Assembly: GCF_003574965.1 (NCBI RefSeq)
Contig: NZ_CP032317.1
Coordinates: 2,666,001 to 2,730,000 of the forward strand
Source: Hymenobacter oligotrophus
GTDB lineage: Bacteria > Bacteroidota > Bacteroidia > Cytophagales > Hymenobacteraceae
DNA length: 64,000 bases
Reading direction: 5' to 3'
The position numbers and the translations under genes are program-made. Below, piece by piece: positions 1 to 64,000 of the stretch (the stretch's first letter is position 1; the number at the start of each line of letters is the position of its first letter). The notes below the pieces were generated by a model. The model was not told the DNA's origin. It worked only from the letters and a program-made list of their open reading frames with translations, and searched no databases.

Positions 1-48
1 CGCCGCGGCTTGCAGTACCCGTTTCATGGCAGTTGGGGGCCAGAGCCG

Positions 49-717
49 TTAGTTTACTTGGCTGCCGTCGAAGAAGCGGATGACCCGCTCCGTTTTCAGG
101 GCCATGTTCTCGTCGTGCGTTACCATCACAATGGTGGTGCCCTCTTCGCGGTGCAGGCTCAGCAGCAGGTCCATGATTTCCTCGCCCATCACCGAGTCGA
201 GGTTGCCGGTAGGTTCGTCGGCTAGGATAATTTCGGGGGCGCCGGCCAAGGCGCGGGCAATGGCCACGCGCTGGCGCTGCCCGCCCGATAGCTGCGACGG
301 AAAGTGCTTGGTGCGGGCGCTCAGGCCCACTTTCTCGAGGGCCGCGAGGGCGCGCTGGCGGCGCTCTTTGCCGCCCATGCCCGCGCGGTACAGCAGCGGC
401 AGCTCCACGTTATCGAGCACCGAGAGGTCGTTGATCAGGTGGAAGCTCTGGAAGATGAACCCAATTTTGTGGTTGCGCAGCTTGGCCAGCTCCTTGTCGG
501 AGTAGCTGGTTACGGCCCGCCCGCCTATCTCGATGGTGCCGCTGGTGGGCTCGTCGAGCAGGCCCATCAGGCTCAGCAGCGTTGACTTTCCGCAACCCGA
601 CGGCCCCATAATAGACACGAACTCGCCCCGGTTAATCGTTAGGTTTACGCGGTTCAGCGCCACCGTCTCGATGGTATCGGTTTGGTACACCTTCTCCACG
701 TCGGCGAGCTTGATCAT
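49..717 (-). CDS. ABC transporter ATP-binding protein, MacB/LolD type
   Basis: Energises a MacB- or LolD-type ABC transporter at the inner membrane. From the ATG at 717 the protein is 222 aa, the usual size for this family. Walker A GPSGCGKST is at residues 38-46, the signature LSGGQRQR at 143-150, Walker B IILADE near 163 and the H-loop His near 201. An in-frame ATG at 792 would add 25 low-complexity residues; 717 is preferred because the conserved fold starts there. No permease lies inside the window, so it is probably beyond the left edge. The TolC-like and HlyD-like genes at 2.8-5.7 kb on the same strand are likely partners. Substrate unknown. Confidence 0.9.
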   Translation of the reverse strand: MIKLADVEKVYQTDTIETVALNRVNLTINRGEFVSIMGPSGCGKSTLLSLMGLLDEPTSGTIEIGGRAVTSYSDKELAKLRNHKIGFIFQSFHLINDLSVLDNVELPLLYRAGMGGKERRQRALAALEKVGLSARTKHFPSQLSGGQRQRVAIARALAGAPEIILADEPTGNLDSVMGEEIMDLLLSLHREEGTTIVMVTHDENMALKTERVIRFFDGSQVN

Positions 718-1075
718 GGGCGTGTTTTTCAACGACGTGGCGGCGCGCGGGCCGGTGGCGAGCGAGGGGCTTTGGGTCAGGGTCGGTTCCATGGGCGGTC
801 GGGGTTTGTTTTCAGTAAGTTGCGCCGGTGTGCTGTCCGGTTTTGTGCAGCAGCAAAGCGGGTTCCCATCACAGAAGCCAAGCGGCGTGCCAATTGCAAA
901 AGTTGTTGTTTATCAGCTTATTACCCCAACATCCCTTCATCAGCCCAACCAAAATATTGTCCGGAACCGGACACGGTGTTCGGAAATGAAGCCCCTGGTG
1001 TGCGCCGGTGGCCATTGGCCGGCAAGCCAACCGCTTGCCCTTATCCGCGTACAGTACCAGATTGCCCTTTGATGT
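718..1075. promoter_or_regulatory. Divergent intergenic region with composite palindromic operator-like site
   Basis: This region separates the minus-strand ATPase gene from the plus-strand OmpA gene. At 958-983 it holds TGTCCGG-AA-CCGGACA followed by GTGTTCGG. A near copy lies at 5787-5812 upstream of the HlyD-like gene. A further TGTCCGG half site is at 834-840. I infer a binding site for a regulator shared by the two efflux loci; the regulator is not identifiable here. No clear -7 element was found. Confidence 0.5.
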
Positions 1076-2719
1076 ATGCCCACGACTACCATGAGCCCCG
1101 ATAAAGCCTTAGTGGAAGAGGTTCATACTTTTCTGCAGGCCGAACACCTGAACGCCCTAGGTACCGCCCTCGACGAGGACCCCGGCACCATTGCGCGCAC
1201 GTTTGCCGAGGTGCTGCCGCTGGTGGTAAGTGCCCTGGCGGGGCGCGCGCGCCAGCCCAACGGCCCCGAGGTTATCCGAACGCTAACCCAGCAAGCCCAC
1301 CAGCACGCAGCCCTGCAGCAGCTGAGCACCGCCGGCCGGCAGCCCTGGCACGGCCGCGGCGTAACCCTGATGCAAGGCTTGCTTGGCGACGCCTACGCCG
1401 GCTCGGCTACGGCCATTGCCGCCCGCCACGGCCTGTCCGCTGCCGAGTTCGAGCACCTGCTCGATGTAGCGGTGGCCGCCGTGCTGGGTACTTTGGGCAA
1501 ACACGCAGCCGAGCACCAGCTAACCGCCGACGCATTAAGCGCGTGGCTGCAACGCCAACCAGCTGGCCCCCGCCTACCCACCCAGCCGCACGCAATGGCG
1601 GCCGTGGCCGAGCCCATCGACCGGCCCGTGGTGGGGCCAACGCCCAGCCCTGCCCCCGCGGCACAGGGGCAACCGGCAGCGGCGTCGCAGCTGCCACCCG
1701 CCCCTGCCGATGGCACCTGGGGCAGCGTGGGCGGCGGCATTACGTTTACGCCCACCCTTACCGGCGTGCGGCGGCGCAAACGCCCTAAGTGGCAGTGGGC
1801 GCTGCTGCTGCTGCCGGCGCTGGGCCTGGGCTTTGGCTTTGGGTACCGCTCCAAGCTGGTGCCCGCGCCGGTGCCGGCGGCAGTGCCCGCTCCGGTAGCG
1901 GCCCCCGAGGCCAGCGCACCGCGCCCGGTGCCCACGGCCAGCTCGTATCCGCCCTCGTACCCAGCCGGCTACTACGATGTGCTCACGGATACCTACATCC
2001 GCGAAACTGGCCCGCAGCTGCTGCTTACCTTGGCCGATGGCAACACGCTGAGCGTTGGCACCAACTCCACGGAGTACCAGCTCTACCGTTTCCTGTCCGA
2101 TCCGCGCAGGCAGCCCAACACCGTCAGCCCGGCCCTGGGTTGGATCAACCTCGACCGCGTGTACTTCGAGCCGAACCGCGCAACGCTTACCGACGACTCG
2201 CGCGCGCAGCTGCGCAACGTGGCCAAAATCCTGAAAGTGTTTCCGGAAGCCCACCTGCAACTGGGCGGCTACACCGATGGCACCGGCAACCCCAGCGCCA
2301 ACCTCCGGCTTAGCCAACAGCGCGCCAGCGAGGCCCGGCGCACTTTGGTGCAGCTGGGCGTGGAGCCCCAGCGCCTGCGGGCCGAAGGCTTCGGGGCCAA
2401 TTACTTTATTGCCTCCAACGCCGGCGCCGTGGGCCGGGCTCTCAACCGCCGCCTGAGCGTGCGCGTCATCAGCAAGACCGGCGCAGCAGGCTTGCCGCCC
2501 AATATGCAACCGCCTGCCGCCAAGCTGCCGGCCTCGGCAAGCAATACCGCCAACCGCAACCTAGGCGCCGCGGCCGAGCAGCGCCCAAGCTCCGCCGAAC
2601 AACGCCGCAAACGCAAACGCACCGCCGCCCAGCCGCGCACCAAAGCCGGCTTGTGGTTGCAAAACCTAGGGCAGTGCCTGCAAGGCAAGCGCGTAGCCGA
2701 GTGGGAGAAAAAACGCTAA
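1076..2719 (+). CDS. OmpA-family envelope protein with N-terminal DUF937-like domain
   Basis: Predicted 547-aa envelope protein that may link the outer membrane or inner membrane to peptidoglycan. Residues about 1-165 are Ala/Leu-rich and helical and resemble DUF937 (YidB-like) domains. A Pro/Ala linker follows. A single membrane segment is near residue 240-258 (WALLLLPALGLGFGFGY). A second Pro-rich linker leads to an OmpA C-terminal domain at about 355-465, with the typical start FEPNRATLTDDS and the motif RLSQQRA. The last 80 residues are basic and low in complexity. It interrupts the minus-strand efflux genes and is convergent with the TolC-like gene, with a 26-bp hairpin between them. The exact function is unknown. 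Confidence 0.8.
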   Translation: MPTTTMSPDKALVEEVHTFLQAEHLNALGTALDEDPGTIARTFAEVLPLVVSALAGRARQPNGPEVIRTLTQQAHQHAALQQLSTAGRQPWHGRGVTLMQGLLGDAYAGSATAIAARHGLSAAEFEHLLDVAVAAVLGTLGKHAAEHQLTADALSAWLQRQPAGPRLPTQPHAMAAVAEPIDRPVVGPTPSPAPAAQGQPAAASQLPPAPADGTWGSVGGGITFTPTLTGVRRRKRPKWQWALLLLPALGLGFGFGYRSKLVPAPVPAAVPAPVAAPEASAPRPVPTASSYPPSYPAGYYDVLTDTYIRETGPQLLLTLADGNTLSVGTNSTEYQLYRFLSDPRRQPNTVSPALGWINLDRVYFEPNRATLTDDSRAQLRNVAKILKVFPEAHLQLGGYTDGTGNPSANLRLSQQRASEARRTLVQLGVEPQRLRAEGFGANYFIASNAGAVGRALNRRLSVRVISKTGAAGLPPNMQPPAAKLPASASNTANRNLGAAAEQRPSSAEQRRKRKRTAAQPRTKAGLWLQNLGQCLQGKRVAEWEKKR

Positions 2720-2722
2720 TCG

Positions 2723-2780
2723 CGCCCGTGCGCAACGGCCCGCCGCTCGGCTTTGAGCGGCGGGCCGTTGCGCACGGGCG
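2723..2780. terminator. Bidirectional hairpin between convergent genes
   Basis: Perfect 26-bp inverted repeat (arms 2723-2748 and 2755-2780) with a 6-nt loop. It lies directly after the OmpA stop codon and before the TolC-like gene on the other strand. It has no T-tract, but its length and position fit a shared transcript end. Confidence 0.75.
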
Positions 2781-2822
2781 ATGGTGCTGCCGCTTGGCCC
2801 ATGCCTGCGGTGCACCTAGGGC

Positions 2823-4346
2823 TTAGTTAGTGGCCGCCAGCAAGGGTTGCTGCCGCTCAAAATCGTAGAGCGTGAGGGTGCGCAGTTGGTAGTAGGCCAC
2901 CCACGAGGCGCGCAGCGCGGCAATGTAAGCGCGCTTGGCGCGGTCTTTTTCGCTTTGGGCAATGTTGAGGTCGGTAAGCGAAATGCGGCCTACTTGGTAG
3001 GTAGCGCGGGCAATGCTATAGCGGCGCTGGGCCAGCGAATCGGCGCGGGCAGCCAGGGCTAGTTGCTGCTCCAGCGCGCCCAGTTGCGCCGCCTGCGACA
3101 GCACCGATTGCTCGAAGGTCATCTGCTCCTGCTCCACGGTTACTTTGGCCTGCTGGCGGGCCAGCTCGGCGGTTTTTACGGTGGCGCGCGTCTTGCCCCA
3201 GTCCACAATCGGCATCGAGAAACCTAGGCGCAGCTGCTGCTGGTCGTTGGGGTTGATGTAGCTGGTGCGAAACTGCTCGCCGCTGCTGGCCAAGCCAAAC
3301 GAGGCCGTAAGGCTGGCCTGAAAACCGGTGGTGCCTTTGGCCTGCGCCACGTTGCGGTCGGCCTCGAGCAGGCGCCGCTGAAACATCAGCGACTCGCGGC
3401 GGTACTGCCGCGCTTGGGTTAAAGCTGCTTCGGGCGCTACCTCCAGCTTGGGCGCGGCGGCGGGTACATCGAGCGAGGCCGCGGCGTCTACCGTCAGGCC
3501 GGTGTAGCCTTTCAGCTGCACGGCGGCGTTCTGGGCATCTACGTTGGCTTGCACCTCGGCTTGTTGGGCGTTCAGCAAATTCAGCTCGAGCAGCAGCAAG
3601 TCGTTTTCCGACAGCCTACCTAGGCGGTGCCGCTCGCGGCCCATGCGCAGCATGTCTTCGCTTACCTGGCGGTTTTGGCGTGCAATGCCGGCGTTTACTT
3701 GCTGCAGCAGCACATCGAAGTACAGCTCGGTGGCGCGGCGGGCAATGGTTTCGCGCTCCTCCACGTACTGCCGCTGCGACTCCTCGTAGCGCAACGGCTC
3801 GATGCGCTTGTTCCAGCCCAAGGCGTTGAAGCCACCTAGGGGCTGCACCAGCCCCACGGCCACCGGGTTGCTGTTGTAGAGGCGCTGGCCCCTGCCCTCA
3901 AAATTATCGAAGCGCTGCAGCGTAGAGCCCACCGTAATGCGCCCGCCCGTGAGGCCGATGCCCTGGCTGAGGGTGGTGGCCAAATACGAGTTGTTGATGC
4001 GCACGTAGCGAAAGTCGGTGGTGCCATCGGGCTGCGTTACGGGCGTAATGGTGCGGCTGTAGTTGGGCAATACGCCCTCCAACGCCAACTGCGGCTTGTA
4101 ATCGGCCCGAAACGAGCGGTACTGCCACAAGCTGGTTTCGCGGTTGGTTACGGCCTGCTTCGCCACCGACGACTGACCTAGGGTAAGCTCAATTACCTGC
4201 GGCAGCGTAAGGGCCGGCTGCGCGGGCGCGGCGGGTTGCGCCCAGGCAATCGACATGGTCAGCAGCACCAACACTACGGTGGCGCCCAGCATCAGCAACC
4301 ACAGCCGCAAGACCTCCAGCACAAAGGGTAGATTTAGTCGGTTCAT
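2823..4346 (-). CDS. TolC-family outer-membrane efflux protein
   Basis: Outer-membrane channel of a tripartite efflux or type I secretion system. The 507-aa protein has a hydrophobic leader (about residues 10-36, ending in WAQP) and then two long alpha-helical repeats rich in Gln, Ala, Arg and Glu, the typical OEP pattern. Motifs such as LTLPQVIELTL at the mature N terminus and VGRISLTDLNIAQSEKDRA near the C terminus match the family. It starts 72 nt after the HlyD-like gene on the same strand and is almost surely in its operon. Length is normal for the family. Confidence 0.9.
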   Translation of the reverse strand: MNRLNLPFVLEVLRLWLLMLGATVVLVLLTMSIAWAQPAAPAQPALTLPQVIELTLGQSSVAKQAVTNRETSLWQYRSFRADYKPQLALEGVLPNYSRTITPVTQPDGTTDFRYVRINNSYLATTLSQGIGLTGGRITVGSTLQRFDNFEGRGQRLYNSNPVAVGLVQPLGGFNALGWNKRIEPLRYEESQRQYVEERETIARRATELYFDVLLQQVNAGIARQNRQVSEDMLRMGRERHRLGRLSENDLLLLELNLLNAQQAEVQANVDAQNAAVQLKGYTGLTVDAAASLDVPAAAPKLEVAPEAALTQARQYRRESLMFQRRLLEADRNVAQAKGTTGFQASLTASFGLASSGEQFRTSYINPNDQQQLRLGFSMPIVDWGKTRATVKTAELARQQAKVTVEQEQMTFEQSVLSQAAQLGALEQQLALAARADSLAQRRYSIARATYQVGRISLTDLNIAQSEKDRAKRAYIAALRASWVAYYQLRTLTLYDFERQQPLLAATN

Positions 4347-4418
4347 AGCTCAGAAAGGCAGGGTCGGGAAGAATTGGCAAAGGGTATTGAGCGGCCGCAA
4401 GGTGTTGCGCCGGGCATC

Positions 4419-5669
4419 TTAGCGCTTGATGCTGAGCTCGGGCGCCTGTTCGTAGTCTTTGGTTTCGCTGATAATCAGCTCCTCGCCGGGGCGCAGGCCG
4501 CCGATGATTTGCACGTAGTCGAAGTTGGAGTCGCCGAAGCGCACGGTGCGGCGCACGGCCTTGCCGTCTTCCAGCACAAACACTGACTGCTCGCGCCCGC
4601 CTTGGTAAAAGGGGCCGTTTTTCACGCGCAGCACGCCGCGGTGGGCGCGCGTTACCACGTACACATCGGTCCGCAGGTTGGCGCGCAGCGCCGGGTGGTT
4701 GTTCTGCTCAAGTTGGGCGTAGAAGGTCATCACGCCCTTGTCGGCGGCGGGGCTGATGGAGCTGATGGTACCGCGCAAATCGGTGCTGCTGCCCAGGCGT
4801 ACAATCACCGGGTCGCCCACGTGCAGCGAGTCGGCGTAGCTATCGGCCACGGTGCCCCGCACCCGAAACGAGCTGAGGTCGGCCACCCGCGCCAACACCT
4901 GGCCTTGGTTTACCGTCGAGCCGATGTCCTCGCTTACCCACGTAAGCACGCCGGCCTGCTCGGAGCTGATGTTGGCTTGCTGCAGCTTGTGGGCGAGTTC
5001 GGCAATGTTGCGGTCCTGAATCTGCATGGTGTAGCCGAGGCCCCGCTCGTCGGCATCGTTCGAGCGGCGCTGGTTGCTGATTTGGCGGCGCACTTTCTGC
5101 AGCTCCAGCTCGGCAATTTTCAGGTTCAGCTCGGCCTGGCGCACGCTCTCTTGGGTGCCCGAGCCAATGCCCAGCAGGTGCTGCTCGTCGCGCAGGGCCG
5201 ATTGCAGGCTGCGCACTTTCTCCTGCTGCACTTTTTCCTGCGCCTCTAGGTCGTTGAGGCTGCGCTCCAGGGAGAGTTGCAACAGGGTGCTTTTGTTGCG
5301 GTTTTGCAGCTGCTCGTCTTGCAGTTTGGCCAGCGCACTGCTGGTTAGCTCCTTATCGAGCTCCAATATGGCTTGCCCCGGCTGCACCTTGGCCCCAGCC
5401 GTAAGCAGCACCCGCCGAATGCTCGACTGAATAGGACTGGTGATAACGGCCTCGTGCGCCGGAATAATGAGCCCAGAAGCTGCAATGGAAGCTTCAACGT
5501 CGCCGGTTTCTACGGCCGCCGTCAGTATTTCTTCCTGCCTGATGCTGGGCTTCAGCACACCGCGGAAGGCCCACAGGCCTACGGCCGCCACTGCCAACGC
5601 AACAACTACCAGCAACAGGCGCCGGGCGCGGCGTTTGGCATGCGTAGCGGGCGAAATAGCTCTGTCCAT
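4419..5669 (-). CDS. HlyD-family periplasmic adaptor (membrane fusion protein)
   Basis: Adaptor that connects an inner-membrane transporter with the TolC-like channel encoded next door. The 416-aa protein has one N-terminal membrane anchor (about residues 17-37), a lipoyl/barrel-sandwich half ending near GLIIPAHEAVITSPI, a long coiled-coil hairpin (about 110-235, rich in Leu, Gln, Glu) and a beta-barrel domain after DLSSFRVRGTVADSYADSL. The ATG is at 5669. First gene of a minus-strand unit with the TolC-like gene. The operator-like palindrome at 5787-5812 lies about 120 nt upstream and recurs upstream of the ATPase gene, which suggests co-regulation. Confidence 0.9.
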   Translation of the reverse strand: MDRAISPATHAKRRARRLLLVVVALAVAAVGLWAFRGVLKPSIRQEEILTAAVETGDVEASIAASGLIIPAHEAVITSPIQSSIRRVLLTAGAKVQPGQAILELDKELTSSALAKLQDEQLQNRNKSTLLQLSLERSLNDLEAQEKVQQEKVRSLQSALRDEQHLLGIGSGTQESVRQAELNLKIAELELQKVRRQISNQRRSNDADERGLGYTMQIQDRNIAELAHKLQQANISSEQAGVLTWVSEDIGSTVNQGQVLARVADLSSFRVRGTVADSYADSLHVGDPVIVRLGSSTDLRGTISSISPAADKGVMTFYAQLEQNNHPALRANLRTDVYVVTRAHRGVLRVKNGPFYQGGREQSVFVLEDGKAVRRTVRFGDSNFDYVQIIGGLRPGEELIISETKDYEQAPELSIKR

Positions 5670-5786
5670 TTTCGTTCGGATTGGGGTCGGATTCGGGTAG
5701 TAGTAGCCAAGCCCAATGCCAAACTTTCAAGTAATTGATAATTAACAATTTATAATCAATGATTGAGCGGCAGCGCGTCGAAAATA

Positions 5787-5812
5787 TGTCCGGTTGTGGA
5801 CAGTGTGTTCGG
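5787..5812. promoter_or_regulatory. Composite palindromic operator-like site upstream of the adaptor gene
   Basis: TGTCC...GGACA followed by GTGTTCGG. It matches the site at 958-983 in 20 of 26 positions with identical spacing, and both have an AAAATAT run just before. Placed about 120 nt upstream of the HlyD-like start. The conserved half sites read TGTYCGG. Function inferred only from the recurrence. Confidence 0.5.
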
Positions 5813-5872
5813 TATTGCTTTGATCTGTTCTAACTTAACCCCTGCTCTCGCCGCTGCTTATCGTATTCGCAT

Positions 5873-6085
5873 ATGCCCGATACTTGGACCCCTCCTGCCG
5901 GATGGCAAGCACCCTACAAGGAGGTAAGCAACAATGTCTACTGCCTTGAGCTTACGCGTGCCTCGGGCCACACAGTAACAACCACCGGGCACAACTTGGA
6001 TGCCATGCAACAGTGGTGCACACAAGCCGCTGCTGACATAGATCAGCAGTTATTGTGCAGTGCTGAACAACAGAAGGGCCGGTAG
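5873..6085 (+). CDS. Small hypothetical protein (70 aa)
   Basis: Short soluble protein with no family I recognise. It starts MPDTWTPPAGW and has no signal peptide or membrane segment. The region VYCLELTRASGHTVTTTGHNLD looks like two beta strands, followed by a helix with a Cys (QQWC) and another Cys (LLCS). Support for a real gene: it starts with ATG, and its last codons and stop lie inside the left arm of a perfect 17-bp hairpin that fits a transcript end. It is convergent with the M28 peptidase gene. Confidence 0.55.
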   Translation: MPDTWTPPAGWQAPYKEVSNNVYCLELTRASGHTVTTTGHNLDAMQQWCTQAAADIDQQLLCSAEQQKGR

Positions 6086-6110
6086 CTAAAATGAGCTACC
6101 GGCCCTTCTG
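6071..6110. terminator. Hairpin overlapping the end of the small gene
   Basis: Perfect 17-bp arms (6071-6087 and 6094-6110) around a 6-nt loop. The left arm includes the last four codons and stop of the 70-aa gene. It sits between convergent genes and may end both transcripts. Confidence 0.7.
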
Positions 6111-6128
6111 CAAGGTTTTGTCAGTTGC

Positions 6129-7526
6129 TTACTTCCGCGTACCCGCATCGGCGATGCGCGTGGGCGTATCCTGCCCGCTCACAATGCTGGTGGCGCTTTG
6201 GGCAATGGCCTTAATTACTTCGGTCATGTTCTTCAGGTCGAGGCTTTCCACTTCGTCGTCCACGGAGTGGTAGAGCTTATCCGTCGGAATCTGGTCGGTG
6301 CTGATGCTGTGGGCCGGTACACCTAGGCGCGCAAGCGTGGCGTTGTCGGAGCGGTAGAACAGCTGCTGCTCGGGGTACGGGTCGGGCTCGAATTTAAACG
6401 TGGAGCCTTGCAGGTTGCGCTGCAGAATCTGGCCAAAATCCGATTTATCGAACCCGGTAATGAAAGCCGTACCGGGGCCAAACTTCGACACTTTGCCGAT
6501 CATCTCGATGTTGAACATGGCCACCACTTTGGCCGGATCGAGTTGTTTCGAGAAGTGCTGCGAGCCAAAGCCGCCTATTTCCTCGGCCGTAAAGGCCACG
6601 AACACCAGCGAACGGGCGTTGTTTTTGGCTTTTTTGAAGTGCTCGGCCAAGACTACCACCGCAGTAGTGCCCGAGGCATCGTCGTCGGCGCCGTTAGCGA
6701 TGGAGTCGCCGGCCACGGCGGGCAGATAGCCGATGTGGTCGTAGTGCGCTGAAAATACGACTTGCTCGGCTGCCTTGCTTTTGTCGCGGCCGGGCAGCAC
6801 GCCCACCACGTTCCGGATTTCCAGCGGCTTAATGCTGGTAGCGCCCGTTAGCTGGTAGCTGGCGCCGTTGGCTACCGCGCCCGGCGCCAGAATAAAGGCG
6901 GCGGTGTAGGGCTGCGGTTTTTCGCTGCGGAAGGTGCTGTGCTGCATTTGCCCGGCCAAGCGCTTGAAGATGGCCGCGTGCGCCGGGTCGATGATAACCA
7001 GGGTGTTGCCCTTCGCGCGCAGCAGTGGGCCTACTTCTTTCCGAAAATCGGCTTGCGGGCCAATTACGCACACCTTCGGGGCGTTGTCGCCGGTGCCCTC
7101 CGCCCAGTTTACCTGGCTTTCGGCCGATACCATGGCTTGGGGTGCGCCGTTCTGGCCGCTCGTCCAGTTTACTTGCTCCTGGCCCGACATCAGCACCACG
7201 TTTTCGCGCGGTACGGCGGTGCCGTTTAGCGAGGCCTGCACGCTGGCGGTGTTGATTTCGAACACCTGAAACTTCTGCTCGAACGACGTAAGCCCGTCTA
7301 GCGGCTTCAGGCCAATGCGCTTAAACTCGCCGGCCAGAAACTGCGCCGCGTCGTTGGCACCCGTGTTCAGCGCCCGCCCACGCATTTTGTCGTCGGCCAG
7401 GGTACGCTCGACGCGCTCCACCGTAGTGGCCGAAATGTTTGTTTTGACAGCCTTGGCTGCTTTTTGCTGCGCAACGGCCGCTTGCACCGAGCCAACCAGT
7501 GCCAAGCCCAGGAGTAGATGTTTCAT
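6129..7526 (-). CDS. M28-family zinc aminopeptidase, exported
   Basis: Predicted exported di-zinc exopeptidase of family M28. From the ATG at 7526 the protein is 465 aa and starts with a clear signal peptide (MKHLLLGLALVGSVQAAVAQ). A longer open frame upstream to 7562 adds residues before the signal peptide and is not favoured. Expected metal ligands are visible: VVFSAHYDHIG (His, Asp), NGADDDASGT (bridging Asp), FTAEEIGGFGS (catalytic and metal Glu), NIEMIG, and a late His in PAHSIST. The first 110 residues are a PA-type insertion region. It is probably involved in peptide scavenging in the periplasm or outside the cell. Confidence 0.9.
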   Translation of the reverse strand: MKHLLLGLALVGSVQAAVAQQKAAKAVKTNISATTVERVERTLADDKMRGRALNTGANDAAQFLAGEFKRIGLKPLDGLTSFEQKFQVFEINTASVQASLNGTAVPRENVVLMSGQEQVNWTSGQNGAPQAMVSAESQVNWAEGTGDNAPKVCVIGPQADFRKEVGPLLRAKGNTLVIIDPAHAAIFKRLAGQMQHSTFRSEKPQPYTAAFILAPGAVANGASYQLTGATSIKPLEIRNVVGVLPGRDKSKAAEQVVFSAHYDHIGYLPAVAGDSIANGADDDASGTTAVVVLAEHFKKAKNNARSLVFVAFTAEEIGGFGSQHFSKQLDPAKVVAMFNIEMIGKVSKFGPGTAFITGFDKSDFGQILQRNLQGSTFKFEPDPYPEQQLFYRSDNATLARLGVPAHSISTDQIPTDKLYHSVDDEVESLDLKNMTEVIKAIAQSATSIVSGQDTPTRIADAGTRK

Positions 7527-7679
7527 GGCGCAAAGTAGCACGCGCCGGCACAGCAGTTGCACGCCGGCGCGGCTTACTTGCTACCTAGGGCCACCAGCCC
7601 CACCAGCAACAGGGCAATTTGCAAGCTGCATATCGGCGCAGCCACGTACCTTGCCGCCAACGCACCGCTGCTACTTGCC

Positions 7680-9170
7680 ATGCCAACCAACGCTCCCCTC
7701 TCGGGCCTGTACCGCCCTTCGCTTAGCCTGCTCACCGACCTCTACCAGCTTACCATGGCCTACGGTTACTGGCGCAAGGGCATGCAAGACCGCGAAGCCG
7801 TGTTTCATCTGTACTTCCGCAAGCCGCCGTTTGCGGGCGGGTACGCCGTGTGTGCCGGCCTGGCTTACGCCGTTGATTGGCTTGAGCAGCTGCGCTTCGG
7901 CGAGGAAGACCTGGCGTACCTAGGGGCGCTGCGCGGCCGCAAAGGCAATGCCCTGTTCGATCCGGCTTTTCTGGATTACCTGCGCGATTTGCGCTTTACC
8001 TGCGATGTAGACGCCATTGCCGAGGGCACGGTGGTATTTGCCAACGAGCCCCTGATTCGGGTGCGCGGCCCGCTGCTGCAAGCCCAGCTCATCGAAACGG
8101 CGCTGCTTACGCTCGTCAACTTCCAAACGCTGATAGCCACCAAAGCCGCCCGCATTCGCGAAGCCGTAGGCCCCAACGACCAGATTCTGGAGTTCGGCCT
8201 GCGCCGCGCCCAGGGCTTCGACGGTGGCTTGTCGGCTACGCGCGCGGCGTACCTAGGCGGCGCCGACGGCACCAGCAACGTGCTGGCTGGGCAGCAGTTT
8301 GGCATTCCGGTGCGCGGCACGCATGCCCACAGCTGGGTTATGGCGTTTGAGGACGAAGAAGAAGCCTTTGACGCCTACGCCGACGCCTTCCCCGACGATT
8401 CGGTGTTTCTGGTGGATACTTACGACACCCTCGAAGGCGTGCGCAACGCCATTCGGGTGGCGCAGCGCCTGCGGGCTACCGGCCACGAGCTGGGCGGCAT
8501 CCGCCTCGATTCGGGCGACCTTACCTACCTCAGCCGCGAAGCCCGCCGCCTGCTCGACGAAGCCGGTTTTCCGCAGGTGCGCATCGTGGCCAGCAACGAC
8601 CTCGACGAGCAGCTTGTTACCGCCCTCAAGCTCGAAGGTGCCCGCATCGATACCTGGGGCATCGGCACCAAGCTCGTAACCGCCTACGACCAGCCCGCCC
8701 TAGGTGGCGTGTACAAACTGGCCGCCCTGCAGCGCGCCGATGGCTCGGGTTGGGATTACACCGTTAAAATTTCGGAGCAGCTTGCCAAAACCAGCATCCC
8801 CGGCATTCTGCAGGTGCGGCGCTACCTAGGCGCCAACGGCAAACCCGTGGCCGATATGCTCTACAACACCGCCGAAGAGCTACCCGCCGACCTGACCATT
8901 GTCGACCCCATGGACCCCACGCGCCGCCGCCCCGTTAAATCGGAGCAGTACCGCGAACTGCTGGAGCCCGTGTTTCGCCAAGGCAAGCTAGTGGCCGATT
9001 TGCCTACCCTGCAGGAAAGCCGCGAACGGGTTCACCAAGAGCTGGCCTCCTTCGACCCCAGCATCCGGCGCTTCCTGAACCCGCACGTGTACCCGGTGGG
9101 CCTGGAGGCCGGTCTGAACAGCTTCCGCACGCAGCTGATATTGGAGAAGCGCGCGGTACGGCCGGCGTAG
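7680..9170 (+). CDS. pncB: Nicotinate phosphoribosyltransferase
   Basis: Converts nicotinate and PRPP, with ATP use, to nicotinate mononucleotide in the Preiss-Handler NAD salvage pathway. The 496-aa protein starts MPTNAPLSGLYRPSLSLLTD at the ATG at 7680; the frame is open upstream but without homology. Family motifs: TDLYQLTMAYGYW near the N terminus, EFGLRRAQG, the active-site RGTHAHSWVMAFEDE, and GGIRLDSGDL. The size fits the long bacterial NAPRT form. It reads away from the divergent M28 peptidase gene and ends 3 nt before the facing open frame at 9174. Confidence 0.93.
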   Translation: MPTNAPLSGLYRPSLSLLTDLYQLTMAYGYWRKGMQDREAVFHLYFRKPPFAGGYAVCAGLAYAVDWLEQLRFGEEDLAYLGALRGRKGNALFDPAFLDYLRDLRFTCDVDAIAEGTVVFANEPLIRVRGPLLQAQLIETALLTLVNFQTLIATKAARIREAVGPNDQILEFGLRRAQGFDGGLSATRAAYLGGADGTSNVLAGQQFGIPVRGTHAHSWVMAFEDEEEAFDAYADAFPDDSVFLVDTYDTLEGVRNAIRVAQRLRATGHELGGIRLDSGDLTYLSREARRLLDEAGFPQVRIVASNDLDEQLVTALKLEGARIDTWGIGTKLVTAYDQPALGGVYKLAALQRADGSGWDYTVKISEQLAKTSIPGILQVRRYLGANGKPVADMLYNTAEELPADLTIVDPMDPTRRRPVKSEQYRELLEPVFRQGKLVADLPTLQESRERVHQELASFDPSIRRFLNPHVYPVGLEAGLNSFRTQLILEKRAVRPA

Positions 9171-9173
9171 AAA

Positions 9174-9638
9174 TTAGTGCAGCGGCTTCCGCACTCTGCG
9201 TATTCTGCGTTCCTTGGCTTGCTGAAGTAGTGCCGCTAAGTCGGGCGCTCCAGTTGCTAAAAGTCTTTTCATCAGCAACGGGTAAGGCTTATAGACATCA
9301 TGCCCTTCTACATCGGCTAAAAAGCGAAACAGGCTGCGCTGTTCCGCCGCAGGCAACTGCCTGACCTCCGCCGCAAATGCTTGGGGGTGCGCCGCTCCTA
9401 GTTCAACCGTGGCGTGCTGCATAAAACCTACGGTATGCGCGTTCCAGGCGAGGTGCTGACCGCTTTGCATGCATTTGCGCAGCACTGCCTGCGGATGCTG
9501 AGAACCTACGCGCTGCAAAGCCTAAATGTAATCCAAGCTCACGCTATGGAGTTGTCCGTAGTCCTCCTCCTCCGGCGCCATAAACACCCGCAAAAAGGCA
9601 GCCTTGGTACTTGGGAAAGCTACCAGAAAGCAAAACAT
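9174..9638 (-). pseudogene. Conserved-looking gene interrupted by an in-frame TAG
   Basis: From the ATG at 9638 the frame reads 38 codons (MFCFLVAFPSTKAAF...), meets TAG at 9522-9524, and then continues in the same frame for 115 codons to the stop at 9174. Both halves have protein-like composition, and the second half holds a convincing soluble segment (LPAAEQRSLFRFLADVEGHD). TAG differs from CAG (Gln) by one transition. The ATG overlaps the TAA of the upstream gene as TAATG, a coupling arrangement that supports the 9638 start. The downstream part could restart at a TTG at 9518. I recognise no family. Recent pseudogene is the simplest reading; sequencing error or recoding are alternatives. 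Confidence 0.5.
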
Positions 9639-9961
9639 TAGCGGATTTGAAGCTTCCGCTCCGGCTGCCGCAAGGCCAGGTATACCAACAGCGGTGCAGC
9701 ACCAAAAATTAGGCACGCTGCCACCCACGCTAACGCTTGCCACCTAGCGGCACCCCGCCGGCGTACGTCGTGGCCTAGCCAAACCAGGCTGAGCAAGGCG
9801 AAAATGCCGCCGTCGAGCAACGTCATGGCTACAAGCCAATCGGCTTGCGCGGCCTGCCAAACGTCGGTCAATAAATGACCCGACATCTGCCACTGCCACA
9901 GGCCGTAGTGGTAAAAGACTAATACTAGTAAAGCCGCTATCAGCAGCGAAGCTTTTCGCAT
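9638..9961 (-). CDS. Small three-helix membrane protein, DUF2834-like
   Basis: 107-aa inner-membrane protein. Three hydrophobic segments are visible: residues about 4-20, 45-63 and 78-98, separated by WQAAQADW and a basic loop DVRRRGAARWQ. The order and spacing, with a C-terminal LRQPE-type end, resemble DUF2834 proteins, whose function is unknown. The stop overlaps the next start (TAATG at 9640-9636), so the two genes are probably translationally coupled. Confidence 0.65.
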   Translation of the reverse strand: MRKASLLIAALLVLVFYHYGLWQWQMSGHLLTDVWQAAQADWLVAMTLLDGGIFALLSLVWLGHDVRRRGAARWQALAWVAACLIFGAAPLLVYLALRQPERKLQIR

Positions 9962-9995
9962 GGCTCTTGAGTTTAGCGCGAAGCTACTGGCTTCG

Positions 9996-10418
9996 TTATT
10001 GGCCCAGCACCTGCAGGCATTCCCGGAACTGCTGGTAGCGTGCTACGCCCAGTTTTTGGGCCCATTGTTGCTCAAAACGCTGGTTAATACCACGCCCTAG
10101 CTTCCGCAACTCGGTGCCTTTGCTCGTGAGGCAGTATAGCTGCGCACGGCGGTCGGCGGGGTCGGGTTTCGGCGCGAGGTAGCCCCACTCTTCCAGCTGG
10201 TACACCAAGGCGCTCATCGACTGCTTAGTAATACCCGCTTTAGCAGCCAACTCCGTGACGCGCGATCCTTCGTCGGTGATATATTGGAATACCCAACCGT
10301 GCGAGGGGCGGATTACTGAGTGCCCGGCGGCGGCGAGCTGCGCGTGCAGGTTGGCTACCAAAGCATCGAGTAGTTCGCGCAGGTAGGCGCCGGTATTGAT
10401 AGGGTCTGACATGATCAT
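9996..10418 (-). CDS. MarR-family transcriptional regulator
   Basis: Winged-helix DNA-binding protein of the MarR family, about 140 aa. The recognition region is visible in SRVTELAAKAGITKQSMSAL (helix-turn-helix), followed by the wing PDPADRRAQLYCLTSKG. Two ATGs in frame, at 10418 and 10412, are both possible. It is divergent from a cupin gene, and the 68-nt gap carries three GTCAG/CTGAC half sites, so autoregulation and control of the cupin gene are likely. Ligand unknown. Confidence 0.9.
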   Translation of the reverse strand: MIMSDPINTGAYLRELLDALVANLHAQLAAAGHSVIRPSHGWVFQYITDEGSRVTELAAKAGITKQSMSALVYQLEEWGYLAPKPDPADRRAQLYCLTSKGTELRKLGRGINQRFEQQWAQKLGVARYQQFRECLQVLGQ

Positions 10419-10433
10419 GAGATTGACAAAATA

Positions 10434-10460
10434 GTCAGCTTACCTGACCTTTACCGTCAG
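10434..10460. promoter_or_regulatory. Probable MarR operator
   Basis: Alternating half sites GTCAG (10434-10438), CTGAC (10444-10448) and GTCAG (10456-10460) form two overlapping palindromes in the short divergent gap between the MarR and cupin genes. Assignment to this MarR protein is inferred from position. Confidence 0.5.
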
Positions 10461-10486
10461 TTAAACGTACTAAAATTTTCTACCTC

Positions 10487-11020
10487 ATGAAAACAACCGG
10501 CTTTCTGCACCGCCCCCATCCCGAAAATATCCGCGCCATTCCCGGCGCTGTCTTCCACTTTTTGGCCCGCGGGGCCGATACCCAAGGCCGGCACGCCCTG
10601 ATGCAAATCACGGTGCAGCGCGGAGCCGAGCCGCCTGCACATACCCACAGCCACGAAGACGAGTCGTACTTCATTCAGCAGGGGCGCGTGCGCTACCACA
10701 TCGGTGAGCAAACGGTAGAAGCCCAAGCCGGCGACTACGTGCACTTGCCTCAGGGCCTACCGCATTCGTTTGAGGTGCTAACGGATTCGGCCCAGGTACT
10801 TATGCTCATCAGCCCGGCTGGCCTCGATGAGTGGTTCTGGGACCACAGCGCCCCCGCACCCGATGGCCAGCCCCTACCTCAGCCTCAGGGCCCGCCGCCA
10901 GCCGAAGCCATTGCCGAATTTGTGCGCACCCTCGGCGACTACGGCGTACAGATGCTGCCGCCTGGCGCCGCAATCGGCAGCCCAGTTCCTGCTACCCAAC
11001 CCGAGCTGATTTTGCACTAA
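10487..11020 (+). CDS. Cupin-domain protein
   Basis: 177-aa single-domain cupin, probably a metal-binding enzyme or sensor of the quercetinase-like group. The metal site is visible as HTHSHEDESYFI (motif 1, His-x-His and Glu) and LPQGLPHSF (motif 2, late His). The C-terminal third is Pro-rich and may form an extra helix. It is transcribed divergently from the MarR regulator, which probably responds to a compound that this protein handles. The actual substrate cannot be told from the sequence. Confidence 0.8.
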   Translation: MKTTGFLHRPHPENIRAIPGAVFHFLARGADTQGRHALMQITVQRGAEPPAHTHSHEDESYFIQQGRVRYHIGEQTVEAQAGDYVHLPQGLPHSFEVLTDSAQVLMLISPAGLDEWFWDHSAPAPDGQPLPQPQGPPPAEAIAEFVRTLGDYGVQMLPPGAAIGSPVPATQPELILH

Positions 11021-11263
11021 CGAGCGGTGCGCGCCCGGTGCCCCACTAGGCCCCAGGCGCGCACCAATCCTGCTGGCGCAACCACCGCGTTACTCCCCTG
11101 TCGCGACGACCACCGTTCCCGAACAGCTTCCCATGAAATTCTTCGTTCTTCCAGAACCCTGCTGTCGTTGGAGCGGCAGCACAGCTTGGCTAACCACCTG
11201 CTATGGGGCTGGGCAGCGGCCGGCGGACTATTGGCTGCGCTTCTGTTCTAGCACCAATGCCCG

Positions 11264-12379
11264 CTACAGTTGGTAGCGCAACTCGCCCGCTCCTACCTTT
11301 AGCGTAACTACGGGTTCAGCAATGATGCGGCCAGCCACTTGGGCATCGTAGCCTTTCAAGGTCAGCTCGGCAGCTACGTCTTCGGCCTTATTGGCGTCGG
11401 TTACGAGCAGCATGCCGTTGCCCATGTTCCAGTACAGGTACGCATCGGCGGGGCTGATGCCGCCTAGGTCGGCGAGCTGGGCCATGGCGGGCAGCGGCTC
11501 GAAGAGGTTGTCGAGCTCGGCTCCTACCCCATTCTTCAGCACGCGCTTGAAGTTATCGGCAATGCCGCCGCCGGTGATGTGCGCGGCCGCGTGCAGCGGC
11601 AAGCCAGCATCGAGCACGGCCGATACGCCGGGCGCGAAGATGAGCGAAGGCGCTAGCATCACGTCGCCCCAGGTTTGGCCCATTACGTCGGCATCGACGC
11701 CGGTGTAGGGCGCCGTGTGCCAGTTTTCGCCAAATGCTTTGGTGAGCACGCGTCGGGCCAGCGAGTAGCCGTTGGAGCGGAACGAAGGCGAGCGGAGCGC
11801 TACCACGGCTTGGCCGGCGCGCACGTTGGCACCGCTCAGGGGGCGCTCCAGGCTGGGGTGCAATACGCCCACGGCGGTGGAGCACCAGTTGAAGTTCATG
11901 CGCGCGCCGGGGTAGCCGCCGATGCGGTTGCCCAGCTCGGCAATTTCGCCGCCGGTTACGGCTATCTGGCTGAACTGCGCCGCGTCGTGCAGGCCGCGCA
12001 TCAGCTCGTCTACCACGTCGTAGTTGAGCGTGTTCACGTCGATGATGTTCGACAGGTTGGTGGGCACGAAACCGGCTACCACCAAGTCGTCGGCCACCAT
12101 GGCAATGAGGTCGTAGCCCAGCGTATCGTAGCGGTCCACGCGCTCGGCCACTTCGATTTTGGTGCCGATGCCATCGGAGCCGATACCTAGGCGTTCAGCA
12201 CCGAAACGCACTTCGTTCGAGAAGCCGCCTTCCAGGTCTTGGGCCGGCTCCCCGGGTTTTCCGGCGCGGGTGCTGAAGGTTTTCTTGGCCCAGATGTAGG
12301 CACAGCGCGAGGCGGCGTTGCCTTCTTCGATGGAATAGCCGGCGGTTTCTTTGAGGTTGGCGGCGGTAGTCTGGCTCAT
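11264..12379 (-). CDS. purM: Phosphoribosylformylglycinamidine cyclo-ligase (AIR synthase)
   Basis: Step 5 of purine synthesis: closes FGAM to AIR with ATP. The 371-aa protein begins with an ATG at 12379. Family motifs: GIGSDGIGTKIEVAERVDRY, MVADDLVVAGFVPTNLSNI, AVTGGEIAEL, SFRSNGYSLAR and HITGGGIADN. It is the last gene of the minus-strand pur run and is separated from purF by a palindromic repeat element (12400-12591). The family is usually about 345 aa; this longer form, with an N-terminal insertion (AKKTFSTRAGKPG), is the type I would expect in Bacteroidota. Confidence 0.93.
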   Translation of the reverse strand: MSQTTAANLKETAGYSIEEGNAASRCAYIWAKKTFSTRAGKPGEPAQDLEGGFSNEVRFGAERLGIGSDGIGTKIEVAERVDRYDTLGYDLIAMVADDLVVAGFVPTNLSNIIDVNTLNYDVVDELMRGLHDAAQFSQIAVTGGEIAELGNRIGGYPGARMNFNWCSTAVGVLHPSLERPLSGANVRAGQAVVALRSPSFRSNGYSLARRVLTKAFGENWHTAPYTGVDADVMGQTWGDVMLAPSLIFAPGVSAVLDAGLPLHAAAHITGGGIADNFKRVLKNGVGAELDNLFEPLPAMAQLADLGGISPADAYLYWNMGNGMLLVTDANKAEDVAAELTLKGYDAQVAGRIIAEPVVTLKVGAGELRYQL

Positions 12380-12399
12380 GCGAGAGAAGTTGAACGAAA

Positions 12400-12591
12400 C
12401 TCCCCTCCTCAGCTGAAGAGGGGTGCCCGAAGGGCGGGGTGGTTGATAATCGTTGGACGATTATCGGTGTCCGTCATGCCGACCCTAGTGCGGGATGACG
12501 GGCTGCTTGGTTGAGGTTAGTATCTAACGCTAGGTCAACCACCCCAGCGTCCACTGCGTGGCCGCATCCCCTCCTCATCTGAGGAGGGGAG
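12400..12591. repeat. Nested palindromic repeat element, copy 1
   Basis: 192-bp element between purF and purM. Left end at 12400-12423 and right end at 12568-12591 are near-palindromes of the CCCCTCCTCAGCTGAGGAGGGG type. Inside these lie facing GGGGTGGTTGA and TCAACCACCCC boxes, and in the core a CCGTCATG...GATGACGG inverted pair. No coding sequence. Shares its structure with copies at 16069, 31117 and 40287. Confidence 0.8.
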
Positions 12592-12604
12592 ATTGGTTGT
12601 GTTA

Positions 12605-14107
12605 CTAGTGCTCCGTAGGCGCCGGCGCCTTGGCGCTGACCGACGTTTCGGTGGGGCGCTCCTGCTTCTGGCGGTGGCTTTCGCGCTCCTCCTGAATGTG
12701 GCGCAGGTACTTGGTTACGTCGCCGGTGGGGTACTGGCCCGAGAAGCAGGCAAAGCAGTTGCCGCCGTGGCCACGCTCTTCGGCGAAAAGCTCCTGGAGG
12801 TCAGCCAAATCCTGGTAAACCACGCGGTCGGCCTCGATGTAGCGGCAGATTTCCTCCTCGGTGTAGTTGGCCGCAATCAGCTCGGTGCTCATAGCCATGT
12901 CGATGCCGTAGATGCAGGGCGATACAATGGGCGGAGCCGAAGAAATAAAATAAACCTCCGTGGCCCCGGCTTCGCGCAGAATGCGCACGATGCGCCGCGA
13001 GGTGGTGCCGCGCACAATGCTGTCGTCGACTACAGCCACCTTCTTGCCTTCCACAAACTCGCGGATGGGGTTCAGCTTCTTCTTCACCACGTCTTCGCGC
13101 CCGGCCTGGCTGCTCACAATAAAGGAGCGGCCCATGTGGTTGTTCTTCACCAAGCCGCGGCGGTACGGCACGCCAATGGCTTCGGCTAAGCCTGATGCCG
13201 CGAAGTAGCCCGACGAGGGTACATCGATAACCATATCGGGCTCGATGCCGGCCGCCATGACTTTGCGGGCCAGCAGTTTACCCAGGCGCACCCGCTCGCG
13301 GGCCACCAAGCGGCCGTGAATCGTGGAGTCTTCGCGAGCAAAATAGATCTGCTCGAACACGCAAAACGCCTTGGGCAGCTCGTAAGGATTCTTGAAGTGA
13401 ATGTTAAAATTCTTGTCGATGAACACTGCCTGGCCCGGGCCCACGTTTTGAACGAACTCAAACCCTAGGTAATCGAAGCAGGTGCTTTCAGAGGCAAAGG
13501 CGAACACCGGGCCCTCGGGCGTATCGCGGCGGCCGAGCACCAGCGGACGAATGCCATGGGGGTCGTTAAACGCCAGCAAGCCGTGGCCGGCAATAACGGT
13601 GATGGTAGCGTAAGCGCCCTTCACCAGCTCCTGCGTCGTCTCCACGGCGTCGAAAATGTCGACCACGGAAAGGTTGTCGAGGTTTTTCAGGCGCAGCTCC
13701 GAGGCGAAGGTGTACATGATCAGCTCCAGGTCGTTGCTGGTTTTGGGCAACACGTGGTACTTCTCGTGCAGGCGCTTGGCCACCTCCCGGAAGTTGATGA
13801 CGTTGCCGTTGTGCACCATGGCTAGCCCAAAGGGGTAGCTGGTGGTAAACGGCTGCGCCAAGGCCGAATCGTTGGAGCCCTGCGTGGTGTAGCGCACGTG
13901 CCCGATGCCGATGTTGCCGGTCAGCTTTTTAAGCTGCTTGGGCCGGAACACATCGGCCACGAGGCCGTTGCCTTTGCAAAGGTGGAAGTTGTCGTCGAAG
14001 GTGCACATGCCGGCCGCATCCTGCCCGCGGTGCTGCAGGGCAGTGAGGCCAAACACCATGTCGTGGGCGACATCATCCGGACCGAAAAAACCAACAATTC
14101 CGCACAT
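12605..14107 (-). CDS. purF: Amidophosphoribosyltransferase
   Basis: First committed step of purine synthesis: moves the glutamine amide to PRPP. The 500-aa protein starts MCGIVGFFG at the ATG at 14107, so Cys2 becomes the N-terminal glutaminase nucleophile after Met removal. The longer frame upstream to 14263 is ignored for that reason. Other motifs: ALQHRGQDAAG, HVRYTTQGS, HNGNVINF (Ntn glutaminase), and the PRTase loop VAVVDDSIVRGTTSRRI. A Cys-rich C-terminal part (NCFACFSG) is typical of the Fe-S or Cys-type class. It follows purN by 25 nt. Confidence 0.95.
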   Translation of the reverse strand: MCGIVGFFGPDDVAHDMVFGLTALQHRGQDAAGMCTFDDNFHLCKGNGLVADVFRPKQLKKLTGNIGIGHVRYTTQGSNDSALAQPFTTSYPFGLAMVHNGNVINFREVAKRLHEKYHVLPKTSNDLELIMYTFASELRLKNLDNLSVVDIFDAVETTQELVKGAYATITVIAGHGLLAFNDPHGIRPLVLGRRDTPEGPVFAFASESTCFDYLGFEFVQNVGPGQAVFIDKNFNIHFKNPYELPKAFCVFEQIYFAREDSTIHGRLVARERVRLGKLLARKVMAAGIEPDMVIDVPSSGYFAASGLAEAIGVPYRRGLVKNNHMGRSFIVSSQAGREDVVKKKLNPIREFVEGKKVAVVDDSIVRGTTSRRIVRILREAGATEVYFISSAPPIVSPCIYGIDMAMSTELIAANYTEEEICRYIEADRVVYQDLADLQELFAEERGHGGNCFACFSGQYPTGDVTKYLRHIQEERESHRQKQERPTETSVSAKAPAPTEH

Positions 14108-14132
14108 AGCCGGAGGGGAAAATCTAGGAAAA

Positions 14133-14813
14133 CTAGGGGTGGGAGGAGGTAGAGGCAACTTGCGGCTGCAGTTGGCCGCTGATGAAACGGGCCAGGGTAT
14201 CGGCGTAAAAACGGTGCTCCACGGCAAGGCCGCGGCGCTCCACTTCGCCCAACGAATCGGCACCGCGCAAATCCACGGGGGCCTGCGCTAGCACCGGGCC
14301 GGTGTCGAGGCCCTCGTCAACAAGGTGCACGGTGATTTTCGTTTCGGGCAGGCGGTTTTCCCAAGCCCACTCGTAGGCGTGTAGGCCTTGGTGCTGGTGC
14401 GTATCGGCCGGATGAATGTTGAGAATGCGCCCGGCAAACGCCCGAATAAACGTAGGCGACAGGATGCGCATGTAGCCAGCCAGCACCACGTAATCGGGCT
14501 GGTACTGCTGCAGCAGGGCTACCACGTCGGCGTCGAACTCGGTCCGCTTGCGCCCGCGCGAGTCGATGCTGGCCGTGGCAAAGCCGAGCTCCTGGGCGGC
14601 TTGCAGACCTAGGGCCTCGGGGATGTTGCTGAACACCACCGCCACCTCGGCCACGCTTTGCAGCACTCCCTCGCGCACTTCGCGCGCCATAGCCAGCATG
14701 TTGGAGCCGCGCCCCGACAGCAGAATGGCCAGCCGCGCCGGCCGCTTAATGGGCTTCGACTCAGACAAGCTGCGGGGTTGGCCGCTGGCCGATGTCGGTT
14801 CGGTAATACGCAT
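14133..14813 (-). CDS. purN: Phosphoribosylglycinamide formyltransferase
   Basis: Step 3 of purine synthesis: transfers a formyl group from 10-formyl-THF to GAR. N-terminal LAILLSGRGSNM is the phosphate-binding motif. The catalytic Asn and His are in LNIHPAD, and the Asp in HLVDEGLDTGPVL. The loop after NIHP reads ADTHQHQG where common PurN proteins have SLLPxYxG, so the active-site rim is unusual. The ATG at 14813 overlaps purD by 53 nt; a TTG at 14768 near the purD stop is an alternative start. Both place it in the pur operon. Confidence 0.88.
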   Translation of the reverse strand: MRITEPTSASGQPRSLSESKPIKRPARLAILLSGRGSNMLAMAREVREGVLQSVAEVAVVFSNIPEALGLQAAQELGFATASIDSRGRKRTEFDADVVALLQQYQPDYVVLAGYMRILSPTFIRAFAGRILNIHPADTHQHQGLHAYEWAWENRLPETKITVHLVDEGLDTGPVLAQAPVDLRGADSLGEVERRGLAVEHRFYADTLARFISGQLQPQVASTSSHP

Positions 14814-16047
14814 CCTGAAACGTAATCTTCTTTACCTCGGCGTAGGCGTGCTCCACGGCCAGCTCCAGGTCGTGGCCGTGTGCCACTACCGTCAGCACGC
14901 GGCCGCCGCTGGTTACCAGCTGGCCGGCCTCGTTGCGCTTGGTACCGCCCTGAAACACCAGCGTGCCGGGGCTTACTGCCTCAACTCCCTCGATGGCAAA
15001 CCCAGTCGGGAACTGCGCCGCCGGGTAACCGCCCGAGGCCAGCACCACACCCACGAAAGCACCCTGTTTTTGGCGCACTCCTACGTCCGCCAAGCGCCCG
15101 CTCAACGTGGCCTGAATTAACTCCAGCAGGCTGTTGCCCAGTGAGGCCAAGAGCACCTGCGCTTCGGGGTCACCTAGGCGCACGTTGTACTCGAGCAGCT
15201 TGGGTCCGGCGGGCGTCAGCATAATGCCGAAGTACAGAAAACCCAGGAACGGCAAGCCCTCGGTGCGCAAGCCGCTAAGCGTGGGCTCGATGATGGCCTC
15301 GCGGATGGATGCCAGCACGTTGTCATCCGCAAACGGTACGGGGCAGTACGCTCCCATGCCGCCGGTGTTGGGCCCTAGGTCGCCGGCGTACAATTGCTTA
15401 TGGTCCTGCGAGGGGGCCAGCAAACGCATGGTTTTGCCATCGGTGATGCCGATGATGCTGATTTCGGGACCGGTGAGCTTTTCTTCTACCAGGAAAGAAT
15501 ACCAGTCGTGGCCGGCCGGGTTTAAGGCCTGCATTTCCTGTAGGGCTTGGTCGAACTCCGCTACCGACGAGCACACCCACACGCCCTTGCCGGCGGCCAA
15601 GCCGTCGTACTTCAGTACTACTTCGCCGCCGTACTCAGCGGCCGTAGCGCGGGCTTGGTCCAACTGATCGGAGCGGAACGTCCACGAACGGCCAGTAGCC
15701 ACGCCGTGGCGGCGCATAAAGCCCTTCGACCACACCTTCGAGCTTTCCAGCACGGCAGCCGCCTTGCGCGGGCCGAACACGCGGACATCGGTATCGGCGA
15801 AATAGTCGGCCACGCCGGCGGCCAGCGGGGCCTCGGGCCCCACCACGATGAGCTTTACCTCGTGCTTTTGGCAGAACTGCTGGATGGCTGGAAAGTCAGT
15901 GGTGCTAATGCCGGGCACCGAGCCGGGAATGCCGGCGTTGCCGGGCAGCACGTGCACGCGGGCCCCGTCCTGGGTGAGTTTCCAGGCCAAGGCATGTTCG
16001 CGGGCGCCGCTACCTAGGAGGACGATATTGGTTGGTTGCTGAGCCAA
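14761..16047 (-). CDS. purD: Phosphoribosylamine-glycine ligase
   Basis: Step 2 of purine synthesis: ATP-dependent joining of phosphoribosylamine and glycine. The 428-aa ATP-grasp protein begins TTG-GCT-CAG (MAQQPTNIVLLGSGAREHAL) at 16047; no nearby ATG exists in frame. Motifs: GSGAREHAL, VVGPEAPLAAG, KYDGLAAGKGVWV, GDLGPNTGGMGAYCP and LEYNVRLGDPEAQ. The length is normal. It overlaps the start of purN, which implies coupling. A truncated repeat element lies between it and purC. Confidence 0.93.
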   Translation of the reverse strand: MAQQPTNIVLLGSGAREHALAWKLTQDGARVHVLPGNAGIPGSVPGISTTDFPAIQQFCQKHEVKLIVVGPEAPLAAGVADYFADTDVRVFGPRKAAAVLESSKVWSKGFMRRHGVATGRSWTFRSDQLDQARATAAEYGGEVVLKYDGLAAGKGVWVCSSVAEFDQALQEMQALNPAGHDWYSFLVEEKLTGPEISIIGITDGKTMRLLAPSQDHKQLYAGDLGPNTGGMGAYCPVPFADDNVLASIREAIIEPTLSGLRTEGLPFLGFLYFGIMLTPAGPKLLEYNVRLGDPEAQVLLASLGNSLLELIQATLSGRLADVGVRQKQGAFVGVVLASGGYPAAQFPTGFAIEGVEAVSPGTLVFQGGTKRNEAGQLVTSGGRVLTVVAHGHDLELAVEHAYAEVKKITFQDAYYRTDIGQRPTPQLV

Positions 16048-16068
16048 GGTGAATTCTTTGGTCGTAAA

Positions 16069-16176
16069 CTTCCCTCCTCAGATGAGGAGGAGTACCCGAA
16101 GGGCGTGTTGGTTGATGGTCGTTAAACTGACGCTTGAACGATTGGCCTGGGTCGACAAGCTGAGCATGACGTTCTG
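16069..16176. repeat. One-ended degenerate copy of the palindromic repeat element (copy 2)
   Basis: Left end is recognisable: CCCTCCTCAGATGAGGAGG, then CCCGAAGGGCG and GTTGGTTGA as in copy 1, then a GAGCATGACG core fragment. The right end is missing; the purC stop codon follows at 16177. It fills the purC-purD gap. Confidence 0.6.
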
Positions 16177-17124
16177 TTATTCAGCTACGGTTTTCACCGA
16201 AGCCTCCTGCTGCATGTAACCTTCTTTCGCTAGGTTCTGCACCAAGCGGTCAAGCACGTTCACATCGTCGCCAGCACTGGGCAGCGGTTCGCCGGTGATG
16301 CGTTGGTAGATGTCGAGGTAGCGGCGGCTGGCTTCGGCAGCTACTTCCTCGGTCAGGCGCGTGGGGTAGCCGGCTTCGGTCTTGTTGGCAATCAGCCACT
16401 GCCGGATGTACTCCTTGTCTATCTGAGCGGCGCTTTCGGGGTTGCGGGCGTAGTCGGCCGCATCCCAGAAGCGCGAGGAGTCGGGCGTGTGGATTTCGTC
16501 GATGAGAATCAGCTCACCATTGCGTAGACCGAACTCGTACTTCGTGTCCACCAGGATGATGCCGCGCTCGGCCATCCACGTCGAGGCGAAGTTGAACAGC
16601 TTCAGCGAAATCACGCGCATTTGCTCGTAGAGCTCGGCCGATACCCACCCTTCAGCCACTAGGTTTTCGGGCGTGATTTCGCGGTCCGATTCCTCCTTGG
16701 TAGTCGGCGTCACCAAGGGCTCGGCGAAGCGCTGGTGCTTGGTCAGCCCATCGGGCACGGTTACGCCTGAGAAGGTGCGCTGGCCCTGGAGGTAGCCGCG
16801 CAGCATGGAGCCGGTAATGTAGCCGCGCACCACCATCTCCACACGAATCGGCTCGGCCTCTTTCACCAGCATGGCGTTCGGGTCGACCATGCGGATAACG
16901 TGGTTCGGCACGATGTTCCGGGTCTTCTCGAACCAGAAATCGGCCAGGCCGTTGAGCACGGCACCCTTGTAAGGAATGGCCGTTTCCAGCACCGAATCGA
17001 AAGCCGAGAGGCGGTCTGTTACGACGATGAGCCGCTCGCCCGAGGGCACGCGGTACGAATCGCGGACTTTACCGCGGTGCAGCAATTCGAGCTGGGGCGT
17101 ATTGAAATACGGAAGCGTGTTCAT
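16177..17124 (-). CDS. purC: Phosphoribosylaminoimidazole-succinocarboxamide synthase
   Basis: Step 7 of purine synthesis: adds aspartate to CAIR to give SAICAR. The 315-aa protein starts at the ATG at 17124. It is the longer PurC type (about 300 aa), with motifs LLHRGKVRDSY, VVTDRLSAFDSVL, VVRGYITGSM, LVDTKYEFG and DEIHTPDSSRFW. The steps between purM and purC (purE, purK) are not in this window. It lies 24 nt after purQ on the same strand. Confidence 0.95.
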   Translation of the reverse strand: MNTLPYFNTPQLELLHRGKVRDSYRVPSGERLIVVTDRLSAFDSVLETAIPYKGAVLNGLADFWFEKTRNIVPNHVIRMVDPNAMLVKEAEPIRVEMVVRGYITGSMLRGYLQGQRTFSGVTVPDGLTKHQRFAEPLVTPTTKEESDREITPENLVAEGWVSAELYEQMRVISLKLFNFASTWMAERGIILVDTKYEFGLRNGELILIDEIHTPDSSRFWDAADYARNPESAAQIDKEYIRQWLIANKTEAGYPTRLTEEVAAEASRRYLDIYQRITGEPLPSAGDDVNVLDRLVQNLAKEGYMQQEASVKTVAE

Positions 17125-17148
17125 GGCGCGGATGAAGCGGCTGTCGGG

Positions 17149-18084
17149 CTAGAGAGAAACTTCGTTCGGGGCTGCCTCAGCGGGCTGCGCGGCGCGGCTC
17201 TGGCTAATGTGCTCCACGATGTTGCGGAACAGCTTCAGCCCGTCGCCTTCCTCCGACACCGCGGGGTCGAGGCGCTTGCGCCGGGTCCAGTCGGGGTGGT
17301 TGTAGAGCGACAGGAACGCCTCGGGGTGCGGCATCAGGCCGAAGACGTGGCCGGTAGTATCGGTGAGGCCAGCGCAGTTCAGCTCAGCGCCGTTGGGGTT
17401 GTGCGGGTACAGCTCGGTTTCGCAGCCGGTGGCGTCGCAGTAGGTTAGGCAGTTAAGGCCTTCGGCCAGGATGCGGCTCCGAATTTCTTCGTCGCGGATA
17501 ACCAAACGGCCTTCGCCATGGCGCACGGGCACTTCCAAAGAAGTCAGGCCTTTGAGGAAGGGCGAGCGGTTGTTGGGGTTCACCGCCAGGCGCACCCACC
17601 GGTCTTCGTAGCGGCCCGAGGCGTTGTGGGTCAGGGTCACTTCGCGCTCCTGCTGGCCGGCGAAATCGGGCAGCAAGCCCATTTTCACTAACATTTGAAA
17701 GCCGTTGCAGATGCCCACCACGTAGTTGCCGGCCTCGATAAAGGCGCTGAGCTCTTCTAGCAGCGTGCGGCCCGAAGGCAGCTTGCGGAAGCGCACCTTG
17801 TTGGCCATCACCACGCCCGAGCCTAGGTCGTCGCCGAAGGAGAAGCCGCCGGGGAAGTTGAGCACGTCGTAGTCGTGGATGCTGGTTTCGCCGCTGAGCA
17901 CCTGGTTGAAGTGCACAATGGTGACCTCGCCCCCAGCGAGGCGGTATGCGGCGGCCAGTTCTTCTTCGCAGTTGATGCCGAAGCCGGTCAGGACCAGGGC
18001 ATGAACTGGTTGTCGGTTGTTGGTTTGTGGTTCTTGGCCCGAAACCATCGGCGTCGTCCGGTTTTCTGCTTGATTGCTCGTCAT
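17149..18084 (-). CDS. purQ: FGAM synthase, glutaminase subunit
   Basis: Supplies ammonia to PurL in step 4 of purine synthesis. Class I glutamine amidotransferase of 311 aa from the ATG at 18084. A ribosome-binding-like AGGAG ends 8 nt before this ATG and overlaps the purL stop; a GTG 6 nt earlier is in frame but worse placed. Motifs: FPGGFSFGDDLGSG, the nucleophile in GICNGFQML, and GLMPHPEA with the catalytic His and Glu. The protein is longer than the 220-aa Gram-positive PurQ, with extra N- and C-terminal tails. The small gap to purL suggests a fixed subunit ratio. Confidence 0.93.
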   Translation of the reverse strand: MTSNQAENRTTPMVSGQEPQTNNRQPVHALVLTGFGINCEEELAAAYRLAGGEVTIVHFNQVLSGETSIHDYDVLNFPGGFSFGDDLGSGVVMANKVRFRKLPSGRTLLEELSAFIEAGNYVVGICNGFQMLVKMGLLPDFAGQQEREVTLTHNASGRYEDRWVRLAVNPNNRSPFLKGLTSLEVPVRHGEGRLVIRDEEIRSRILAEGLNCLTYCDATGCETELYPHNPNGAELNCAGLTDTTGHVFGLMPHPEAFLSLYNHPDWTRRKRLDPAVSEEGDGLKLFRNIVEHISQSRAAQPAEAAPNEVSL

Positions 18085-18095
18085 CTCCACTTCTC

Positions 18096-21000
18096 CTAAG
18101 CTTGCAGGGTAAGTTCTTCGCCGGCCATTACGCGGTTCACCGGGCCGTTGCTCCAGGCTTCGCGCAGGTCGGCGGTAGCGGCGTACACCACCGTTTGGTT
18201 CTGGTGGCGAATGACCAGGCGGCCATTATCCGTCACCACACCTAGGCGGGTGGCGCGGCCAGCCATCAGGGCTTCAAAATCTACTACGTCCTCCGGAGCC
18301 ACAGTAGCCACAAAGCGCGAGTGGCTTTCCGAGAACAGCTCCGTTGGGACCGGCAGCTCACCTTCCAAGGTCAGTTCGGCGCCTAGGTTGTCGTCGCCAA
18401 ACAAGCATTCGGCCACGGCTACGGCCAGACCACCGTCGGAGAGGTCGTGGCACGATACGATGAGGCTCGCATCGTGGGCGCGGCCAACTTTCTCGTACAG
18501 GTCTTTGGCTTCGGCGGGCCGCACGCGGGGCACGTTCTGGCCCAGCTCGCCGAAGAGGTGGTAGAGCTCCGAGCCGCCTAACTCGTCGTAGGTATCGCCG
18601 AGCAGGTAGACCACGTCGCCAGGGGCTTTGAAGTCCGAGGTGACGGCGCGGCGCACGTCGGGCATCAGGGCGGTCATCGAGTAGAGCACGGTGGGCGGCA
18701 CCGAAATCTTCTGCCCGTCGGCCTTGAAGTCGTTTTTCATCGAGTCCTTGCCCGAGGTCAGCGGAATGTGGTAAGCCACGCACATGTCGCGCAGGGCCTC
18801 GCAGAGCTGCACCAGGGCCGCCAGCTTCTGCTTGCCGTCGGGGTTAGTCACGGGGTCGTACACCGAGTCGGGCACGCAGAAGTTGTCGTTGACGGACCAG
18901 AAAATTCCGTCCCCGGGCGTCAGGTTAGGCAGCTTGCCGCCCACCGACACGATCTGGCGCACGGCCTCGTCGAAGGCGCCGGCCGACATCTGATAGGGGT
19001 CGATGTCGCCGTAGCGCGGCAGGATGCCGTTGCTCACCGCCACGCCTTCCCACGACTCAAAGTTGAACTGCACCACGGCCGCATCCTGCGGCGCCTGCCC
19101 GGTGCGGCCCATCAGCGGCTTAACAACAGTGCGGCCCTTCACCTCGTGGTCGTACTGGCGAATCACGGCCTCACGCGAGCAAATGTTCAGCGCGCCGAGC
19201 AGCTTAATCAAAAGCTCCGTCGCGTCGAGCGAAGCGGGCAGCTTGGGTTCGTGCAGGGTCGGCAGTTGCCACTCGGCGTCGAGCACCTTGCGCGGCACGC
19301 CTTCGTGCAGGAACTCCAGCGACAAGGAAGCCACCGGCTGCCCGTCGAAGGTCACGTCGAGGCGGCCGTTGTCGGTGAACTCGCCGATGTCCGACAGCTC
19401 CACTTCCATCTCAGCGGCCAGCGCGTTCAGCTCCGCGAACTTCGCGGGCTCCACCACCAGCGTAAACCGCTCCTGCGACTCCGAGAGGAAAATCTCCCAG
19501 GGGCGCAGGCCGGGGTACTTCAGCGGCACTTTTTCCAGCTCCACCGTGGCGCCGCCGCTGATGCCGGCCAGCTCACCTACCGACGAGGACAAACCGCCCG
19601 CGCCGTTGTCGGTGCTGCACTTGATTAGGCCGCGGCGGGTAGCCAGCAGCAGGAAGTCCATGGCCAGCTTTTGGGTAATCGGGGAGCCGATCTGCACGGC
19701 CGTGGCCGGCGCGGCTTCGTCCAGCTCGATGCTCGAGAAGGTAGCACCGTGAATGCCATCTTTACCCACCCGGCCGCCGGCCATGATGATCCGGTCGCCG
19801 GCGTCGATCTTCTTTTCCCAAGCGTCCTGCCCCGCCAGCTGCATCGGCAGCACGGCGCCGGTGCCGCAGTACACCAGCGGCTTGCCGCGGTAGCGCTCAT
19901 CGAATACGATGGCGCCGTTCACCGTCGGCACGCCCGACTTGTTGCCGCCGTCTTCAATGCCTTTGCGCACGCCCTCGAACACCCGGCGCGGGTGCAGCTG
20001 TCCCGTCAGCAACGGCCCCGACCAGTTCGGCGGGCCGAAGCAGAGCACATTGGTATTAAAGAGCAGCCGCGCGCCGCCGATGCCGGTAGCCAGCGGGTCG
20101 CGGTTGTTGCCGAGGATGCCGGTAATGGCTCCGCCGTATGGGTCGATAGCCGAGGGCGAGTTGTGGGTTTCGACCTTCCAGACGAACAACGACTCCTCGT
20201 TGATGCGCACCGCGCCGGCGTTGTCCGAAAATACCTTGATGAGCCAGTCGTTGCCGTTGGCACGCAGCAGCCGGTCTACTTCGGAGGTAGCCCCTTTGAT
20301 GTAGGTCTTGAACAGCCCGTCGATTTCCTTTTCCTCGCCCGTTACGGCGTTGCGGTAGCGGATGACGGCCGCAAACTCCTTGTGCTTGCAGTGCTCCGAC
20401 CAGGTTTGGGCCAGAATTTCCAGCTCGCAGTCCGTGGGGTCGGGCGTCAGGCCGGCATCGGCGCGGGCCATCTGCGTTTCGGCCGAGTAGAAATGGTCGC
20501 GGATGGTGCGCATTTCCTCCAGGTTCAGCGCGTACACGTTCTCCTTCGAGAGCTGCACCAGCTCTTCGTCGGTGAGGTTTTCCAGCCGGATGGTGTGCGT
20601 GGTGGAGTCGGCGCCGCCGCCGGGTTGTGGGGTAAAGTCGCGGATGCCCTGGGCGGTGTGCCCTACCAGGAAGCGGTTGATGAGCTTGTTGCCGAGCAAC
20701 TCCTCCGCCATGCGGCGCAGGTCTACCTCGGGCAGCTCCTTTTCCAGCAGGTATAGTCGCTTACTGAAGATGTGCTGTGTACGCGTGTCCAGCTCCGTAC
20801 CTAGGAAATCCTGCAGCGCGTTTTGGGCCGAGGTGCCTTCGTCGTCGGTTACGCCGGGGCCCTTGGCTACCAGGATGTAGCTCTTGAACTCCGGACCTAG
20901 GGCCCACTCGTCAAGCGCCACGTCGTTTAGCAACGGGTCCTGCAGGCACTGCGCCGCGAAGCTTTCGAGCTGCTCAGCCGAGAGCGGGTAGCGCACGGTG

Positions 21001-21137
21001 TACACAGCGCTGGTTTGCACGCGCCCGGTGAGCACGTGCAGGTGGCGCCGGGCGGCTTCGGCCACGCGGGCACCTTCGCCGTCGTGCTGGCCGGGGCGCG
21101 GAATCAGTTGGATGGTATGCGAAGCGGTGTTTTCCAA
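18096..21137 (-). CDS. purL: FGAM synthase, synthetase subunit with N-terminal PurS-like region
   Basis: Step 4 of purine synthesis: converts FGAR to FGAM using ammonia from PurQ. At 1013 aa it lies between small PurL (about 740 aa) and the large fused PurL (about 1290 aa). The first 160 residues resemble PurS followed by a linker, then the AIRS-type halves: QTWSEHCKHKEFAAV, SLFVWKVETHNSPSAIDPYG, NGAIVFDERY, STDNGAGGLSSSVGE, and CHDLSDGGLAVAVAE. The C-terminal glutaminase domain of large PurL is absent, and purQ follows 11 nt later. The only start downstream of the in-frame stop is TTG at 21137. That is unusual for the first pur gene after a repeat-bearing gap. Confidence 0.93.
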   Translation of the reverse strand: MENTASHTIQLIPRPGQHDGEGARVAEAARRHLHVLTGRVQTSAVYTVRYPLSAEQLESFAAQCLQDPLLNDVALDEWALGPEFKSYILVAKGPGVTDDEGTSAQNALQDFLGTELDTRTQHIFSKRLYLLEKELPEVDLRRMAEELLGNKLINRFLVGHTAQGIRDFTPQPGGGADSTTHTIRLENLTDEELVQLSKENVYALNLEEMRTIRDHFYSAETQMARADAGLTPDPTDCELEILAQTWSEHCKHKEFAAVIRYRNAVTGEEKEIDGLFKTYIKGATSEVDRLLRANGNDWLIKVFSDNAGAVRINEESLFVWKVETHNSPSAIDPYGGAITGILGNNRDPLATGIGGARLLFNTNVLCFGPPNWSGPLLTGQLHPRRVFEGVRKGIEDGGNKSGVPTVNGAIVFDERYRGKPLVYCGTGAVLPMQLAGQDAWEKKIDAGDRIIMAGGRVGKDGIHGATFSSIELDEAAPATAVQIGSPITQKLAMDFLLLATRRGLIKCSTDNGAGGLSSSVGELAGISGGATVELEKVPLKYPGLRPWEIFLSESQERFTLVVEPAKFAELNALAAEMEVELSDIGEFTDNGRLDVTFDGQPVASLSLEFLHEGVPRKVLDAEWQLPTLHEPKLPASLDATELLIKLLGALNICSREAVIRQYDHEVKGRTVVKPLMGRTGQAPQDAAVVQFNFESWEGVAVSNGILPRYGDIDPYQMSAGAFDEAVRQIVSVGGKLPNLTPGDGIFWSVNDNFCVPDSVYDPVTNPDGKQKLAALVQLCEALRDMCVAYHIPLTSGKDSMKNDFKADGQKISVPPTVLYSMTALMPDVRRAVTSDFKAPGDVVYLLGDTYDELGGSELYHLFGELGQNVPRVRPAEAKDLYEKVGRAHDASLIVSCHDLSDGGLAVAVAECLFGDDNLGAELTLEGELPVPTELFSESHSRFVATVAPEDVVDFEALMAGRATRLGVVTDNGRLVIRHQNQTVVYAATADLREAWSNGPVNRVMAGEELTLQA

Positions 21138-21745
21138 AGCTCAGAAGGGTAGCGAGTGTTGTGGCGCGGAGTGGTACTCCGCGACGAGCCGCAGGCGAGT
21201 AGCTTGCGTGAGGAGTGCGTGGTCGGCGGCTTCGGCAGACGCGAGGAACGCGCTGGCGCGGGTCGCGGAGTACCACTCCGCGCCACTGGCAAACCCCAAG
21301 AATGCGGTAAGCCGCCCCGGGCCCGACGTACGGGCCACAAGGCGGCTTACCATGTTGTGCGGAGCGGTGCTCCAAGAGGCCGCATGCGCGGCGTGGGTGT
21401 TCGAAGAAGCATCTTCGCCGAAGTACCCTAGGTGCTTTGCTACCTTGGCAGCGGCGGGTTTTCGCAGCTGCTTTTGGAAGTCGGCTTGGCACGCAAGGCT
21501 TTGGCTGTGCAGCGGCTGCGACTCGGCATGTTGTTGCTGTTGTCGCTCGGCTATTTGCTCTTCCACTTCCCGGCGCTCGGCATCGAGGCGCAGGCCCGCG
21601 GCTCGGCTCAGCAGCGCGCTACGGCGCCACATGCTGTCGAACGAGGCCTTGTTAGGCCGGGTTCGCGTGAGCGAAGTGGAGGTATGGGAGAGGCTTCGTT
21701 GCACAGGGTAGCGAAGGAGATACAAAAGAACGACAACCGCCGCCC
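21138..21745. other. 608-bp gap between pyrE and purL with a repeat and no confident gene
   Basis: Contains the inverted-repeat element at 21161-21286 and a partial third arm near 21357-21374 (GCGGAGCGGTGCTCC). The rest, 21380-21745, is open on the minus strand in one frame. Its stretch AAGLRLDAERREVEEQIAER looks like a charged helix, but no family is recognisable and overlapping frames on the plus strand are equally long. I see no promoter of the Bacteroidota type for purL, so whether pur genes are read through from pyrE is open. Confidence 0.5.
21161..21286. repeat. Inverted-repeat element with self-palindromic arms (family B, copy 1)
   Basis: Two identical 25-nt arms in inverted orientation (21161-21185 and 21262-21286), 76 nt apart. 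Each arm contains CGCGGAGTGGTACTCCGCG, itself a palindrome. A similar design with CGCGGACT...AGTCCGCG is found at 35797-35894. Confidence 0.8.
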
Positions 21746-22363
21746 TTACGCAAGCGTCGGCACGACGTCGGGCCGGCTCCCGGGCTTTACTGCCGGCATG
21801 CCTTTGGCACACAGCGGACAATTTTCGGGCTGGTAGGTGGCCGCCTGAACCGGTAGCAACGCAAACAAAGGGAAGTCTAGTTCATGCTGGCCGCCGGTGC
21901 GGTCGATCAGGCAAGCCACACCGAGCACTTCCACGCCCATTTGGCGCAGTACCTCGGCTACCTCCAAGGTCGATTTACCGGTGGTTACCACGTCTTCGGC
22001 GATGATGACTTTCTCGCCGGGCCGCAGCGCGAAGCCGCGGCGCAGCGTCATCCTGGTATCGGCGTCGCGCTCGGTGAAGATGCCGGGCACATTCAGCTGA
22101 CGGGCCAGCTCGTAGCTTACGACCACGCCGCCCATGGCGGGGCCCACTACCACGTCGGGCTGCAGGCCAGCTTCTTGGATCAGCTTAGCCAGTACACCTA
22201 GGGCCGGAGCAGCTAAGTCGGGACGGCGCAAGAAGCGGGCGCACTGCACGTAGGTATCGGAGTGCAGGCCCGACGACAGGCGAAAGTGGCCGCTCAGCAG
22301 GGCATCTTCGCCGCGCAGCTGCTGCTCAAATTGTTGCTGAAAATCGCTCGGAGCGTAGGGCAT
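21746..22363 (-). CDS. pyrE: Orotate phosphoribosyltransferase
   Basis: Joins orotate and PRPP to OMP, the fifth pyrimidine step. The 205-aa protein has the PRPP loop VIIAEDVVTTGKSTLEV, and the N-terminal FRLSSGLHSDTYVQC typical of the family. The C terminus carries an extra CPLC pair followed by a Pro-rich tail, seen in the longer PyrE type. The ATG at 22363 overlaps the end of pyrF by 38 nt, so pyrF and pyrE are tightly coupled. The order pyrD-like, pyrF, pyrE matches pathway neighbours. Confidence 0.94.
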   Translation of the reverse strand: MPYAPSDFQQQFEQQLRGEDALLSGHFRLSSGLHSDTYVQCARFLRRPDLAAPALGVLAKLIQEAGLQPDVVVGPAMGGVVVSYELARQLNVPGIFTERDADTRMTLRRGFALRPGEKVIIAEDVVTTGKSTLEVAEVLRQMGVEVLGVACLIDRTGGQHELDFPLFALLPVQAATYQPENCPLCAKGMPAVKPGSRPDVVPTLA

Positions 22364-23096
22364 TGATTTGTTCGGTAAGGTCGCGGGCCGCGGCGCCAGC
22401 GTCGGCGGCCTGCCAGATGCTACGGGAAGTATTGATCAGAAGACCTAGGCCGTCGGAGGCGCGGCAGCCGGCCTGCACGGTAGCGGCTAAGTCGCCGCCC
22501 TGGGCACCCACGCCGGGCACGAGGAACCACAGCTCGGGGCAACGCTGGCGCAGGCGGGCCAGGGCGTCGGCGTTGGTAGCGCCTACTACCAAGCCTAGGT
22601 CGGGGTGCTGGGGGTAAAGGTCCTGCACCACATCGGCGGCTAGGTCGCTGAGCGTGCCGCCGCGCACCAGCTGCTCATCCTGCAAGGAGTGCGCAGGCTT
22701 GTTGGACGTTTTGGCCAGCACGAACACAGCTTTGCCGGGGCGGGCAAACGGCACAATGGCGTCGTCGCCCATGTAGGGATTCACCGTCACGCCATCGGCC
22801 CCGATGATGTCGTAGGCAAAGGCGGCGTAGCGCTCGGCGGTGTTGGCAATGTCGCCGAACTTCCCGTCGAGGATCATCGGCACCTCCCTAGGTATCCACT
22901 CGCGCAGGCGCTGCAGCAGGGCTACCCCGTCGGGGCGGGCCAGGAAGAATGCCAGGTTGGGCTTGAAGCCGGCGGCGTACTCGGCCGTTTGCTCTACCAC
23001 CTCACGCAAGCGGGTCTCTACGTTCTCGCCTACCGGGTCGAGGCCCACGCAGAGCAGCGAGCCGGTAGTTTGGGCGCGGCGGGTTAGCTGATCCAT
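22326..23096 (-). CDS. pyrF: Orotidine 5'-phosphate decarboxylase
   Basis: Decarboxylates OMP to UMP, the last step of de novo pyrimidine synthesis. The 256-aa protein is of the longer bacterial class (MtOMPDC-like, type 2): LLCVGLDPVGEN, FKPNLAFF, and the catalytic array MILDGKFGDIANTAERYA, which keeps the Asp-x-Lys-x-x-Asp pattern. Later GVTVNPYMGDDAI and FLVPGVGAQGGDL fit the phosphate-binding end. It overlaps the pyrD-like gene by 13 nt and pyrE by 38 nt. Confidence 0.94.
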   Translation of the reverse strand: MDQLTRRAQTTGSLLCVGLDPVGENVETRLREVVEQTAEYAAGFKPNLAFFLARPDGVALLQRLREWIPREVPMILDGKFGDIANTAERYAAFAYDIIGADGVTVNPYMGDDAIVPFARPGKAVFVLAKTSNKPAHSLQDEQLVRGGTLSDLAADVVQDLYPQHPDLGLVVGATNADALARLRQRCPELWFLVPGVGAQGGDLAATVQAGCRASDGLGLLINTSRSIWQAADAGAAARDLTEQINALRSERFSATI

Positions 23097-23950
23097 GCGG
23101 CTTTGTTGGTTTCGGTGAGGTTATGGGCGGTTTCCCATTCGGTGGCGAGGCGTGCCGTGAGGCCGGGCTCCAGCCACTCGCCGGTGGCTACCTGCACGGC
23201 TGCCGCGCCGCAGCGCAGGTAGTCGCGCACGTGCTGAGCCGTGAAGATGCCGCCGGTGCCGATGACGGGCAGCGTCAGGTTTTCGTCGTGAGCCAGCTCG
23301 TACACGCAGCGCAGGGCCATGGGCCGCAGCGCCTCGCCCGAGAGGCCACCCAGGATAGGCTCGCCACCATCGGGCAGGTGCAAGGCTTTTAGGGTGTTGC
23401 AGGCGGCCAGGGCCGTGGCGCCCCCCTCCTGCGCACCTAGGGCCAGGGCGCGCACGTGGTCGGGCCACGGGGGCAGCTTCACGACGAGTGCGGCTTGGTC
23501 GCCGAGTTCGTTGCGCACGGCTTCGGTGGCCTCGCGCACAAAGCGCGGCGTCAGGTCGAAGCCTTTCTGGGTGGTGGCGCTGCTGATGTATATCTCAACT
23601 CCGGCAATTTGGCCGGCGGCTTCGCGGGCCAGAAAGCGGGCAATTTTTCTGAATCCGGGGATGCCGGGAGCGGTGATGCTCACCAGCACGGGTACGCCAT
23701 GGCGGCGCAGGTGCGGCAGGTGGTCTTGTACCAGCTGCTCGGCGCCGTCGGTGCGACGGTCGGTGGTGTTAAGCAGCGACGAATCGGCTACGCGGATGAG
23801 GCCATCGCGCCCGCCGGGCTGTGGCTCCATAATCACCGTTTTGGTGAAAATGGCACCTAGGCGCTCGTAGCCTAGGTTATCGGGCAGTTGCCAGGGAGCA
23901 GCAGCCAGGCACACGGGGTTCTGCAGCGAAAGAGTGGGGCCGAGTTGCAT
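23084..23950 (-). CDS. Dihydroorotate dehydrogenase-like flavoprotein
   Basis: 288-aa TIM-barrel flavoprotein of the DHODH class 1 fold and first gene before pyrF and pyrE. FMN-binding features are present: FTKTV (Lys37), VVKLPP (Lys158), NTLKAL (Asn185), GGLSGEALRP, and IGTGGIFTAQ. However, the catalytic loop that normally reads NxSCPN is EIYISSATTQK at about residues 119-129, without the Cys, Pro or second Asn. The usual N-x-x-GLPN-x-G orotate motif is also absent; the matching region reads LLNTTDRRTDG. It may be a divergent PyrD or a related enzyme on another substrate, so no gene symbol is given. Confidence 0.75.
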   Translation of the reverse strand: MQLGPTLSLQNPVCLAAAPWQLPDNLGYERLGAIFTKTVIMEPQPGGRDGLIRVADSSLLNTTDRRTDGAEQLVQDHLPHLRRHGVPVLVSITAPGIPGFRKIARFLAREAAGQIAGVEIYISSATTQKGFDLTPRFVREATEAVRNELGDQAALVVKLPPWPDHVRALALGAQEGGATALAACNTLKALHLPDGGEPILGGLSGEALRPMALRCVYELAHDENLTLPVIGTGGIFTAQHVRDYLRCGAAAVQVATGEWLEPGLTARLATEWETAHNLTETNKAAWIS

Positions 23951-24246
23951 AGTGGATGGGGCTATTTGTTCGGGCGGTCGGGTGGCGCAAATCGAAGAAC
24001 CTGGTGCACCACAGCGTACTTACCGCGCCGCGCCGGCCGAAGCACCTCTACCGCTTAATGTGGCGGCTTTGGGCTCACCGTTGCTCGGACCGCCAGCCGT
24101 AAAGATGCTTCGGCCGACGCGGCGGGGCTGTGTTGCTGGTTGCGGCTGTTCTCCCCTTTTGCCAGCGCTGCGTGGGGCCGGCCTAGGGAAAACGAAAAGC
24201 AAAGGCAAGCCAACTGTTTTCCCCGGCACCCGGCGCGAGCGGACAC

Positions 24247-24276
24247 AAAAAAACCGCTCCGGTAACAACCGGGCGG
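24247..24276 (-). terminator. Rho-independent terminator of the leader or small RNA
   Basis: On the minus strand a 9-bp GC-rich stem with one bulge and a 4-nt loop (24254-24276) is followed by seven T residues (24253-24247). It is a textbook intrinsic terminator, about 300 nt upstream of the pyrD-like start and 130 nt after a consensus promoter. Confidence 0.85.
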
Positions 24277-24396
24277 CTAACGAGGGAAAAGCAGGAAAAG
24301 GAAACGAAATCAATCAACGGAAACAGGTTTCGACCCCGTTGCAGAACCTGCGGTTGAGCCGTTCCGCGCTTCGTTTTATGTTGATGATTCAGAAGC
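24247..24396 (-). ncRNA. Candidate structured small RNA or attenuated leader upstream of the pyr/pur block
   Basis: A predicted transcript of about 150 nt runs from a consensus promoter (24403-24432) to the terminator at 24247. It can fold into a long three-part hairpin: AAACGAA (24302-24308) with TTCGTTT (24370-24376), TCAAC (24314-24318) with GTTGA (24353-24357), and CAGGTT (24324-24329) with AACCTG (24345-24350). A competing pairing, CAACGG (24315-24320) with CCGTTG (24336-24341), excludes part of it. There is no good open frame. It could be a free small RNA, for example 6S-like, or a regulated leader of the pyr genes. I do not recognise the family. Confidence 0.6.
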
Positions 24397-24402
24397 ACGT
24401 CG

Positions 24403-24432
24403 CAAAAGTATCCAACTTCACCAGAAGGCCAA
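24403..24432 (-). promoter_or_regulatory. Consensus Bacteroidota promoter
   Basis: On the minus strand TTG (24432-24430), exactly 19 nt, then TACTTTTG (24410-24403), a full match to TTG-N19-TAnnTTTG. Transcription would start near 24396 and run into the candidate small RNA and then toward the pyrD-like gene. Confidence 0.75.
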
Positions 24433-24825
24433 CACCGCACCCCGATATAGTTGCTGTTAAGAAAATGTTAAGCTCAACAAGTGCTTATATTACTAAGGTA
24501 TTCCTTTAGTAGCGCAGCTATTCATAATAACTAATTGAATTGCAACACGCTTTCCCCAATACTCAACCTTATTCCACCCGTTAAGGCGCATACCACTCAT
24601 TGTATTTTTTAACTTTTCTCAGAATAACTTTATTGCAAAAGTAAAAATCAGCCTTGTTGAAAAAATGCAAAACCATTTATACATTTACTGAAAGTTTAGG
24701 GCATTTGGCTGAATTGAGGAGTTGAGGGTTCATGTTTTGATAACGCTGGCTTAACCTCGTCGGCGCCCCGCTTACCGGAACTTTGCACATCACATTTCCA
24801 AGTTTGTTACATCACCTCCCGCGCT
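24433..24825. other. AT-rich intergenic region upstream of the DUF4468-like gene
   Basis: Stretch of much lower GC than its surroundings, between the minus-strand promoter at 24403-24432 and the ATG at 24826. It holds no open frame of note. A weak -7-like GAACTTTG lies at about 24779-24786, roughly 40 nt before the start of the next gene; no TTG at the right distance was found. Confidence 0.5.
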
Positions 24826-25401
24826 ATGAAATCACCGTTACTACTGCTCAGTTTAGTGCTTGCGCTGCTCGCCGGCACGCCGGCCCTGGCGCAGTCGGAT
24901 GCGCCCGTTGAATACAGCGAGCGGGTGCCGGCCGGCTCCTACGGCCGCTCTACGCTGCACGCCCGCACCCAGGAGTGGGTGGAGCGCCGCTTTGCTTACG
25001 GCCCCAAAACCGATTTCTCTACCAACCCCGCCGCCGGCACCGTGCGCGTGCTGGGCACCGTAAAGCTTAAGCCCGTCGATAACAAAGGCCAGGAGGTTGA
25101 GCGCACCGCCCGCTTCGAGTTTACGTGCCAGGCCACCGACGAAGGCTACACCTACAGCGTGGGCGCGTTTCGGGTAATTACAGACCCGCAAAAACTCGAT
25201 ACGACGGTGCCGCTGGATGACTACCTGGCCCAGCTGCGCGCCGAAAAAAACAACGACCGCACCAAGAACGACCGCCGCGTACGGGCCCAGGCCAACTCGC
25301 TGGCCAGCGAAATTGCCATGAGCTTCCGCTCGTACATGAACCAGATTCCGGCGAGCGAAGACGGCAGCGTGGGCTTGCCCGCCGCCACCGGAAGCAACTA
25401 A
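24826..25401 (+). CDS. Exported protein, DUF4468-like
   Basis: 191-aa protein with a signal peptide (LLLLSLVLALLAGTPALAQ). The mature part starts with YSERVPAGSYGRSTLHARTQ, then a short beta-rich core (VRVLGTVKLKPVDNKGQ, ARFEFTCQATDEGYTYSV) like DUF4468 proteins, which have a TBP-like fold and unknown function. Its C-terminal half is charged and helical. Probably periplasmic. It is monocistronic, with an intrinsic terminator 30 nt after the stop. Confidence 0.65.
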   Translation: MKSPLLLLSLVLALLAGTPALAQSDAPVEYSERVPAGSYGRSTLHARTQEWVERRFAYGPKTDFSTNPAAGTVRVLGTVKLKPVDNKGQEVERTARFEFTCQATDEGYTYSVGAFRVITDPQKLDTTVPLDDYLAQLRAEKNNDRTKNDRRVRAQANSLASEIAMSFRSYMNQIPASEDGSVGLPAATGSN

Positions 25402-25429
25402 CCCACTGCCGGCACCGGCACTGGGCATA

Positions 25430-25461
25430 GCGGCCGCTCCTTGCCGGGCGGCCGCTTTTTT
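25430..25461 (+). terminator. Intrinsic terminator
   Basis: GCGGCCGC arms (25430-25437, 25448-25455) followed by six T residues, just after the DUF4468-like gene. Confidence 0.9.
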
Positions 25462-25921
25462 GTGCCCTAGGTGTTGCACAGCCCTGCCCGCGCAGGCAGC
25501 AGGGGTTTAGGCCTAGTTGCGGGGCGTGCGCCCAACTTCCAGCTTTTATTCCGGAAGAGCGGCGCTTGGCGAGCAATTTAATTTATGTGTTTTGTGCTAT
25601 TCAGTAGCAGCATCTACATAGCCACCTCGTCTGCATCTTGCCCCTGACAGAAATACAAAAAGCCACGCAATGCGTGGCTTTTTGTGCACTCACCCGGCTT
25701 ATGCAGCCTTTTCCATATGCTTGCAAAGTTACCGCCCCGACTGGGCTAGCCCTAGTCCGCACCCCGATAATAACACATTCGTAACCTAGGGCAAACCGGC
25801 GTTGCCAAGGCCCGAAACAGAGTTGGCACGGTTTTATTAACAATGCCAATCAGCAGTGCGCAGCAGCCTCGAGACGCAGCATTGCCCTTCCTTTTCCGTC
25901 CGATTTTTTCTTTCCGTGGTC
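25462..25921. other. 460-bp intergenic region with one bidirectional hairpin
   Basis: No supported gene. At 25655-25685 there is a perfect 15-bp hairpin, CAAAAAGCCACGCA and its complement, with T-runs on both strands. On the minus strand a -7-like TAACTTTG (about 25726-25733) sits about 45 nt before it, which could make a very short RNA, but no TTG element is at the right distance. Two CCTAGG sites lie at the ends of the region. Confidence 0.45.
25655..25685. terminator. Bidirectional intrinsic terminator-like hairpin
   Basis: 15-bp perfect arms around one base, with A-run and T-run flanks that make it work in either direction. No gene ends right here on either strand, so its owner is unclear. 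Confidence 0.6.
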
Positions 25922-26659
25922 ATGAAAACTAACCGCGCAGCTACTCTATTTGCTTTTGCTTCCGCCTTATTGCTCGGCTCGGCTACTGCGGCCCAGGCGC
26001 AGGTTCGCTCCTATTCCAACGCCCCTACGGCCACTGCCGGCAACAAAACCGACGGCGTGCGCTTCGGCATCCGGGCGGGCCTGAACGTGGCTGACTGGTC
26101 GGGCGACGCGGTAGAAAGCGTGCAAAGCCTTACCGACTTGGCCAACGGCGCCATCACCAAACAACAACGCCCGGGCTTTCATGCCGGCGCCTATGTAAGC
26201 CTGCCCCTAGGTCCGCGCTTTACGATTGAGCCGGGGGTGCAATACTCCGAGAAAGGCGTAATCGTGAGCGGCCGGGTGCCCATGGAGCAGTTTGATTTCC
26301 TGAACGCCAAAGCCACCGGCACGGCCCGCATGGGCTACATCGATGTGCCGGTGCTGGCCAAAGCCTACCTCACGCGCGGCTTGTACCTGTACGCCGGTCC
26401 GCAAGCCTCGTACTTGGTATCGGGCAAGGCGCGCGTTGAAGCCAGCGTGTTGGGCTTCGACGCGTACCAGCAGGACTTTGACGTGCGTCAGTACTTCCGC
26501 GAGCTTGATTTTGGCGTAAGCGGCGGCGCGGGCTACCAGTTCGGGAACGGATTGGGCCTGAGCGCCGGTTACGACTACGGTTTGTCGTCGCTGGATAAAA
26601 ACAACCGCTTCGACGCCCAAAACCGCGTCATCAAAGCTTCCCTGAACTTCTCCTTCTAA
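25922..26659 (+). CDS. Outer-membrane beta-barrel protein (PorT-like)
   Basis: 245-aa outer-membrane protein with signal peptide (FAFASALLLGSATAAQAQ) from the ATG at 25922; the upstream frame adds residues without meaning. The mature protein has alternating hydrophobic strands: RFGIRAGLNVADWSG, HAGAYVSLPLGPRFTIEPG, GYIDVPVLAKAYLTRGLYLYAG, and the closing strand VIKASLNFSF with a terminal Phe. This is the porin-like fold named outer-membrane beta-barrel or PorT family, common in Bacteroidota. Function is not predictable. A strong terminator follows. Confidence 0.85.
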   Translation: MKTNRAATLFAFASALLLGSATAAQAQVRSYSNAPTATAGNKTDGVRFGIRAGLNVADWSGDAVESVQSLTDLANGAITKQQRPGFHAGAYVSLPLGPRFTIEPGVQYSEKGVIVSGRVPMEQFDFLNAKATGTARMGYIDVPVLAKAYLTRGLYLYAGPQASYLVSGKARVEASVLGFDAYQQDFDVRQYFRELDFGVSGGAGYQFGNGLGLSAGYDYGLSSLDKNNRFDAQNRVIKASLNFSF

Positions 26660-26723
26660 CGGGCTGGTTCGGGGGTTTCTCCACCTTTGCTCTTTCACAC
26701 TGGCTGTTCGCTCACATAAACGC

Positions 26724-26757
26724 AAAAAGGCCGCCCACGCTGTGGGCGGCCTTTTTT
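26724..26757. terminator. Bidirectional intrinsic terminator
   Basis: GGCCGCCCAC stem flanked by A5 and T7, between the convergent barrel gene (+) and nuclease gene (-). Works for both strands. Confidence 0.9.
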
Positions 26758-26781
26758 TATGGCCATTAGCCGTGTGCTGTA

Positions 26782-27663
26782 TTAGCTCGTGGGGCCGTTG
26801 TCGACGCGGGCTTCCACTACGCTTTGCACCGAAGCCGAAACGTTGGAGAGGATGTCGTAGCCCGTGGCGCTTTCGATGGCATCAACCGTGGTGCGGTACG
26901 AGCCCCAAGTGGTGAGCAGCGAGTTGTCGTTGGGCGTGTTGATGGCAATTACGCGGGTGCTGCTGGTTACGCGGCTGGCATCCGACGAGCCTTCGGGCAG
27001 TACCACAATCACCTTCCAGATGCGGTTGGGTACCGTTACGCGGCCACCGTCGAGGGTGGTTTTGTAGCCGGCCGAGCCCGTGCCGCCGGTGCCGTAGCTG
27101 CCCATAATCACGTACAGCTCGTAGCCCTGGCCCACCAACGTGCGGCAGTAGTTTTCGAGGTTGGCCCAGGTGCGCTGGTTGTTGTTAGGCGCCTGCGGCA
27201 CCATGTTCGTCATCAGGAACGTGGCCGAGTTATCGGTCGTCGAGCTGGTGCGGTCGGCCGAGGGGCAGTTGTGGCCGCGGTCGAAACCAGAGCCCGTGTA
27301 GCTGCTGCTGCTTACCTGGTACCAGCCCGAGGGCAGGGCGGTGTCGTTGCGGAAGTCGTCCTGGCGCGAGGCCGAGCCCAGCCAAGCCGAGCTCAGGTGC
27401 CACGAAACCCAGTTCGGCGTGCCCCGGTCGCGGTGGTACGACATGGCGAACTGCGGCTTCTGCATCAGGTAGTTCCAGTAGTACGAAGAGCTGGCCACCG
27501 CGCCGCTGGGGTTGCCCATGGCCAAGTGGTTGTCGCGGGTGGCGTCGGCGTTTTGGCTAACGGCCGTGGGTTGCTGCGGAGCAACATCGGTTTGCTTGGA
27601 GCAGGAGGCGGCTAGCAAACCAACCAACAGGAAGCTGCTCAGGCGGGTGAAGGTACCCTTCAT
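26782..27663 (-). CDS. DNA/RNA non-specific endonuclease, lipoprotein
   Basis: Predicted secreted or surface-anchored nuclease of the Serratia NucA (beta-beta-alpha metal) family, 293 aa. It starts with a lipoprotein signal peptide (FLLVGLLAASC, lipobox Cys near residue 21). The active site is clear: GFDRGHNCPSADR contains the DRGH motif with the general-base His, and MTNMVPQAPNNNQRTWANLE contains the metal-binding Asn. A C-terminal tail of about 30 residues extends past the usual domain. It could serve in nutrient scavenging or defence against extracellular DNA. Confidence 0.93.
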   Translation of the reverse strand: MKGTFTRLSSFLLVGLLAASCSKQTDVAPQQPTAVSQNADATRDNHLAMGNPSGAVASSSYYWNYLMQKPQFAMSYHRDRGTPNWVSWHLSSAWLGSASRQDDFRNDTALPSGWYQVSSSSYTGSGFDRGHNCPSADRTSSTTDNSATFLMTNMVPQAPNNNQRTWANLENYCRTLVGQGYELYVIMGSYGTGGTGSAGYKTTLDGGRVTVPNRIWKVIVVLPEGSSDASRVTSSTRVIAINTPNDNSLLTTWGSYRTTVDAIESATGYDILSNVSASVQSVVEARVDNGPTS

Positions 27664-27978
27664 ACTAAAAAGGTGTTTGGTGGAGGAGAATGTGGTTGCA
27701 AAGTTGGCAACGCCATATTGTTGCCTGATTACGTCAACATTATGGAGTTGTTATCATAATGTTAAGACAACGTTGCATCGCGCCCTCAAATCCTACTTTT
27801 CAGCCTTGCGCCGTTACAAATATCGTAAAACCGACTTGTTTTAGCAGGATGCTCTTGCTTTGAAATGGACGCCCTTTTTGCCCGCCGCACGCGGGGCCGC
27901 GTCGGCACCTAGGGCGGCCCGCCACTCAACTTGGGCTTTTCACGTATGTTGGCGCACACGCCCCTTTTCCCCACTCCT
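27664..27978. other. AT-rich divergent intergenic region
   Basis: Separates the nuclease gene (-) from the lipoprotein gene (+). It is AT-rich at 27690-27860 with -7-like words (CAACTTTG on the minus strand near 27702, TACTTTTC on the plus strand near 27793) but no full TTG-N19 match. One CCTAGG is present. No gene seen. Confidence 0.4.
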
Positions 27979-28404
27979 ATGACCCTCCGATTTTGGCTAT
28001 TTGCGTTGCTCCTCATCACCACGCTAGCCACCAGCTGCGCCCGCCGCAACCGCGCCAAGAAAGACACGGCCAGCAGCACCCCCGTTGAGGCCCCGCGCAC
28101 GGCCGAAGAAGTTCGGCGCGAAAACGCCCGCGACCTGGCCTCGGTAATGACCGACGAGCTGCAGCTGCGCGAAGACCAAACCTTGCGCATCCGGCAAGTG
28201 CTGGCCAGCACGGTGGAGCAGGTAAACGCCGCCCAAACCAAATTCGGCACCGACAAAACCGGCCTCACCACGGCGCTGCGCCGCATCAACGCCAGCTCCG
28301 AGGCCCAACTAAAGCAGATCATGACGCCCGAGCAGTACAAGCAATACCAGGTACGCAAGCCGCAAATCCAGCAGAAGCTGCGCGAGCAAAAAGCTGGCAA
28401 CTAA
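27979..28404 (+). CDS. Small lipoprotein with helical domain
   Basis: 141-aa lipoprotein from the ATG at 27979: signal LFALLLITTLATSC with the lipobox Cys near residue 20. The mature part is charged and almost wholly helical (EEVRRENARDLASVMTDELQ, MTPEQYKQYQ), similar in tone to the LTXXQ/Spy-type or DUF4890-like periplasmic helical proteins of Bacteroidota, which I cannot assign further. The next genes downstream are the ABC operon, but a hairpin separates them. Confidence 0.7.
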   Translation: MTLRFWLFALLLITTLATSCARRNRAKKDTASSTPVEAPRTAEEVRRENARDLASVMTDELQLREDQTLRIRQVLASTVEQVNAAQTKFGTDKTGLTTALRRINASSEAQLKQIMTPEQYKQYQVRKPQIQQKLREQKAGN

Positions 28405-28450
28405 AAATTTTCGGTAGCGCAGGCAACGCCTGCCCGTGCCCGCGCATCTG

Positions 28451-28499
28451 ACGCCGGTGTAAGCCCACTCCGCAACCTAGGGGTGGCTTACGCCGGCGT
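28451..28499 (+). terminator. Hairpin between lipoprotein gene and ABC operon
   Basis: Arms 28451-28465 and 28485-28499 pair over 15 nt with one mismatch; the loop contains CCTAGG. No long T-tract. It probably ends the lipoprotein transcript. Confidence 0.55.
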
Positions 28500-28532
28500 T
28501 ATTGTTTATCTTGATGCAAACGCAGACGGGCC

Positions 28533-29255
28533 ATGATTCAACTTCGCGGAATCGAGAAGAGCTACGTAATGGGCCACAACCGGCTGCCGGTGCTGCGGGG
28601 CATCGACCTGGAAGTGCAACCCGGCGAGTTGGTGAGCATCATGGGCTCGTCGGGCTCGGGCAAGAGCACCTTGCTCAACATCCTAGGTATTCTCGACGAT
28701 TACGACGCCGGTGAGTACTGGCTGGCCGGCACCCACATCGATCGGGGCCTTTCGCAACGCCGGGCGGCGCAGTTGCGCAACCAGTTTTTGGGCTTTGTTT
28801 TTCAGTCGTTCAACCTGCTCAACTTTAAGTCGGCGCTCGAAAACGTGGCCCTGCCGCTGTACTACCAGCAGGTAAGCCGCCGCGAGCGAAACCGCCTGGC
28901 CATGGAGTACCTGGAGCGCGTAGGCCTGGCCGACCGCGCCGACCACCTGCCCAGCGAGCTTTCGGGCGGGCAGCGGCAGCGCGTGGCGTTGGCGCGCGCC
29001 CTTATCCATCAGCCCAAACTCATTCTGGCCGACGAGCCCACCGGTGCCCTCGACACCCACACCACGCAGGAGGTGATGGACATCTTCAAGCAGGTAAATG
29101 CCGAGGGCATGACGGTCATCATCGTAACCCACGAGCACGATATTGCGGCCCAAACGCAGCGGGTAATCCGCATCCGCGACGGATTGATTGTGGGCGAAGA
29201 AGCCGAAGAAACCACCGCCTCCCCTACCGCTACCATTAGCTCCCTCCCTTCATGA
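28533..29255 (+). CDS. ABC transporter ATP-binding protein, MacB/LolD type
   Basis: 240-aa ATPase that drives the two FtsX-type permeases encoded downstream. Walker [10 protein letters not shown] at residues 38-46, signature LSGGQRQR at 143-150, Walker B LILADE near 163. A Thr/Ser-rich C-terminal tail of about 15 residues follows the domain. First gene of a five-gene operon; its TGA overlaps the next ATG (ATGA at 29252-29255). The set, ATPase plus two permeases plus HlyD-type adaptor, matches a MacAB-like efflux or lipoprotein-export machine. Confidence 0.93.
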
Positions 29256-29758
29256 AAAACGTACTGCTTGCCGCCGCTTGCCTGCTCCTAGGTGGCGCCG
29301 CTGCCCACGCGCAAAACCCGGCCGCCACCGAGAGCAAGGCGCTGCAGCAGCGCATCAACCAGTTGATGCGCAACCCGGCCAAGCCCCAGCAGGAGCTCCG
29401 GCTCGATTTGAAAGGCTGCCACGCCACGCAAACCATTCGCGACAACAAAGCCGACGTGCAGGCCTCGGCGCCCATTTCGGTGAGCTACAACAAAGGCGGC
29501 GAAGCTGGCTGGGCCGCGAAGGTATCGGATGGCAAGTTTGAGCTGGCACTGGACTTTGAATGGAGCGAGGTTGAACCCCTTACCTACCTCCGCCGCAAGC
29601 CCGAGAAGGGCAAAGACGAAGCGCCCTACGAAATCAAGATCCGGCGCGTGCGCAAGGGCAACACCACCAACTTCGAGCTGCCCCTTTACACCACCGACGA
29701 GAAAGCCGTGCTGGATGTGGTGCGCCGCCTCGAGAAGGTGCGCCAGGGCTGCCAGTAG
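29252..29758 (+). CDS. Exported protein of unknown function inside the ABC operon
   Basis: 168 aa with a signal peptide (LLAAACLLLGGAAAHAQ). The mature protein has a helix (SKALQQRINQLMRNP) and beta-rich segments, with one Cys in LKGCHATQ and a Cys at the very end (RQGCQ) that could form a disulfide. No family recognised. The 4-nt overlap with the ATPase gene means it is co-translated with the transporter, so a periplasmic accessory role for this system is plausible. No homology basis for a substrate. Confidence 0.7.
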   Translation: MKNVLLAAACLLLGGAAAHAQNPAATESKALQQRINQLMRNPAKPQQELRLDLKGCHATQTIRDNKADVQASAPISVSYNKGGEAGWAAKVSDGKFELALDFEWSEVEPLTYLRRKPEKGKDEAPYEIKIRRVRKGNTTNFELPLYTTDEKAVLDVVRRLEKVRQGCQ

Positions 29759-29767
29759 TCCGCGGCT

Positions 29768-29802
29768 GCCCTAGGTGCCGCCGAGGCGCGGGCACCTAGG
29801 GC
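29768..29802. terminator. Hairpin built from two CCTAGG sites
   Basis: GCCCTAGGTGCC (29768-29779) and GGCACCTAGGGC (29791-29802) are perfect 12-nt inverted arms, each with a CCTAGG core. They lie in the 98-nt gap between the exported protein and the first permease. It may attenuate the operon or be another use of the CCTAGG signal. Confidence 0.5.
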
Positions 29803-29856
29803 GTGTACGTTCCGCCTTCTGCTTACCGCGTGCTTTTAGCCTAATCAGCCGTTGCG

Positions 29857-31101
29857 ATGTTCGACCTGGATAAGTGGCAGGAAATCTGGAGCACCATGCG
29901 CCGCAACAAGCTGCGCACGGCCCTCACGGCTTTTGGCGTGTTCTGGGGCATTTTCATGCTGGTGCTGCTGCTCGGCGCGGGCAAGGGCATGGAAAACGGC
30001 ATTTGGCGCGAGTTCGGCGCCGGCGCCCAAAACAGCCTGTTCATTTTCGGGGGCAAAACCTCGCTACCATGGCAGGGCCTGAAACCGGGGCGCGAAATCA
30101 AATTCACGAACGCCGATTTGGAGGCCTTCCGCCAGCGCGTGGAGGGCGTGGAAATGGTGGCTACCCGCAACCGGCTTTCGGGCGAGTACACCATTGTGCG
30201 CGGCACGCGCAACGGCTCGTTTCAGGTGTTTGGCGCCAACGGCGAGTTCTTCCGCATCAACGGCGAAGAAGTAAAAACCGGTCGGCTGCTGAGCCCGCTC
30301 GATTTGGCCGAGCGCCGCAAGGTGATGGTGATTGGCGAACGGGTGCGCAAGGTGCTGTTTAAGCCCGACGAAAACCCTCTTGGCCAGTACGTGCAGGTGA
30401 AGGGCGTTTTCTTCCAGATTGTGGGCACTTTTACCACCAACCAAAACCAGGGCCGCAACGAGGAGCGCGCCTACGTGCCGTTCAGCACCTTCCAAAGCAC
30501 TTTCAACCAATACAACCAAGTGCAGCTGCTGGCCATTACCACCCGGCCCGGCGTGCCCGTGAAGCAAGTAGAGGAGCAGGTGCGGCAGCTAATGGCCAGC
30601 CGCCACCAGTTCGACCCGGTCGACAAGCAGGCCATCGAGCTTGAAAACAACGAGGAAGAGGTGGCCCGCTTTCAGGGCTTGTTCAACGGCATTCGGCTGT
30701 TTGTGTCGATTATCGGCGTGCTCACCCTGATTGCCGGCGTGGTAGGTGTCAGCAACATCATGCTCATCATCGTGCAGGAGCGCACCAAAGAAATTGGCGT
30801 GCGCAAAGCCATTGGCGCCACGCCCTTCAGCATTGTGAGCATGGTGGTGCAGGAGTCGGTAGTGATTACCGGGCTGGCCGGCTACCTAGGGCTGCTGGCC
30901 GGCGTGGGCCTGCTCGATGGGTTGCGCTACGCCATCGAGAAATCGGGGGCCGAGCTGCCCTACTTCACCCGCCCCGAGGTGGATGTGGGCGTGGCCGTTG
31001 GCGCCACGGTACTGCTGGTGCTGGCCGGCGCGCTGGCCGGTTTTGTACCCGCCATGCGTGCGGCCAACATCAAGCCCATCGAGGCGCTCCGAACAGATTA
31101 A
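29857..31101 (+). CDS. ABC transporter permease, MacB/FtsX type (first of two)
   Basis: 414-aa inner-membrane permease. The N terminus MFDLDKWQEIW precedes the first membrane helix (AFGVFWGIFMLVLLLG); a periplasmic MacB-type domain (about 45-275) contains GERVRKVLF and IVGTFTTNQN; three membrane helices with the FtsX domain follow (ISIIGVLTLIAG-like region near 280, VSMVVQESVVITGLAGYLG, VLLVLAGALAGFVPAMRAAN). It is paralogous to the permease at 31394, starting with the same MFDLDKW and matching through the FtsX block. The two probably form a heterodimer. A repeat element is inserted between the two genes. Confidence 0.92.
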   Translation: MFDLDKWQEIWSTMRRNKLRTALTAFGVFWGIFMLVLLLGAGKGMENGIWREFGAGAQNSLFIFGGKTSLPWQGLKPGREIKFTNADLEAFRQRVEGVEMVATRNRLSGEYTIVRGTRNGSFQVFGANGEFFRINGEEVKTGRLLSPLDLAERRKVMVIGERVRKVLFKPDENPLGQYVQVKGVFFQIVGTFTTNQNQGRNEERAYVPFSTFQSTFNQYNQVQLLAITTRPGVPVKQVEEQVRQLMASRHQFDPVDKQAIELENNEEEVARFQGLFNGIRLFVSIIGVLTLIAGVVGVSNIMLIIVQERTKEIGVRKAIGATPFSIVSMVVQESVVITGLAGYLGLLAGVGLLDGLRYAIEKSGAELPYFTRPEVDVGVAVGATVLLVLAGALAGFVPAMRAANIKPIEALRTD

Positions 31102-31116
31102 GCAAGAACAACCCAA

Positions 31117-31357
31117 CTCCCCTCCTCAGCTGAGGAGGGGACGCGGCTGCGAAGCAGACGCTGGGGTGGTTGGCCGCGCGGCAGAGACTAACCTCAACCC
31201 AACAGCCCGTCTGATATAAACTCGACATGACGGGCTAATTGCCCGGCATGACCGTTCTGAGGTTCCACATGACGGCCAAATTGCCCTAGGTCGTATCGTG
31301 CCAACGACCGTCAACCACCCCGCCCTGCGGGCACCCCTTCTCATCTGAGGAGAGAAG
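31117..31357. repeat. Nested palindromic repeat element, copy 3
   Basis: 241-bp element in the gap between the two permease genes. Left end CCCCTCCTCAGCTGAGGAGGGG is a perfect palindrome; the right end near 31335-31357 is a worn version. GGGGTGGTTG and CAACCACCCC boxes face each other inside, and the core has several GACATGACGG / GGCATGACCG words. It interrupts an operon without obvious harm to either gene. Confidence 0.8.
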
Positions 31358-31393
31358 TTTCGCCCTCCCCAGCTTCCCACAACTCCTTAAGCC

Positions 31394-32635
31394 ATGTTCG
31401 ACCTAGATAAGTGGAGCGAAATCTGGAGTACGGTGCAGCGGCACAAGCTGCGCACCTCGCTCACGGCCTTTGGCGTGTTCTGGGGCATCTTTATGCTGGT
31501 GGTGCTGCTGGGTGCGGGCAAAGGTTTTCGCAACGGCGTCGAGAAAGAATTCGACGTAGCCAAGAACGCCATCTTCGTATGGTCGCAGCGCACGAGCGAG
31601 CCGTTTAAGGGCATGAAACCGGGCCGCTCGGTGCAGTTCACCAACGACGATGTGGCCGTGCTGCAGCGGCAAGTGCCCGAGGCCGCATTGGTGTTGCCGC
31701 GCACCTCCTTGCACGGCACTTTCACGGTGCAGTACGGCACCAAAAGCTCGTCGTTTTCGGTGAACGGCGAGTACCCCGGCTACCCGCAGGTGCGGCCGGT
31801 GGCACTGCTGTCGGGGCGCTTCATCAACGAGCCCGACGTGCGCGACCGACGCAAAATTGCCGTGATTGGGGCGCGGGTGGCCGAGGTGCTGTTTGGCACG
31901 CAAAACCCCATTGGGCAGCAAATTCGCATCAAGGGCACCTACTTTCAGGTGGTGGGCACCTTTAAGGGCACGGGCCGGGCCGAGGAGGCGCAGGAAGACG
32001 CCCAAACCATCTTCATTCCGCTCACCACCCTGCAGATTGCCTTCAACCAAGTCAACAAGATTGACTATTTCGCTTTCCTGCCCAAGCCCGGCGTGCCGGC
32101 CAAAGTGGTGGAAACGAAAGTAAAGCAGGTATTGGCGCAGCAACACAAAGTATCGCCTACCGACGAGCGGGCGTTTGGCTCGGCCAACGTAGAGGAAGAA
32201 TACGCCCGCGTGCAGGGCCTCTTCCTGGGTATTGCCGGCTTTAGCTGGTGGGTAAGCCTAGGTACCATTGTGGCCGGCATCATCGGGGTGAGCAACATTA
32301 TGCTCATCGTGGTGAAAGAGCGCACCAAGGAAATCGGCATCCGCAAGGCTATGGGCGCCACGCCTTGGAGCATTGTGAGCATGATTGTGCAGGAAAGCAT
32401 CGTGATTACGGCCGCAGCGGGCATGCTCGGCCTGCTGGCCGGCACTGCGCTTATGGCTTTCCTGAGCAACCTCATCGAAGGCCAGGACATCAACTTCTTT
32501 TACAACCCGCAGGTGGATGTGCAGGTGGCCCTTACGGCCGTGTTCATGCTGGTTTTCTGCGGGGCTTTGGCCGGGCTAGTGCCAGCCACCATTGCCGCCC
32601 GCGTGCAGCCCGTAGTGGCCCTGCGCGACGAGTAA
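31394..32635 (+). CDS. ABC transporter permease, MacB/FtsX type (second of two)
   Basis: 413-aa paralogue of the preceding permease. N-terminal MFDLDKWSEIW, helix AFGVFWGIFMLVVLLGAG, periplasmic MacB domain (about 45-280 with VVGTFKGTGRAEEAQ), then the three-helix FtsX block including GVSNIMLIVVKERTKEIGIR and SIVSMIVQESIVIT. The conserved KERTKEIGIRKAMGATP stretch is shared with the first permease (QERTKEIGVRKAIGATP). It likely pairs with it. Followed by an imperfect inverted repeat and the adaptor gene. Confidence 0.92.
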   Translation: MFDLDKWSEIWSTVQRHKLRTSLTAFGVFWGIFMLVVLLGAGKGFRNGVEKEFDVAKNAIFVWSQRTSEPFKGMKPGRSVQFTNDDVAVLQRQVPEAALVLPRTSLHGTFTVQYGTKSSSFSVNGEYPGYPQVRPVALLSGRFINEPDVRDRRKIAVIGARVAEVLFGTQNPIGQQIRIKGTYFQVVGTFKGTGRAEEAQEDAQTIFIPLTTLQIAFNQVNKIDYFAFLPKPGVPAKVVETKVKQVLAQQHKVSPTDERAFGSANVEEEYARVQGLFLGIAGFSWWVSLGTIVAGIIGVSNIMLIVVKERTKEIGIRKAMGATPWSIVSMIVQESIVITAAAGMLGLLAGTALMAFLSNLIEGQDINFFYNPQVDVQVALTAVFMLVFCGALAGLVPATIAARVQPVVALRDE

Positions 32636-32640
32636 GTAGT

Positions 32641-32776
32641 TTGGGTTGTCAGTTGCGAGTTATCAATTATCAGTGATGAGCCAGGCAAACCAGCAAACAA
32701 CCCGCAACCCATACCTCGCAACGGAAAATTAGCATCAGGCAACTGAAAACTGGCAACTCTCAACCGACAACTGATC
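32641..32776. repeat. Imperfect 31-bp inverted repeat filling the permease-adaptor gap
   Basis: Left arm (about 32643-32673, GTTGTCAGTTGCGAGTT...) and right arm (about 32746-32776 on the other strand, GTTGTCGGTTGAGAGTT...) match at about three quarters of positions around a 70-nt centre. The region is made of degenerate AACTG-type words. No gene. Confidence 0.5.
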
Positions 32777-32777
32777 C

Positions 32778-33887
32778 ATGAAACGCGTCTTCCTCGTCCT
32801 TCTTCTCGTGCTTCTGCTAGGCGGCTTCGGGTGGCTGGGCCGCTACTTCTACCTGCAGGCCCACGCCGACCCCATCACCTACAAAACCGAGCAGCCTTTT
32901 GTGGCCGATATCACCAAGAAAACGGTGGCTACCGGCAGCATTGTGCCCCGCCGCGAGGTGCAGATTAAGCCGCAGGTTTCGGGCATTGTAGAGGAATTGT
33001 ACGTGGAGGCCGGCCAGCCCATCAAAGAAGGCCAGCTGATTGCGCGCATCCGCACGGTGCCCAACGCCGCCAGCGTCAACAACGCTCAAAACCAGATTCA
33101 GCAGGCGCGCGTGGCTTTGGAAACCAGCCAGCAGGAGCTGGAGCGGCAGCGCCCCCTGTACGAGCAGAAGGTGATTGCGCAGCAAGAGTACAACCGCCTG
33201 CTCAACGACGTGCGCGCCCGGCGCCAAGCCCTTGAGGCTGCCCAAAACGACCTGCAAATTGCCCAGCGCGGCGCCTCGCGCAACACCGGCGGCGCTACCA
33301 ACGTGGTGCGCTCTACCATTACGGGGTTGCTGCTCGATGTGCCCGTGAAAGTGGGCTCGTCGGTGGTGGAGCGTAACAACTTCAACGAGGGCACCACCCT
33401 GGCCACCGTGGCCGACATGAACAGCCTGGTGTTTGAGGGCAAAATCGACGAAAGCGAAGCAGGCAAAGTGCGCGAGGGCATGCCCATTAAACTCACGGTG
33501 GGCGCTATCGAAGGCACGGCGTTTCCGGCCACGCTGGAGTACATCGCGCCGAAGGGCGTGACGGAGGAAGGCGCCATCAAATTTCAGGTGCGGGCCAAGG
33601 TGCAGCCGCAGCCGGGTGTGTTTTTGCGCGCGGGCTACTCGGCAAACGGCGACATTGTGCTCGACCACAAAAAGCAGGTGCTGGCTATTCGGGAAGCGCT
33701 GCTGCAGTTTGGCAAGCTGAACAAGGACAGCGTGTTTGTGGAGGTGGAAACCGCGCCGCAGCAGTTCCAGAAAAAGCTGGTGAAAACGGGCATTTCCGAC
33801 GGCATCAACGTCGAGATTGTATCGGGCCTGAGCAAGGGCGATAAGCTGAAGGTACTGGGCCCCGCCACCGACGAGAAGAAAGGCTAA
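32778..33887 (+). CDS. HlyD/RND-type periplasmic adaptor
   Basis: 369-aa membrane fusion protein that completes the ABC operon. An N-terminal anchor (VFLVLLLVLLLGGFGWLG) is followed by the barrel-sandwich start GSIVPRREVQIKPQVSGIV, a coiled-coil hairpin (about residues 95-170, NNAQNQIQQARVALETSQQE), its return lipoyl half (STITGLLLDVPVKVGSSV) and the beta-barrel and membrane-proximal domains (EGKIDESEAGKVREGMPIK). MacA-like length. No TolC-type gene is adjacent, so the channel is probably encoded elsewhere, perhaps the one at 2.8 kb. Confidence 0.92.
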   Translation: MKRVFLVLLLVLLLGGFGWLGRYFYLQAHADPITYKTEQPFVADITKKTVATGSIVPRREVQIKPQVSGIVEELYVEAGQPIKEGQLIARIRTVPNAASVNNAQNQIQQARVALETSQQELERQRPLYEQKVIAQQEYNRLLNDVRARRQALEAAQNDLQIAQRGASRNTGGATNVVRSTITGLLLDVPVKVGSSVVERNNFNEGTTLATVADMNSLVFEGKIDESEAGKVREGMPIKLTVGAIEGTAFPATLEYIAPKGVTEEGAIKFQVRAKVQPQPGVFLRAGYSANGDIVLDHKKQVLAIREALLQFGKLNKDSVFVEVETAPQQFQKKLVKTGISDGINVEIVSGLSKGDKLKVLGPATDEKKG

Positions 33888-33949
33888 GCACAACCCGCGG
33901 GCGGGGTGTTTACGTTCGAACAACTTTTACCCCGTACCCTGCTGCACCC

Positions 33950-35191
33950 ATGGCCAACCCGCCCGCTGCCTTTACCCTGCGCTTCGACCCGAAGCTGAGC
34001 ATCAACCCCTCGGGCAAGCATGTGCGCGACGGGCTCTCGTCGACGCTGCGCACCGGCGACAACCTCTGGATGGCCTGCGACGAGCGCGCCAGCGTGGAGC
34101 GCCTGCGCCTCACCAACGACAGCACCTTTGGGCAGCACTGCCGCTTTCAGCTGGCCGATTTTCTTGACCTGCCCGACCCCGATGCCGAAGCCGAAATAGA
34201 CATTGAGGGCCTGGCCGAGGGCGACGGGTACCTGTGGATTGTGGGCTCGCACAGCTTGCGCCGCAAAGACCCCAAACCCGAAAAAGACGACACAGAAAAG
34301 AGCCTGGCCAAGCTGGCCAAAGTGCGCGCCGACCCCAACCGCTACCTGCTGGCCCGCGTGCCGCTGGTGCTCAACGAGGAAACCCAGGATTACGAGCTGC
34401 AGAAATTGGCCCCCGGCCCGGGCCAGAGCCGCCAGAAGCTGCGGGCCGCCCGCCTAGGTCATCATACCTTGGTGCGCCTGCTGCGCCGCGATGTGCACGT
34501 GGGACCGTTTGTGCACCTGCCTGGCAAGGATAACGGCTTCGACATTGAAGGCATGGCCTACGCCGGCGACGGGCGCCTGTTTGTGGGCCTGCGCGGCCCG
34601 GTGCTGCGCGGCTGGGCCATTGTGCTGGAGCTGCACGTAACAGCGGGCAGCAAACCCGGCCGCCTGCGCCTAAACAAGCTGCCCGGTGCCGAGGGTGTGT
34701 ACTACCGCAAGCACTTTCTCGACCTAGGCGGCATGGGTTTGCGCGAGCTGCGCCTGGTGGGCAACGACTTGTACCTGCTGGCCGGCCCTACCATGGACCT
34801 CGACGGCACCATTGCCGTGTTTTGCTGGCCCGATGCCCTGCACCACAACGCCGACAGCCTGGTGGCACCCGCCCAGCTGCGCCGCTTGTTTGACGTGCCG
34901 CACGGCTACGGCCCTACCGCCGGCAAAGACAAAGCCGAGGGCATGGCCCTGCTCAACGAAAATCACGTGCTGGTGGTGTTCGATAGCCCCACCGACGCGC
35001 GCAAACCCGAGGCCGATACGGTAATTGCCGACGCCTTCCGGATACTGCAGGAGCCCGAGCAGCCCGCCGCGCAAAACGCCACCCCGGCCGCGGCCGCGCC
35101 GCCCGCGGCGGCCGAACCCGGCCCCGAAGTTGCCGCCGCCGACGCGCACGTAACCGCCCCCGATGCCGGCGGCAACTTGCCCTCGCAGTAG
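33950..35191 (+). CDS. DUF3616-family protein
   Basis: 413-aa soluble protein, no signal peptide. The repeated pattern of short beta segments around (D)IEGLAEGDGYLWIVGSHS, GFDIEGMAYAGDGRLFVGLR and KAEGMALLNENHVLVVFD fits DUF3616, a predicted beta-propeller-like family of unknown function. The last 50 residues are Ala/Pro-rich and low in complexity. It starts 62 nt after the adaptor gene on the same strand and could be read through from that operon. Confidence 0.8.
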   Translation: MANPPAAFTLRFDPKLSINPSGKHVRDGLSSTLRTGDNLWMACDERASVERLRLTNDSTFGQHCRFQLADFLDLPDPDAEAEIDIEGLAEGDGYLWIVGSHSLRRKDPKPEKDDTEKSLAKLAKVRADPNRYLLARVPLVLNEETQDYELQKLAPGPGQSRQKLRAARLGHHTLVRLLRRDVHVGPFVHLPGKDNGFDIEGMAYAGDGRLFVGLRGPVLRGWAIVLELHVTAGSKPGRLRLNKLPGAEGVYYRKHFLDLGGMGLRELRLVGNDLYLLAGPTMDLDGTIAVFCWPDALHHNADSLVAPAQLRRLFDVPHGYGPTAGKDKAEGMALLNENHVLVVFDSPTDARKPEADTVIADAFRILQEPEQPAAQNATPAAAAPPAAAEPGPEVAAADAHVTAPDAGGNLPSQ

Positions 35192-35252
35192 CCGGCCGCC
35201 CACCAACGGCCGCCAAAGCTGTTACTTTGCTCGGCATACCTACTTCTTTGTT

Positions 35253-35789
35253 ATGGCCGACAACGCCACGCTCATCCAAACGCCCGAAACCCGGCACCGC
35301 ATTTATTTCCAGGATTGCGACCAGCTGGGCCACCTCAACAACGCCCGCTACCTCGACTACTTCCTGAACGCGCGCGAAGAGCACACCATGCGCCACTACG
35401 CCCTTAACCTAGGGCAGCTTACCCGCGAGCAGCGCGCCGCCTGGGTTATTACCAAGCACCACATCAGCTACCTCAAGCCCGCCAACCACGGCGAGGAGGT
35501 ACTTATTCGCACGCAGCTCATCCACTTCGACAACTCCTCGCTGGTGGTTGAGATGCAAATGCTCGATGCCGATGGCCTGCGCCTGAAATCCTTGCTGTGG
35601 TCGGAAATGGCGTTTATCAGCCTCGTAAACGGCAAACGCGCCGACCATTCCGATGCCCTGATGGACATGCTTGAGGAGGTAGACGTGGACGATGTGCAGT
35701 ACCACCCCGACGGCTTCGACGAGCGCATTCGGGAGCTGCGCCAGCAGTTTAAGAAACAGCGCAAAGCCGCCGGCCACGACGAGGAGTAG
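35253..35789 (+). CDS. Acyl-CoA thioesterase, hot-dog fold
   Basis: 178-aa cytoplasmic thioesterase of the 4HBT type. The hot-dog signature YFQDCDQLGHLNNARYLDYF has the catalytic Asp and the central helix; HHISYLKPANHGEEVLIRTQ and SLVVEMQML are the typical strands. A C-terminal charged helix of about 45 residues is extra. ATG at 35253; the open frame extends upstream into the previous gene without meaning. A -7-like TTACTTTG lies about 15-20 nt upstream. Substrate chain length unknown. Confidence 0.85.
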   Translation: MADNATLIQTPETRHRIYFQDCDQLGHLNNARYLDYFLNAREEHTMRHYALNLGQLTREQRAAWVITKHHISYLKPANHGEEVLIRTQLIHFDNSSLVVEMQMLDADGLRLKSLLWSEMAFISLVNGKRADHSDALMDMLEEVDVDDVQYHPDGFDERIRELRQQFKKQRKAAGHDEE

Positions 35790-35796
35790 CGCAGTG

Positions 35797-35894
35797 TAGC
35801 GCGGACTTTGTAGTCCGCGTCCACAAATAGCATTTTCAATCGTTAAGTTGGTTGAGAATACTACCTGTGGGCGCGGACTACAAAGTCCGCGCTA
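35797..35894. repeat. Inverted-repeat element with self-palindromic arms (family B, copy 2)
   Basis: Arms 35797-35825 and 35866-35894 match over 29 nt with one mismatch; each holds the palindrome CGCGGACT-TTGT-AGTCCGCG. The AT-rich 40-nt centre contains no open frame. Same design as 21161-21286. Confidence 0.85.
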
Positions 35895-36005
35895 CTGTTC
35901 ACCACAACCTCCCCTTCTGCCTTGCGTTAGCCAGAAACCGGAACCACCCACCTAGGGCGGTTCCGGTTTTTCATTGCCGAATGTTTCACCACACCTAAAA
36001 ACACC

Positions 36006-36566
36006 ATGAGCATTTTTGGTAACGATCCGCTGAAAGGCAAAAAAGTAGCCGTGCTAGCCACCGATGGCTTCGAGCAATCGGAGTTGGAGCAACCCGTGAA
36101 GGCGCTGAAAAACGCCGGCGCCGAGGTAGACATTGTTTCGCTGAAAAGCGGCTCCATTAAGGGCTGGGACGAGAAAGACTGGGGCAGCAAGGTTTCGGTG
36201 GATAAAACCCTGGACGAAGCCAAGCCCGCCGATTACGACGCACTGGTGCTGCCCGGCGGCCAAATGAACCCCGATGTGCTGCGCACCGAGCCCAAAGCCG
36301 TAAGCTTCGCGGCCGATTTTATGCAGGCGGGCAAAGTGGTGGCTGCCATTTGCCACGGCCCCTGGACGCTGGTAGAAACCGGCCTGGTGCGCGGCAAAAA
36401 CATGACGAGCTGGCCCAGCCTTAAAACCGACCTTACCAACGCCGGCGCCCATTGGCAAGATGCCACCGTGGTAGTAGATGGCAACCTGATTACCAGCCGC
36501 AACCCCAACGATTTGCCTGCCTTCAACGAAAAGCTGATCGAGAAAATTGGCGGCACCCAAGCCTAG
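36006..36566 (+). CDS. DJ-1/PfpI-family protein
   Basis: 186-aa protein of the DJ-1/PfpI superfamily, of the YhbO/general stress protein 18 kind, linked to protein or nucleotide deglycation and stress survival. Motifs: VAVLATDGFEQSELEQP, ALVLPGGQMNPD with the Glu-equivalent region, and the nucleophile elbow VVAAICHGPWTL (Cys, His). The stop TAG is part of a CCTAGG site and a terminator follows 15 nt later. Single-gene unit. Confidence 0.9.
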   Translation: MSIFGNDPLKGKKVAVLATDGFEQSELEQPVKALKNAGAEVDIVSLKSGSIKGWDEKDWGSKVSVDKTLDEAKPADYDALVLPGGQMNPDVLRTEPKAVSFAADFMQAGKVVAAICHGPWTLVETGLVRGKNMTSWPSLKTDLTNAGAHWQDATVVVDGNLITSRNPNDLPAFNEKLIEKIGGTQA

Positions 36567-36580
36567 GTGCCTACCGCACA

Positions 36581-36617
36581 AAAGAGCCCCGGCAGCCACT
36601 GGTTGCCGGGGCTCTTT
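36581..36617. terminator. Bidirectional intrinsic terminator
   Basis: AAAGAGCCCCGGCA and its complement, 14 bp, between the convergent DJ-1 gene (+) and membrane protein gene (-). Confidence 0.85.
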
Positions 36618-36640
36618 CGTGCCGGTTGCTTACCGGCAAC

Positions 36641-37150
36641 CTAGGGCACCAGCGCCAGCAGCGCGGCCGTCCAACGGTGGTACACCAGGTAAAAGCCTAT
36701 ATCGAACACAAACAAAAAGCCGCCCTGCACCCACAGCGAGCGGGCGTAGCCCAGGTAGCGCTCGGGCAACTGATCCGCGGAAGCAGCCCGCGCAAACAGC
36801 CACGCCCCCACGGCTACGTACGCCACATCGAGGCCGGCATTGAAGAGCAGAATCTTCTCGAACGCGAACTGCGCCTGCAGGCTGTGGGCCAGCGTAAGGC
36901 CCTCCACGTGCAGCGGCCGGGCTTGCAGTATGCCCCATACGGCCAGCAGGGCGTTTACCGCGCCCCATCCCACGTTCATCTGATGAAAATAGTGCTGCTG
37001 CGTAGCTGGCGTGCGCGTAACCAGCCAGCCGCTGCCCAGCAGGTTCAGCAAGGCCCAGGCACCTAGCACGCCCATGCCTTGCTGGGTCAGCATTTCGCGC
37101 TCAAAATTGATGGCCGGCAACGCGGCGGCTACATCGGATACTACGGGCAT
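36641..37150 (-). CDS. Four-helix membrane protein, DUF6992-like
   Basis: 169-aa integral membrane protein from the ATG at 37150; a TTG 18 nt earlier is possible. Four hydrophobic helices: GVLGAWALLNLLGSGWLV, GWGAVNALLAVWGILQ, ILLFNAGLDVAYVAVGAWLF and GGFLFVFDIGFYLVYH. The pattern, with FHQMNVGWGAVNA and NAGLDVAY, resembles proteins listed as DUF6992 in Bacteroidota. No known function. Its stop codon is the TAG of a CCTAGG site. Confidence 0.7.
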   Translation of the reverse strand: MPVVSDVAAALPAINFEREMLTQQGMGVLGAWALLNLLGSGWLVTRTPATQQHYFHQMNVGWGAVNALLAVWGILQARPLHVEGLTLAHSLQAQFAFEKILLFNAGLDVAYVAVGAWLFARAASADQLPERYLGYARSLWVQGGFLFVFDIGFYLVYHRWTAALLALVP

Positions 37151-37185
37151 AGGCGGCAGCAACAACAACGCACGAACCTAAACAA

Positions 37186-37213
37186 GAAAGCGCGCCGTGT
37201 GGGGCGCGCTTTC
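37186..37213 (-). terminator. Hairpin terminator after the barrel gene
   Basis: GAAAGCGCGCC arms, 11 bp, between the tandem minus-strand genes at 37.2 and 36.6 kb. On the minus strand it is followed by a short T-rich run. Confidence 0.65.
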
Positions 37214-37239
37214 CGAAAAATACCTAGGCAGGCGGTGGG

Positions 37240-37929
37240 TTACTGGGCAAAGCCGAAACCTACGTACACCTGAATGAGGCTGTTCTTGATGTCGTTGAGG
37301 TTCTCGTTGGGCGTCATCATCCCGTTCTCCATCTTGGGGTCGTTGTAGATGTTGGCCAGGCTGAGCACGTAGCGGCCACCCACGCGGGCCGGGCCCACGC
37401 GCGCCTCCAGGCCGGCCACTCCGCCGTAGTCGAGCGAGTTGTAGTTGCGGTTGCTGATGTTGACGGCGTTCTTGTCTTCCTTCACGTTCACGAGCAGCGA
37501 CACTTGCGGGCCCACGTGGAAGCTCACGTTATCCACGAAGTTGTACACGAACATCACGGGCACCTGCACGTAGTCGAGCTGCGTTTCGTAGGTGTTTTGC
37601 ATGCCCGCCGGCCGGAACGCCGACGACGCCTTAAAGCCTTGGCGGCTGTAGAGCGCCTCTACCTGCAGCGAGGTTTGGGGCGAAAAACCAAACTGGGCGT
37701 AAGCACCGGCATGGAAGTTCTGGCGGCTTGCCTCGTTGCCGTAGTTCTTCTTGTCATCGCCGCGGAAGTTGGAGGAGTTCCAACCGCCCTTAATACCGAA
37801 ACCGTTGTTGCGCGAGTCGGGCGTGGTTTGGTAGTCCGACGATTTACGAATTCCTTCTACGCCGCGTTGGGCCAGGGCTTCCCAGCTGCACAGGGCGCAC
37901 AGCGAGAGTAAGAGTGCAATTTTTTTCAT
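37240..37929 (-). CDS. Outer-membrane beta-barrel protein (PorT-like)
   Basis: 229-aa outer-membrane protein from the ATG at 37929, signal peptide MKKIALLLSLCALCSWEALAQ. Mature strands include GFGIKGGWNSSNFRGDDKKN, FHAGAYAQFGFSPQTSLQVE, YVQVPVMFVYNFVDNVSFH and the closing IQVYVGFGFAQ. Same fold class as the protein at 25.9 kb, but the sequences are clearly different. No operon partner; function unknown. Confidence 0.85.
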   Translation of the reverse strand: MKKIALLLSLCALCSWEALAQRGVEGIRKSSDYQTTPDSRNNGFGIKGGWNSSNFRGDDKKNYGNEASRQNFHAGAYAQFGFSPQTSLQVEALYSRQGFKASSAFRPAGMQNTYETQLDYVQVPVMFVYNFVDNVSFHVGPQVSLLVNVKEDKNAVNISNRNYNSLDYGGVAGLEARVGPARVGGRYVLSLANIYNDPKMENGMMTPNENLNDIKNSLIQVYVGFGFAQ

Positions 37930-38071
37930 GTGATAGTGGATCTTGGGTTGAGCCCCACCCGGCAGTTGCGGGCAGCAACGCATCGGGCCATAGGCGATTG
38001 GCTATACTTTGGCCGGCCCCTACGGGTTGCACACAAACCCTACGCAACAGAAAATTTTCCTGTTGGGCTGC

Positions 38072-38103
38072 TTGCCTGCGTGGCCGAGTGCTGTGTATGT
38101 TTG
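38072..38103 (+). promoter_or_regulatory. Promoter of tRNA-Val
   Basis: TTG (38072-38074), 21 nt, then TATGTTTG (38096-38103), matching the Bacteroidota -33/-7 pattern with slightly long spacing, 22 nt before the mature tRNA. Confidence 0.55.
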
Positions 38104-38125
38104 CGGCTTCCGGCCTTGCCCTACC

Positions 38126-38200
38126 GGAGCGTTAGCTCAGTTGGTTCAGAGCACCACCTTGACACGGTGGAGGCCACTGGTTCGAGTCCAGTACGCTTCA
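38126..38200 (+). tRNA. tRNA-Val (anticodon GAC)
   Basis: 75-nt cloverleaf. Acceptor stem GGAGCGT pairs with ACGCTTC (one G-U), D arm GCTC...GAGC, anticodon stem CCACC/GGTGG with loop TTGACAC (anticodon GAC, reads GUC/GUU), T arm ACTGG-TTCGAGT-CCAGT, discriminator A. The CCA end is not encoded. An intrinsic terminator follows at once. Confidence 0.95.
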
Positions 38201-38202
38201 CG

Positions 38203-38236
38203 AAAACGCCCTTACGGCTTCCGCAAGGGCGTTTTT
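38203..38236 (+). terminator. Intrinsic terminator of the tRNA gene
   Basis: AAAACGCCCTT pairs with AAGGGCGTTTT, ending in a T run, 3 nt after the tRNA. Confidence 0.9.
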
Positions 38237-38296
38237 CATTTTATGCCCACAAGCACAACAGGCCGCCCTTGTTTTGCAGCGGCGGCCACTACGGCC

Positions 38297-39175
38297 CTAG
38301 GTGCCAAGCAGCGCTTGCACCGCCGGCAGCGTAATGGCGGGCGTAGCCCCGGGCTGCGTAGCCACCAAAGCGCCGGCGGCACAAGCAAATCGCAGCAGTT
38401 CGTTGGGCGCTTGCCCGGCCAGCCACCCGCGCAGCAAAGCCGCCAAAAAGGCATCGCCGCTGCCAATGGTATCGTGCACCGCCACGGGCACGCCGGCCGC
38501 CTGGTACAGCTGGCCGTTGGCCCACAGCAAGGCGCCGGCGGCACCTAGGGTAACGCACACGGCTTGGAGGCGGTAGCGGCGGGCCAGCCACGGCAGGGCC
38601 GCTGCGGGTTCGGCGGCCTGCCCCAGCCATTGCATCAGCTCGCGCAGCTCGTGGTGGTTTAGCTTCAGCAAATCAGTGCGGGCAAGCAGGGGCAACACCA
38701 CCTCGGGGCTGTTGTGCGGCGGGCGCAGGTTCACGTCGAACACGCGCAAGCGGGCGTGCGGCAGCAAGCCGTGCAGCGTGGCCCGCGTGGTGGGGCGGCG
38801 CGCCACCAGGCTCCCGAACACCAGCGCATCGGCTTGGGCTACCAGCGCCTCGGCGGCGGGGCTGGGCCCGATAGCATCCCAAGCGGCGGGCTCGGCAATG
38901 GTGTAGCGCACGTTGTGGGCATCGGCTACGTTGGCGTGCACTACGCCCGTGGGCAAGTGGCTGCGCTGCACGTGCGTGGTAGCCAAGCCCTTGCTAGCCA
39001 TCCAGCAGCGCAGCTGCTGCCCTAGGTCGTCGGGGCCGGTGCTGCTGATGAGCCAGGCCGGCACCCCCAGCTGCTGCAGGTGCACGGCCACATTAAGGGG
39101 CGCTCCGCCGGGTTGCTTACCGGTGGGCAATACATCCCACAATATTTCGCCGAAGCACACCACCGATTGGCTCAT
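38297..39175 (-). CDS. PfkB-family carbohydrate kinase (fructokinase-like)
   Basis: 292-aa sugar kinase from the ATG at 39175 (MSQSVVCFGEILWDVLPTG). The opening CFGEILWDVLP and GGAPLNVAVHL are the PfkB signature 1 region; the active site is HDTIGSGDAFLAALL with the catalytic Asp. The GEILWD start is typical of fructokinase-like members in Bacteroidota, but the sugar cannot be fixed from sequence. The stop TAG lies in a CCTAGG site. Divergent from the HDAC-like gene. Confidence 0.88.
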   Translation of the reverse strand: MSQSVVCFGEILWDVLPTGKQPGGAPLNVAVHLQQLGVPAWLISSTGPDDLGQQLRCWMASKGLATTHVQRSHLPTGVVHANVADAHNVRYTIAEPAAWDAIGPSPAAEALVAQADALVFGSLVARRPTTRATLHGLLPHARLRVFDVNLRPPHNSPEVVLPLLARTDLLKLNHHELRELMQWLGQAAEPAAALPWLARRYRLQAVCVTLGAAGALLWANGQLYQAAGVPVAVHDTIGSGDAFLAALLRGWLAGQAPNELLRFACAAGALVATQPGATPAITLPAVQALLGT

Positions 39176-39345
39176 ACAACTGCCGTCGAAGCACTGGAAG
39201 AAGCGGCTGGTGCTGATGCGGCCAGCCCACAACACCGCCACCGCCGCGCCGGCAATATAGGCCGTGGAGCCATTGGTGCTTGCCGCGTTTGGCTTCGCGA
39301 AGCCGCGTCGCAAACCTCGGCCCCCTTCGCCGCGTTGTTTCGGGC

Positions 39346-40266
39346 GTGACTCATCCGCCGCACTACCTGCCCGTTGCTTGGGCGCCGCTCTACGCCCACC
39401 CGCTGCCCGCCAGCCACCGCTTTCCGATGCTGAAGTACGAGCTGCTGCCCGAGCAACTCATCCGCGAAGGCACCATTGCGGAGGAAAGCATCTTTGCGCC
39501 CATTCCGCTGCCCGACAAGTACATTCTGGAAACGCACTGCGCTGCGTATTACCAACGGCTGGTGCAGGGGCAGCTTACGCGCCAGGAGGAACGCGCCACG
39601 GGCTTTCCGTGGTCGGAGCAGTTGGTGCAGCGCGAGGTTACGATTTTGGGCGGCACAGTGCAGTGCGCCAAGCTGGCCCGCCACACCGGCGTGGCGCTCA
39701 ACGTGGCCGGCGGTACCCACCACGCCTTTGCCGACCGCGGCGAGGGGTTTTGCCTGCTCAACGACCAAGCCGTGGCGGCCAACTACCTGCTGCAACACGA
39801 AGGCATCGGCAAGGTGCTCATCGTCGACCTGGACGTGCACCAGGGCAACGGCACGGCGGCCTTGTTCCGGTACGAGCCACGGGTGTTTACCTTCTCGATG
39901 CACGGGGCGCGCAACTACCCGGCCCGCAAAGAGCACTCGGACCTGGACTTGGCCCTGCCCGACGGCACCGACGACGCCACCTACCTAAAACTGCTGCACG
40001 AAACCCTGCCCCGCCTGCTCGACGAGGTGCAGCCCGAATTTGTGTTTTACCTCGCGGGGGTAGATGTGCTCGGCACCGACAAGCTCGGCCACTTGGGCCT
40101 CACGCGCGAGGGCTGCCGCCAGCGCGACCGGTTTGTGTTGGAGCTCTGCCACCGATACCAGCTGCCCGTGGTGGTGTGCATGGGCGGCGGCTACTCCGAG
40201 CGCATCAGCGACATTGTGGAGGCCCACGCCAATACCTTCCGGCTGGCGCGCGAGTTGTGGTTTTGA
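39346..40266 (+). CDS. Histone deacetylase-family amidohydrolase
   Basis: 306-aa zinc hydrolase of the HDAC/acetylpolyamine amidohydrolase/AcuC superfamily. Starts at GTG 39346 so as to keep the conserved PLYAHPLPASHRFPMLKY; the ATG at 39427 would cut this off. Active-site motifs: NVAGGTHHAFADRGEGFC (His-His pair), VDLDVHQGNGTA (zinc Asp and His), FSMHGARNYP, AGVDVLGTDKLGHLGLT (zinc Asp) and CMGGGYS. Natural substrate in bacteria is unknown; candidates are acetylated small molecules or proteins. It is convergent with the methyltransferase gene across a palindromic element. Confidence 0.9.
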   Translation: MTHPPHYLPVAWAPLYAHPLPASHRFPMLKYELLPEQLIREGTIAEESIFAPIPLPDKYILETHCAAYYQRLVQGQLTRQEERATGFPWSEQLVQREVTILGGTVQCAKLARHTGVALNVAGGTHHAFADRGEGFCLLNDQAVAANYLLQHEGIGKVLIVDLDVHQGNGTAALFRYEPRVFTFSMHGARNYPARKEHSDLDLALPDGTDDATYLKLLHETLPRLLDEVQPEFVFYLAGVDVLGTDKLGHLGLTREGCRQRDRFVLELCHRYQLPVVVCMGGGYSERISDIVEAHANTFRLARELWF

Positions 40267-40271
40267 GTGGC

Positions 40272-40591
40272 AGCAGAACGATAAAACTCCCCTCCTCAGC
40301 TGAGGAGGGGACGCCGCGGCGCAACCGCGGCCGGGGTGGTTGACCTCGTGTGAGATAGTCACCTCAACGAACCAGCACGTCATGCTAAGCGCAAGCGAAG
40401 CATCTCTTCCGCTTCGTCGAATAATAAAATGCTATCAGTAGAGATGCTTCGCTTGCGCTCAGCATGACGGCTTAGGGTTGGCGCCCTAGGGCAATCGTCC
40501 AGGCATCAGCAACGATTGTCAGTCACCCCAACGGCAGTTGAAGCTGCCGCATCCCCTCCTCAGCTGAGGAGGGGAGTTTTATCGTTCTGCT
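40272..40591. repeat. Nested palindromic repeat element, copy 4 (best preserved)
   Basis: Perfect 40-nt terminal inverted repeats (40272-40311 and 40552-40591), each ending in the palindrome CCCCTCCTCAGCTGAGGAGGGG. Here the repeats extend outward by AGCAGAACGATAAAA, unlike other copies. In the core, a second inverted repeat of 29 nt with one mismatch (40378-40406 and 40441-40469, CGTCATGCT...GAAGCATCTC) surrounds a 34-nt AT-rich loop. GGGGTGGTTGA lies next to the left end. Exactly fills the gap between two convergent genes; no coding sequence. Confidence 0.85.
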
Positions 40592-41306
40592 ACTCGCCCG
40601 CGCCTTCAATGATCAGCTGCCAACGAAACGCCCACTGCCAGCGCAACTGGTAGCGCGTAATGGCGGCCGTGGCGAGCAGCGCTTCCCAGTCGTGGCGGCG
40701 GAACGCGCGAGCTACCGACAAAGGCGCATCGTTTTGCACCAGGTACGAGCCGCCCAGCAGGCGCGTCAGCCATTTGATGCTGTGGTAGGCCAGCGGGTGG
40801 CGGTGCAAATCGTTGATGATAACGGCCACGCGCGCTTGCTCGCGCCACTGGCGCAGCATGGGCACCAGTTCCTGCTCGGTAAAATGATGGCAGAAGAGGC
40901 TGCACATCACCACGTCGTAGCGCTGCCGGGCGAAATCGGGCGCGAAGATGTCTTGCTGCGCAAATTCGATTTCGGGGTAGGTTTGGCTGCGGGCGCGGGC
41001 GTAATCCACCATAAAGGCGTTGGCGTCGAGGCCCACCAACTCCACGGCCAAACCTTGTCGGCGCGCCCACTCCGCCACGCGCCGCAGGGTGTCGCCGCCG
41101 CCGCTGCCTAGGTCGGCAATGCGCACGGGGCGGCTGGCAGGCAACCGGGGCCGCAGGCGCTGCAAGGCACTAAGCACCACGCGGTAGCCGCCCAAGCGCG
41201 TGTTGATGACCTCGAGCTCGTCGAGGTTCCGGCGCAGGTCGTCGGAGGCCAGCGTCAGGTCGTCCATCAGCTCAAGCTCCGAGGAGCGGCGGGCGAAATC
41301 AGGCAT
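40590..41306 (-). CDS. SAM-dependent methyltransferase of the type III PKS cluster
   Basis: 238-aa class I methyltransferase. SAM-binding motif I is ADLGSGGGDTLRR, motif II region VGLDANAFMVDYAR, and motif IV VVMCSLFCHHFTEQEL. It lies 87 nt after the polyketide synthase gene on the same strand and probably methylates its product, or completes a quinone or resorcinol head group. Substrate unproven. Its stop overlaps the end of the right arm of the repeat element. Confidence 0.88.
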   Translation of the reverse strand: MPDFARRSSELELMDDLTLASDDLRRNLDELEVINTRLGGYRVVLSALQRLRPRLPASRPVRIADLGSGGGDTLRRVAEWARRQGLAVELVGLDANAFMVDYARARSQTYPEIEFAQQDIFAPDFARQRYDVVMCSLFCHHFTEQELVPMLRQWREQARVAVIINDLHRHPLAYHSIKWLTRLLGGSYLVQNDAPLSVARAFRRHDWEALLATAAITRYQLRWQWAFRWQLIIEGAGE

Positions 41307-41393
41307 AATGGGTGAAGGAGGAATGATGAAGGAAGAAGGAGGAATGAAAAAAGGAAGCAGCGGCCTTCCTCCCTCGTCATTCCTCCTTCTTCC

Positions 41394-42509
41394 TTACTTG
41401 TAAACCACGCGCAGCAACATGGCTTCCAGCGTCAGGCCCGGACCAAAAGCAAAGCTGAGCACGGGCGCACCGCTTTCTTCGGGCTGCAGGTGCCGCTGCA
41501 GTTCGCGCAGCACAAACAGCACCGTGGCCGACGACAGATTACCTACTTCGTGCAGTACGCGGTAGGCGTGGCGGTTATCGGCCGGCGAAAGGCCTAGCTC
41601 CTGCTCAATGGCCTCCAGAATGCGCCGCCCGCCCGGGTGAATGGCAAAGTGGCGCACATCGGGCAGGCGCACAGGCAGGTGCTGCAGCAGCCCGTCGGTG
41701 AGCTTGCGGATGCCCTGCTTTACCAGGCGCGGCACGTAGCTCGACAGCGTCATTTCAAACCCGAAGTCGTTTACGTGCCAGGCCATATCGGCTTGGCCAT
41801 CGGGCTCGAGGCCGCAATGGAACGCGGCTAGCTCGAGGTTAGGTCGGCCTACGGCGGGTTGGCCTAGCACCAAAGCCGCCGAGGCGCCGTCGCCAAACAG
41901 GGCGTTGGCCACGAGGTGGTCTTCTTCGTTGCGCTTCTGAAAGTGCAGGGTACACAGCTCGGTGCACACAATGAGCACACGCGCACGGGGGTCGGCGCGG
42001 CAAAAAGCATCGGCTAGCTTCAGGGCATTGAAGGCGGCATAGCAACCCATAAAGTTGACGCAGGTGCGCTGCACATCGGGCCGCAGCCCTAGGTGCTGCA
42101 CCAGCTCGATATCGAGGCCAGGGGCGTACATGCCGGTGCAGCTCACCGAAATTAGGTGGGTAATACTTTGCACCGCAATTTCGGGCGCTTGGCGAAGGCA
42201 GTCGAGGGCGGCTTCGGCGGCCAGCGGCAAGGCCTCGCGGCGGTACACGCGCATGCGGGCGCCCACCGTCGGGAAGGGCTCTAGGTCGGGCGTATTCGGA
42301 AAGAACGTGTAGGCGCCGGGCGTGCGGCCGTAATCGGGCAATACCGAGTGCCGGTAGCCAATGCCCGACATGCGGTAGATGGCGCGGAGCTTGCGGGTGC
42401 CAGCTTCGTCCATGCCATGGGCACGGGCCATAAACTCGGCAATCTGCGGCTGCGGCAGCCGGTGCGTCGGCGTGGCCGTGCCGATGGCGCTGAGGTAGCT
42501 GGTGGTCAT
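41394..42509 (-). CDS. Type III polyketide synthase
   Basis: 371-aa chalcone/stilbene synthase-type ketosynthase that extends an acyl-CoA starter with malonyl-CoA. From the ATG at 42509 (MTTSYLSAIGTATPTHRLPQ); the longer open frame is ignored. Catalytic triad: Cys in LISVSCTGMYAPGLD, His in FAIHPGGRRILEAIE, Asn in LHEVGNLSSATVLFVL. FMGCYAAFNALKLAD is the conserved internal region. Forms an operon with the flavoprotein upstream and methyltransferase downstream. The likely product is a small aromatic or alkyl-pyrone/resorcinol lipid; the starter cannot be read from the sequence. Confidence 0.95.
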   Translation of the reverse strand: MTTSYLSAIGTATPTHRLPQPQIAEFMARAHGMDEAGTRKLRAIYRMSGIGYRHSVLPDYGRTPGAYTFFPNTPDLEPFPTVGARMRVYRREALPLAAEAALDCLRQAPEIAVQSITHLISVSCTGMYAPGLDIELVQHLGLRPDVQRTCVNFMGCYAAFNALKLADAFCRADPRARVLIVCTELCTLHFQKRNEEDHLVANALFGDGASAALVLGQPAVGRPNLELAAFHCGLEPDGQADMAWHVNDFGFEMTLSSYVPRLVKQGIRKLTDGLLQHLPVRLPDVRHFAIHPGGRRILEAIEQELGLSPADNRHAYRVLHEVGNLSSATVLFVLRELQRHLQPEESGAPVLSFAFGPGLTLEAMLLRVVYK

Positions 42510-42591
42510 GAAAGGCAGTATACGGAAACCGATGCCGCGCGGCGCGGCACCCCTACCGACAACGGCCCAGCTTTCGGAAGGTTTAGCAAAA

Positions 42592-43734
42592 TCAGAAAGG
42601 CGCGCCGTGGGTTTGCCGCATGAGGCCCTGCACCAGGGCCGGGGCGTGGCGCAGCGTGGCCACCACGGCATCGGTAAGGCGCGGGCCGCCAAACAGGCGT
42701 TGCACCAGGCGCCCCACACGCAAGCGGCCCGCAAACTGCCGCTGCCACGCGCGGGTGTAGCTGGCTTCCAATGCTGGGCGCGTGAGCTGGCCGCCTAGGT
42801 AGCAGTGGGCGTGCTCGGCCGCCAGGGCCGCGCCGTGCATGGCCATGGCCATGCCGTTGCCGCACAAGGGCGTAATCAGCCCGGCCGCGTCGCCGCACAT
42901 CAGCACGTGCTGCTCCACGCAAGTTTTTGGGGCAAAGGAAATTTCGTTGATGACCTCGGGCTGCGCATACAGGCGCTCGGCTTCGGTGAGCACCTGCCGC
43001 AGGTGCGGGTTTTGGGCCAGCACCTCGGCCTCGAGCGCGGGTATGCTGCCGTGGCGGCGCAACTGCTCGCGGGTGGTGAGGTAGCAGAAACAGTACCGAT
43101 CGGCCTCGATGGCCGAAAGCCCCGCATAGCCATCGGCAAAGTTGTGCAGGGCAATGAGGTTGCGCGGGAAGTCGAGCCGCAGGTGGTACTTAACGCCTAC
43201 GTAGGGCGAGCGTTGCCGGAAAAAGGCACGCTCGAGCTGCCGGTCGAGGGTGGCGCGTTTGCCGTAGGCACCCAGCACCACGCGGGCCGCTAGTTGCTGC
43301 CCATCGGCTAGGGCAACGGCAAATCGATCGGCATCGGGCTCGAAGCTGACGTTGCTGGCAGTAGCGCCCAACCAAAACTGCACGCCGCGGGCCGTTGCCA
43401 GCTGGTACAAGTATTCGTCGAGGGCATAGCGGCTCACGCCGAAGCCGCCTAGGTCGAGGTGGGCCGTGAGGGTGCGGCCACCCGGCGCCGACACTAAAAA
43501 TTGTTCAATTTGGGCCGGCTGCAGCGGGGCCGGGTCGGCGCCTAGGCGCCGCAGGTACGGCAGTACTTCGTTCGACACGTACTCGCCGCACACCCGGTGA
43601 AACGGGTAGTGCCGCCGCTCTACCAGCGCCACCTGCCAACCCCGGCCAGCTAAGTCGAGAGCGGCGGTGAGTCCGGCCAGGCCGCCTCCGATAATGAGTA
43701 CATCAACAGCAGAAACAGGCCGGTTGGTGGGCAA
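42592..43734 (-). CDS. FAD-dependent oxidoreductase (geranylgeranyl reductase-like)
   Basis: 380-aa flavoprotein. The FAD-binding Rossmann motif is at the N terminus (VDVLIIGGGLAGLTAALDLA), with the second motif in HVLMCGDAAGLITPLCGNGM. The family includes geranylgeranyl reductases, halogenase-like and PKS-tailoring monooxygenases. Start is TTG at 43734; no ATG in frame fits. It is the first gene of the type III PKS unit and probably hydroxylates or reduces the polyketide. A strongly AT-rich region precedes it. Confidence 0.88.
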   Translation of the reverse strand: MPTNRPVSAVDVLIIGGGLAGLTAALDLAGRGWQVALVERRHYPFHRVCGEYVSNEVLPYLRRLGADPAPLQPAQIEQFLVSAPGGRTLTAHLDLGGFGVSRYALDEYLYQLATARGVQFWLGATASNVSFEPDADRFAVALADGQQLAARVVLGAYGKRATLDRQLERAFFRQRSPYVGVKYHLRLDFPRNLIALHNFADGYAGLSAIEADRYCFCYLTTREQLRRHGSIPALEAEVLAQNPHLRQVLTEAERLYAQPEVINEISFAPKTCVEQHVLMCGDAAGLITPLCGNGMAMAMHGAALAAEHAHCYLGGQLTRPALEASYTRAWQRQFAGRLRVGRLVQRLFGGPRLTDAVVATLRHAPALVQGLMRQTHGAPF

Positions 43735-43926
43735 AGCGAAAAGAGAAATTAGAACTAACGAAGGCTGACGCTGTATTCGTATACGAAGCTTGAAAAGGTA
43801 CCTTATATTCCATATATTTTTTATAACCTATTTCAGAATAAGCCGTTACTTTTGTGGATGTTCCGTGCGTTGCGCCGCACCTAGCCACGATGCAGCGCAG
43901 GCACCCAGCCAACGTTACCCCTTTCT
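43735..43926. promoter_or_regulatory. AT-rich divergent promoter region, PKS cluster / T9SS protein
   Basis: Markedly AT-rich (43770-43860) against GC-rich neighbours. A clear plus-strand -7 element TACTTTTG is at 43847-43854, about 73 nt before the T9SS gene, without a TTG at the ideal distance. A minus-strand TACCTTTTC (around 43795-43803) could serve the PKS operon. Confidence 0.55.
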
Positions 43927-44310
43927 ATGCCCCAACGATTACTTTACGCTATTTTGGTAACTGCTTTTAGCCTTTGCTGTTTGCAAAGCAGTTTACCCGC
44001 CGCGGCTGCCAAGCAGCAGGCGCCGGCGCGGGCAGTAGCGCCCCCAGCTTCTTCCGACGACAAGAACATCTTGGTGTACCCCAACCCCAGCTCGGATGTG
44101 GTGTACGTGTCGTTTACCGGCTTTGAGGGCCGCAAAACCGAATTGCGCCTGCTCAACGTGATTGGCACCGTGGTGTACCGCGAAACCATTACGGAGCTGA
44201 ATAACCGCTTTACGCGCCGCCTCGATTTGAGCCGTTACGCCAGCGGGCTGTACTACGTCAAGATTGACTCCGACAACACGAGCGTAATGCGCAAGCTGGT
44301 GATTCGCTAG
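43927..44310 (+). CDS. Minimal exported protein with T9SS type A sorting domain
   Basis: 127 aa: a signal peptide (ILVTAFSLCCLQSSLPAAAA), a short Ala/Pro linker, and then a complete T9SS C-terminal domain from about residue 50: ILVYPNPSSDVVYVSFTGFE, LRLLNVIGTVVYRETI, LDLSRYASGLYYVKIDSD and the end VMRKLVIR. This domain normally directs large cargo proteins to the surface through the type IX system. Here there is almost no cargo, so the domain itself is the protein. Could be a surface fibre/adhesin subunit, a remnant of a larger protein, or a competitor for the T9SS. Confidence 0.85.
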   Translation: MPQRLLYAILVTAFSLCCLQSSLPAAAAKQQAPARAVAPPASSDDKNILVYPNPSSDVVYVSFTGFEGRKTELRLLNVIGTVVYRETITELNNRFTRRLDLSRYASGLYYVKIDSDNTSVMRKLVIR

Positions 44311-44398
44311 CAGTTGTGTTTCGTGCGCGGCGGCCGTTGCTTTCTTCGGGAGGCAACGGCCGCCGCGTTTATGGGCGCTTGGGCTGGTGGGGCAGGGC

Positions 44399-44430
44399 AA
44401 AAAAAAGCCCTCCGGAGCAAACCGGAGGGC
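44399..44430 (-). terminator. Intrinsic terminator of the 34-aa gene
   Basis: On the minus strand GCCCTCCGG-TTTGCT-CCGGAGGGC is followed by eight T residues. It can only end a minus-strand transcript, which supports the small gene just upstream. Confidence 0.9.
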
Positions 44431-44454
44431 TGATGAGACAAATCGAAGTTAGGG

Positions 44455-44559
44455 TTAGCGGCGGGCGCGAACTGGCACTGGCTGGAGCTGAGGGGTACGG
44501 CCACCCAGAACACGGTCCAGAAGCGCAGCCAATTTATCAGCAAGCGAATTCAGCGTCAT
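44455..44559 (-). CDS. Small 34-residue protein
   Basis: Short frame from ATG at 44559 to TAA at 44457-44455. It begins MTLNSLADKLAALLDRVLGG, an amphipathic helix, and ends with a basic tail (PVPVRARR). Evidence: it ends 25 nt before a strong minus-strand terminator, and it starts 62 nt after the flavin monooxygenase gene, too far downstream for that gene to need the terminator alone. It may be a membrane-surface peptide or a toxin-like or structural peptide. No family is recognised. It could also be just 3' UTR of the larger gene. Confidence 0.5.
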   Translation of the reverse strand: MTLNSLADKLAALLDRVLGGRTPQLQPVPVRARR

Positions 44560-44620
44560 GGAAGAGTACAAGTAAGTGGAAAGCCTACATACCAAATTAC
44601 GCAGCTTTAACTAATTCGGA

Positions 44621-45727
44621 CTACGCCGGGGTTCCTTTTTTTTGCCAAACTACAATTTCGCTATCCAAAAGGGCTTTTACTACCCGGTGCGCGTCGGGCC
44701 CTACCCCGCCCATCAGGGCCGAGCCGCGGCTGTCGAGCCAGGGCAAGCCCAAGAAGGCAAAACCCGGCACCGTGCAAATGCCGCGGTGGTGCACCGGAAC
44801 GCCCTGGTTATCAAACACTGGCAACTCAACCCAACGGTAATCGGGCCGAAAGCCGGTGGCCCACACCACGGCTTGCAGCGCGGGCGTGCGGCCAGCATCG
44901 GCCAACAAGGCGTCGCCTTCGGCTTGGCGGGCGCGGCCAACCCAGTGCACGTTGCCGAAGCGGCGGAGGCGGCGCAGGTCGCCGGCTACCACGGGCTCGG
45001 CGCGGCGGTGCATCCAGCCGCCCAGCCAGCCGTGCCGCGAAAACCGCAACACCCCGAACGTCTTCAGCAGCACCCACATCAGGCTGTTGTTGGGCATGGT
45101 GGGCGTATTCGGGTCGAAAGCGATGTACACGGGGCGGCCGGTGGCAGCCACATCGGCGGCAATTTGCAAGGCCGAGTTGCCGCTGCCCACCACCGCTACG
45201 GGGCCGGTTCCGGGCAACTGTGCGGGCGCTTGGTACTGGCTGCTGTGCAGCTGCTGCACCTCGGCACCTAGGGCGCTGGCCCAAGCCGGCACGTGCGCGG
45301 CCTCAAAACCGCCGGTGCATACGATTACGCGCTTGGCTAAGTAGCGCGCGCCGCCCGCGGTGTGCGCCGCAAAGCCGCCCGCTTCGGCCGCACTCACACG
45401 CACCACGCGCTGCCCTAGGTGCACCTCGAAATCGAAGTAGTTGGCATAGAGCCGCAGGTACTGCGCGGCCTCGTCTTTGGTGGGGTAGCGCAAGGCGGGG
45501 CCGGGCCACTTTAGCCCAGGCAGCGCGTTGGCCCAAGCCGGCGAAAACAGCCGCAGCGAGGCGTAGCGCAAGGCCCACGCCTGCCCTACCTCGCGAGCCT
45601 GCTCGAGCAAGATGCACGGCACGCCCGCTTGCTTTAGGTAATACGCTGCGGCCAAACCGGCTTGCCCGGCCCCAATGATAAGCGTATCGGTGCGGTACTC
45701 GCCTTCGGCAGAAACAATGGATGGCAT
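44621..45727 (-). CDS. Flavin-containing monooxygenase-like protein
   Basis: 368-aa flavoprotein of the CzcO/FMO group, from the ATG at 45727; residues upstream are not homologous. FAD motif DTLIIGAGQAGLAAAYYL near residue 14, and a second dinucleotide motif PVAVVGSGNSALQIAADVA (GSGNSA, NADPH). VVWATGFRPDYRW near the C terminus is the ATG-containing motif of the family. Could oxygenate a lipid or nitrogen compound. Followed by a small gene and terminator; the GMC oxidoreductase gene lies 61 nt upstream on the same strand, suggesting an operon. Confidence 0.88.
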   Translation of the reverse strand: MPSIVSAEGEYRTDTLIIGAGQAGLAAAYYLKQAGVPCILLEQAREVGQAWALRYASLRLFSPAWANALPGLKWPGPALRYPTKDEAAQYLRLYANYFDFEVHLGQRVVRVSAAEAGGFAAHTAGGARYLAKRVIVCTGGFEAAHVPAWASALGAEVQQLHSSQYQAPAQLPGTGPVAVVGSGNSALQIAADVAATGRPVYIAFDPNTPTMPNNSLMWVLLKTFGVLRFSRHGWLGGWMHRRAEPVVAGDLRRLRRFGNVHWVGRARQAEGDALLADAGRTPALQAVVWATGFRPDYRWVELPVFDNQGVPVHHRGICTVPGFAFLGLPWLDSRGSALMGGVGPDAHRVVKALLDSEIVVWQKKGTPA

Positions 45728-45788
45728 AGCAAAGGCGCGGCACCATTGGGCGTCGCGCCACAAAGAAACAACTACGCGCCAGCTATGC

Positions 45789-47840
45789 TTACCTGGCCGC
45801 TGCAGCTGCCGGTGCCAGACGTGCGGCCGTGGCCAGATCGGCTTTGAGGTGCTGCGCGGTATGGTGCGCCAGGGCCATAATGGTGAGCATGGGATTGACG
45901 CCGCTGCACGCCGGGAAAGCCGAACCATCGGCCACGTACAGACCTTTGGCCTCGTACAGCTCGCCCGTGGGGCTGGTGGGGTGCGTGGCGCGGTTGCCGC
46001 CCATGCGGCAAGTGCTCATCTGGTGGGCGCTGTAGAGGTTGAAGCGGTTGGGGCTCCAATCGAGGCGGGGTAGCGTGTCGAGCACTTGGCGGTTCTGAAT
46101 TTCGCCATCGCGCACGTGCAGCTTGGGCAAGGTGCCGTGCGGCAGGTACACGGTGTGGGCCCCCGCCGCGGCGTGGATTTCGGCCGCGGTGCGCACGCCA
46201 GCCAGCAGGCTGCCGCGGTCGAAGGAGCTGAGGCGGTAACTGATGAGTGGCTGCCCTTGCTTATCGATGCGCACTTGCCCGCCGTCCCGGTCGCGCGTTA
46301 GCACGATAAACGAGCCCAAATGCGCCGCCTGCTCCATAACGCGCTTGTGCTGCTCGCCCGAAAGCCACGGCAGCGTCATGGCCATCAGCCCTAGGTGCGC
46401 GGGCGGCGTTTCGATTTTAGCACCGAAGTTGGAGCCGTTAAGCCGTGCGCAGCTGTCGTTTACTACCGACATGCTCGGGCCAAACCACGCCTCTATCAGC
46501 TGCGGATACACGCCCGATACCGCCACCGTGGGGTGCAAATGCAGGTGTTGCCCTAGGTGCGGGTGGCGCAAGCCGCTGCGGAGCAGCAGTGCCGGCGTTT
46601 GGATGGAGCCCCCAGCCACTACCACGCGCTCGGCCTGAATGCGCACCCGCACGGTACGTTGCTCGGAAGTAGTGTGCACGGCTTCGGCGCCTGTGGCGCG
46701 GCCGGCCTCCAAGGTAATGCGCTCCACGCGGGTATCAGGCAGCAGTCGGGCGCCGTGCTCGGCGGCGGTTTTCAGGTAGGTGTTAAGCGTGCCTTGCTTG
46801 ATGCCGTACCGGTCGCCGAAGGTGCTGAAGCCGAGGCCGCGGAAGTGCAGATCGGAATCGTCGAGGCCTTTTTCGTTGCGCGGAATCAGACATACCTCCT
46901 GCCCTAGGTGCCGGGAGCCCTCGAGCAAGGCTTGGTTCTGGCCGTTGTGGCGCACGTAGTCGGTGTTCACGCTCAGGGCCGCTGCCACCGCTTCGAGGCT
47001 TTGCCGGAACGATGCCTGGGTAAAGTGTGGGGCCTGATGTTCGCGCGCCCACTCATCCAAAATGTAGTCGGGAGTGCGGAAGGAGCCGGCCCAGTTGACG
47101 GTGGTGCCGCCACCCAGGCACGAGCCGGCCAGCAGCGTTACGCCCCCATCGGTGGTGCTGAGGGTGCCGCGTGCATCGTAGAGGTGGCCAATCATGTCGG
47201 CTTCGCGCTGCGTAAAGTCGCAGCCGTGGCAGTACGGGCCTTTGTCGAGCACCAGCACATCGTGGCCAGCGGCGGCCAGCTCGCCGGCCACCACGCCGCC
47301 GCCGGCGCCGCTGCCAATCACCAGCACCTCGCAGGAGTAGGTAACCTCCGCCGCGTCGGGGTGCAGGGTTTGCAGCGGCCTAGGGGTATCTACCAGCCCA
47401 TCGGAAAAAGCCAGCGGGCCGGGGTAGCCCAGCTCCTGCCAGTTGAAATTGGGCGCCTCGGGCGCCGAGCCGCCGTAGTACAGAAACATTACCAGCTTGC
47501 GCAAGGCCTGAAACCCTTGCCGCAGCGGCGGCAGGCTGCTTTGGCTCCAGCGCTGCAACAGCTTTTCGCGCTGGGCGGCATCAAGGGCCACAAAGGGCTT
47601 CAGCGGCCCGCCCCAGCTCAGTCCCAGCAAGCGACTAGCTAGCAAATCGAGCAACTGCCCAAACTGCTGCTGCGCGGCTTGCGGCTGGGCCTCAATGGCG
47701 GCTTGCAGCAGCTCAAGGCGCACGCCTTCGGCGCCGTGGTGCTGCCAAAACGAGGCGTGCTTGGCGTGGCCCGGCAAGCTCGGAATAAAGGCATCGGCCA
47801 GCGCGGCCAGGGTGCGGCGTTGCTCAGCAGAGAAATCCAT
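45789..47840 (-). CDS. GMC oxidoreductase, long-chain alcohol oxidase-like
   Basis: 683-aa FAD enzyme. The first 150 residues (FSAEQRRTLAALADAFIPS) look like gluconate 2-dehydrogenase subunit 3, which is seen fused in long-chain alcohol oxidases. Then the GMC FAD motif EVLVIGSGAGGGVVAGELAA, the loop GGTTVNWAGSFRTPDYI, and the C-terminal active site HQMSTCRMGG (catalytic His) and CSGVNPMLTIMALA (Asn). It oxidises an alcohol, probably a fatty alcohol, with O2 or a quinone as acceptor. With the aldehyde dehydrogenase at 49.8 kb it could form an alcohol-to-acid route, though they are not in one operon. Confidence 0.88.
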   Translation of the reverse strand: MDFSAEQRRTLAALADAFIPSLPGHAKHASFWQHHGAEGVRLELLQAAIEAQPQAAQQQFGQLLDLLASRLLGLSWGGPLKPFVALDAAQREKLLQRWSQSSLPPLRQGFQALRKLVMFLYYGGSAPEAPNFNWQELGYPGPLAFSDGLVDTPRPLQTLHPDAAEVTYSCEVLVIGSGAGGGVVAGELAAAGHDVLVLDKGPYCHGCDFTQREADMIGHLYDARGTLSTTDGGVTLLAGSCLGGGTTVNWAGSFRTPDYILDEWAREHQAPHFTQASFRQSLEAVAAALSVNTDYVRHNGQNQALLEGSRHLGQEVCLIPRNEKGLDDSDLHFRGLGFSTFGDRYGIKQGTLNTYLKTAAEHGARLLPDTRVERITLEAGRATGAEAVHTTSEQRTVRVRIQAERVVVAGGSIQTPALLLRSGLRHPHLGQHLHLHPTVAVSGVYPQLIEAWFGPSMSVVNDSCARLNGSNFGAKIETPPAHLGLMAMTLPWLSGEQHKRVMEQAAHLGSFIVLTRDRDGGQVRIDKQGQPLISYRLSSFDRGSLLAGVRTAAEIHAAAGAHTVYLPHGTLPKLHVRDGEIQNRQVLDTLPRLDWSPNRFNLYSAHQMSTCRMGGNRATHPTSPTGELYEAKGLYVADGSAFPACSGVNPMLTIMALAHHTAQHLKADLATAARLAPAAAAAR

Positions 47841-48193
47841 GCAAAAGGTAATTAAGCAGGCAAAACAGGCTCACGTTTCGTCCCGGCAATAAGCAGCGGC
47901 AATATGCGCGTGGCTTACTGCTAAATACGAAATTTCCAGCAGAAGCTCGGCATGCCGAGCTTTTTAAAAGTACTCAACTCAGCGGCTGTATGGCCAGGCT
48001 TAAATTGTTGAGCTTGTGCTTGCAGCCAAGGCAGGACCAACTCTACCTTTGATGCGACCTAATCCGAGCGGGCAAAACTGATATTATACGCTCCTATTTC
48101 GACTAGGTTTTGGTGCTGATGCTTGCCTACTGGCAACCAGCGTATTGCCCCGCTACTTCACCTGCCTATCGGCTACACCTTTTACTGCAACCC
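47841..48193. other. Divergent intergenic region with a 20-bp perfect palindrome
   Basis: Between the GMC gene (-) and DUF5723 gene (+). At 47943-47962 AAGCTCGGCATGCCGAGCTT is a perfect palindrome followed by TTTT on the plus strand, terminator-like but with no plus-strand gene before it. A plus-strand promoter candidate is TTG (48020-48022), 21 nt, TACCTTTG (48044-48051). Confidence 0.55.
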
Positions 48194-49693
48194 GTGAATT
48201 TGCTTGCCCCTCGCCTGCTCGGCGGTGCGCTGCTGCTATTGCTCCCCGAGCTGGCAGCGGCTCAGTCGTCGTTTAACCTTTCGCGTTCCAACTACAGCGG
48301 CCTAGGCGGCGCTGCCTGGAACCCCGCCACCCTAGCCGACAACCGCTACAAGTTTCAGCTGAAGCTGATTGGGGTGGATGTGCACGCCACCAACACGGCC
48401 TACCGCTACAGCGGCGACTGGCACCTGCTCAGCCGCGACGTACCCATGGAGTTCAACAACAACACCCTGGAGCCTCGCCCCACCGACAAGCCCAAGCTGT
48501 TTAGCGTGGGCATGAACCTGCGCGGCCCGGGCCTGATGGTGCGTCTGAACGAGCGCAACTCGGTGGCCATCAGCAGCCGGGTACGAGTGGCATTTCAGGG
48601 CAACCGTGTATCGCCGGTGCTGCTGCAAAATGCCGTTGACGAGTTCAAGACCAAAGCGCGCTTCGACAACAATACCTTCAACCTCAACCTAAACGCTTTT
48701 GCTGAGTGGAACGCCTCGTATGCCCGCGTGGTGTTCGACGAAGGACCTCACTTCCTGAAGGCAGGCCTTACGGCCAAGCGCCTGCTGGGGGTAGCGTCGG
48801 CCTACCTGCAAAGCCGCGACCTCGACTACGAGGTAGTAACCCGCACGGCCGCTACCGGCGACTCAACCCTGCGCGTGCACAACCTCGACGGTGCTTTTGG
48901 CTACTCCAATGCCGATGCGTTTGAGGACTTTGAAGCCGGTGACGCACAGCGCTGGCTGGCGCCCAGCAATGCCCCCGGCAGCGGCTGGGGCGCCGACCTG
49001 GGCGTGGTGTACGAGTACCGACCCGACGACCCCGCTCAGTACCGCTACGTTGATAAGAAAGGCGTGACGCGCACCGATCATTCGCGCAGCAAGTACCTGT
49101 ACCGGGTGTCGGTGGCCATTACCGACCTAGGCTCCATCAACTACAAGGATGCCGTGGCTTACAACAACATCAAGGCCAAGAACCTAGGCGTGAGCGAAAG
49201 CGACATCGAAGGCATTGATGCGGATAACTTCGATCAGCGGTTTGAGCGCGTGCTGCAAACCGGCCGGTACCAGAAGGAAACGCGCTTTGGCGCCGCGTTG
49301 CCCACTGCCCTGAACATTGATGTGGACTACCGCCTGGTGCCGCGCGTGTACCTGAACGCGGCCATCAGCCAAGGCTTGCGCAGCACCTACGCCGCCGGCA
49401 TGCGCCACTTCTCGTTTGCCTCGGTAGCGCCACGCCTCGAGATGAAGTGGCTGGAAGTATCTACCCCGGTGTCGCTCATCAACAACTACCAAACGCTTAC
49501 CTACGGCCTCAACTTACGCCTAGGTCCGCTGAGTGTGGGCTCGAACGACCTGGCCGGGCTGCTCAGCGCCAAGCCCTACGGCACCAACGCGTACGTGGAG
49601 CTGTCGTTGCTTTCGCTCACCAATAAGCGCCCCAAAAACAAGAAGCCGAAAGCCGGTAAACCCGTGCCTTCGGCCGCGCCGGCCCAAATTTAG
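48194..49693 (+). CDS. DUF5723-like outer-membrane protein
   Basis: About 499 aa, predicted outer-membrane beta-barrel. From GTG 48194 the signal peptide is LLGGALLLLLPELAAAQ; the frame is open back to 48110, so a start there would give a longer leader. The mature part starts SSFNLSRSNYSGLGGAAWNP, typical of FadL-like/DUF5723 proteins, with repeated amphipathic strands (VGMNLRGPGLMVRLNERNSV, FGAALPTALNIDVDYRLVP) up to AYVELSLLSL. A Lys-rich C-terminal tail is unusual. Function unknown. Confidence 0.75.
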   Translation: MNLLAPRLLGGALLLLLPELAAAQSSFNLSRSNYSGLGGAAWNPATLADNRYKFQLKLIGVDVHATNTAYRYSGDWHLLSRDVPMEFNNNTLEPRPTDKPKLFSVGMNLRGPGLMVRLNERNSVAISSRVRVAFQGNRVSPVLLQNAVDEFKTKARFDNNTFNLNLNAFAEWNASYARVVFDEGPHFLKAGLTAKRLLGVASAYLQSRDLDYEVVTRTAATGDSTLRVHNLDGAFGYSNADAFEDFEAGDAQRWLAPSNAPGSGWGADLGVVYEYRPDDPAQYRYVDKKGVTRTDHSRSKYLYRVSVAITDLGSINYKDAVAYNNIKAKNLGVSESDIEGIDADNFDQRFERVLQTGRYQKETRFGAALPTALNIDVDYRLVPRVYLNAAISQGLRSTYAAGMRHFSFASVAPRLEMKWLEVSTPVSLINNYQTLTYGLNLRLGPLSVGSNDLAGLLSAKPYGTNAYVELSLLSLTNKRPKNKKPKAGKPVPSAAPAQI

Positions 49694-49713
49694 CTACCTG
49701 CTTAGGTGCCAAC

Positions 49714-49759
49714 ACGGCGCCCCGCTGCTACCCACCTAGGGTTTGCGGCGGGGCGCCGT
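49714..49759. terminator. Hairpin between convergent genes
   Basis: ACGGCGCCCCGC (49714-49725) pairs with GCGGGGCGCCGT (49748-49759); the loop holds a CCTAGG. It lies between the DUF5723 gene (+) and aldehyde dehydrogenase gene (-). Confidence 0.65.
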
Positions 49760-49771
49760 TGCTATGCGGCG

Positions 49772-51223
49772 CTACAAGAACTTTAGCAGCCAGCCCACCA
49801 TTTTGTGCACGCGCTCGGTGTAGGGCGGGTAAAACATTTTGATGCCGGTTTTGCCCACACGCTGCTGCAGCACGGCTTTTTCGTTGGAGAAAGCCACGAA
49901 GCCGTAGTGGCCGTGGGCGCGCCCAATGCCGCTGTTGCCGAAGCCGCCGAACGGCAGCTCGGGGTGGCCTAGGTGCACAATCGTGTCGTTGACGCAGGCA
50001 CCGCCGGCGGGCACGTGGCCGAGCAAGTAGCGCTGGTTTTCGGCGTTGCGCGTAAACACGTACATGGCCAGGGGGTGCGGCCGGGCGTTGATGAAGTCGA
50101 CAGCCTCCATAAGGTTGCCGAAGGTTTGCACGGGCAGCAGCGGGCCAAAGATTTCCTCTTGCATCACGGCGCTGTCGGAAGGGGCATTTAGCAGCACAGT
50201 GGGCTCGATAAAGCACTGTGCGTGGTCGACGCTGCCGCCCACGGCAATGGTGGCGCCGCGCTGCTGGGCATCTTCGAGCAGGCGGGCCAAACGCCGGAAG
50301 TGGTTGCCGTTGACGATGCGCGCAAACGAATCGGACTGCGCCACGCCCCGGCCCTGGGCATCGTAGAAACGGTTGAGCACCTGCCGAATTTCTTCTATCA
50401 GCTGATCTTTCACGCGCTCGTGCACCAGCAGGTAATCGGGCGCCACGCAGGTTTGGCCCGCGTTGATGCACTTGCCCCACACCAGCTTTTCGGCGGCATC
50501 GCGCAGGTCGGCGGTGTCGTCGATAACGGCCGGCGACTTGCCGCCCAGCTCCAGGGTTACGCTGGCGAGGTGCTCGGCGGCCGCGCGCATTACAATTTTG
50601 CCCACCTGTGGGCTACCCGTGAAGAAGATATGATCGAAAGGCAGCTGCAGCAGCGCCGTAGCCACGTCTTTGTCGCCCTCTACCACACTTACCTCAGCGG
50701 GGTCGAACACCTCCGTTACCAAGCGCGCAATGAGCGCTGCCACACCCGGCGTAATTTCCGAAGGCTTAACAATGCAGCAGTTGCCCGCCGCCAGCGCCGA
50801 CACCAGCGGCCCGATGGCCAGGTAAAAGGGGTAGTTCCAGGGCGCCATTACCAGGCACACGCCCTTGGGCTCGTACTGCACCCACGAGTTGGTGCCCAGC
50901 AGGGCCAGCGGCGTACCTACGCGCCGGGGGCGCATCCACTGCCGCAGGTGCTTGATGGCATGGCGAATTTCGGCCTGGGTAGCGTAAATCTCGGTTACGT
51001 CGGTTTCGGTGGCGGGCTTGCGGAAGTCGCTGTACAAGGCCGCACGGATGTCGTCGCGGTGTTGCGTAATCCAGTCGTGCAGGCGCTGCAAACGCCGGAT
51101 GCGCTCGGCGGCCGATTCGCGCCTCAGGGCTTCGCTACGGCCTTTTTGCAAGCTAAACAAGCGCTGCAAGGCAGCGGCATCGGGCGCAATAGTGGCCCGG
51201 GCGGGCGCTACGGAAACGGGCAT
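49772..51223 (-). CDS. Aldehyde dehydrogenase
   Basis: 483-aa NAD(P)-dependent aldehyde dehydrogenase. VMAPWNYPFYLAIGPLVSAL binds the cofactor; the catalytic Cys is in CINAGQTCVAPDY, and the general-base Glu in VTLELGGKSPAVI. EEIFGPLLPV is a late family motif. The protein resembles the coniferyl/fatty aldehyde (class 3) type, with a hydrophobic C terminus (KMVGWLLKFL) as in membrane-associated fatty aldehyde dehydrogenases. Could act after the alcohol oxidase at 45.8 kb. Single gene. Confidence 0.93.
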   Translation of the reverse strand: MPVSVAPARATIAPDAAALQRLFSLQKGRSEALRRESAAERIRRLQRLHDWITQHRDDIRAALYSDFRKPATETDVTEIYATQAEIRHAIKHLRQWMRPRRVGTPLALLGTNSWVQYEPKGVCLVMAPWNYPFYLAIGPLVSALAAGNCCIVKPSEITPGVAALIARLVTEVFDPAEVSVVEGDKDVATALLQLPFDHIFFTGSPQVGKIVMRAAAEHLASVTLELGGKSPAVIDDTADLRDAAEKLVWGKCINAGQTCVAPDYLLVHERVKDQLIEEIRQVLNRFYDAQGRGVAQSDSFARIVNGNHFRRLARLLEDAQQRGATIAVGGSVDHAQCFIEPTVLLNAPSDSAVMQEEIFGPLLPVQTFGNLMEAVDFINARPHPLAMYVFTRNAENQRYLLGHVPAGGACVNDTIVHLGHPELPFGGFGNSGIGRAHGHYGFVAFSNEKAVLQQRVGKTGIKMFYPPYTERVHKMVGWLLKFL

Positions 51224-51375
51224 AACAGATGGGCCAGCAATGAGGTGTGGCTAAGATAACGTGCGCTTGGCCCTGCGGAGTTACGCCCGTTGCTTTATCC
51301 AACAGGCCGCGGCTGGCGTATTCACCCTTCGCGACGCGTATCTTGGGTTAGCAACCCGCCTTTCCTCGCTATGTT

Positions 51376-51906
51376 ATGGATACTACCCTGTTGCTGCAAG
51401 GCCAAATGGTAACGCTGCGGCCGCTCACGCCCGCCGACAAAGAGCTGTTTTACCAATGGGCTGTGCGCTCCGATGCCACGCCGTACATCTTCGGCCCCGA
51501 CCAAGGCGCGCAGGTACCCTCCTGGGAGGAGCTCTTTGGCGACTACCTGCCGCATTATTTCGATAGCTCGGCGCCTAACCTAGGGCAGTCGTTCGGCATC
51601 GAAGTGAACGGGCAACCCATTGGCCAGATCAACTACGACGAAATCGACCCGCTCGACAACTCCACCGAGCTCGACATCTGGATTGCCTCCAACACCGATA
51701 CCGGCCGCGGCTACGGCACCGACGCCCTCAATACCTTGGTCGAATACCTGTTCGAGCAATTGGGCGTGGAGGTATGCACCATTGTACCGGCGGCCTCCAA
51801 CACGCGCGCCATCCGCACCTACGAAAAAGCCGGGTTTACGCTCGCCCGCGAGGTGGTGCACAACCAAGTGCGCTGGCTGCACATGGAGCGCCGGTGCACT
51901 ACCTAG
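51376..51906 (+). CDS. GNAT acetyltransferase (AAC(6')-Ib/RimJ-like)
   Basis: 176-aa N-acetyltransferase of the GNAT fold. VTLRPLTPADKELFYQW begins the domain; acetyl-CoA binding is at DIWIASNTDTGRGYGTDALN (motif A with RGYG) and the end AIRTYEKAGFTLAREVVHNQ (motif B). The layout is close to the aminoglycoside 6'-acetyltransferase-like and RimJ-like groups, but substrate cannot be inferred. The stop TAG is part of a CCTAGG. Convergent with the SDR gene across the DnaA-box region. Confidence 0.85.
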   Translation: MDTTLLLQGQMVTLRPLTPADKELFYQWAVRSDATPYIFGPDQGAQVPSWEELFGDYLPHYFDSSAPNLGQSFGIEVNGQPIGQINYDEIDPLDNSTELDIWIASNTDTGRGYGTDALNTLVEYLFEQLGVEVCTIVPAASNTRAIRTYEKAGFTLAREVVHNQVRWLHMERRCTT

Positions 51907-52220
51907 GGCTGCTTGCCAAAGCGGTTAGCTACGGCACCGGCATTGCTAAAGTTTTAAACAAAGTTATCCACACAGTGTGCATTAGTTACTTAACATATTG
52001 CACCACAATAAGTTATTGACACACACCTTTATTAAACCACCAGTTCAAAAGGCTTATTCACACTCGGGGTTAGGCTTTGTTATCGGTATCGCCGAAGCTG
52101 CTTGCCTCTGGTATTGAAACACCAAAGCACCCAGGGCAACGCCCCTTTACATAAGCAACCAAGCCGCCGCAACCTGGGCAGGCTGGGGCGGCTTGGGTGT
52201 GCCGGCGGCGGTTGCTGGCC
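51907..52220. other. AT-rich convergent intergenic region with DnaA-box-like sites
   Basis: Between two convergent genes, so no promoter is expected. Contains TTATCCACA (51964-51972, perfect DnaA box), TGTGCATTA (51976-51984, other strand, one mismatch), TTATTGACA (52013-52021, one mismatch) and TTATTCACA (52054-52062, fits TTATNCACA). AT-rich from about 51950 to 52080. CACACAGTGTG is a palindrome at 51969-51979. Candidate replication-origin-like or DnaA-titration site; dnaA itself is not in the window. Confidence 0.45.
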
Positions 52221-53084
52221 CTAGGTGTTCAGGATTTCGCCGCCGTTGGGGTGCAGGGCTTGGCCCGTAATGTACGAGGCGTCGTCGGAGGCCAAAAACA
52301 CGTAGCACGGGCCCACCTCGGAAGGCTGACCGGGGCGCTTCATGGTAGTGTCCTGCCCAAACTTGGCCACCTTTTCGGGCGGAAACGAGGCCGGAATGAG
52401 CGGCGTCCAGATGGGGCCGGGCGCTACCGAGTTCACCCGGATTTTCTTCTCGGCCAGCTGCTGCGCCATGGAGCGCGTAAAGGCCGTAATAGCGCCTTTG
52501 GTTGAGGTGTAATCGACCAGTTGCTGGTTGCCGCGGTAGGCATTGATGCTGGACGTGTTGATGATGCTGTCGCCTTCTTGCATGTGCTTGAGGGCGGCGC
52601 GCGTTACCCGCACAAACGAGAAGAAGTTGACCTGAAAAGTGTCTTCCCACTGCTCGTCGTCTACTTCCGTCAGGTCTTCGCTCACGAACTGCTCGGCAGC
52701 GTTGTTTACCAGGATATTCAGGCGGCCCAGCTCCTGCACGGTCCGCTCCACCAGCTCGTGACAAAACTGCCGGTCGCGCAAATCGCCGGGAATGGCCAGG
52801 CAGCGGCGGCCCTCCTGCTCCACCAACTGGCGGGTTTTGTGGGCATCTGCCTCTTCGCTGGCGAGGTAGGTAATGGCTACGTCGGCGCCCTCGCGGGCGA
52901 AGTGCACCGCAATGGAGCGCCCGATGCCCGAGTCGCCGCCCGTAATCAGGGCCACCTTGTCCTTTAGCTTGTCGCTGCCTTTGTAGCCCTCGCGGATGTA
53001 CTCCGGTTTGGGCGTCATTTCCTGCTCGAGGCCGGGCTGCTGCTCTTGCTGTTGCGGCGGCAGCTGCGTGGGTTTGTTTTCCAT
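52221..53084 (-). CDS. SDR-family oxidoreductase (general stress protein 39-like)
   Basis: 287-aa NAD(P)-dependent short-chain dehydrogenase from the ATG at 53084. N-terminal Gln/Pro-rich tail of about 40 residues (TQLPPQQQEQQ), then the cofactor motif LITGGDSGIGRSIAV, NNAAEQF, and the catalytic Ser-Tyr-Lys in IINTSSINAYRGN and VDYTSTKGAI. The extended N terminus and PGPIWTPLIPASFP are typical of the YdaD/YhxC (GSP39) group, which is often stress-induced. Substrate unknown. Its stop is the TAG of a CCTAGG. Confidence 0.9.
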   Translation of the reverse strand: MENKPTQLPPQQQEQQPGLEQEMTPKPEYIREGYKGSDKLKDKVALITGGDSGIGRSIAVHFAREGADVAITYLASEEADAHKTRQLVEQEGRRCLAIPGDLRDRQFCHELVERTVQELGRLNILVNNAAEQFVSEDLTEVDDEQWEDTFQVNFFSFVRVTRAALKHMQEGDSIINTSSINAYRGNQQLVDYTSTKGAITAFTRSMAQQLAEKKIRVNSVAPGPIWTPLIPASFPPEKVAKFGQDTTMKRPGQPSEVGPCYVFLASDDASYITGQALHPNGGEILNT

Positions 53085-53275
53085 AGCGCGTAGTGGTGAG
53101 TAACTAAGCCCCAACAAACGCGCCGGGCGGGCCAGGGTTATGGCCGAGCCAGCCCAATAAGTGGCGCCCCTAGGTGCGCAACTTGTGGGGGCAAGGCAAG
53201 TGCAGCCGCCTGCGCAGAACTTAACGCCGCTGCCCACTTGTTGGCGTCTTCGGTCTTAACCCCAAGTTTATCAAC

Positions 53276-54460
53276 GTGCTTCGTCGTTTCATCGGGCAGT
53301 GCCCGCCTGCCGCCTCCCTCCTGCCGCCAAGCCGTGCTGCGGTTGTTGTTGGCTGGTGGCTGGCGTTGCTGCCGTGCTGGCTGCTGCTTACGGGCAGCCA
53401 ATCGGCTCCTGCTACTGCCACCATTGCCCCGTTGGCGCTGCGCACCGAGCTGTTGCCGCTGGAGCCGGCGGGTTTTTACGTAGCGCGGGTAATTGATGAG
53501 CGTAAAGACCAGCGTGCCGTGGCGTACCTGCTGCCGGCTCCCGACAAGCCCGCTCAGCCCGTGGATTTGCAGGGCGGCGCGGCCACGCTGCGGCGGTTTG
53601 TGCAGCAAGGCATAAAGCGCAACGCGACGCTGCGGCCCGTAACGGTGCGCGTGCGCGAGTGCCGCATTACCGAAACGCCCGTTAGTGGCACCAATTGGCT
53701 CATCGACGGCAAAGTGATGGTGCACTTGGCGTTTGAGTGGCAACGCAACGGCAAAACCATCCCGCTCACGAGCTACCAGGGCGGGGCGCGCTACCGCCGT
53801 ACCACCAAGCAACTGGGCATCATCGAGCCGACGCTGCGCCAAAGCCTTGCCGATGCCCTGGGCAATTTCAACGGCTGGATTGCCCAGGCCGCACGCTACG
53901 ACGAAAAGCTGGCTACCGGGCTGCGCATCAGCGCCACCGACCACACCGCCAACACCGACGCCGACACGCTGTTTTATACCCCCACCCGGCCGCTTACCTA
54001 CGCCGATTTCCGGGCCCAACCCCGCACCAACGGCGGCCGCTACGGCGGAGCCGTGTTTCCGAGCTTTTCGTACCAGGGCAGCGCCAAGCTTGCCGAGGGC
54101 AAAGTGCACGTAACGGTTACCACCAAAGTGTTTGTGGTGCGCAGCGCCTCGTGGCTGGCCCCCACCCACCACGATGCCTACACCCTCAACCACGAGCAAC
54201 GGCACTTCGACTTGGTAAAGCTGGTGGCCGAGCGCTTCAAGCGTAAGCTCAGCCCCGACAGCATGACCCTTGACAACTACAACGCGCGCATGCAGTTTCA
54301 GTACCTGCAATCGTGGTGGGAGATGAACCGCCTGCAGGAGCAATACGACGCCGAAACGGGCGGCGGCCAAAACACCGCGGCGCAAGCGCGCTGGAACCAG
54401 CGCATCGAGGCCGAGTTGCGGGCGTTTGGGGTAAGGCCACCCAGCGCAGCGCAGCCCTAG
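53276..54460 (+). CDS. DUF922-family putative secreted metalloprotein
   Basis: 394 aa with a signal or anchor segment (VVGWWLALLPCWLLLTGSQS) from GTG 53276. The first half is a beta-rich domain of unknown type; the second half contains YTLNHEQRHFDLVKLVAERF, an HExxH-type motif (HEQRH) near residue 305, as in DUF922 proteins, which resemble zinc peptidases. PLTYADFRAQP is the typical entry to that domain. A 450-codon open frame on the other strand is a shadow. Probably acts in the periplasm; activity is not shown. Confidence 0.75.
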   Translation: MLRRFIGQCPPAASLLPPSRAAVVVGWWLALLPCWLLLTGSQSAPATATIAPLALRTELLPLEPAGFYVARVIDERKDQRAVAYLLPAPDKPAQPVDLQGGAATLRRFVQQGIKRNATLRPVTVRVRECRITETPVSGTNWLIDGKVMVHLAFEWQRNGKTIPLTSYQGGARYRRTTKQLGIIEPTLRQSLADALGNFNGWIAQAARYDEKLATGLRISATDHTANTDADTLFYTPTRPLTYADFRAQPRTNGGRYGGAVFPSFSYQGSAKLAEGKVHVTVTTKVFVVRSASWLAPTHHDAYTLNHEQRHFDLVKLVAERFKRKLSPDSMTLDNYNARMQFQYLQSWWEMNRLQEQYDAETGGGQNTAAQARWNQRIEAELRAFGVRPPSAAQP

Positions 54461-54496
54461 GTGACTTGCAGGCCCAGAGCAGCTCGGCACCGGCCC

Positions 54497-54545
54497 ACAA
54501 CACCAACGCCCACCTCCGCAGTGCGGAGGTGGGCGTTGGTGTTGT
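54497..54545. terminator. 49-bp perfect palindrome between convergent genes
   Basis: Arms 54497-54520 and 54522-54545, 24 bp each with no mismatch and only one central base. It separates the DUF922 gene (+) from the lipoprotein gene (-). No T-tract; very strong cruciform or hairpin potential. Confidence 0.8.
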
Positions 54546-54560
54546 AAACGAGGCGCGGGG

Positions 54561-55232
54561 TTAGTTTTTCACTTTCACCTGGCCGTCGTCGGCGTCGCGC
54601 TTTACTTTGGTGCCGTTGGCGTATTCCACTTTCCGGTCGCCGTCTTTGTCAATTTTTACGGTGGTACCGTTGGCGTACACGATTTTTACCTCGCCGTTTT
54701 CGTTTTCGTATTTCACGATGCGGGGCTTGCGCCGGCGGGCCGGGCGCGCAGCGGTTTCGGTGGTGGTAGTGGTGGTAACCGTGGTGGTGCTGGCCGTGCC
54801 GGAGTTGGTGCCCGAGCCGTAGTAGCGGCTGCGGTTGGTTTCGTAGGTGCGGTACTGCGCGTCGTCGCTCAAAATGGTGCGCACCTCCGTGTCGGTGTCG
54901 GCATCGATTTGGCGGGTGGCGGCGTAGCGGCCTGCCGTATCGGTTTCGTACTGGGCATCCAGGTCGCCGAGGCGCTGGGCGCGGGTGTAGTAGGTATTAC
55001 GGAAGCGGCGCACTTTGGCCGTGTCGGTTACGCCTAGGTCGGCGCTTACCTGGTCGGCGGTGCGGTTGGCCTGGTCCTGGTAAATGGTCAGGTCGGCGTC
55101 GTCATCTACCACCACGGCCGTATCGGCCGAGGGCGTAGCGGCCGCATCCACGGCGGCGGGTTTGTCGCGGTTGCAAGCTGTGCTCAGCGCCAGGGTAGCG
55201 GCGCTGGCAAACAGCAATAGGGTATTTTTCAT
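54561..55232 (-). CDS. Lipoprotein with repetitive C terminus
   Basis: 223 aa from the ATG at 55232, with a lipoprotein signal (LFASAATLALSTAC, Cys near residue 20). A region rich in Asp, Thr and Ala follows (ADLTIYQDQANRTADQV), then a Thr/Val run (TASTTTVTTTTTTE), and a tail of short repeats: GEVKIVYANGTTVKID, DRKVEYANGTKVKRD. The repeat unit xVxYANGTxVKxD looks like beta hairpins, as in some surface proteins. No function known. Confidence 0.75.
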   Translation of the reverse strand: MKNTLLLFASAATLALSTACNRDKPAAVDAAATPSADTAVVVDDDADLTIYQDQANRTADQVSADLGVTDTAKVRRFRNTYYTRAQRLGDLDAQYETDTAGRYAATRQIDADTDTEVRTILSDDAQYRTYETNRSRYYGSGTNSGTASTTTVTTTTTTETAARPARRRKPRIVKYENENGEVKIVYANGTTVKIDKDGDRKVEYANGTKVKRDADDGQVKVKN

Positions 55233-55493
55233 GGTTCGGGGGAAGGCGTTGCGTGAAAATACGGGCCCGGTATGGCCCACGGCTGCTGTACGGCTGAGGT
55301 TGATGCACTGTTGCAGCGCCTGTCGGCAGCGAAGCACGCAGCGGTTTGGCTGCCGCCCAACGCGGAGTCTCCTGGCCCCGCTAGCCTATTGCCAAGCTGC
55401 CGACTACCTAGGCGCCACACGCCCGCGCAGTTTGTTGCTCAAGCACCTGAAAGCGCGGCGTTATCGATTCGCTGCGCAGGGCCATCTTTGCCC

Positions 55494-56012
55494 ATGATTG
55501 CAACCGATGCTTTTGCCGAGTTTCCGGAGCTGCGCACCGCCGAGCTGCGGCTTCGCGCCCTAACCCCCGCCGATTTGGAGGCCGTGCGCCCCATCACGTT
55601 CTACGACGGGCAACCGGCCGCTACCTTGGCCCAGGCGCAACGCATGCTGGCCCGCATCGCCGACGACTACCGCAACCACCAAACCATTCATTGGGCCGTA
55701 GCGCTGGCCAGCTCCGATCAGTTGGTGGGCACCTGCGGATTTTACCGGGGCTTTGCCGAAGCGTGCGGCGAAATCGGCTACGTGCTGCGCCCCGAGTACC
55801 GCGGCCACGGCTTGATGACGCAAGCCGTGCGGGCTGTTTGCGCTTTCGGATTTGAACAACTGCAGCTGCGCCAAATCGAAGCGTACACCGAGCTCGACAA
55901 CACGGCCTCGCAGCGGCTGCTGGCGCGCGCCCACTTTGCCCCTGCTTGCTCCGATGTGCCCGGCCTGCTCCGCTACGTGCTGCTTGGGGCCGAAGCCCAC
56001 CGCCGCACCTAG
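55494..56012 (+). CDS. GNAT acetyltransferase (RimJ/RimL-like)
   Basis: 172-aa GNAT protein from the ATG at 55494. TAELRLRALTPADLEAV starts the domain; GEIGYVLRPEYRGHGLMTQA is the acetyl-CoA motif with the R-G-H-G loop; LRQIEAYTELDNTASQRLLA is motif B. This layout is the ribosomal-protein-acetylating RimJ/RimL type, but many relatives act on other substrates. Stop TAG in a CCTAGG. Confidence 0.85.
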   Translation: MIATDAFAEFPELRTAELRLRALTPADLEAVRPITFYDGQPAATLAQAQRMLARIADDYRNHQTIHWAVALASSDQLVGTCGFYRGFAEACGEIGYVLRPEYRGHGLMTQAVRAVCAFGFEQLQLRQIEAYTELDNTASQRLLARAHFAPACSDVPGLLRYVLLGAEAHRRT

Positions 56013-56132
56013 GGGCATGGGCTTGCTTTGCCAGCCAGCTTCCTAGGTGCCGGCAAGAAAGTTTGGGCGGCGGGGCAACGGCTTGCCAAGTTGCTGCATC
56101 TGGCGCATTATCAACCCAACTTTTATCGTCTT

Positions 56133-56813
56133 ATGCGCACCGCACTTCTCTTTCGCACGCTGGCCGTGGCGGCCTTGGTAGTTTCTGCACAAGCGGTGGC
56201 GCTGGCCCAAGGCCCGCTGCGGCAAGTAAACTCATTTGAGCGGGTAAGCGCCAGCGGCGCCGTAAATGTGGTGTTGCGCCAAGCCGCGGCCCAAGAAGTG
56301 CGCGTGGAGGCCCGCCCCGAAGTGGCAGCTCGCGTGCGCACCGAAGTTGCGAACGGCACGCTGCGCATCTACCGCGAACCGGGCAACAGCTGGGGCTCGT
56401 CGATGACCCGCAGCAAAGACGACCAGGTGACGGTGTACGTTACGGCTCCCGCCTTTACGGGCGTGGAGGTAAGCGGCGCCAGCGACCTGAAAGCCAGCTC
56501 GCCCATTCAGGCCGATAAGTTCAGCATTCGGGTCAGCGGCGCCAGCGACGTAACCTTGCAACTCAACGCCCAGAGCCTTTTGGCCAATGCCAGCGGCGCC
56601 AGCGACATCCGCCTTACGGGCCAGGTAGCGCAGCAAGAGGTGCAGGTAAGCGGCAGCAGCGACTACCGCGCCTACGAGCTAAAAAGCCAGAAAGCCACCG
56701 TGCAGGCCAGCGGCGCCAGCGACGCCTACGTGTACGTCGACGGCAACCTGCAAGCCCGCAGCTCCGGCGCCAGCGACGTGCACTACAAAGGCCGCGCCCG
56801 CGTGGCGCAGTAA
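56133..56813 (+). CDS. Head-GIN domain protein (DUF2807)
   Basis: 226-aa exported protein from the ATG at 56133, signal AVAALVVSAQAVALAQ. The mature part is a DUF2807 beta-helix (head, GIN and tail domain family): FERVSASGAVNVVLRQ opens it, and then six rungs each start with SGASD or SGSSD at near-regular intervals of 17-26 residues (VSGASDLKAS, VSGASDVTLQL, ASGASDIRLTG, VSGSSDYRAYE, ASGASDAYVYV, SSGASDVHYKG). The DNA repeat AGCGGCGCCAGCGAC is highly conserved. Probably an adhesin-like periplasmic protein; function unknown. Confidence 0.88.
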   Translation: MRTALLFRTLAVAALVVSAQAVALAQGPLRQVNSFERVSASGAVNVVLRQAAAQEVRVEARPEVAARVRTEVANGTLRIYREPGNSWGSSMTRSKDDQVTVYVTAPAFTGVEVSGASDLKASSPIQADKFSIRVSGASDVTLQLNAQSLLANASGASDIRLTGQVAQQEVQVSGSSDYRAYELKSQKATVQASGASDAYVYVDGNLQARSSGASDVHYKGRARVAQ

Positions 56814-56853
56814 GGCCGCTGGCCGAGCACCTGCTTTTTACAGCTTGCCGCGC

Positions 56854-56898
56854 TACCGCGGCCCGCGCTGCCTCTAATAAGCAACGCGGGCCGCGGTA
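56854..56898 (+). terminator. Long hairpin after the head-GIN gene
   Basis: TACCGCGGCCCGCG (56854-56867) pairs perfectly with 56885-56898. It directly abuts the -7 element of the next gene. Confidence 0.65.
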
Positions 56899-56906
56899 TA
56901 TCTTTG
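56899..56906 (+). promoter_or_regulatory. -7 element upstream of the RluE-like gene
   Basis: TATCTTTG matches TAnnTTTG and lies 97 nt before the start at 57003. No TTG at the standard distance. Confidence 0.45.
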
Positions 56907-57002
56907 TAGTCAACTGGTCAGTTACTTGACTAGATCAATAAGCGCAAAGGACTTATTGCGCTGATAGCGGCGACTTTTGCTGATATCCTCTTTCCACCGC
57001 CC

Positions 57003-57569
57003 ATGGCTCACCGGCATTTTATTCTGCACAAGCCGTTCGGCTACCTCAGCCAGTTTGTAACCGATGCCAAGAAGAAGCGCTTGCTGGGCGAGTTGTACCC
57101 TTTTCCGGAGGGCACCATGGCCATTGGCCGCCTCGACGAGGACAGCGAAGGTTTGCTGTTGCTGACCACCGACGGCCGCGTGAGCGAGCAAATCCGCAAC
57201 GGCGGCGTGGAAAAGGAGTACTACGCGCAAGTAGATGGCCTGATTACCGACGAAGCGTTGGCCGCGCTCGAGCAAGGCGTAACGATTGGTTTGCGCGACG
57301 TGAAATACCAAACCACCGCTTGCCAGGCCCGCCGCCTGCCCGAGCCGCCCGCTTTGCCACCCAGGACCAAGCGCATTCGCGATGACCGCCACGGCCCCAC
57401 GAGCTGGGTTAGCATTACCCTGACGGAGGGCAAGTTTCGGCAGGTGCGCAAGATGACGGCGGCCGTGGGCTACCCTACGCTGCGTTTGGTGCGGGTTCGC
57501 ATCGGCCAGGTGCACCTGCACAACCTGGCCCCGGGCGCCGTGCAAGAGGTAGCTGCCCTGACGGCCTAG
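57003..57569 (+). CDS. rRNA pseudouridine synthase, RluE-like
   Basis: 188-aa RsuA/RluB/E/F-family pseudouridine synthase without S4 domain. LHKPFGYLSQF opens the domain, and MAIGRLDEDSEGLLLLTTDG contains the catalytic Asp (GRLDxDSEGL). RIRDDRHGPTSWVSITLTEG and KFRQVRKMTAAVGYPTLRLV are the family C-terminal motifs. Length and lack of S4 domain fit RluE, which modifies U2457 in 23S rRNA, though RluE versus RluF-like identity would need comparison. Confidence 0.9.
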   Translation: MAHRHFILHKPFGYLSQFVTDAKKKRLLGELYPFPEGTMAIGRLDEDSEGLLLLTTDGRVSEQIRNGGVEKEYYAQVDGLITDEALAALEQGVTIGLRDVKYQTTACQARRLPEPPALPPRTKRIRDDRHGPTSWVSITLTEGKFRQVRKMTAAVGYPTLRLVRVRIGQVHLHNLAPGAVQEVAALTA

Positions 57570-57669
57570 GGCCAGCGCGGTTTTGCCGCCGCCGAGCACC
57601 GCCACGGGTTAGTCCTGGCCCGCTTTTATTGCCTTGTACCTGGGCGCACCCCCACCGTGGCCTTTTGCG

Positions 57670-57677
57670 TACCTTTG
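57670..57677 (+). promoter_or_regulatory. -7 element upstream of the cold-shock gene
   Basis: TACCTTTG matches TAnnTTTG, 68 nt before the start at 57746, leaving a leader of about 60 nt, which fits the long leaders known for cold-shock genes. Confidence 0.5.
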
Positions 57678-57745
57678 TTAGGGCCGCTCATTGGTTTGAG
57701 CTTATGGTTTCCTGAAACCAGCCGAATACAACACCAAGCATTACT

Positions 57746-58216
57746 ATGAGCAGAGGGCAAGGCAGCTTCGGCAAACGCGAAAACGAAAAGAAACGCGCTA
57801 CCAAGCAAAAACAAAAAGAAGAACGCAAGCAAGAACGCCAGGCCGGCGCCAAAAAGGGCCAGAGCCTGGAGGACATGATGGCCTACGTCGACGAGTTCGG
57901 CAACATCACCAACACCCCGCCCGACCCCAACCGGAAGCGCGAAGAAATTGACGTGAACAGCATCCGCCTGGGCGCCGCGCCGGTAGAGGAAGAAAACCCC
58001 GAAGACAAGCTGCGCACCGGCGTGGTATCGTTCTTCAACGAATCGAAGGGTTTCGGCTTCATCAAGGACAAGAAAACCCAGGAGAGCATTTTTGTGCACG
58101 CCAGCGGACTGGTGAACACCATCAAAGAAGGCGACGCGGTAACCTTCGAAATCGAGAACGGGCACAAGGGCCCGCAGGCGGTTTCGGTGCGCACGGGCGG
58201 GGCTCAGCCGGCCTAA
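57746..58216 (+). CDS. Cold-shock domain protein with basic N-terminal extension
   Basis: 156 aa. The C-terminal 65 residues are a cold-shock domain: TGVVSFFNESKGFGFIKDKK with RNP1 (KGFGFI) and SIFVHASGL with RNP2. The first 40 residues are Lys/Arg/Gln-rich (NEKKRATKQKQKEERKQE) and likely unstructured, RNA-binding or nucleoid-like. This long form is common in Bacteroidota and probably acts as an RNA chaperone. The gene has a leader and its own promoter. Confidence 0.9.
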   Translation: MSRGQGSFGKRENEKKRATKQKQKEERKQERQAGAKKGQSLEDMMAYVDEFGNITNTPPDPNRKREEIDVNSIRLGAAPVEEENPEDKLRTGVVSFFNESKGFGFIKDKKTQESIFVHASGLVNTIKEGDAVTFEIENGHKGPQAVSVRTGGAQPA

Positions 58217-58246
58217 CCCACTTACCTTCGAAGCTTTTTCGGCGGC

Positions 58247-58456
58247 ATGGAAACCAAAGACAGCAACGGCAACGTGCTCCACGACGGCGACTCGGTAACG
58301 CTGATCAAAGATTTGAAAGTGAAAGGCTCGTCGCAAACGCTGAAGCGCGGCACGCTGGTAAAGAGCATCCGCCTGACCAACAGCCCTGCCGAGGTTGAAG
58401 GCCGCGCGGGTGGCTCGCTGATGGTGTTGCGCACCGAGTTCCTGAAAAAGGCCTAG
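58247..58456 (+). CDS. PhnA-like small protein (YjdM C-terminal domain only)
   Basis: 69 aa: DSNGNVLHDGDSVTLIKDLK, VKGSSQTLKRGTLVKSIRL and LMVLRTEFLKKA match the C-terminal SH3-like domain of PhnA/YjdM. The zinc-ribbon N-terminal half of PhnA is absent, a normal short variant. Despite its old name it is not a phosphonate enzyme; the role is unknown. It lies 30 nt after the cold-shock gene and its stop is the TAG of CCTAGG. Confidence 0.85.
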   Translation: METKDSNGNVLHDGDSVTLIKDLKVKGSSQTLKRGTLVKSIRLTNSPAEVEGRAGGSLMVLRTEFLKKA

Positions 58457-58577
58457 GTGCCTACCCGCTCCACAACCCGCAGGAGGCCCCCAACGGCCTC
58501 CTTTTCTTTTGCCCGGCTGCACGCGGGGCTGGCTGCGCACCTTTGGTTACCTTAGGCCCGCACCAACCACCCCCGCT

Positions 58578-59138
58578 TTGCCTGCTGCGCCGCCCGTACT
58601 TTCCGTCCGCGAGTTGGAAGCCCGCGACATCGAGGCCATTGCCGATTACTGGTTGCAGGCCGAGCCTGCCTACCTGCAGGGCATGGGCGTCGACCTAGGC
58701 AAGCTGCCCACGCGCGCCGCCTGGCGGCACATGCTGCACGCCCAGCTGGCAACGCCGCTGCTGCAAAAACAGTCGTACTGCCTTGTTTGGGAAGCCGACG
58801 GGCAGGCCGTTGGCCACTGCAACATCAACAACATAAAGCCCCACGAAGAAGCCCACATGCACCTGCACCTATGGCCGGCGGGCGCGCGCCGGCGGAGCTT
58901 GGGCGCGGCGTTGGTGCAGCTGTCGGTGCCGTGGTTTTTTGAGCGCTACGGGCTTCGGCGCCTGTATTGCGAGCCGTACGCGCTAAACCCGGCGCCCAAC
59001 CGCACGCTGCCGCATGTGGGCTTTGAGCTGGTGCGGGAATACGTTACCACGCCGGGCAGTATCAACTTCGAGCAACCGGTGCGGTTGTGGGTGCTTACCC
59101 GCGAGCGGTTTGCCGCCCTGCAGCAAGCCGCCACCTAG
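58578..59138 (+). CDS. GNAT acetyltransferase
   Basis: About 186 aa from TTG 58578; an earlier TTG at 58509 is also in frame. VRELEARDIEAIADYWLQAE begins the domain; LWPAGARRRSLGAALVQLSV is the acetyl-CoA motif and NPAPNRTLPHVGFELVREYV motif B. The Asn-Arg-Thr (NRTL) is typical of RimJ/L-like relatives. Substrate unknown. Stop is the TAG of CCTAGG, facing the DAC-like gene. Confidence 0.8.
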   Translation: MPAAPPVLSVRELEARDIEAIADYWLQAEPAYLQGMGVDLGKLPTRAAWRHMLHAQLATPLLQKQSYCLVWEADGQAVGHCNINNIKPHEEAHMHLHLWPAGARRRSLGAALVQLSVPWFFERYGLRRLYCEPYALNPAPNRTLPHVGFELVREYVTTPGSINFEQPVRLWVLTRERFAALQQAAT

Positions 59139-59140
59139 GG

Positions 59141-60268
59141 CTACAGCAACAGCACATCGATGCGGTGGGCCTGCACCAGTTGCTGGCTTTCCGACCACGC
59201 AAACACCGTAAAGTAGCCGTCTTGCGACGCCACCATGGCCAAGGCGTCGTGCTGGTCGTGCACGAATTGCGCGGCCGCCAAGTGGCGCGTGCCGCCGTTC
59301 TGGGCCGGGTGCAGGTGCTGCGGCTGGCTACCCACCACCGGCTCCGACAGTACCAATTTATCCACGGGCGTGCTGTGCGCAGCGCGTGCTACTTTGGCCC
59401 CAAAGGCCAGCAGGTGGTAGTCGCGCGTGATGACGGTGGCACCGTCGACGGCCGTGAAACCGCCCACCAAACCAATGGCGCGCAGCAGCCGCTGCTGCTG
59501 CTTGCGCTTGGTGGGCGCGGGTTGGCGCAGCTCGGCAATGCGCGCGTACGCCGGCGCCACGGGGTAACCAAGGGGCTGCACAACGGATTGCTGCCACCCA
59601 CCGCTGCCGGGCGGCACCACCAGCACCAGCCCGCCGCGCCCGTGGGCGCGCATGGCCGTGGCCAGCTCCACCAACACGCTATCTACTTGGTGGCGATGGG
59701 CAGGTGGGCCGGGCAGGGGCAAAAACGAGCGCAGCGCCGGGCAATCGGCTGCCGCGGCGTTTTCAACGTCCACGAGCTGCAGCTGGTCGCCGCGCAAAAT
59801 GGCCACGTTCACAAACTTGCCGAAGCCATCGGCGCGGCGGTGCTTTACCACCAATAAGCCCGGCTCCACTACCTCCAGCACAAAGCACAGCGGCGGGATG
59901 CGCGTGGCCGTGCCCCACACGTAAAATCCATCGGCATCGTGCCACACGCCTAGGTGAATGCCGGGCTGCACCACGGCCGGAGCCAGCTTTACGAGGTTAT
60001 AGGGCGTGAGGCGGCGCACCTGCCCAAACAGCAGCGGCCGCACGGCCTGCGTGGGCGGCAGCAGCGCCAGCGAAATGCGCGGCGAGTGGCCTTCTTCGCG
60101 GCGCAGGCTAGCCCAAAAAGCCACATCGGTTACGGCCTCTACCCACGGCGCCAAAGGCAGCACCACCTCGCCGGGCAGGGCGGCACTGCCAGCGGCTTGC
60201 CGGGCAAAATGCGCTTCGATGGTGGGCGCCACCATGCGGGCGGTGAGGTAAGTGGGCTCCGAATACAT
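59141..60268 (-). CDS. Diadenylate cyclase-like (DisA_N) protein with N-terminal sensor-like domain
   Basis: 375 aa. The C-terminal part carries a DAC-type fold: VDGATVITRDYHLLAFGAKV has the DGA motif at residues 275-277, and NGGTRHLAAAQF at about 325-334 corresponds to the RHR motif of c-di-AMP cyclases, here RHL. A conserved GYFTVF strand follows. The first 220 residues (LLPPTQAVRPLLFGQVRRLT and the following beta-rich region) resemble sensor domains annotated DACNV. It may make or sense c-di-AMP, or a related nucleotide, but the altered RHR motif leaves activity uncertain. Confidence 0.7.
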   Translation of the reverse strand: MYSEPTYLTARMVAPTIEAHFARQAAGSAALPGEVVLPLAPWVEAVTDVAFWASLRREEGHSPRISLALLPPTQAVRPLLFGQVRRLTPYNLVKLAPAVVQPGIHLGVWHDADGFYVWGTATRIPPLCFVLEVVEPGLLVVKHRRADGFGKFVNVAILRGDQLQLVDVENAAAADCPALRSFLPLPGPPAHRHQVDSVLVELATAMRAHGRGGLVLVVPPGSGGWQQSVVQPLGYPVAPAYARIAELRQPAPTKRKQQQRLLRAIGLVGGFTAVDGATVITRDYHLLAFGAKVARAAHSTPVDKLVLSEPVVGSQPQHLHPAQNGGTRHLAAAQFVHDQHDALAMVASQDGYFTVFAWSESQQLVQAHRIDVLLL

Positions 60269-60329
60269 AACCGCAACAACTAAGCTGGTAAGGCCGAAAG
60301 GTACTCCTACGCGGCGCCCATGCCAACGG

Positions 60330-60359
60330 CTGGCCCCGGCGCCCTAGGTAGTACCTTTG
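60330..60359 (+). promoter_or_regulatory. Promoter of the rlmF-like gene
   Basis: CTG (60330-60332), 19 nt, TACCTTTG (60352-60359): near consensus with one change in the -33 triplet, 53 nt before the ATG at 60413. Confidence 0.55.
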
Positions 60360-60412
60360 CTCTTTGCCTTGCGGCAGCCCGCGGGCTTGCCCTCCTCGTA
60401 TTGCGCACCCCC

Positions 60413-61387
60413 ATGAACCAGCCCAACCCTTCGGCTACCCCCGACAACGACGCCCTGCACCCGCGCAACCGCCACCGCGGCCGTTACGATTTGGCGCAGC
60501 TGGCTGCGGCCTGGCCCGAGTTGGCCGCCTACGTAGCGCCCAATGCGCACGGCAACGACAGCCTCGACTTTGCCAACCCCGCCGCCGTGAAAGCCCTCAA
60601 CCGCGCCCTGTTGAAACAGTACTACGGCATCGAACAGTGGGATATTCCGGCTGGGTACCTGGTGCCGCCTATTCCGGGCCGCGCCGATTACGTGCATTAC
60701 CTCGCCGATTTGCTGGCCGAGAGCAACCAGGGCGAGCTACCTAGGGGCCGCGGCATTCGGGTGCTCGATGTGGGCGTGGGCGCCAATTGCATTTACCCCA
60801 TTATTGGCCACCGCGAGTACGGCTGGCGCTTTGTAGGCACCGACTCCGACCCAGTGGCGGTGCGCGTGGCCAAGCAAATTGCAGCGGCCAACCGCGCCCT
60901 GGCCGGCGCCGTGGAGGTACGCCTGCAGCCCTCGGCTACCGAAATATTCGGCGGCGTCATCAAGCCCTCGGAGTACTTCGATCTGACGATGTGCAACCCG
61001 CCGTTTCACGGCTCGGCGGCCGAGGCCGAAGCGGCCAGCCGCCGCAAAGCGCACCACCTGGGCACCGGCCACGCGGCCAAGCCCGTGCTCAACTTCGGAG
61101 GCCAGGCCAACGAGCTTTGGACGCCCGGCGGCGAGGCCACATTTTTGTGGCGCATGGCCGAAGAAAGCGCCCACCTGCGCCACAACTGCTACTGGTTCAC
61201 GTCGTTGGTATCAAAGAAAGACACCTTGCCGGGCCTGTACAAGTCGCTGCAAAAGCTGCGCGCCACCGAGGTGCGCACCGTGGCCATGGCGCAAGGCCAC
61301 AAGGTTACCCGCTTTGTGGCTTGGTCGTTTCTGACGCCGGACGAGCAGCAAGCCTGGCAGGCAAAGCGCTGGGCCCCGAAGGCGTAG
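60413..61387 (+). CDS. rlmF: 23S rRNA (adenine(1618)-N(6))-methyltransferase
   Basis: 324-aa RlmF-type methyltransferase that modifies A1618 of 23S rRNA with SAM. ATG at 60413. Motifs: HPRNRHRGRYDL, LPRGRGIRVLDVGVGANCIY (SAM motif I), FVGTDSDPVAVRVA, and the N6-adenine signature DLTMCNPPFHGS. KDTLPGLYKSLQKL and HKVTRFVAWSF match the end of the family. Length fits RlmF of Bacteroidota. The gene is monocistronic. Confidence 0.93.
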   Translation: MNQPNPSATPDNDALHPRNRHRGRYDLAQLAAAWPELAAYVAPNAHGNDSLDFANPAAVKALNRALLKQYYGIEQWDIPAGYLVPPIPGRADYVHYLADLLAESNQGELPRGRGIRVLDVGVGANCIYPIIGHREYGWRFVGTDSDPVAVRVAKQIAAANRALAGAVEVRLQPSATEIFGGVIKPSEYFDLTMCNPPFHGSAAEAEAASRRKAHHLGTGHAAKPVLNFGGQANELWTPGGEATFLWRMAEESAHLRHNCYWFTSLVSKKDTLPGLYKSLQKLRATEVRTVAMAQGHKVTRFVAWSFLTPDEQQAWQAKRWAPKA

Positions 61388-61443
61388 CCGCAGCGCGGCC
61401 ACCTAGGTTTTCGGGCAACGCAAAAAATTGCACTCAGGAGCGG

Positions 61444-61473
61444 TTGTTGTCTTATTTCGAGTGCTTATATTTC
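61444..61473 (+). promoter_or_regulatory. Promoter of the first DUF805 gene
   Basis: TTG (61444-61446), exactly 19 nt, TATATTTC (61466-61473), one mismatch to TAnnTTTG; about 140 nt before the ATG at 61614. Confidence 0.6.
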
Positions 61474-61613
61474 AACTGAAGCCGACCGAAACCGCTGCTA
61501 TTCTCCTGCACGCAGCTTTTTGGCCTTTGGCTCAGTGGAGACCAGAACCCACTCAAAACAACGGGGCGCTCCGAAAAGCCTTACGAGTAGGACCCGCACT
61601 ACCCGCACTACGC

Positions 61614-62003
61614 ATGCAATACTTTTTACACGCCTTAAAAAACTACGCCACCTTTAGCGGCCGCGCCCGCCGCAAAGAGTACTGGTTGTTCACGTTGTTC
61701 AACCTCATCTTCGCCGTTTCTGCAATCGTGCTGGATAACCTGTTGGGCACGGCGCTCGACGGCATCGGCTACGGCGTGGTTTACGGCCTCTACTCCCTCG
61801 GCATGATTATTCCGGGCCTGGCGGTGGCGGTGCGCCGCTTGCACGACGTGAACAAAAGCGGCTGGTTTATGTTCATCGCCCTGGTGCCGCTAATTGGCGG
61901 CATTTGGCTGCTGGTGCTGATGTGCACCGAAGGCACGCGCGGCGACAACCCGTACGGCGCCGACCCCAAGGCTGCCGCCCACGAGCCCATTATGGCTTAC
62001 TAA
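61614..62003 (+). CDS. DUF805 membrane protein
   Basis: 129-aa inner-membrane protein from the ATG at 61614; a longer frame upstream is not supported. Typical DUF805: FSGRARRKEYWLFTLFNLIF, four membrane helices, RRLHDVNKSGWFMFIALVP, and the tail GTRGDNPYGADP. Function unknown. A paralogue lies at 62947. Confidence 0.9.
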   Translation: MQYFLHALKNYATFSGRARRKEYWLFTLFNLIFAVSAIVLDNLLGTALDGIGYGVVYGLYSLGMIIPGLAVAVRRLHDVNKSGWFMFIALVPLIGGIWLLVLMCTEGTRGDNPYGADPKAAAHEPIMAY

Positions 62004-62023
62004 CCTAGGTCTGCAAACATCTG

Positions 62024-62062
62024 AAAGCGGCCGGAGCATTGGGAAAAGCTCCGGCCGCTTTT
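62024..62062 (+). terminator. Intrinsic terminator
   Basis: AAAGCGGCCGGAGC and its complement (14 bp) with a T run, after the first DUF805 gene. Confidence 0.85.
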
Positions 62063-62170
62063 CGTTTTGTACGCGCCGTATTTGCGTGCCGGCCCAGGCA
62101 GCCGGAAGCGTGTCGCAAATGCCCCCTAGGGTTGTCGCAATAGCACACCGCCGCTACGTTTAACCCGCTG

Positions 62171-62178
62171 TACATTTG
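62171..62178 (+). promoter_or_regulatory. -7 element upstream of the VOC gene
   Basis: TACATTTG matches TAnnTTTG, 27 nt before the ATG at 62205. No TTG at the right spacing. Confidence 0.45.
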
Positions 62179-62204
62179 CTACATACCTTCAAAACACCAC
62201 AGCC

Positions 62205-62636
62205 ATGGCCAAGAAAATTTTTGTCAACCTGCCCGTCCGGAACCTCAACGCCTCCATTGAGTTCTTCACGCAAGTGGGCTTCGCGTTCAACCAGCAGTTC
62301 AGCGACGAAAACGCTACCTGCATGGTCATCAGCGAGGATATTTACGTGATGCTGTTGGTGGAGCCATTCTTTCAAACCTTCACGCCCAAGGCCATTGCCG
62401 ACAGCAGCCAGAGCACGGAGGTAATTATTTGCCTTTCGGCCGATAGCCGCGCCGAGGTCGATGCCCTCGTTGACAAAGCCATGGCGGCGGGTGCTAAGCA
62501 GTCGAAGCCCCTGCAAAACCACGACTTTATGTATGCGCGCAACTTTCAGGACCCCGACGGCCACCTGTGGGAGGTGATGCATATGGACCCCGCCGTGATT
62601 GAGCAAGCACAGGCCGCCGCGGTTAATGCGGTGTAG
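62205..62636 (+). CDS. VOC-superfamily protein (glyoxalase-like)
   Basis: 143 aa, vicinal-oxygen-chelate fold. KIFVNLPVRNLNASIEFFTQ and the end ARNFQDPDGHLWEVMHMDP with the metal-binding Glu are the family pattern, in the PhnB/glyoxalase-like group often annotated lactoylglutathione lyase. The metal-binding His expected near the N terminus is not obvious, so enzymatic activity is unsure. It lies between the two DUF805 genes. Confidence 0.8.
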   Translation: MAKKIFVNLPVRNLNASIEFFTQVGFAFNQQFSDENATCMVISEDIYVMLLVEPFFQTFTPKAIADSSQSTEVIICLSADSRAEVDALVDKAMAAGAKQSKPLQNHDFMYARNFQDPDGHLWEVMHMDPAVIEQAQAAAVNAV

Positions 62637-62657
62637 CGCCCCAAACTATTACCACTG

Positions 62658-62706
62658 AAAACGCGGCGCGGCGGCAGCTCCCGGAGCTGCCGCCGCGCCG
62701 CGTTTT
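62658..62706. terminator. 49-bp perfect palindromic terminator
   Basis: 24-bp arms (62658-62681, 62683-62706) with one central base, starting with AAAA and ending with TTTT(T). Works on both strands. GGCGGCAGCT at its core is shared with the hairpin at 63350. Confidence 0.85.
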
Positions 62707-62946
62707 TCAACAAGCGTACGGTGCAGCCAGGCGCTTGGCGGCCTAGGTCGGGTTGCTGGCTTTTGGCCATTGCGGCACCTTATTTGCGCCGGGCAGTGCT
62801 TTGCTGGTTTCGGTAAGCGCTGGCCGATATTCACCCCCCAGAATGTACCCAACCGGCGCCCCAACGTTATAAGGCACCTAGGCAGCAGCGCCGCACAAGG
62901 CAACAGCTAAAGCCTAGCACTTAAAACCTATAAACCATACCTACGC
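62707..62946. other. Intergenic region before the second DUF805 gene
   Basis: 240 nt without a gene. Two CCTAGG sites. A -7-like TTATTTGC near 62779-62786 is far from the start; no confident promoter. Confidence 0.4.
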
Positions 62947-63324
62947 ATGCGCTACTTTCTGCGAGCCTTCGACAAATTCGGGGTGTTTACCGGCCGGGCC
63001 AGGAGAAAGGAATACTGGATGTTTATTGCCTACCAAGCTTTGTTTGGCGCTACGGCCTTCCTGCTCGATAACATCCTGGGCATCACCCTCGACGACGAAT
63101 CGGCTTTGGGGTACACCCAGCTGATGTACCTGCTGGCCGTAATCATGCCGAACGTATCGGCGGGCACGCGGCGCCTCCACGATGTAAACCGCAGCGGCCT
63201 CAACCTGCTGGCGGTGTTTGTGCCCGTGGTGGGCTGGGCGTGGCTGCTGTATTTGCTAAGTGCCGAGGGCACGCCGGGCCCCAACCGGTACGGCCTGGCC
63301 TACCACAAAATATTTGCTTACTAA
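62947..63324 (+). CDS. DUF805 membrane protein (second copy)
   Basis: 125-aa paralogue of the protein at 61614. FTGRARRKEYWMFIAYQALF, RRLHDVNRSGLNLLAVFVPV and GTPGPNRYG keep the family pattern. Four membrane helices. It starts MRYFLRAFDKFGVFTG against MQYFLHALKNYATFSG in the first copy, so a local duplication with the VOC gene in between is likely. Confidence 0.9.
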   Translation: MRYFLRAFDKFGVFTGRARRKEYWMFIAYQALFGATAFLLDNILGITLDDESALGYTQLMYLLAVIMPNVSAGTRRLHDVNRSGLNLLAVFVPVVGWAWLLYLLSAEGTPGPNRYGLAYHKIFAY

Positions 63325-63349
63325 GCTGCCTAGGTATTTCTCGTTACGC

Positions 63350-63386
63350 CAAGCGGCGGCAGCTACCCGGTAGCTGCCGCCGCTTG
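63350..63386. terminator. Bidirectional hairpin between convergent genes
   Basis: 18-bp perfect arms (63350-63367, 63369-63386) with one central base, between the DUF805 gene (+) and the DUF692 gene (-). Confidence 0.75.
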
Positions 63387-63424
63387 TTTATTGTTGCGCC
63401 ACCTAGGGCAACGGCCGCCGCGGG

Positions 63425-64000
63425 TTATTTCTTCCACTTGCGGGCAATGTGCAGGGCGGTTTCCAGCATGTGCGGCTCCCACTGCTCAATGCACCAATCG
63501 GAGTGCGCCAGGCTAGACGTTTGCAAGAGGTGCTGCGCCTCGGTGTAGCTACCGGCGTTTTCCAGTATATCGGAAAGCTGGCGCTGTTGCTGGTGCAGGT
63601 GCTCGTCTTCGGCGGCGGGGCCGGGCAGCCAGGCTTGCAGGGGCCGAAACGCGTTGGCGGGCTGCGGGCGCCAAGTGGCGCGGTGGTGGGCCACCAGGCT
63701 TTCCATCCGGGCAAAATCCGCGCGGAACTGGGCGCGGCTGGCTTCGGCATGCAAAGCGTGGCCGAGTTGCTCCAGCACCACAAACTTCAGATTGGGGCAG
63801 CGCGGCATCGTCCATTCGAGCAGCTGAAACACTTCGGCGGGCACGGCATCGTCGTGGGTGTCGCGGCGAATGCGCCGGCCGGGCGCCAGCGCCGAATCGT
63901 GCCAGCTGCCGCCCGAAATGTGAATTTCGCGCACGCGCTCCAGGGGGTACAACGCAATCAGCTCGTCGTAAGGCAACCCAAAGTTGTGGAGCTGACAGTA
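63425..64000 (-). CDS. DUF692-family protein (MNIO-like), cut by the window edge
   Basis: C-terminal 191 residues of a DUF692 protein; the frame is open to the right edge (HNFGLPYDELIALYPLERV), so the start lies outside. VREIHISGGSWHDS carries a metal-binding His, DTHDDAVPAEVF is the Asp/His-rich part, and NLKFVVLEQLGHAL the following strand. The family contains multinuclear iron-dependent oxidases that modify Cys residues in ribosomal peptides. The final 100 residues are an extension beyond the usual barrel. The usual partner genes would be to the right of the window. Confidence 0.75.
   Translation of the reverse strand, partial: YCQLHNFGLPYDELIALYPLERVREIHISGGSWHDSALAPGRRIRRDTHDDAVPAEVFQLLEWTMPRCPNLKFVVLEQLGHALHAEASRAQFRADFARMESLVAHHRATWRPQPANAFRPLQAWLPGPAAEDEHLHQQQRQLSDILENAGSYTEAQHLLQTSSLAHSDWCIEQWEPHMLETALHIARKWKK

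Follow-up and report, generated by a model that had tools for sequence, protein, structure and literature searches.

The locus described here lies on the minus strand of a 64 kb stretch of DNA (the window) and consists of a leader of about 150 nt, enclosed between a promoter and a strong terminator and followed by the pyrimidine genes pyrD, pyrF and pyrE. Its features, in the direction of reading, are as follows.

24403..24432, minus strand: promoter of the Bacteroidota sigma-A type, with TTG at 24432-24430, N19 and TACTTTTG at 24410-24403
24396..24398, minus strand: candidate (leaderless) start codon GTG of a leader peptide, at the predicted +1
24183..24398, minus strand: putative leader reading frame VLLNHQHKTKRGTAQPQVLQRGRNLFPLIDFVSFSCFSLVSRPVVTGAVFLCPLAPG..., open through the terminator and depleted of stops across copies
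24368..24396, minus strand: hairpin H1, arms 24396-24392 (GCTTC) and 24372-24368 (GAAGC), in RNA GCUUC/GAAGC
24341..24367, minus strand: hairpin H2, arms 24367-24361 (GCGGAAC) and 24347-24341 (GTTCTGC), with modest covariation
24323..24339, minus strand: hairpin H3, ACGGG-gtcgaaa-CCTGT, replaced in the sister group by GACC-GGAA-GGTC
24277..24321, minus strand: U-rich, A-poor tract, proposed as a UTP-sensitive pause region from base composition and T-run position
24247..24276, minus strand: intrinsic terminator (attenuator), stem 24276-24254 (CCGCCCGGTTGTTACCGGAGCGG) and seven T at 24253-24247
23084..23950, minus strand: pyrD (dihydroorotate dehydrogenase), the first gene under control
22326..23096, minus strand: pyrF (orotidine-5'-phosphate decarboxylase), TIGR02127 over cut-off
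21746..22363, minus strand: pyrE (orotate phosphoribosyltransferase), TIGR01367 over cut-off

A pattern search for TTG-N18..20-TAnnTTTG across both strands of the window returned this promoter as its single match, which confirms the full promoter proposed in an earlier note on this DNA, and the strong terminator with seven T residues described there was likewise found in place. The same note had put pyrD about 300 nt further on with no second good promoter; the distance from the T-run to the pyrD start is 296 nt, and TAnnTTTG is absent within it. The leader of the window folds with a z-score of -2.19 relative to its shuffles, 4 of 200 being equally good. It should be added that a second TACTTTTG occurs at 24636-24643, on the 5' side of the main -7 box at a distance of some 230 nt; it lacks a -33 TTG at 18-20 nt and could be an additional upstream promoter. 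Between attenuator and pyrD lies an inverted repeat (24023-24127; 33-nt arms, 85% complementary, 39-nt spacer), which is single-copy in its own genome. A divergent gene with a DUF4468-like domain (24826-25401, plus strand) adjoins the leader and is also found beside it in loci of the sister group.

Searching at the DNA level, we found one match in each of seven congeners (7/7), with 82-90% identity over promoter, leader and terminator; the flanks could not be aligned, and the leader is therefore conserved beyond chance. The covariance search across relatives that the earlier note had proposed was made with a model built from 12 sequences; it detected the leader in the window's group (g1; 8/8 genomes) and in a sister group (g5; 119/120), and reached no more than marginal scores in five genomes of other genera. 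Most genomes of both groups carry two copies. The second copy of the window's own genome (G000:C1:1172976-1173152) precedes pyrB-pyrC, and this copy type generally stands directly upstream of pyrB, with pyrC following. Its DNA pattern occurred at 46 loci in a collection of 84,980 species, and since 45 of these bear the name Hymenobacter, we took both g1 and g5 to be Hymenobacter.

Among the 115 homologous copies examined, 68 precede pyrD, 46 precede pyrB and one could not be assigned. On the pyrD side, the next gene is either pyrD itself or a gene resembling asparaginyl-tRNA synthetase (AsnRS-like), often decayed or present as remains, which is interposed between leader and pyrD. All 115 copies possess the TAnnTTTG box, with the -33 TTG at 18-20 nt from it in 72, and the terminator is conserved in both copy types, A and B. 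No TAnnTTTG was seen between terminator and pyrB in the 43 pyrB copies searched, nor in the first 250 nt 3' of the terminator in 69 pyrD-side copies, and pyr transcripts must therefore pass the terminator. Because the copies precede pyrD or pyrB and are followed by no alternative TAnnTTTG, the element is almost certainly a common leader-attenuator, acting in cis, of both pyrimidine operons, pyrD-pyrF-pyrE and pyrB-pyrC. In the open-access literature searched, a description of such a leader in Hymenobacter was not found.

The distribution of the leader is complementary to that of the regulator PyrR: a PyrR query gave a strong match in 74/76 genomes of the family outside g1 and g5 (the two exceptions being 78% and 87% complete) and no match in 128/128 genomes of the two leader-bearing groups. 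The own genome contains six matches to the phosphoribosyltransferase (PRTase) domain, none of which corresponds to the PyrR query. In other Cytophagales the neighbour of pyrB is usually pyrR, its identity being confirmed by NCBIfam. The leaders thus appear to stand in for PyrR in Hymenobacter, and a regulator swap is caught here, with PyrR retained in the other genera of the family and gone from the leader-bearing group. Taken with the homologous leader before pyrB-pyrC, its loss strongly supports the nucleotide-responsive attenuator of pyr genes that the earlier note had offered as one of two options. The extension of this control to pur genes, also raised there, finds no backing, as both copy types lack a link with pur genes and purL starts 609 nt past pyrE. 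That note had overlooked that pyrB has a leader copy too, that the leader probably contains a reading frame, and that PyrR is lost where the leader is present. It should also be mentioned that another inverted repeat (21161-21286; 34-nt arms, 88%) is situated between pyrE and purL.

At the RNA level, the three-segment hairpin originally proposed stands in part: three local hairpins, H1-H3, hold across orthologues, while the exact set of pairings suggested is only partly conserved. H2 (consensus GCRGRAC/GUYCUGC) is 98.7% paired in 32 pyrD-type copies, with 1/300 shuffles as good and 4 double changes against 0.8; in the same copies H3 is 95.3% paired, with 4/300 shuffles as good. Paired bases are accordingly conserved in relatives, with modest covariation in H2 and H3, while H1 and the terminator are almost invariant and the 177-nt copies vary too little for covariation. 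The GACC-GGAA-GGTC form of H3 is common to both copy types outside the window's group, in which pairing is retained with other bases and another loop, and the operon context is the same. The competing pairing envisaged before, between the 3' strand of H1 and the U-rich stretch, is also part of the minimum-energy fold predicted for some orthologues; a conserved antiterminator was not found. A pseudoknot between loop 1 and GUUGAUU was promising in a few sequences and was rejected on 32, where pairing was 78.6% as compared with 76.8% in shuffles. Hairpins H1-H3 may function as pause hairpins, in control of translation at the start, or as an aptamer.

No Rfam family fits the leader, in line with the earlier statement that no named riboswitch has these sequences, and the PyrR-binding RNA element had no Rfam match in the leader or among the leader matches. 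Permissive thresholds yielded a chance match on an unrelated inverted repeat and sub-threshold matches to ylbH, and both were discarded. An identity as SRP RNA was dismissed too, that RNA being located elsewhere in the genome. The 6S-Flavo model matched nowhere in the genome, a weak result since its control also matched nowhere. Elsewhere in the window, a DUF805 RNA (RF03081) at 61530-61597 on the plus strand scored over the gathering threshold.

The leader probably encodes a short peptide of non-conserved sequence. Positions 5-7 of the copies read RTG in 115/115 cases (86 GTG, 29 ATG), and, as measurements in Flavobacterium (PMC9723704) place the -7 box at -12 to -5, the predicted +1 falls on the R of this codon. 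Downstream, a pair of K-R codons follows in frame at 24 or 27 nt in 103/114 copies; in the remaining 11, all of one clade, RTG is out of frame and an in-frame ATG precedes K-R, so that this clade must use the second ATG. The RTG frame runs past the T-run in 100/115 copies and the K-R frame is open to the T-run in 107/110. Counting open frames proved weak as coding evidence, since frame +1 is open too in 95/110 copies, and it was replaced by a test in which each alignment column was resampled independently 300 times. In the RTG frame the 177-nt copies have 0 stops where 7.0 are expected, and the 156-nt copies have 2 where 10.7 are expected, both below every one of the 300 resamplings; column resampling breaks relatedness, and the fair control is given by frames +1 and +2, which were without depletion. 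The RTG at +1, the in-frame spacing to K-R and the avoidance of stops in this one frame together point to translation of the leader, and a leaderless start at RTG is probable, even though Bacteroidota have few leaderless mRNAs (3.7-5.5%; PMC7366714, PMC9723704), which counts against it. A synonymous-rate test on the frame detected no excess of synonymous change; the sequence of the peptide, if translated, therefore seems not to be under selection, and the case for coding is weakened as well. In some copies, one-base differences in length (lengths 155 and 176) put the frame out of register close to the terminator.

The composition of the leader is distinctly biased in the stretch from H3 to the terminator, where all copies together have 50% T and 4.5% A; over the first 80 nt, T makes up 17%. 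The distance from the start of its longest T-run to the T-run of the terminator is 45 nt in 34/46 pyrB copies and in 29/68 pyrD-side copies. For E. coli pyrL (b4246) the corresponding distance, from the start of a T5 run to the T8 run of the attenuator, is 47 nt.

Our best reading of this arrangement, to which we assign a probability of roughly 0.6, is a ribosome-coupled attenuation that senses UTP in the manner of E. coli pyrBI. Transcription would begin at or beside the RTG codon, and a short peptide would be read from it or from the second in-frame ATG some 24-27 nt on, while the polymerase traverses the U-rich, A-poor tract and then meets the intrinsic terminator inside the reading frame. 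With plentiful UTP the polymerase would outrun the ribosome, the hairpin would form and transcription would stop; with scarce UTP it would pause in the U tract and allow the ribosome to catch up, the hairpin would not form and the pyr genes would be transcribed. For E. coli, pausing at low UTP is established background, attributed to Roland, Liu and Turnbough (1988).

The E. coli control is known to proceed by translation coupled to transcription of pyrL (PMC5021804, PMC4824070). Both systems lie upstream of pyrB and place the terminator inside a short frame that ends beyond it, the pyrL frame being of 44 codons and running past the terminator. Hymenobacter differs in that each of two operons has its own copy, hairpins ahead of the U tract are conserved and the start codon is at the predicted +1; it moreover belongs to a different phylum. 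We propose a likeness in the way of working and do not claim membership in the E. coli system by descent, and pyrBI-like attenuation has apparently evolved separately in Hymenobacter. Bacillus-type PyrR attenuation also relies on a leader terminator that attenuates pyr operons, and the other genera of the family do carry PyrR beside pyrB, but the leader-bearing groups lack this protein in all 128 genomes and the Rfam PyrR element is unmatched. Within Bacteroidota, leader-peptide attenuators have been suggested for operons of Flavobacterium psychrophilum (PMC9723704), in which a leader peptide likewise controls transcription elongation; these are, however, amino-acid operons and not pyrimidine ones.

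The principal rival to a pyrBI-like mechanism is a metabolite riboswitch, in which the terminator would act as expression platform for an aptamer, formed by H1-H3, that binds a pyrimidine compound (UTP, UMP, uridine or an intermediate of the pathway). The conserved local hairpins with their modest covariation, the GACC-GGAA-GGTC hairpin shared by both copy types outside the window's group and some folds in which the downstream stretch takes part in alternative pairs all agree with it; yet H3 is wholly different in sequence and loop in the window's group under the same operon context, neither a conserved antiterminator nor the suspected pseudoknot emerged, and a pure aptamer leaves the avoidance of stops in one frame unexplained, so that we regard it as unlikely. 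Even less probable is a protein other than PyrR that binds the leader and chooses between termination and read-through: H1 and H3 are conserved in sequence beyond the needs of pairing, and the family's other genera have kept PyrR next to pyrB, but there is no candidate protein, PyrR itself is absent and its binding element has no Rfam match here.

Very improbable, in turn, is the other option of the earlier note, a free small RNA, here one that acts independently in trans and lies upstream of pyr genes by chance. The element does have its own promoter and terminator, and it survives in Hymenobacter where the adjoining AsnRS-like gene is decayed or gone; against this, 114/115 copies of two paralogous sets precede pyrB or pyrD and no other promoter is seen for those genes, and a free small RNA is not needed.

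The conservation of H1-H3 counts against a pure pyrBI mechanism, which does not need those hairpins. The element may tentatively be seen as a new class that joins a structured, possibly ligand-binding leader to a leaderless, ribosome-coupled frame and senses pyrimidine, although we consider this rather doubtful. Were it true, PyrR would have given way to the leader in the lineage at the root of Hymenobacter, and duplication would have carried the leader to both pyr operons. If correct, the pyrBI-like reading would add to E. coli a second case in which pyrimidine genes are attenuated through coupling to translation; this case would apparently be independent, and it comes from a phylum where the coupling of transcription and translation is little studied. 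It opens the question of whether ribosomes of Bacteroidota follow RNA polymerase closely enough to block a terminator, for which an element with no Rfam family and two copies per genome constitutes a clean test system.

Finally, the AsnRS-like gene between leader and pyrD (for instance L009:1752-2786 and L054:963-2000), remnants of which lie 3' of the leader in many genomes, has a tRNA-synt_2 domain; against asparagine synthetase A models it stays under their cut-off. Loci L009 and L010 had suggested that the element is the leader of this gene, an assignment abandoned because the leader persists where the gene is decayed and occurs before pyrB as well. The gene is intact mainly where aspartate carbamoyltransferase (ATCase) is missing and decayed in most pyrB-bearing genomes; over 14 genomes tested, it was intact in 8/9 ATCase-free ones and truncated in the ninth. 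Nine near-complete genomes of the Hymenobacter group (G016, G020, G024, G028, G106, G114, G118, G120 and G170) have a single gene with a carbamoyltransferase domain, which falls in a weaker-scoring class than PyrB and is probably of the ornithine type. All nine retain the leader and pyrD; the organisms may be auxotrophic for pyrimidines or may make use of an unknown route.
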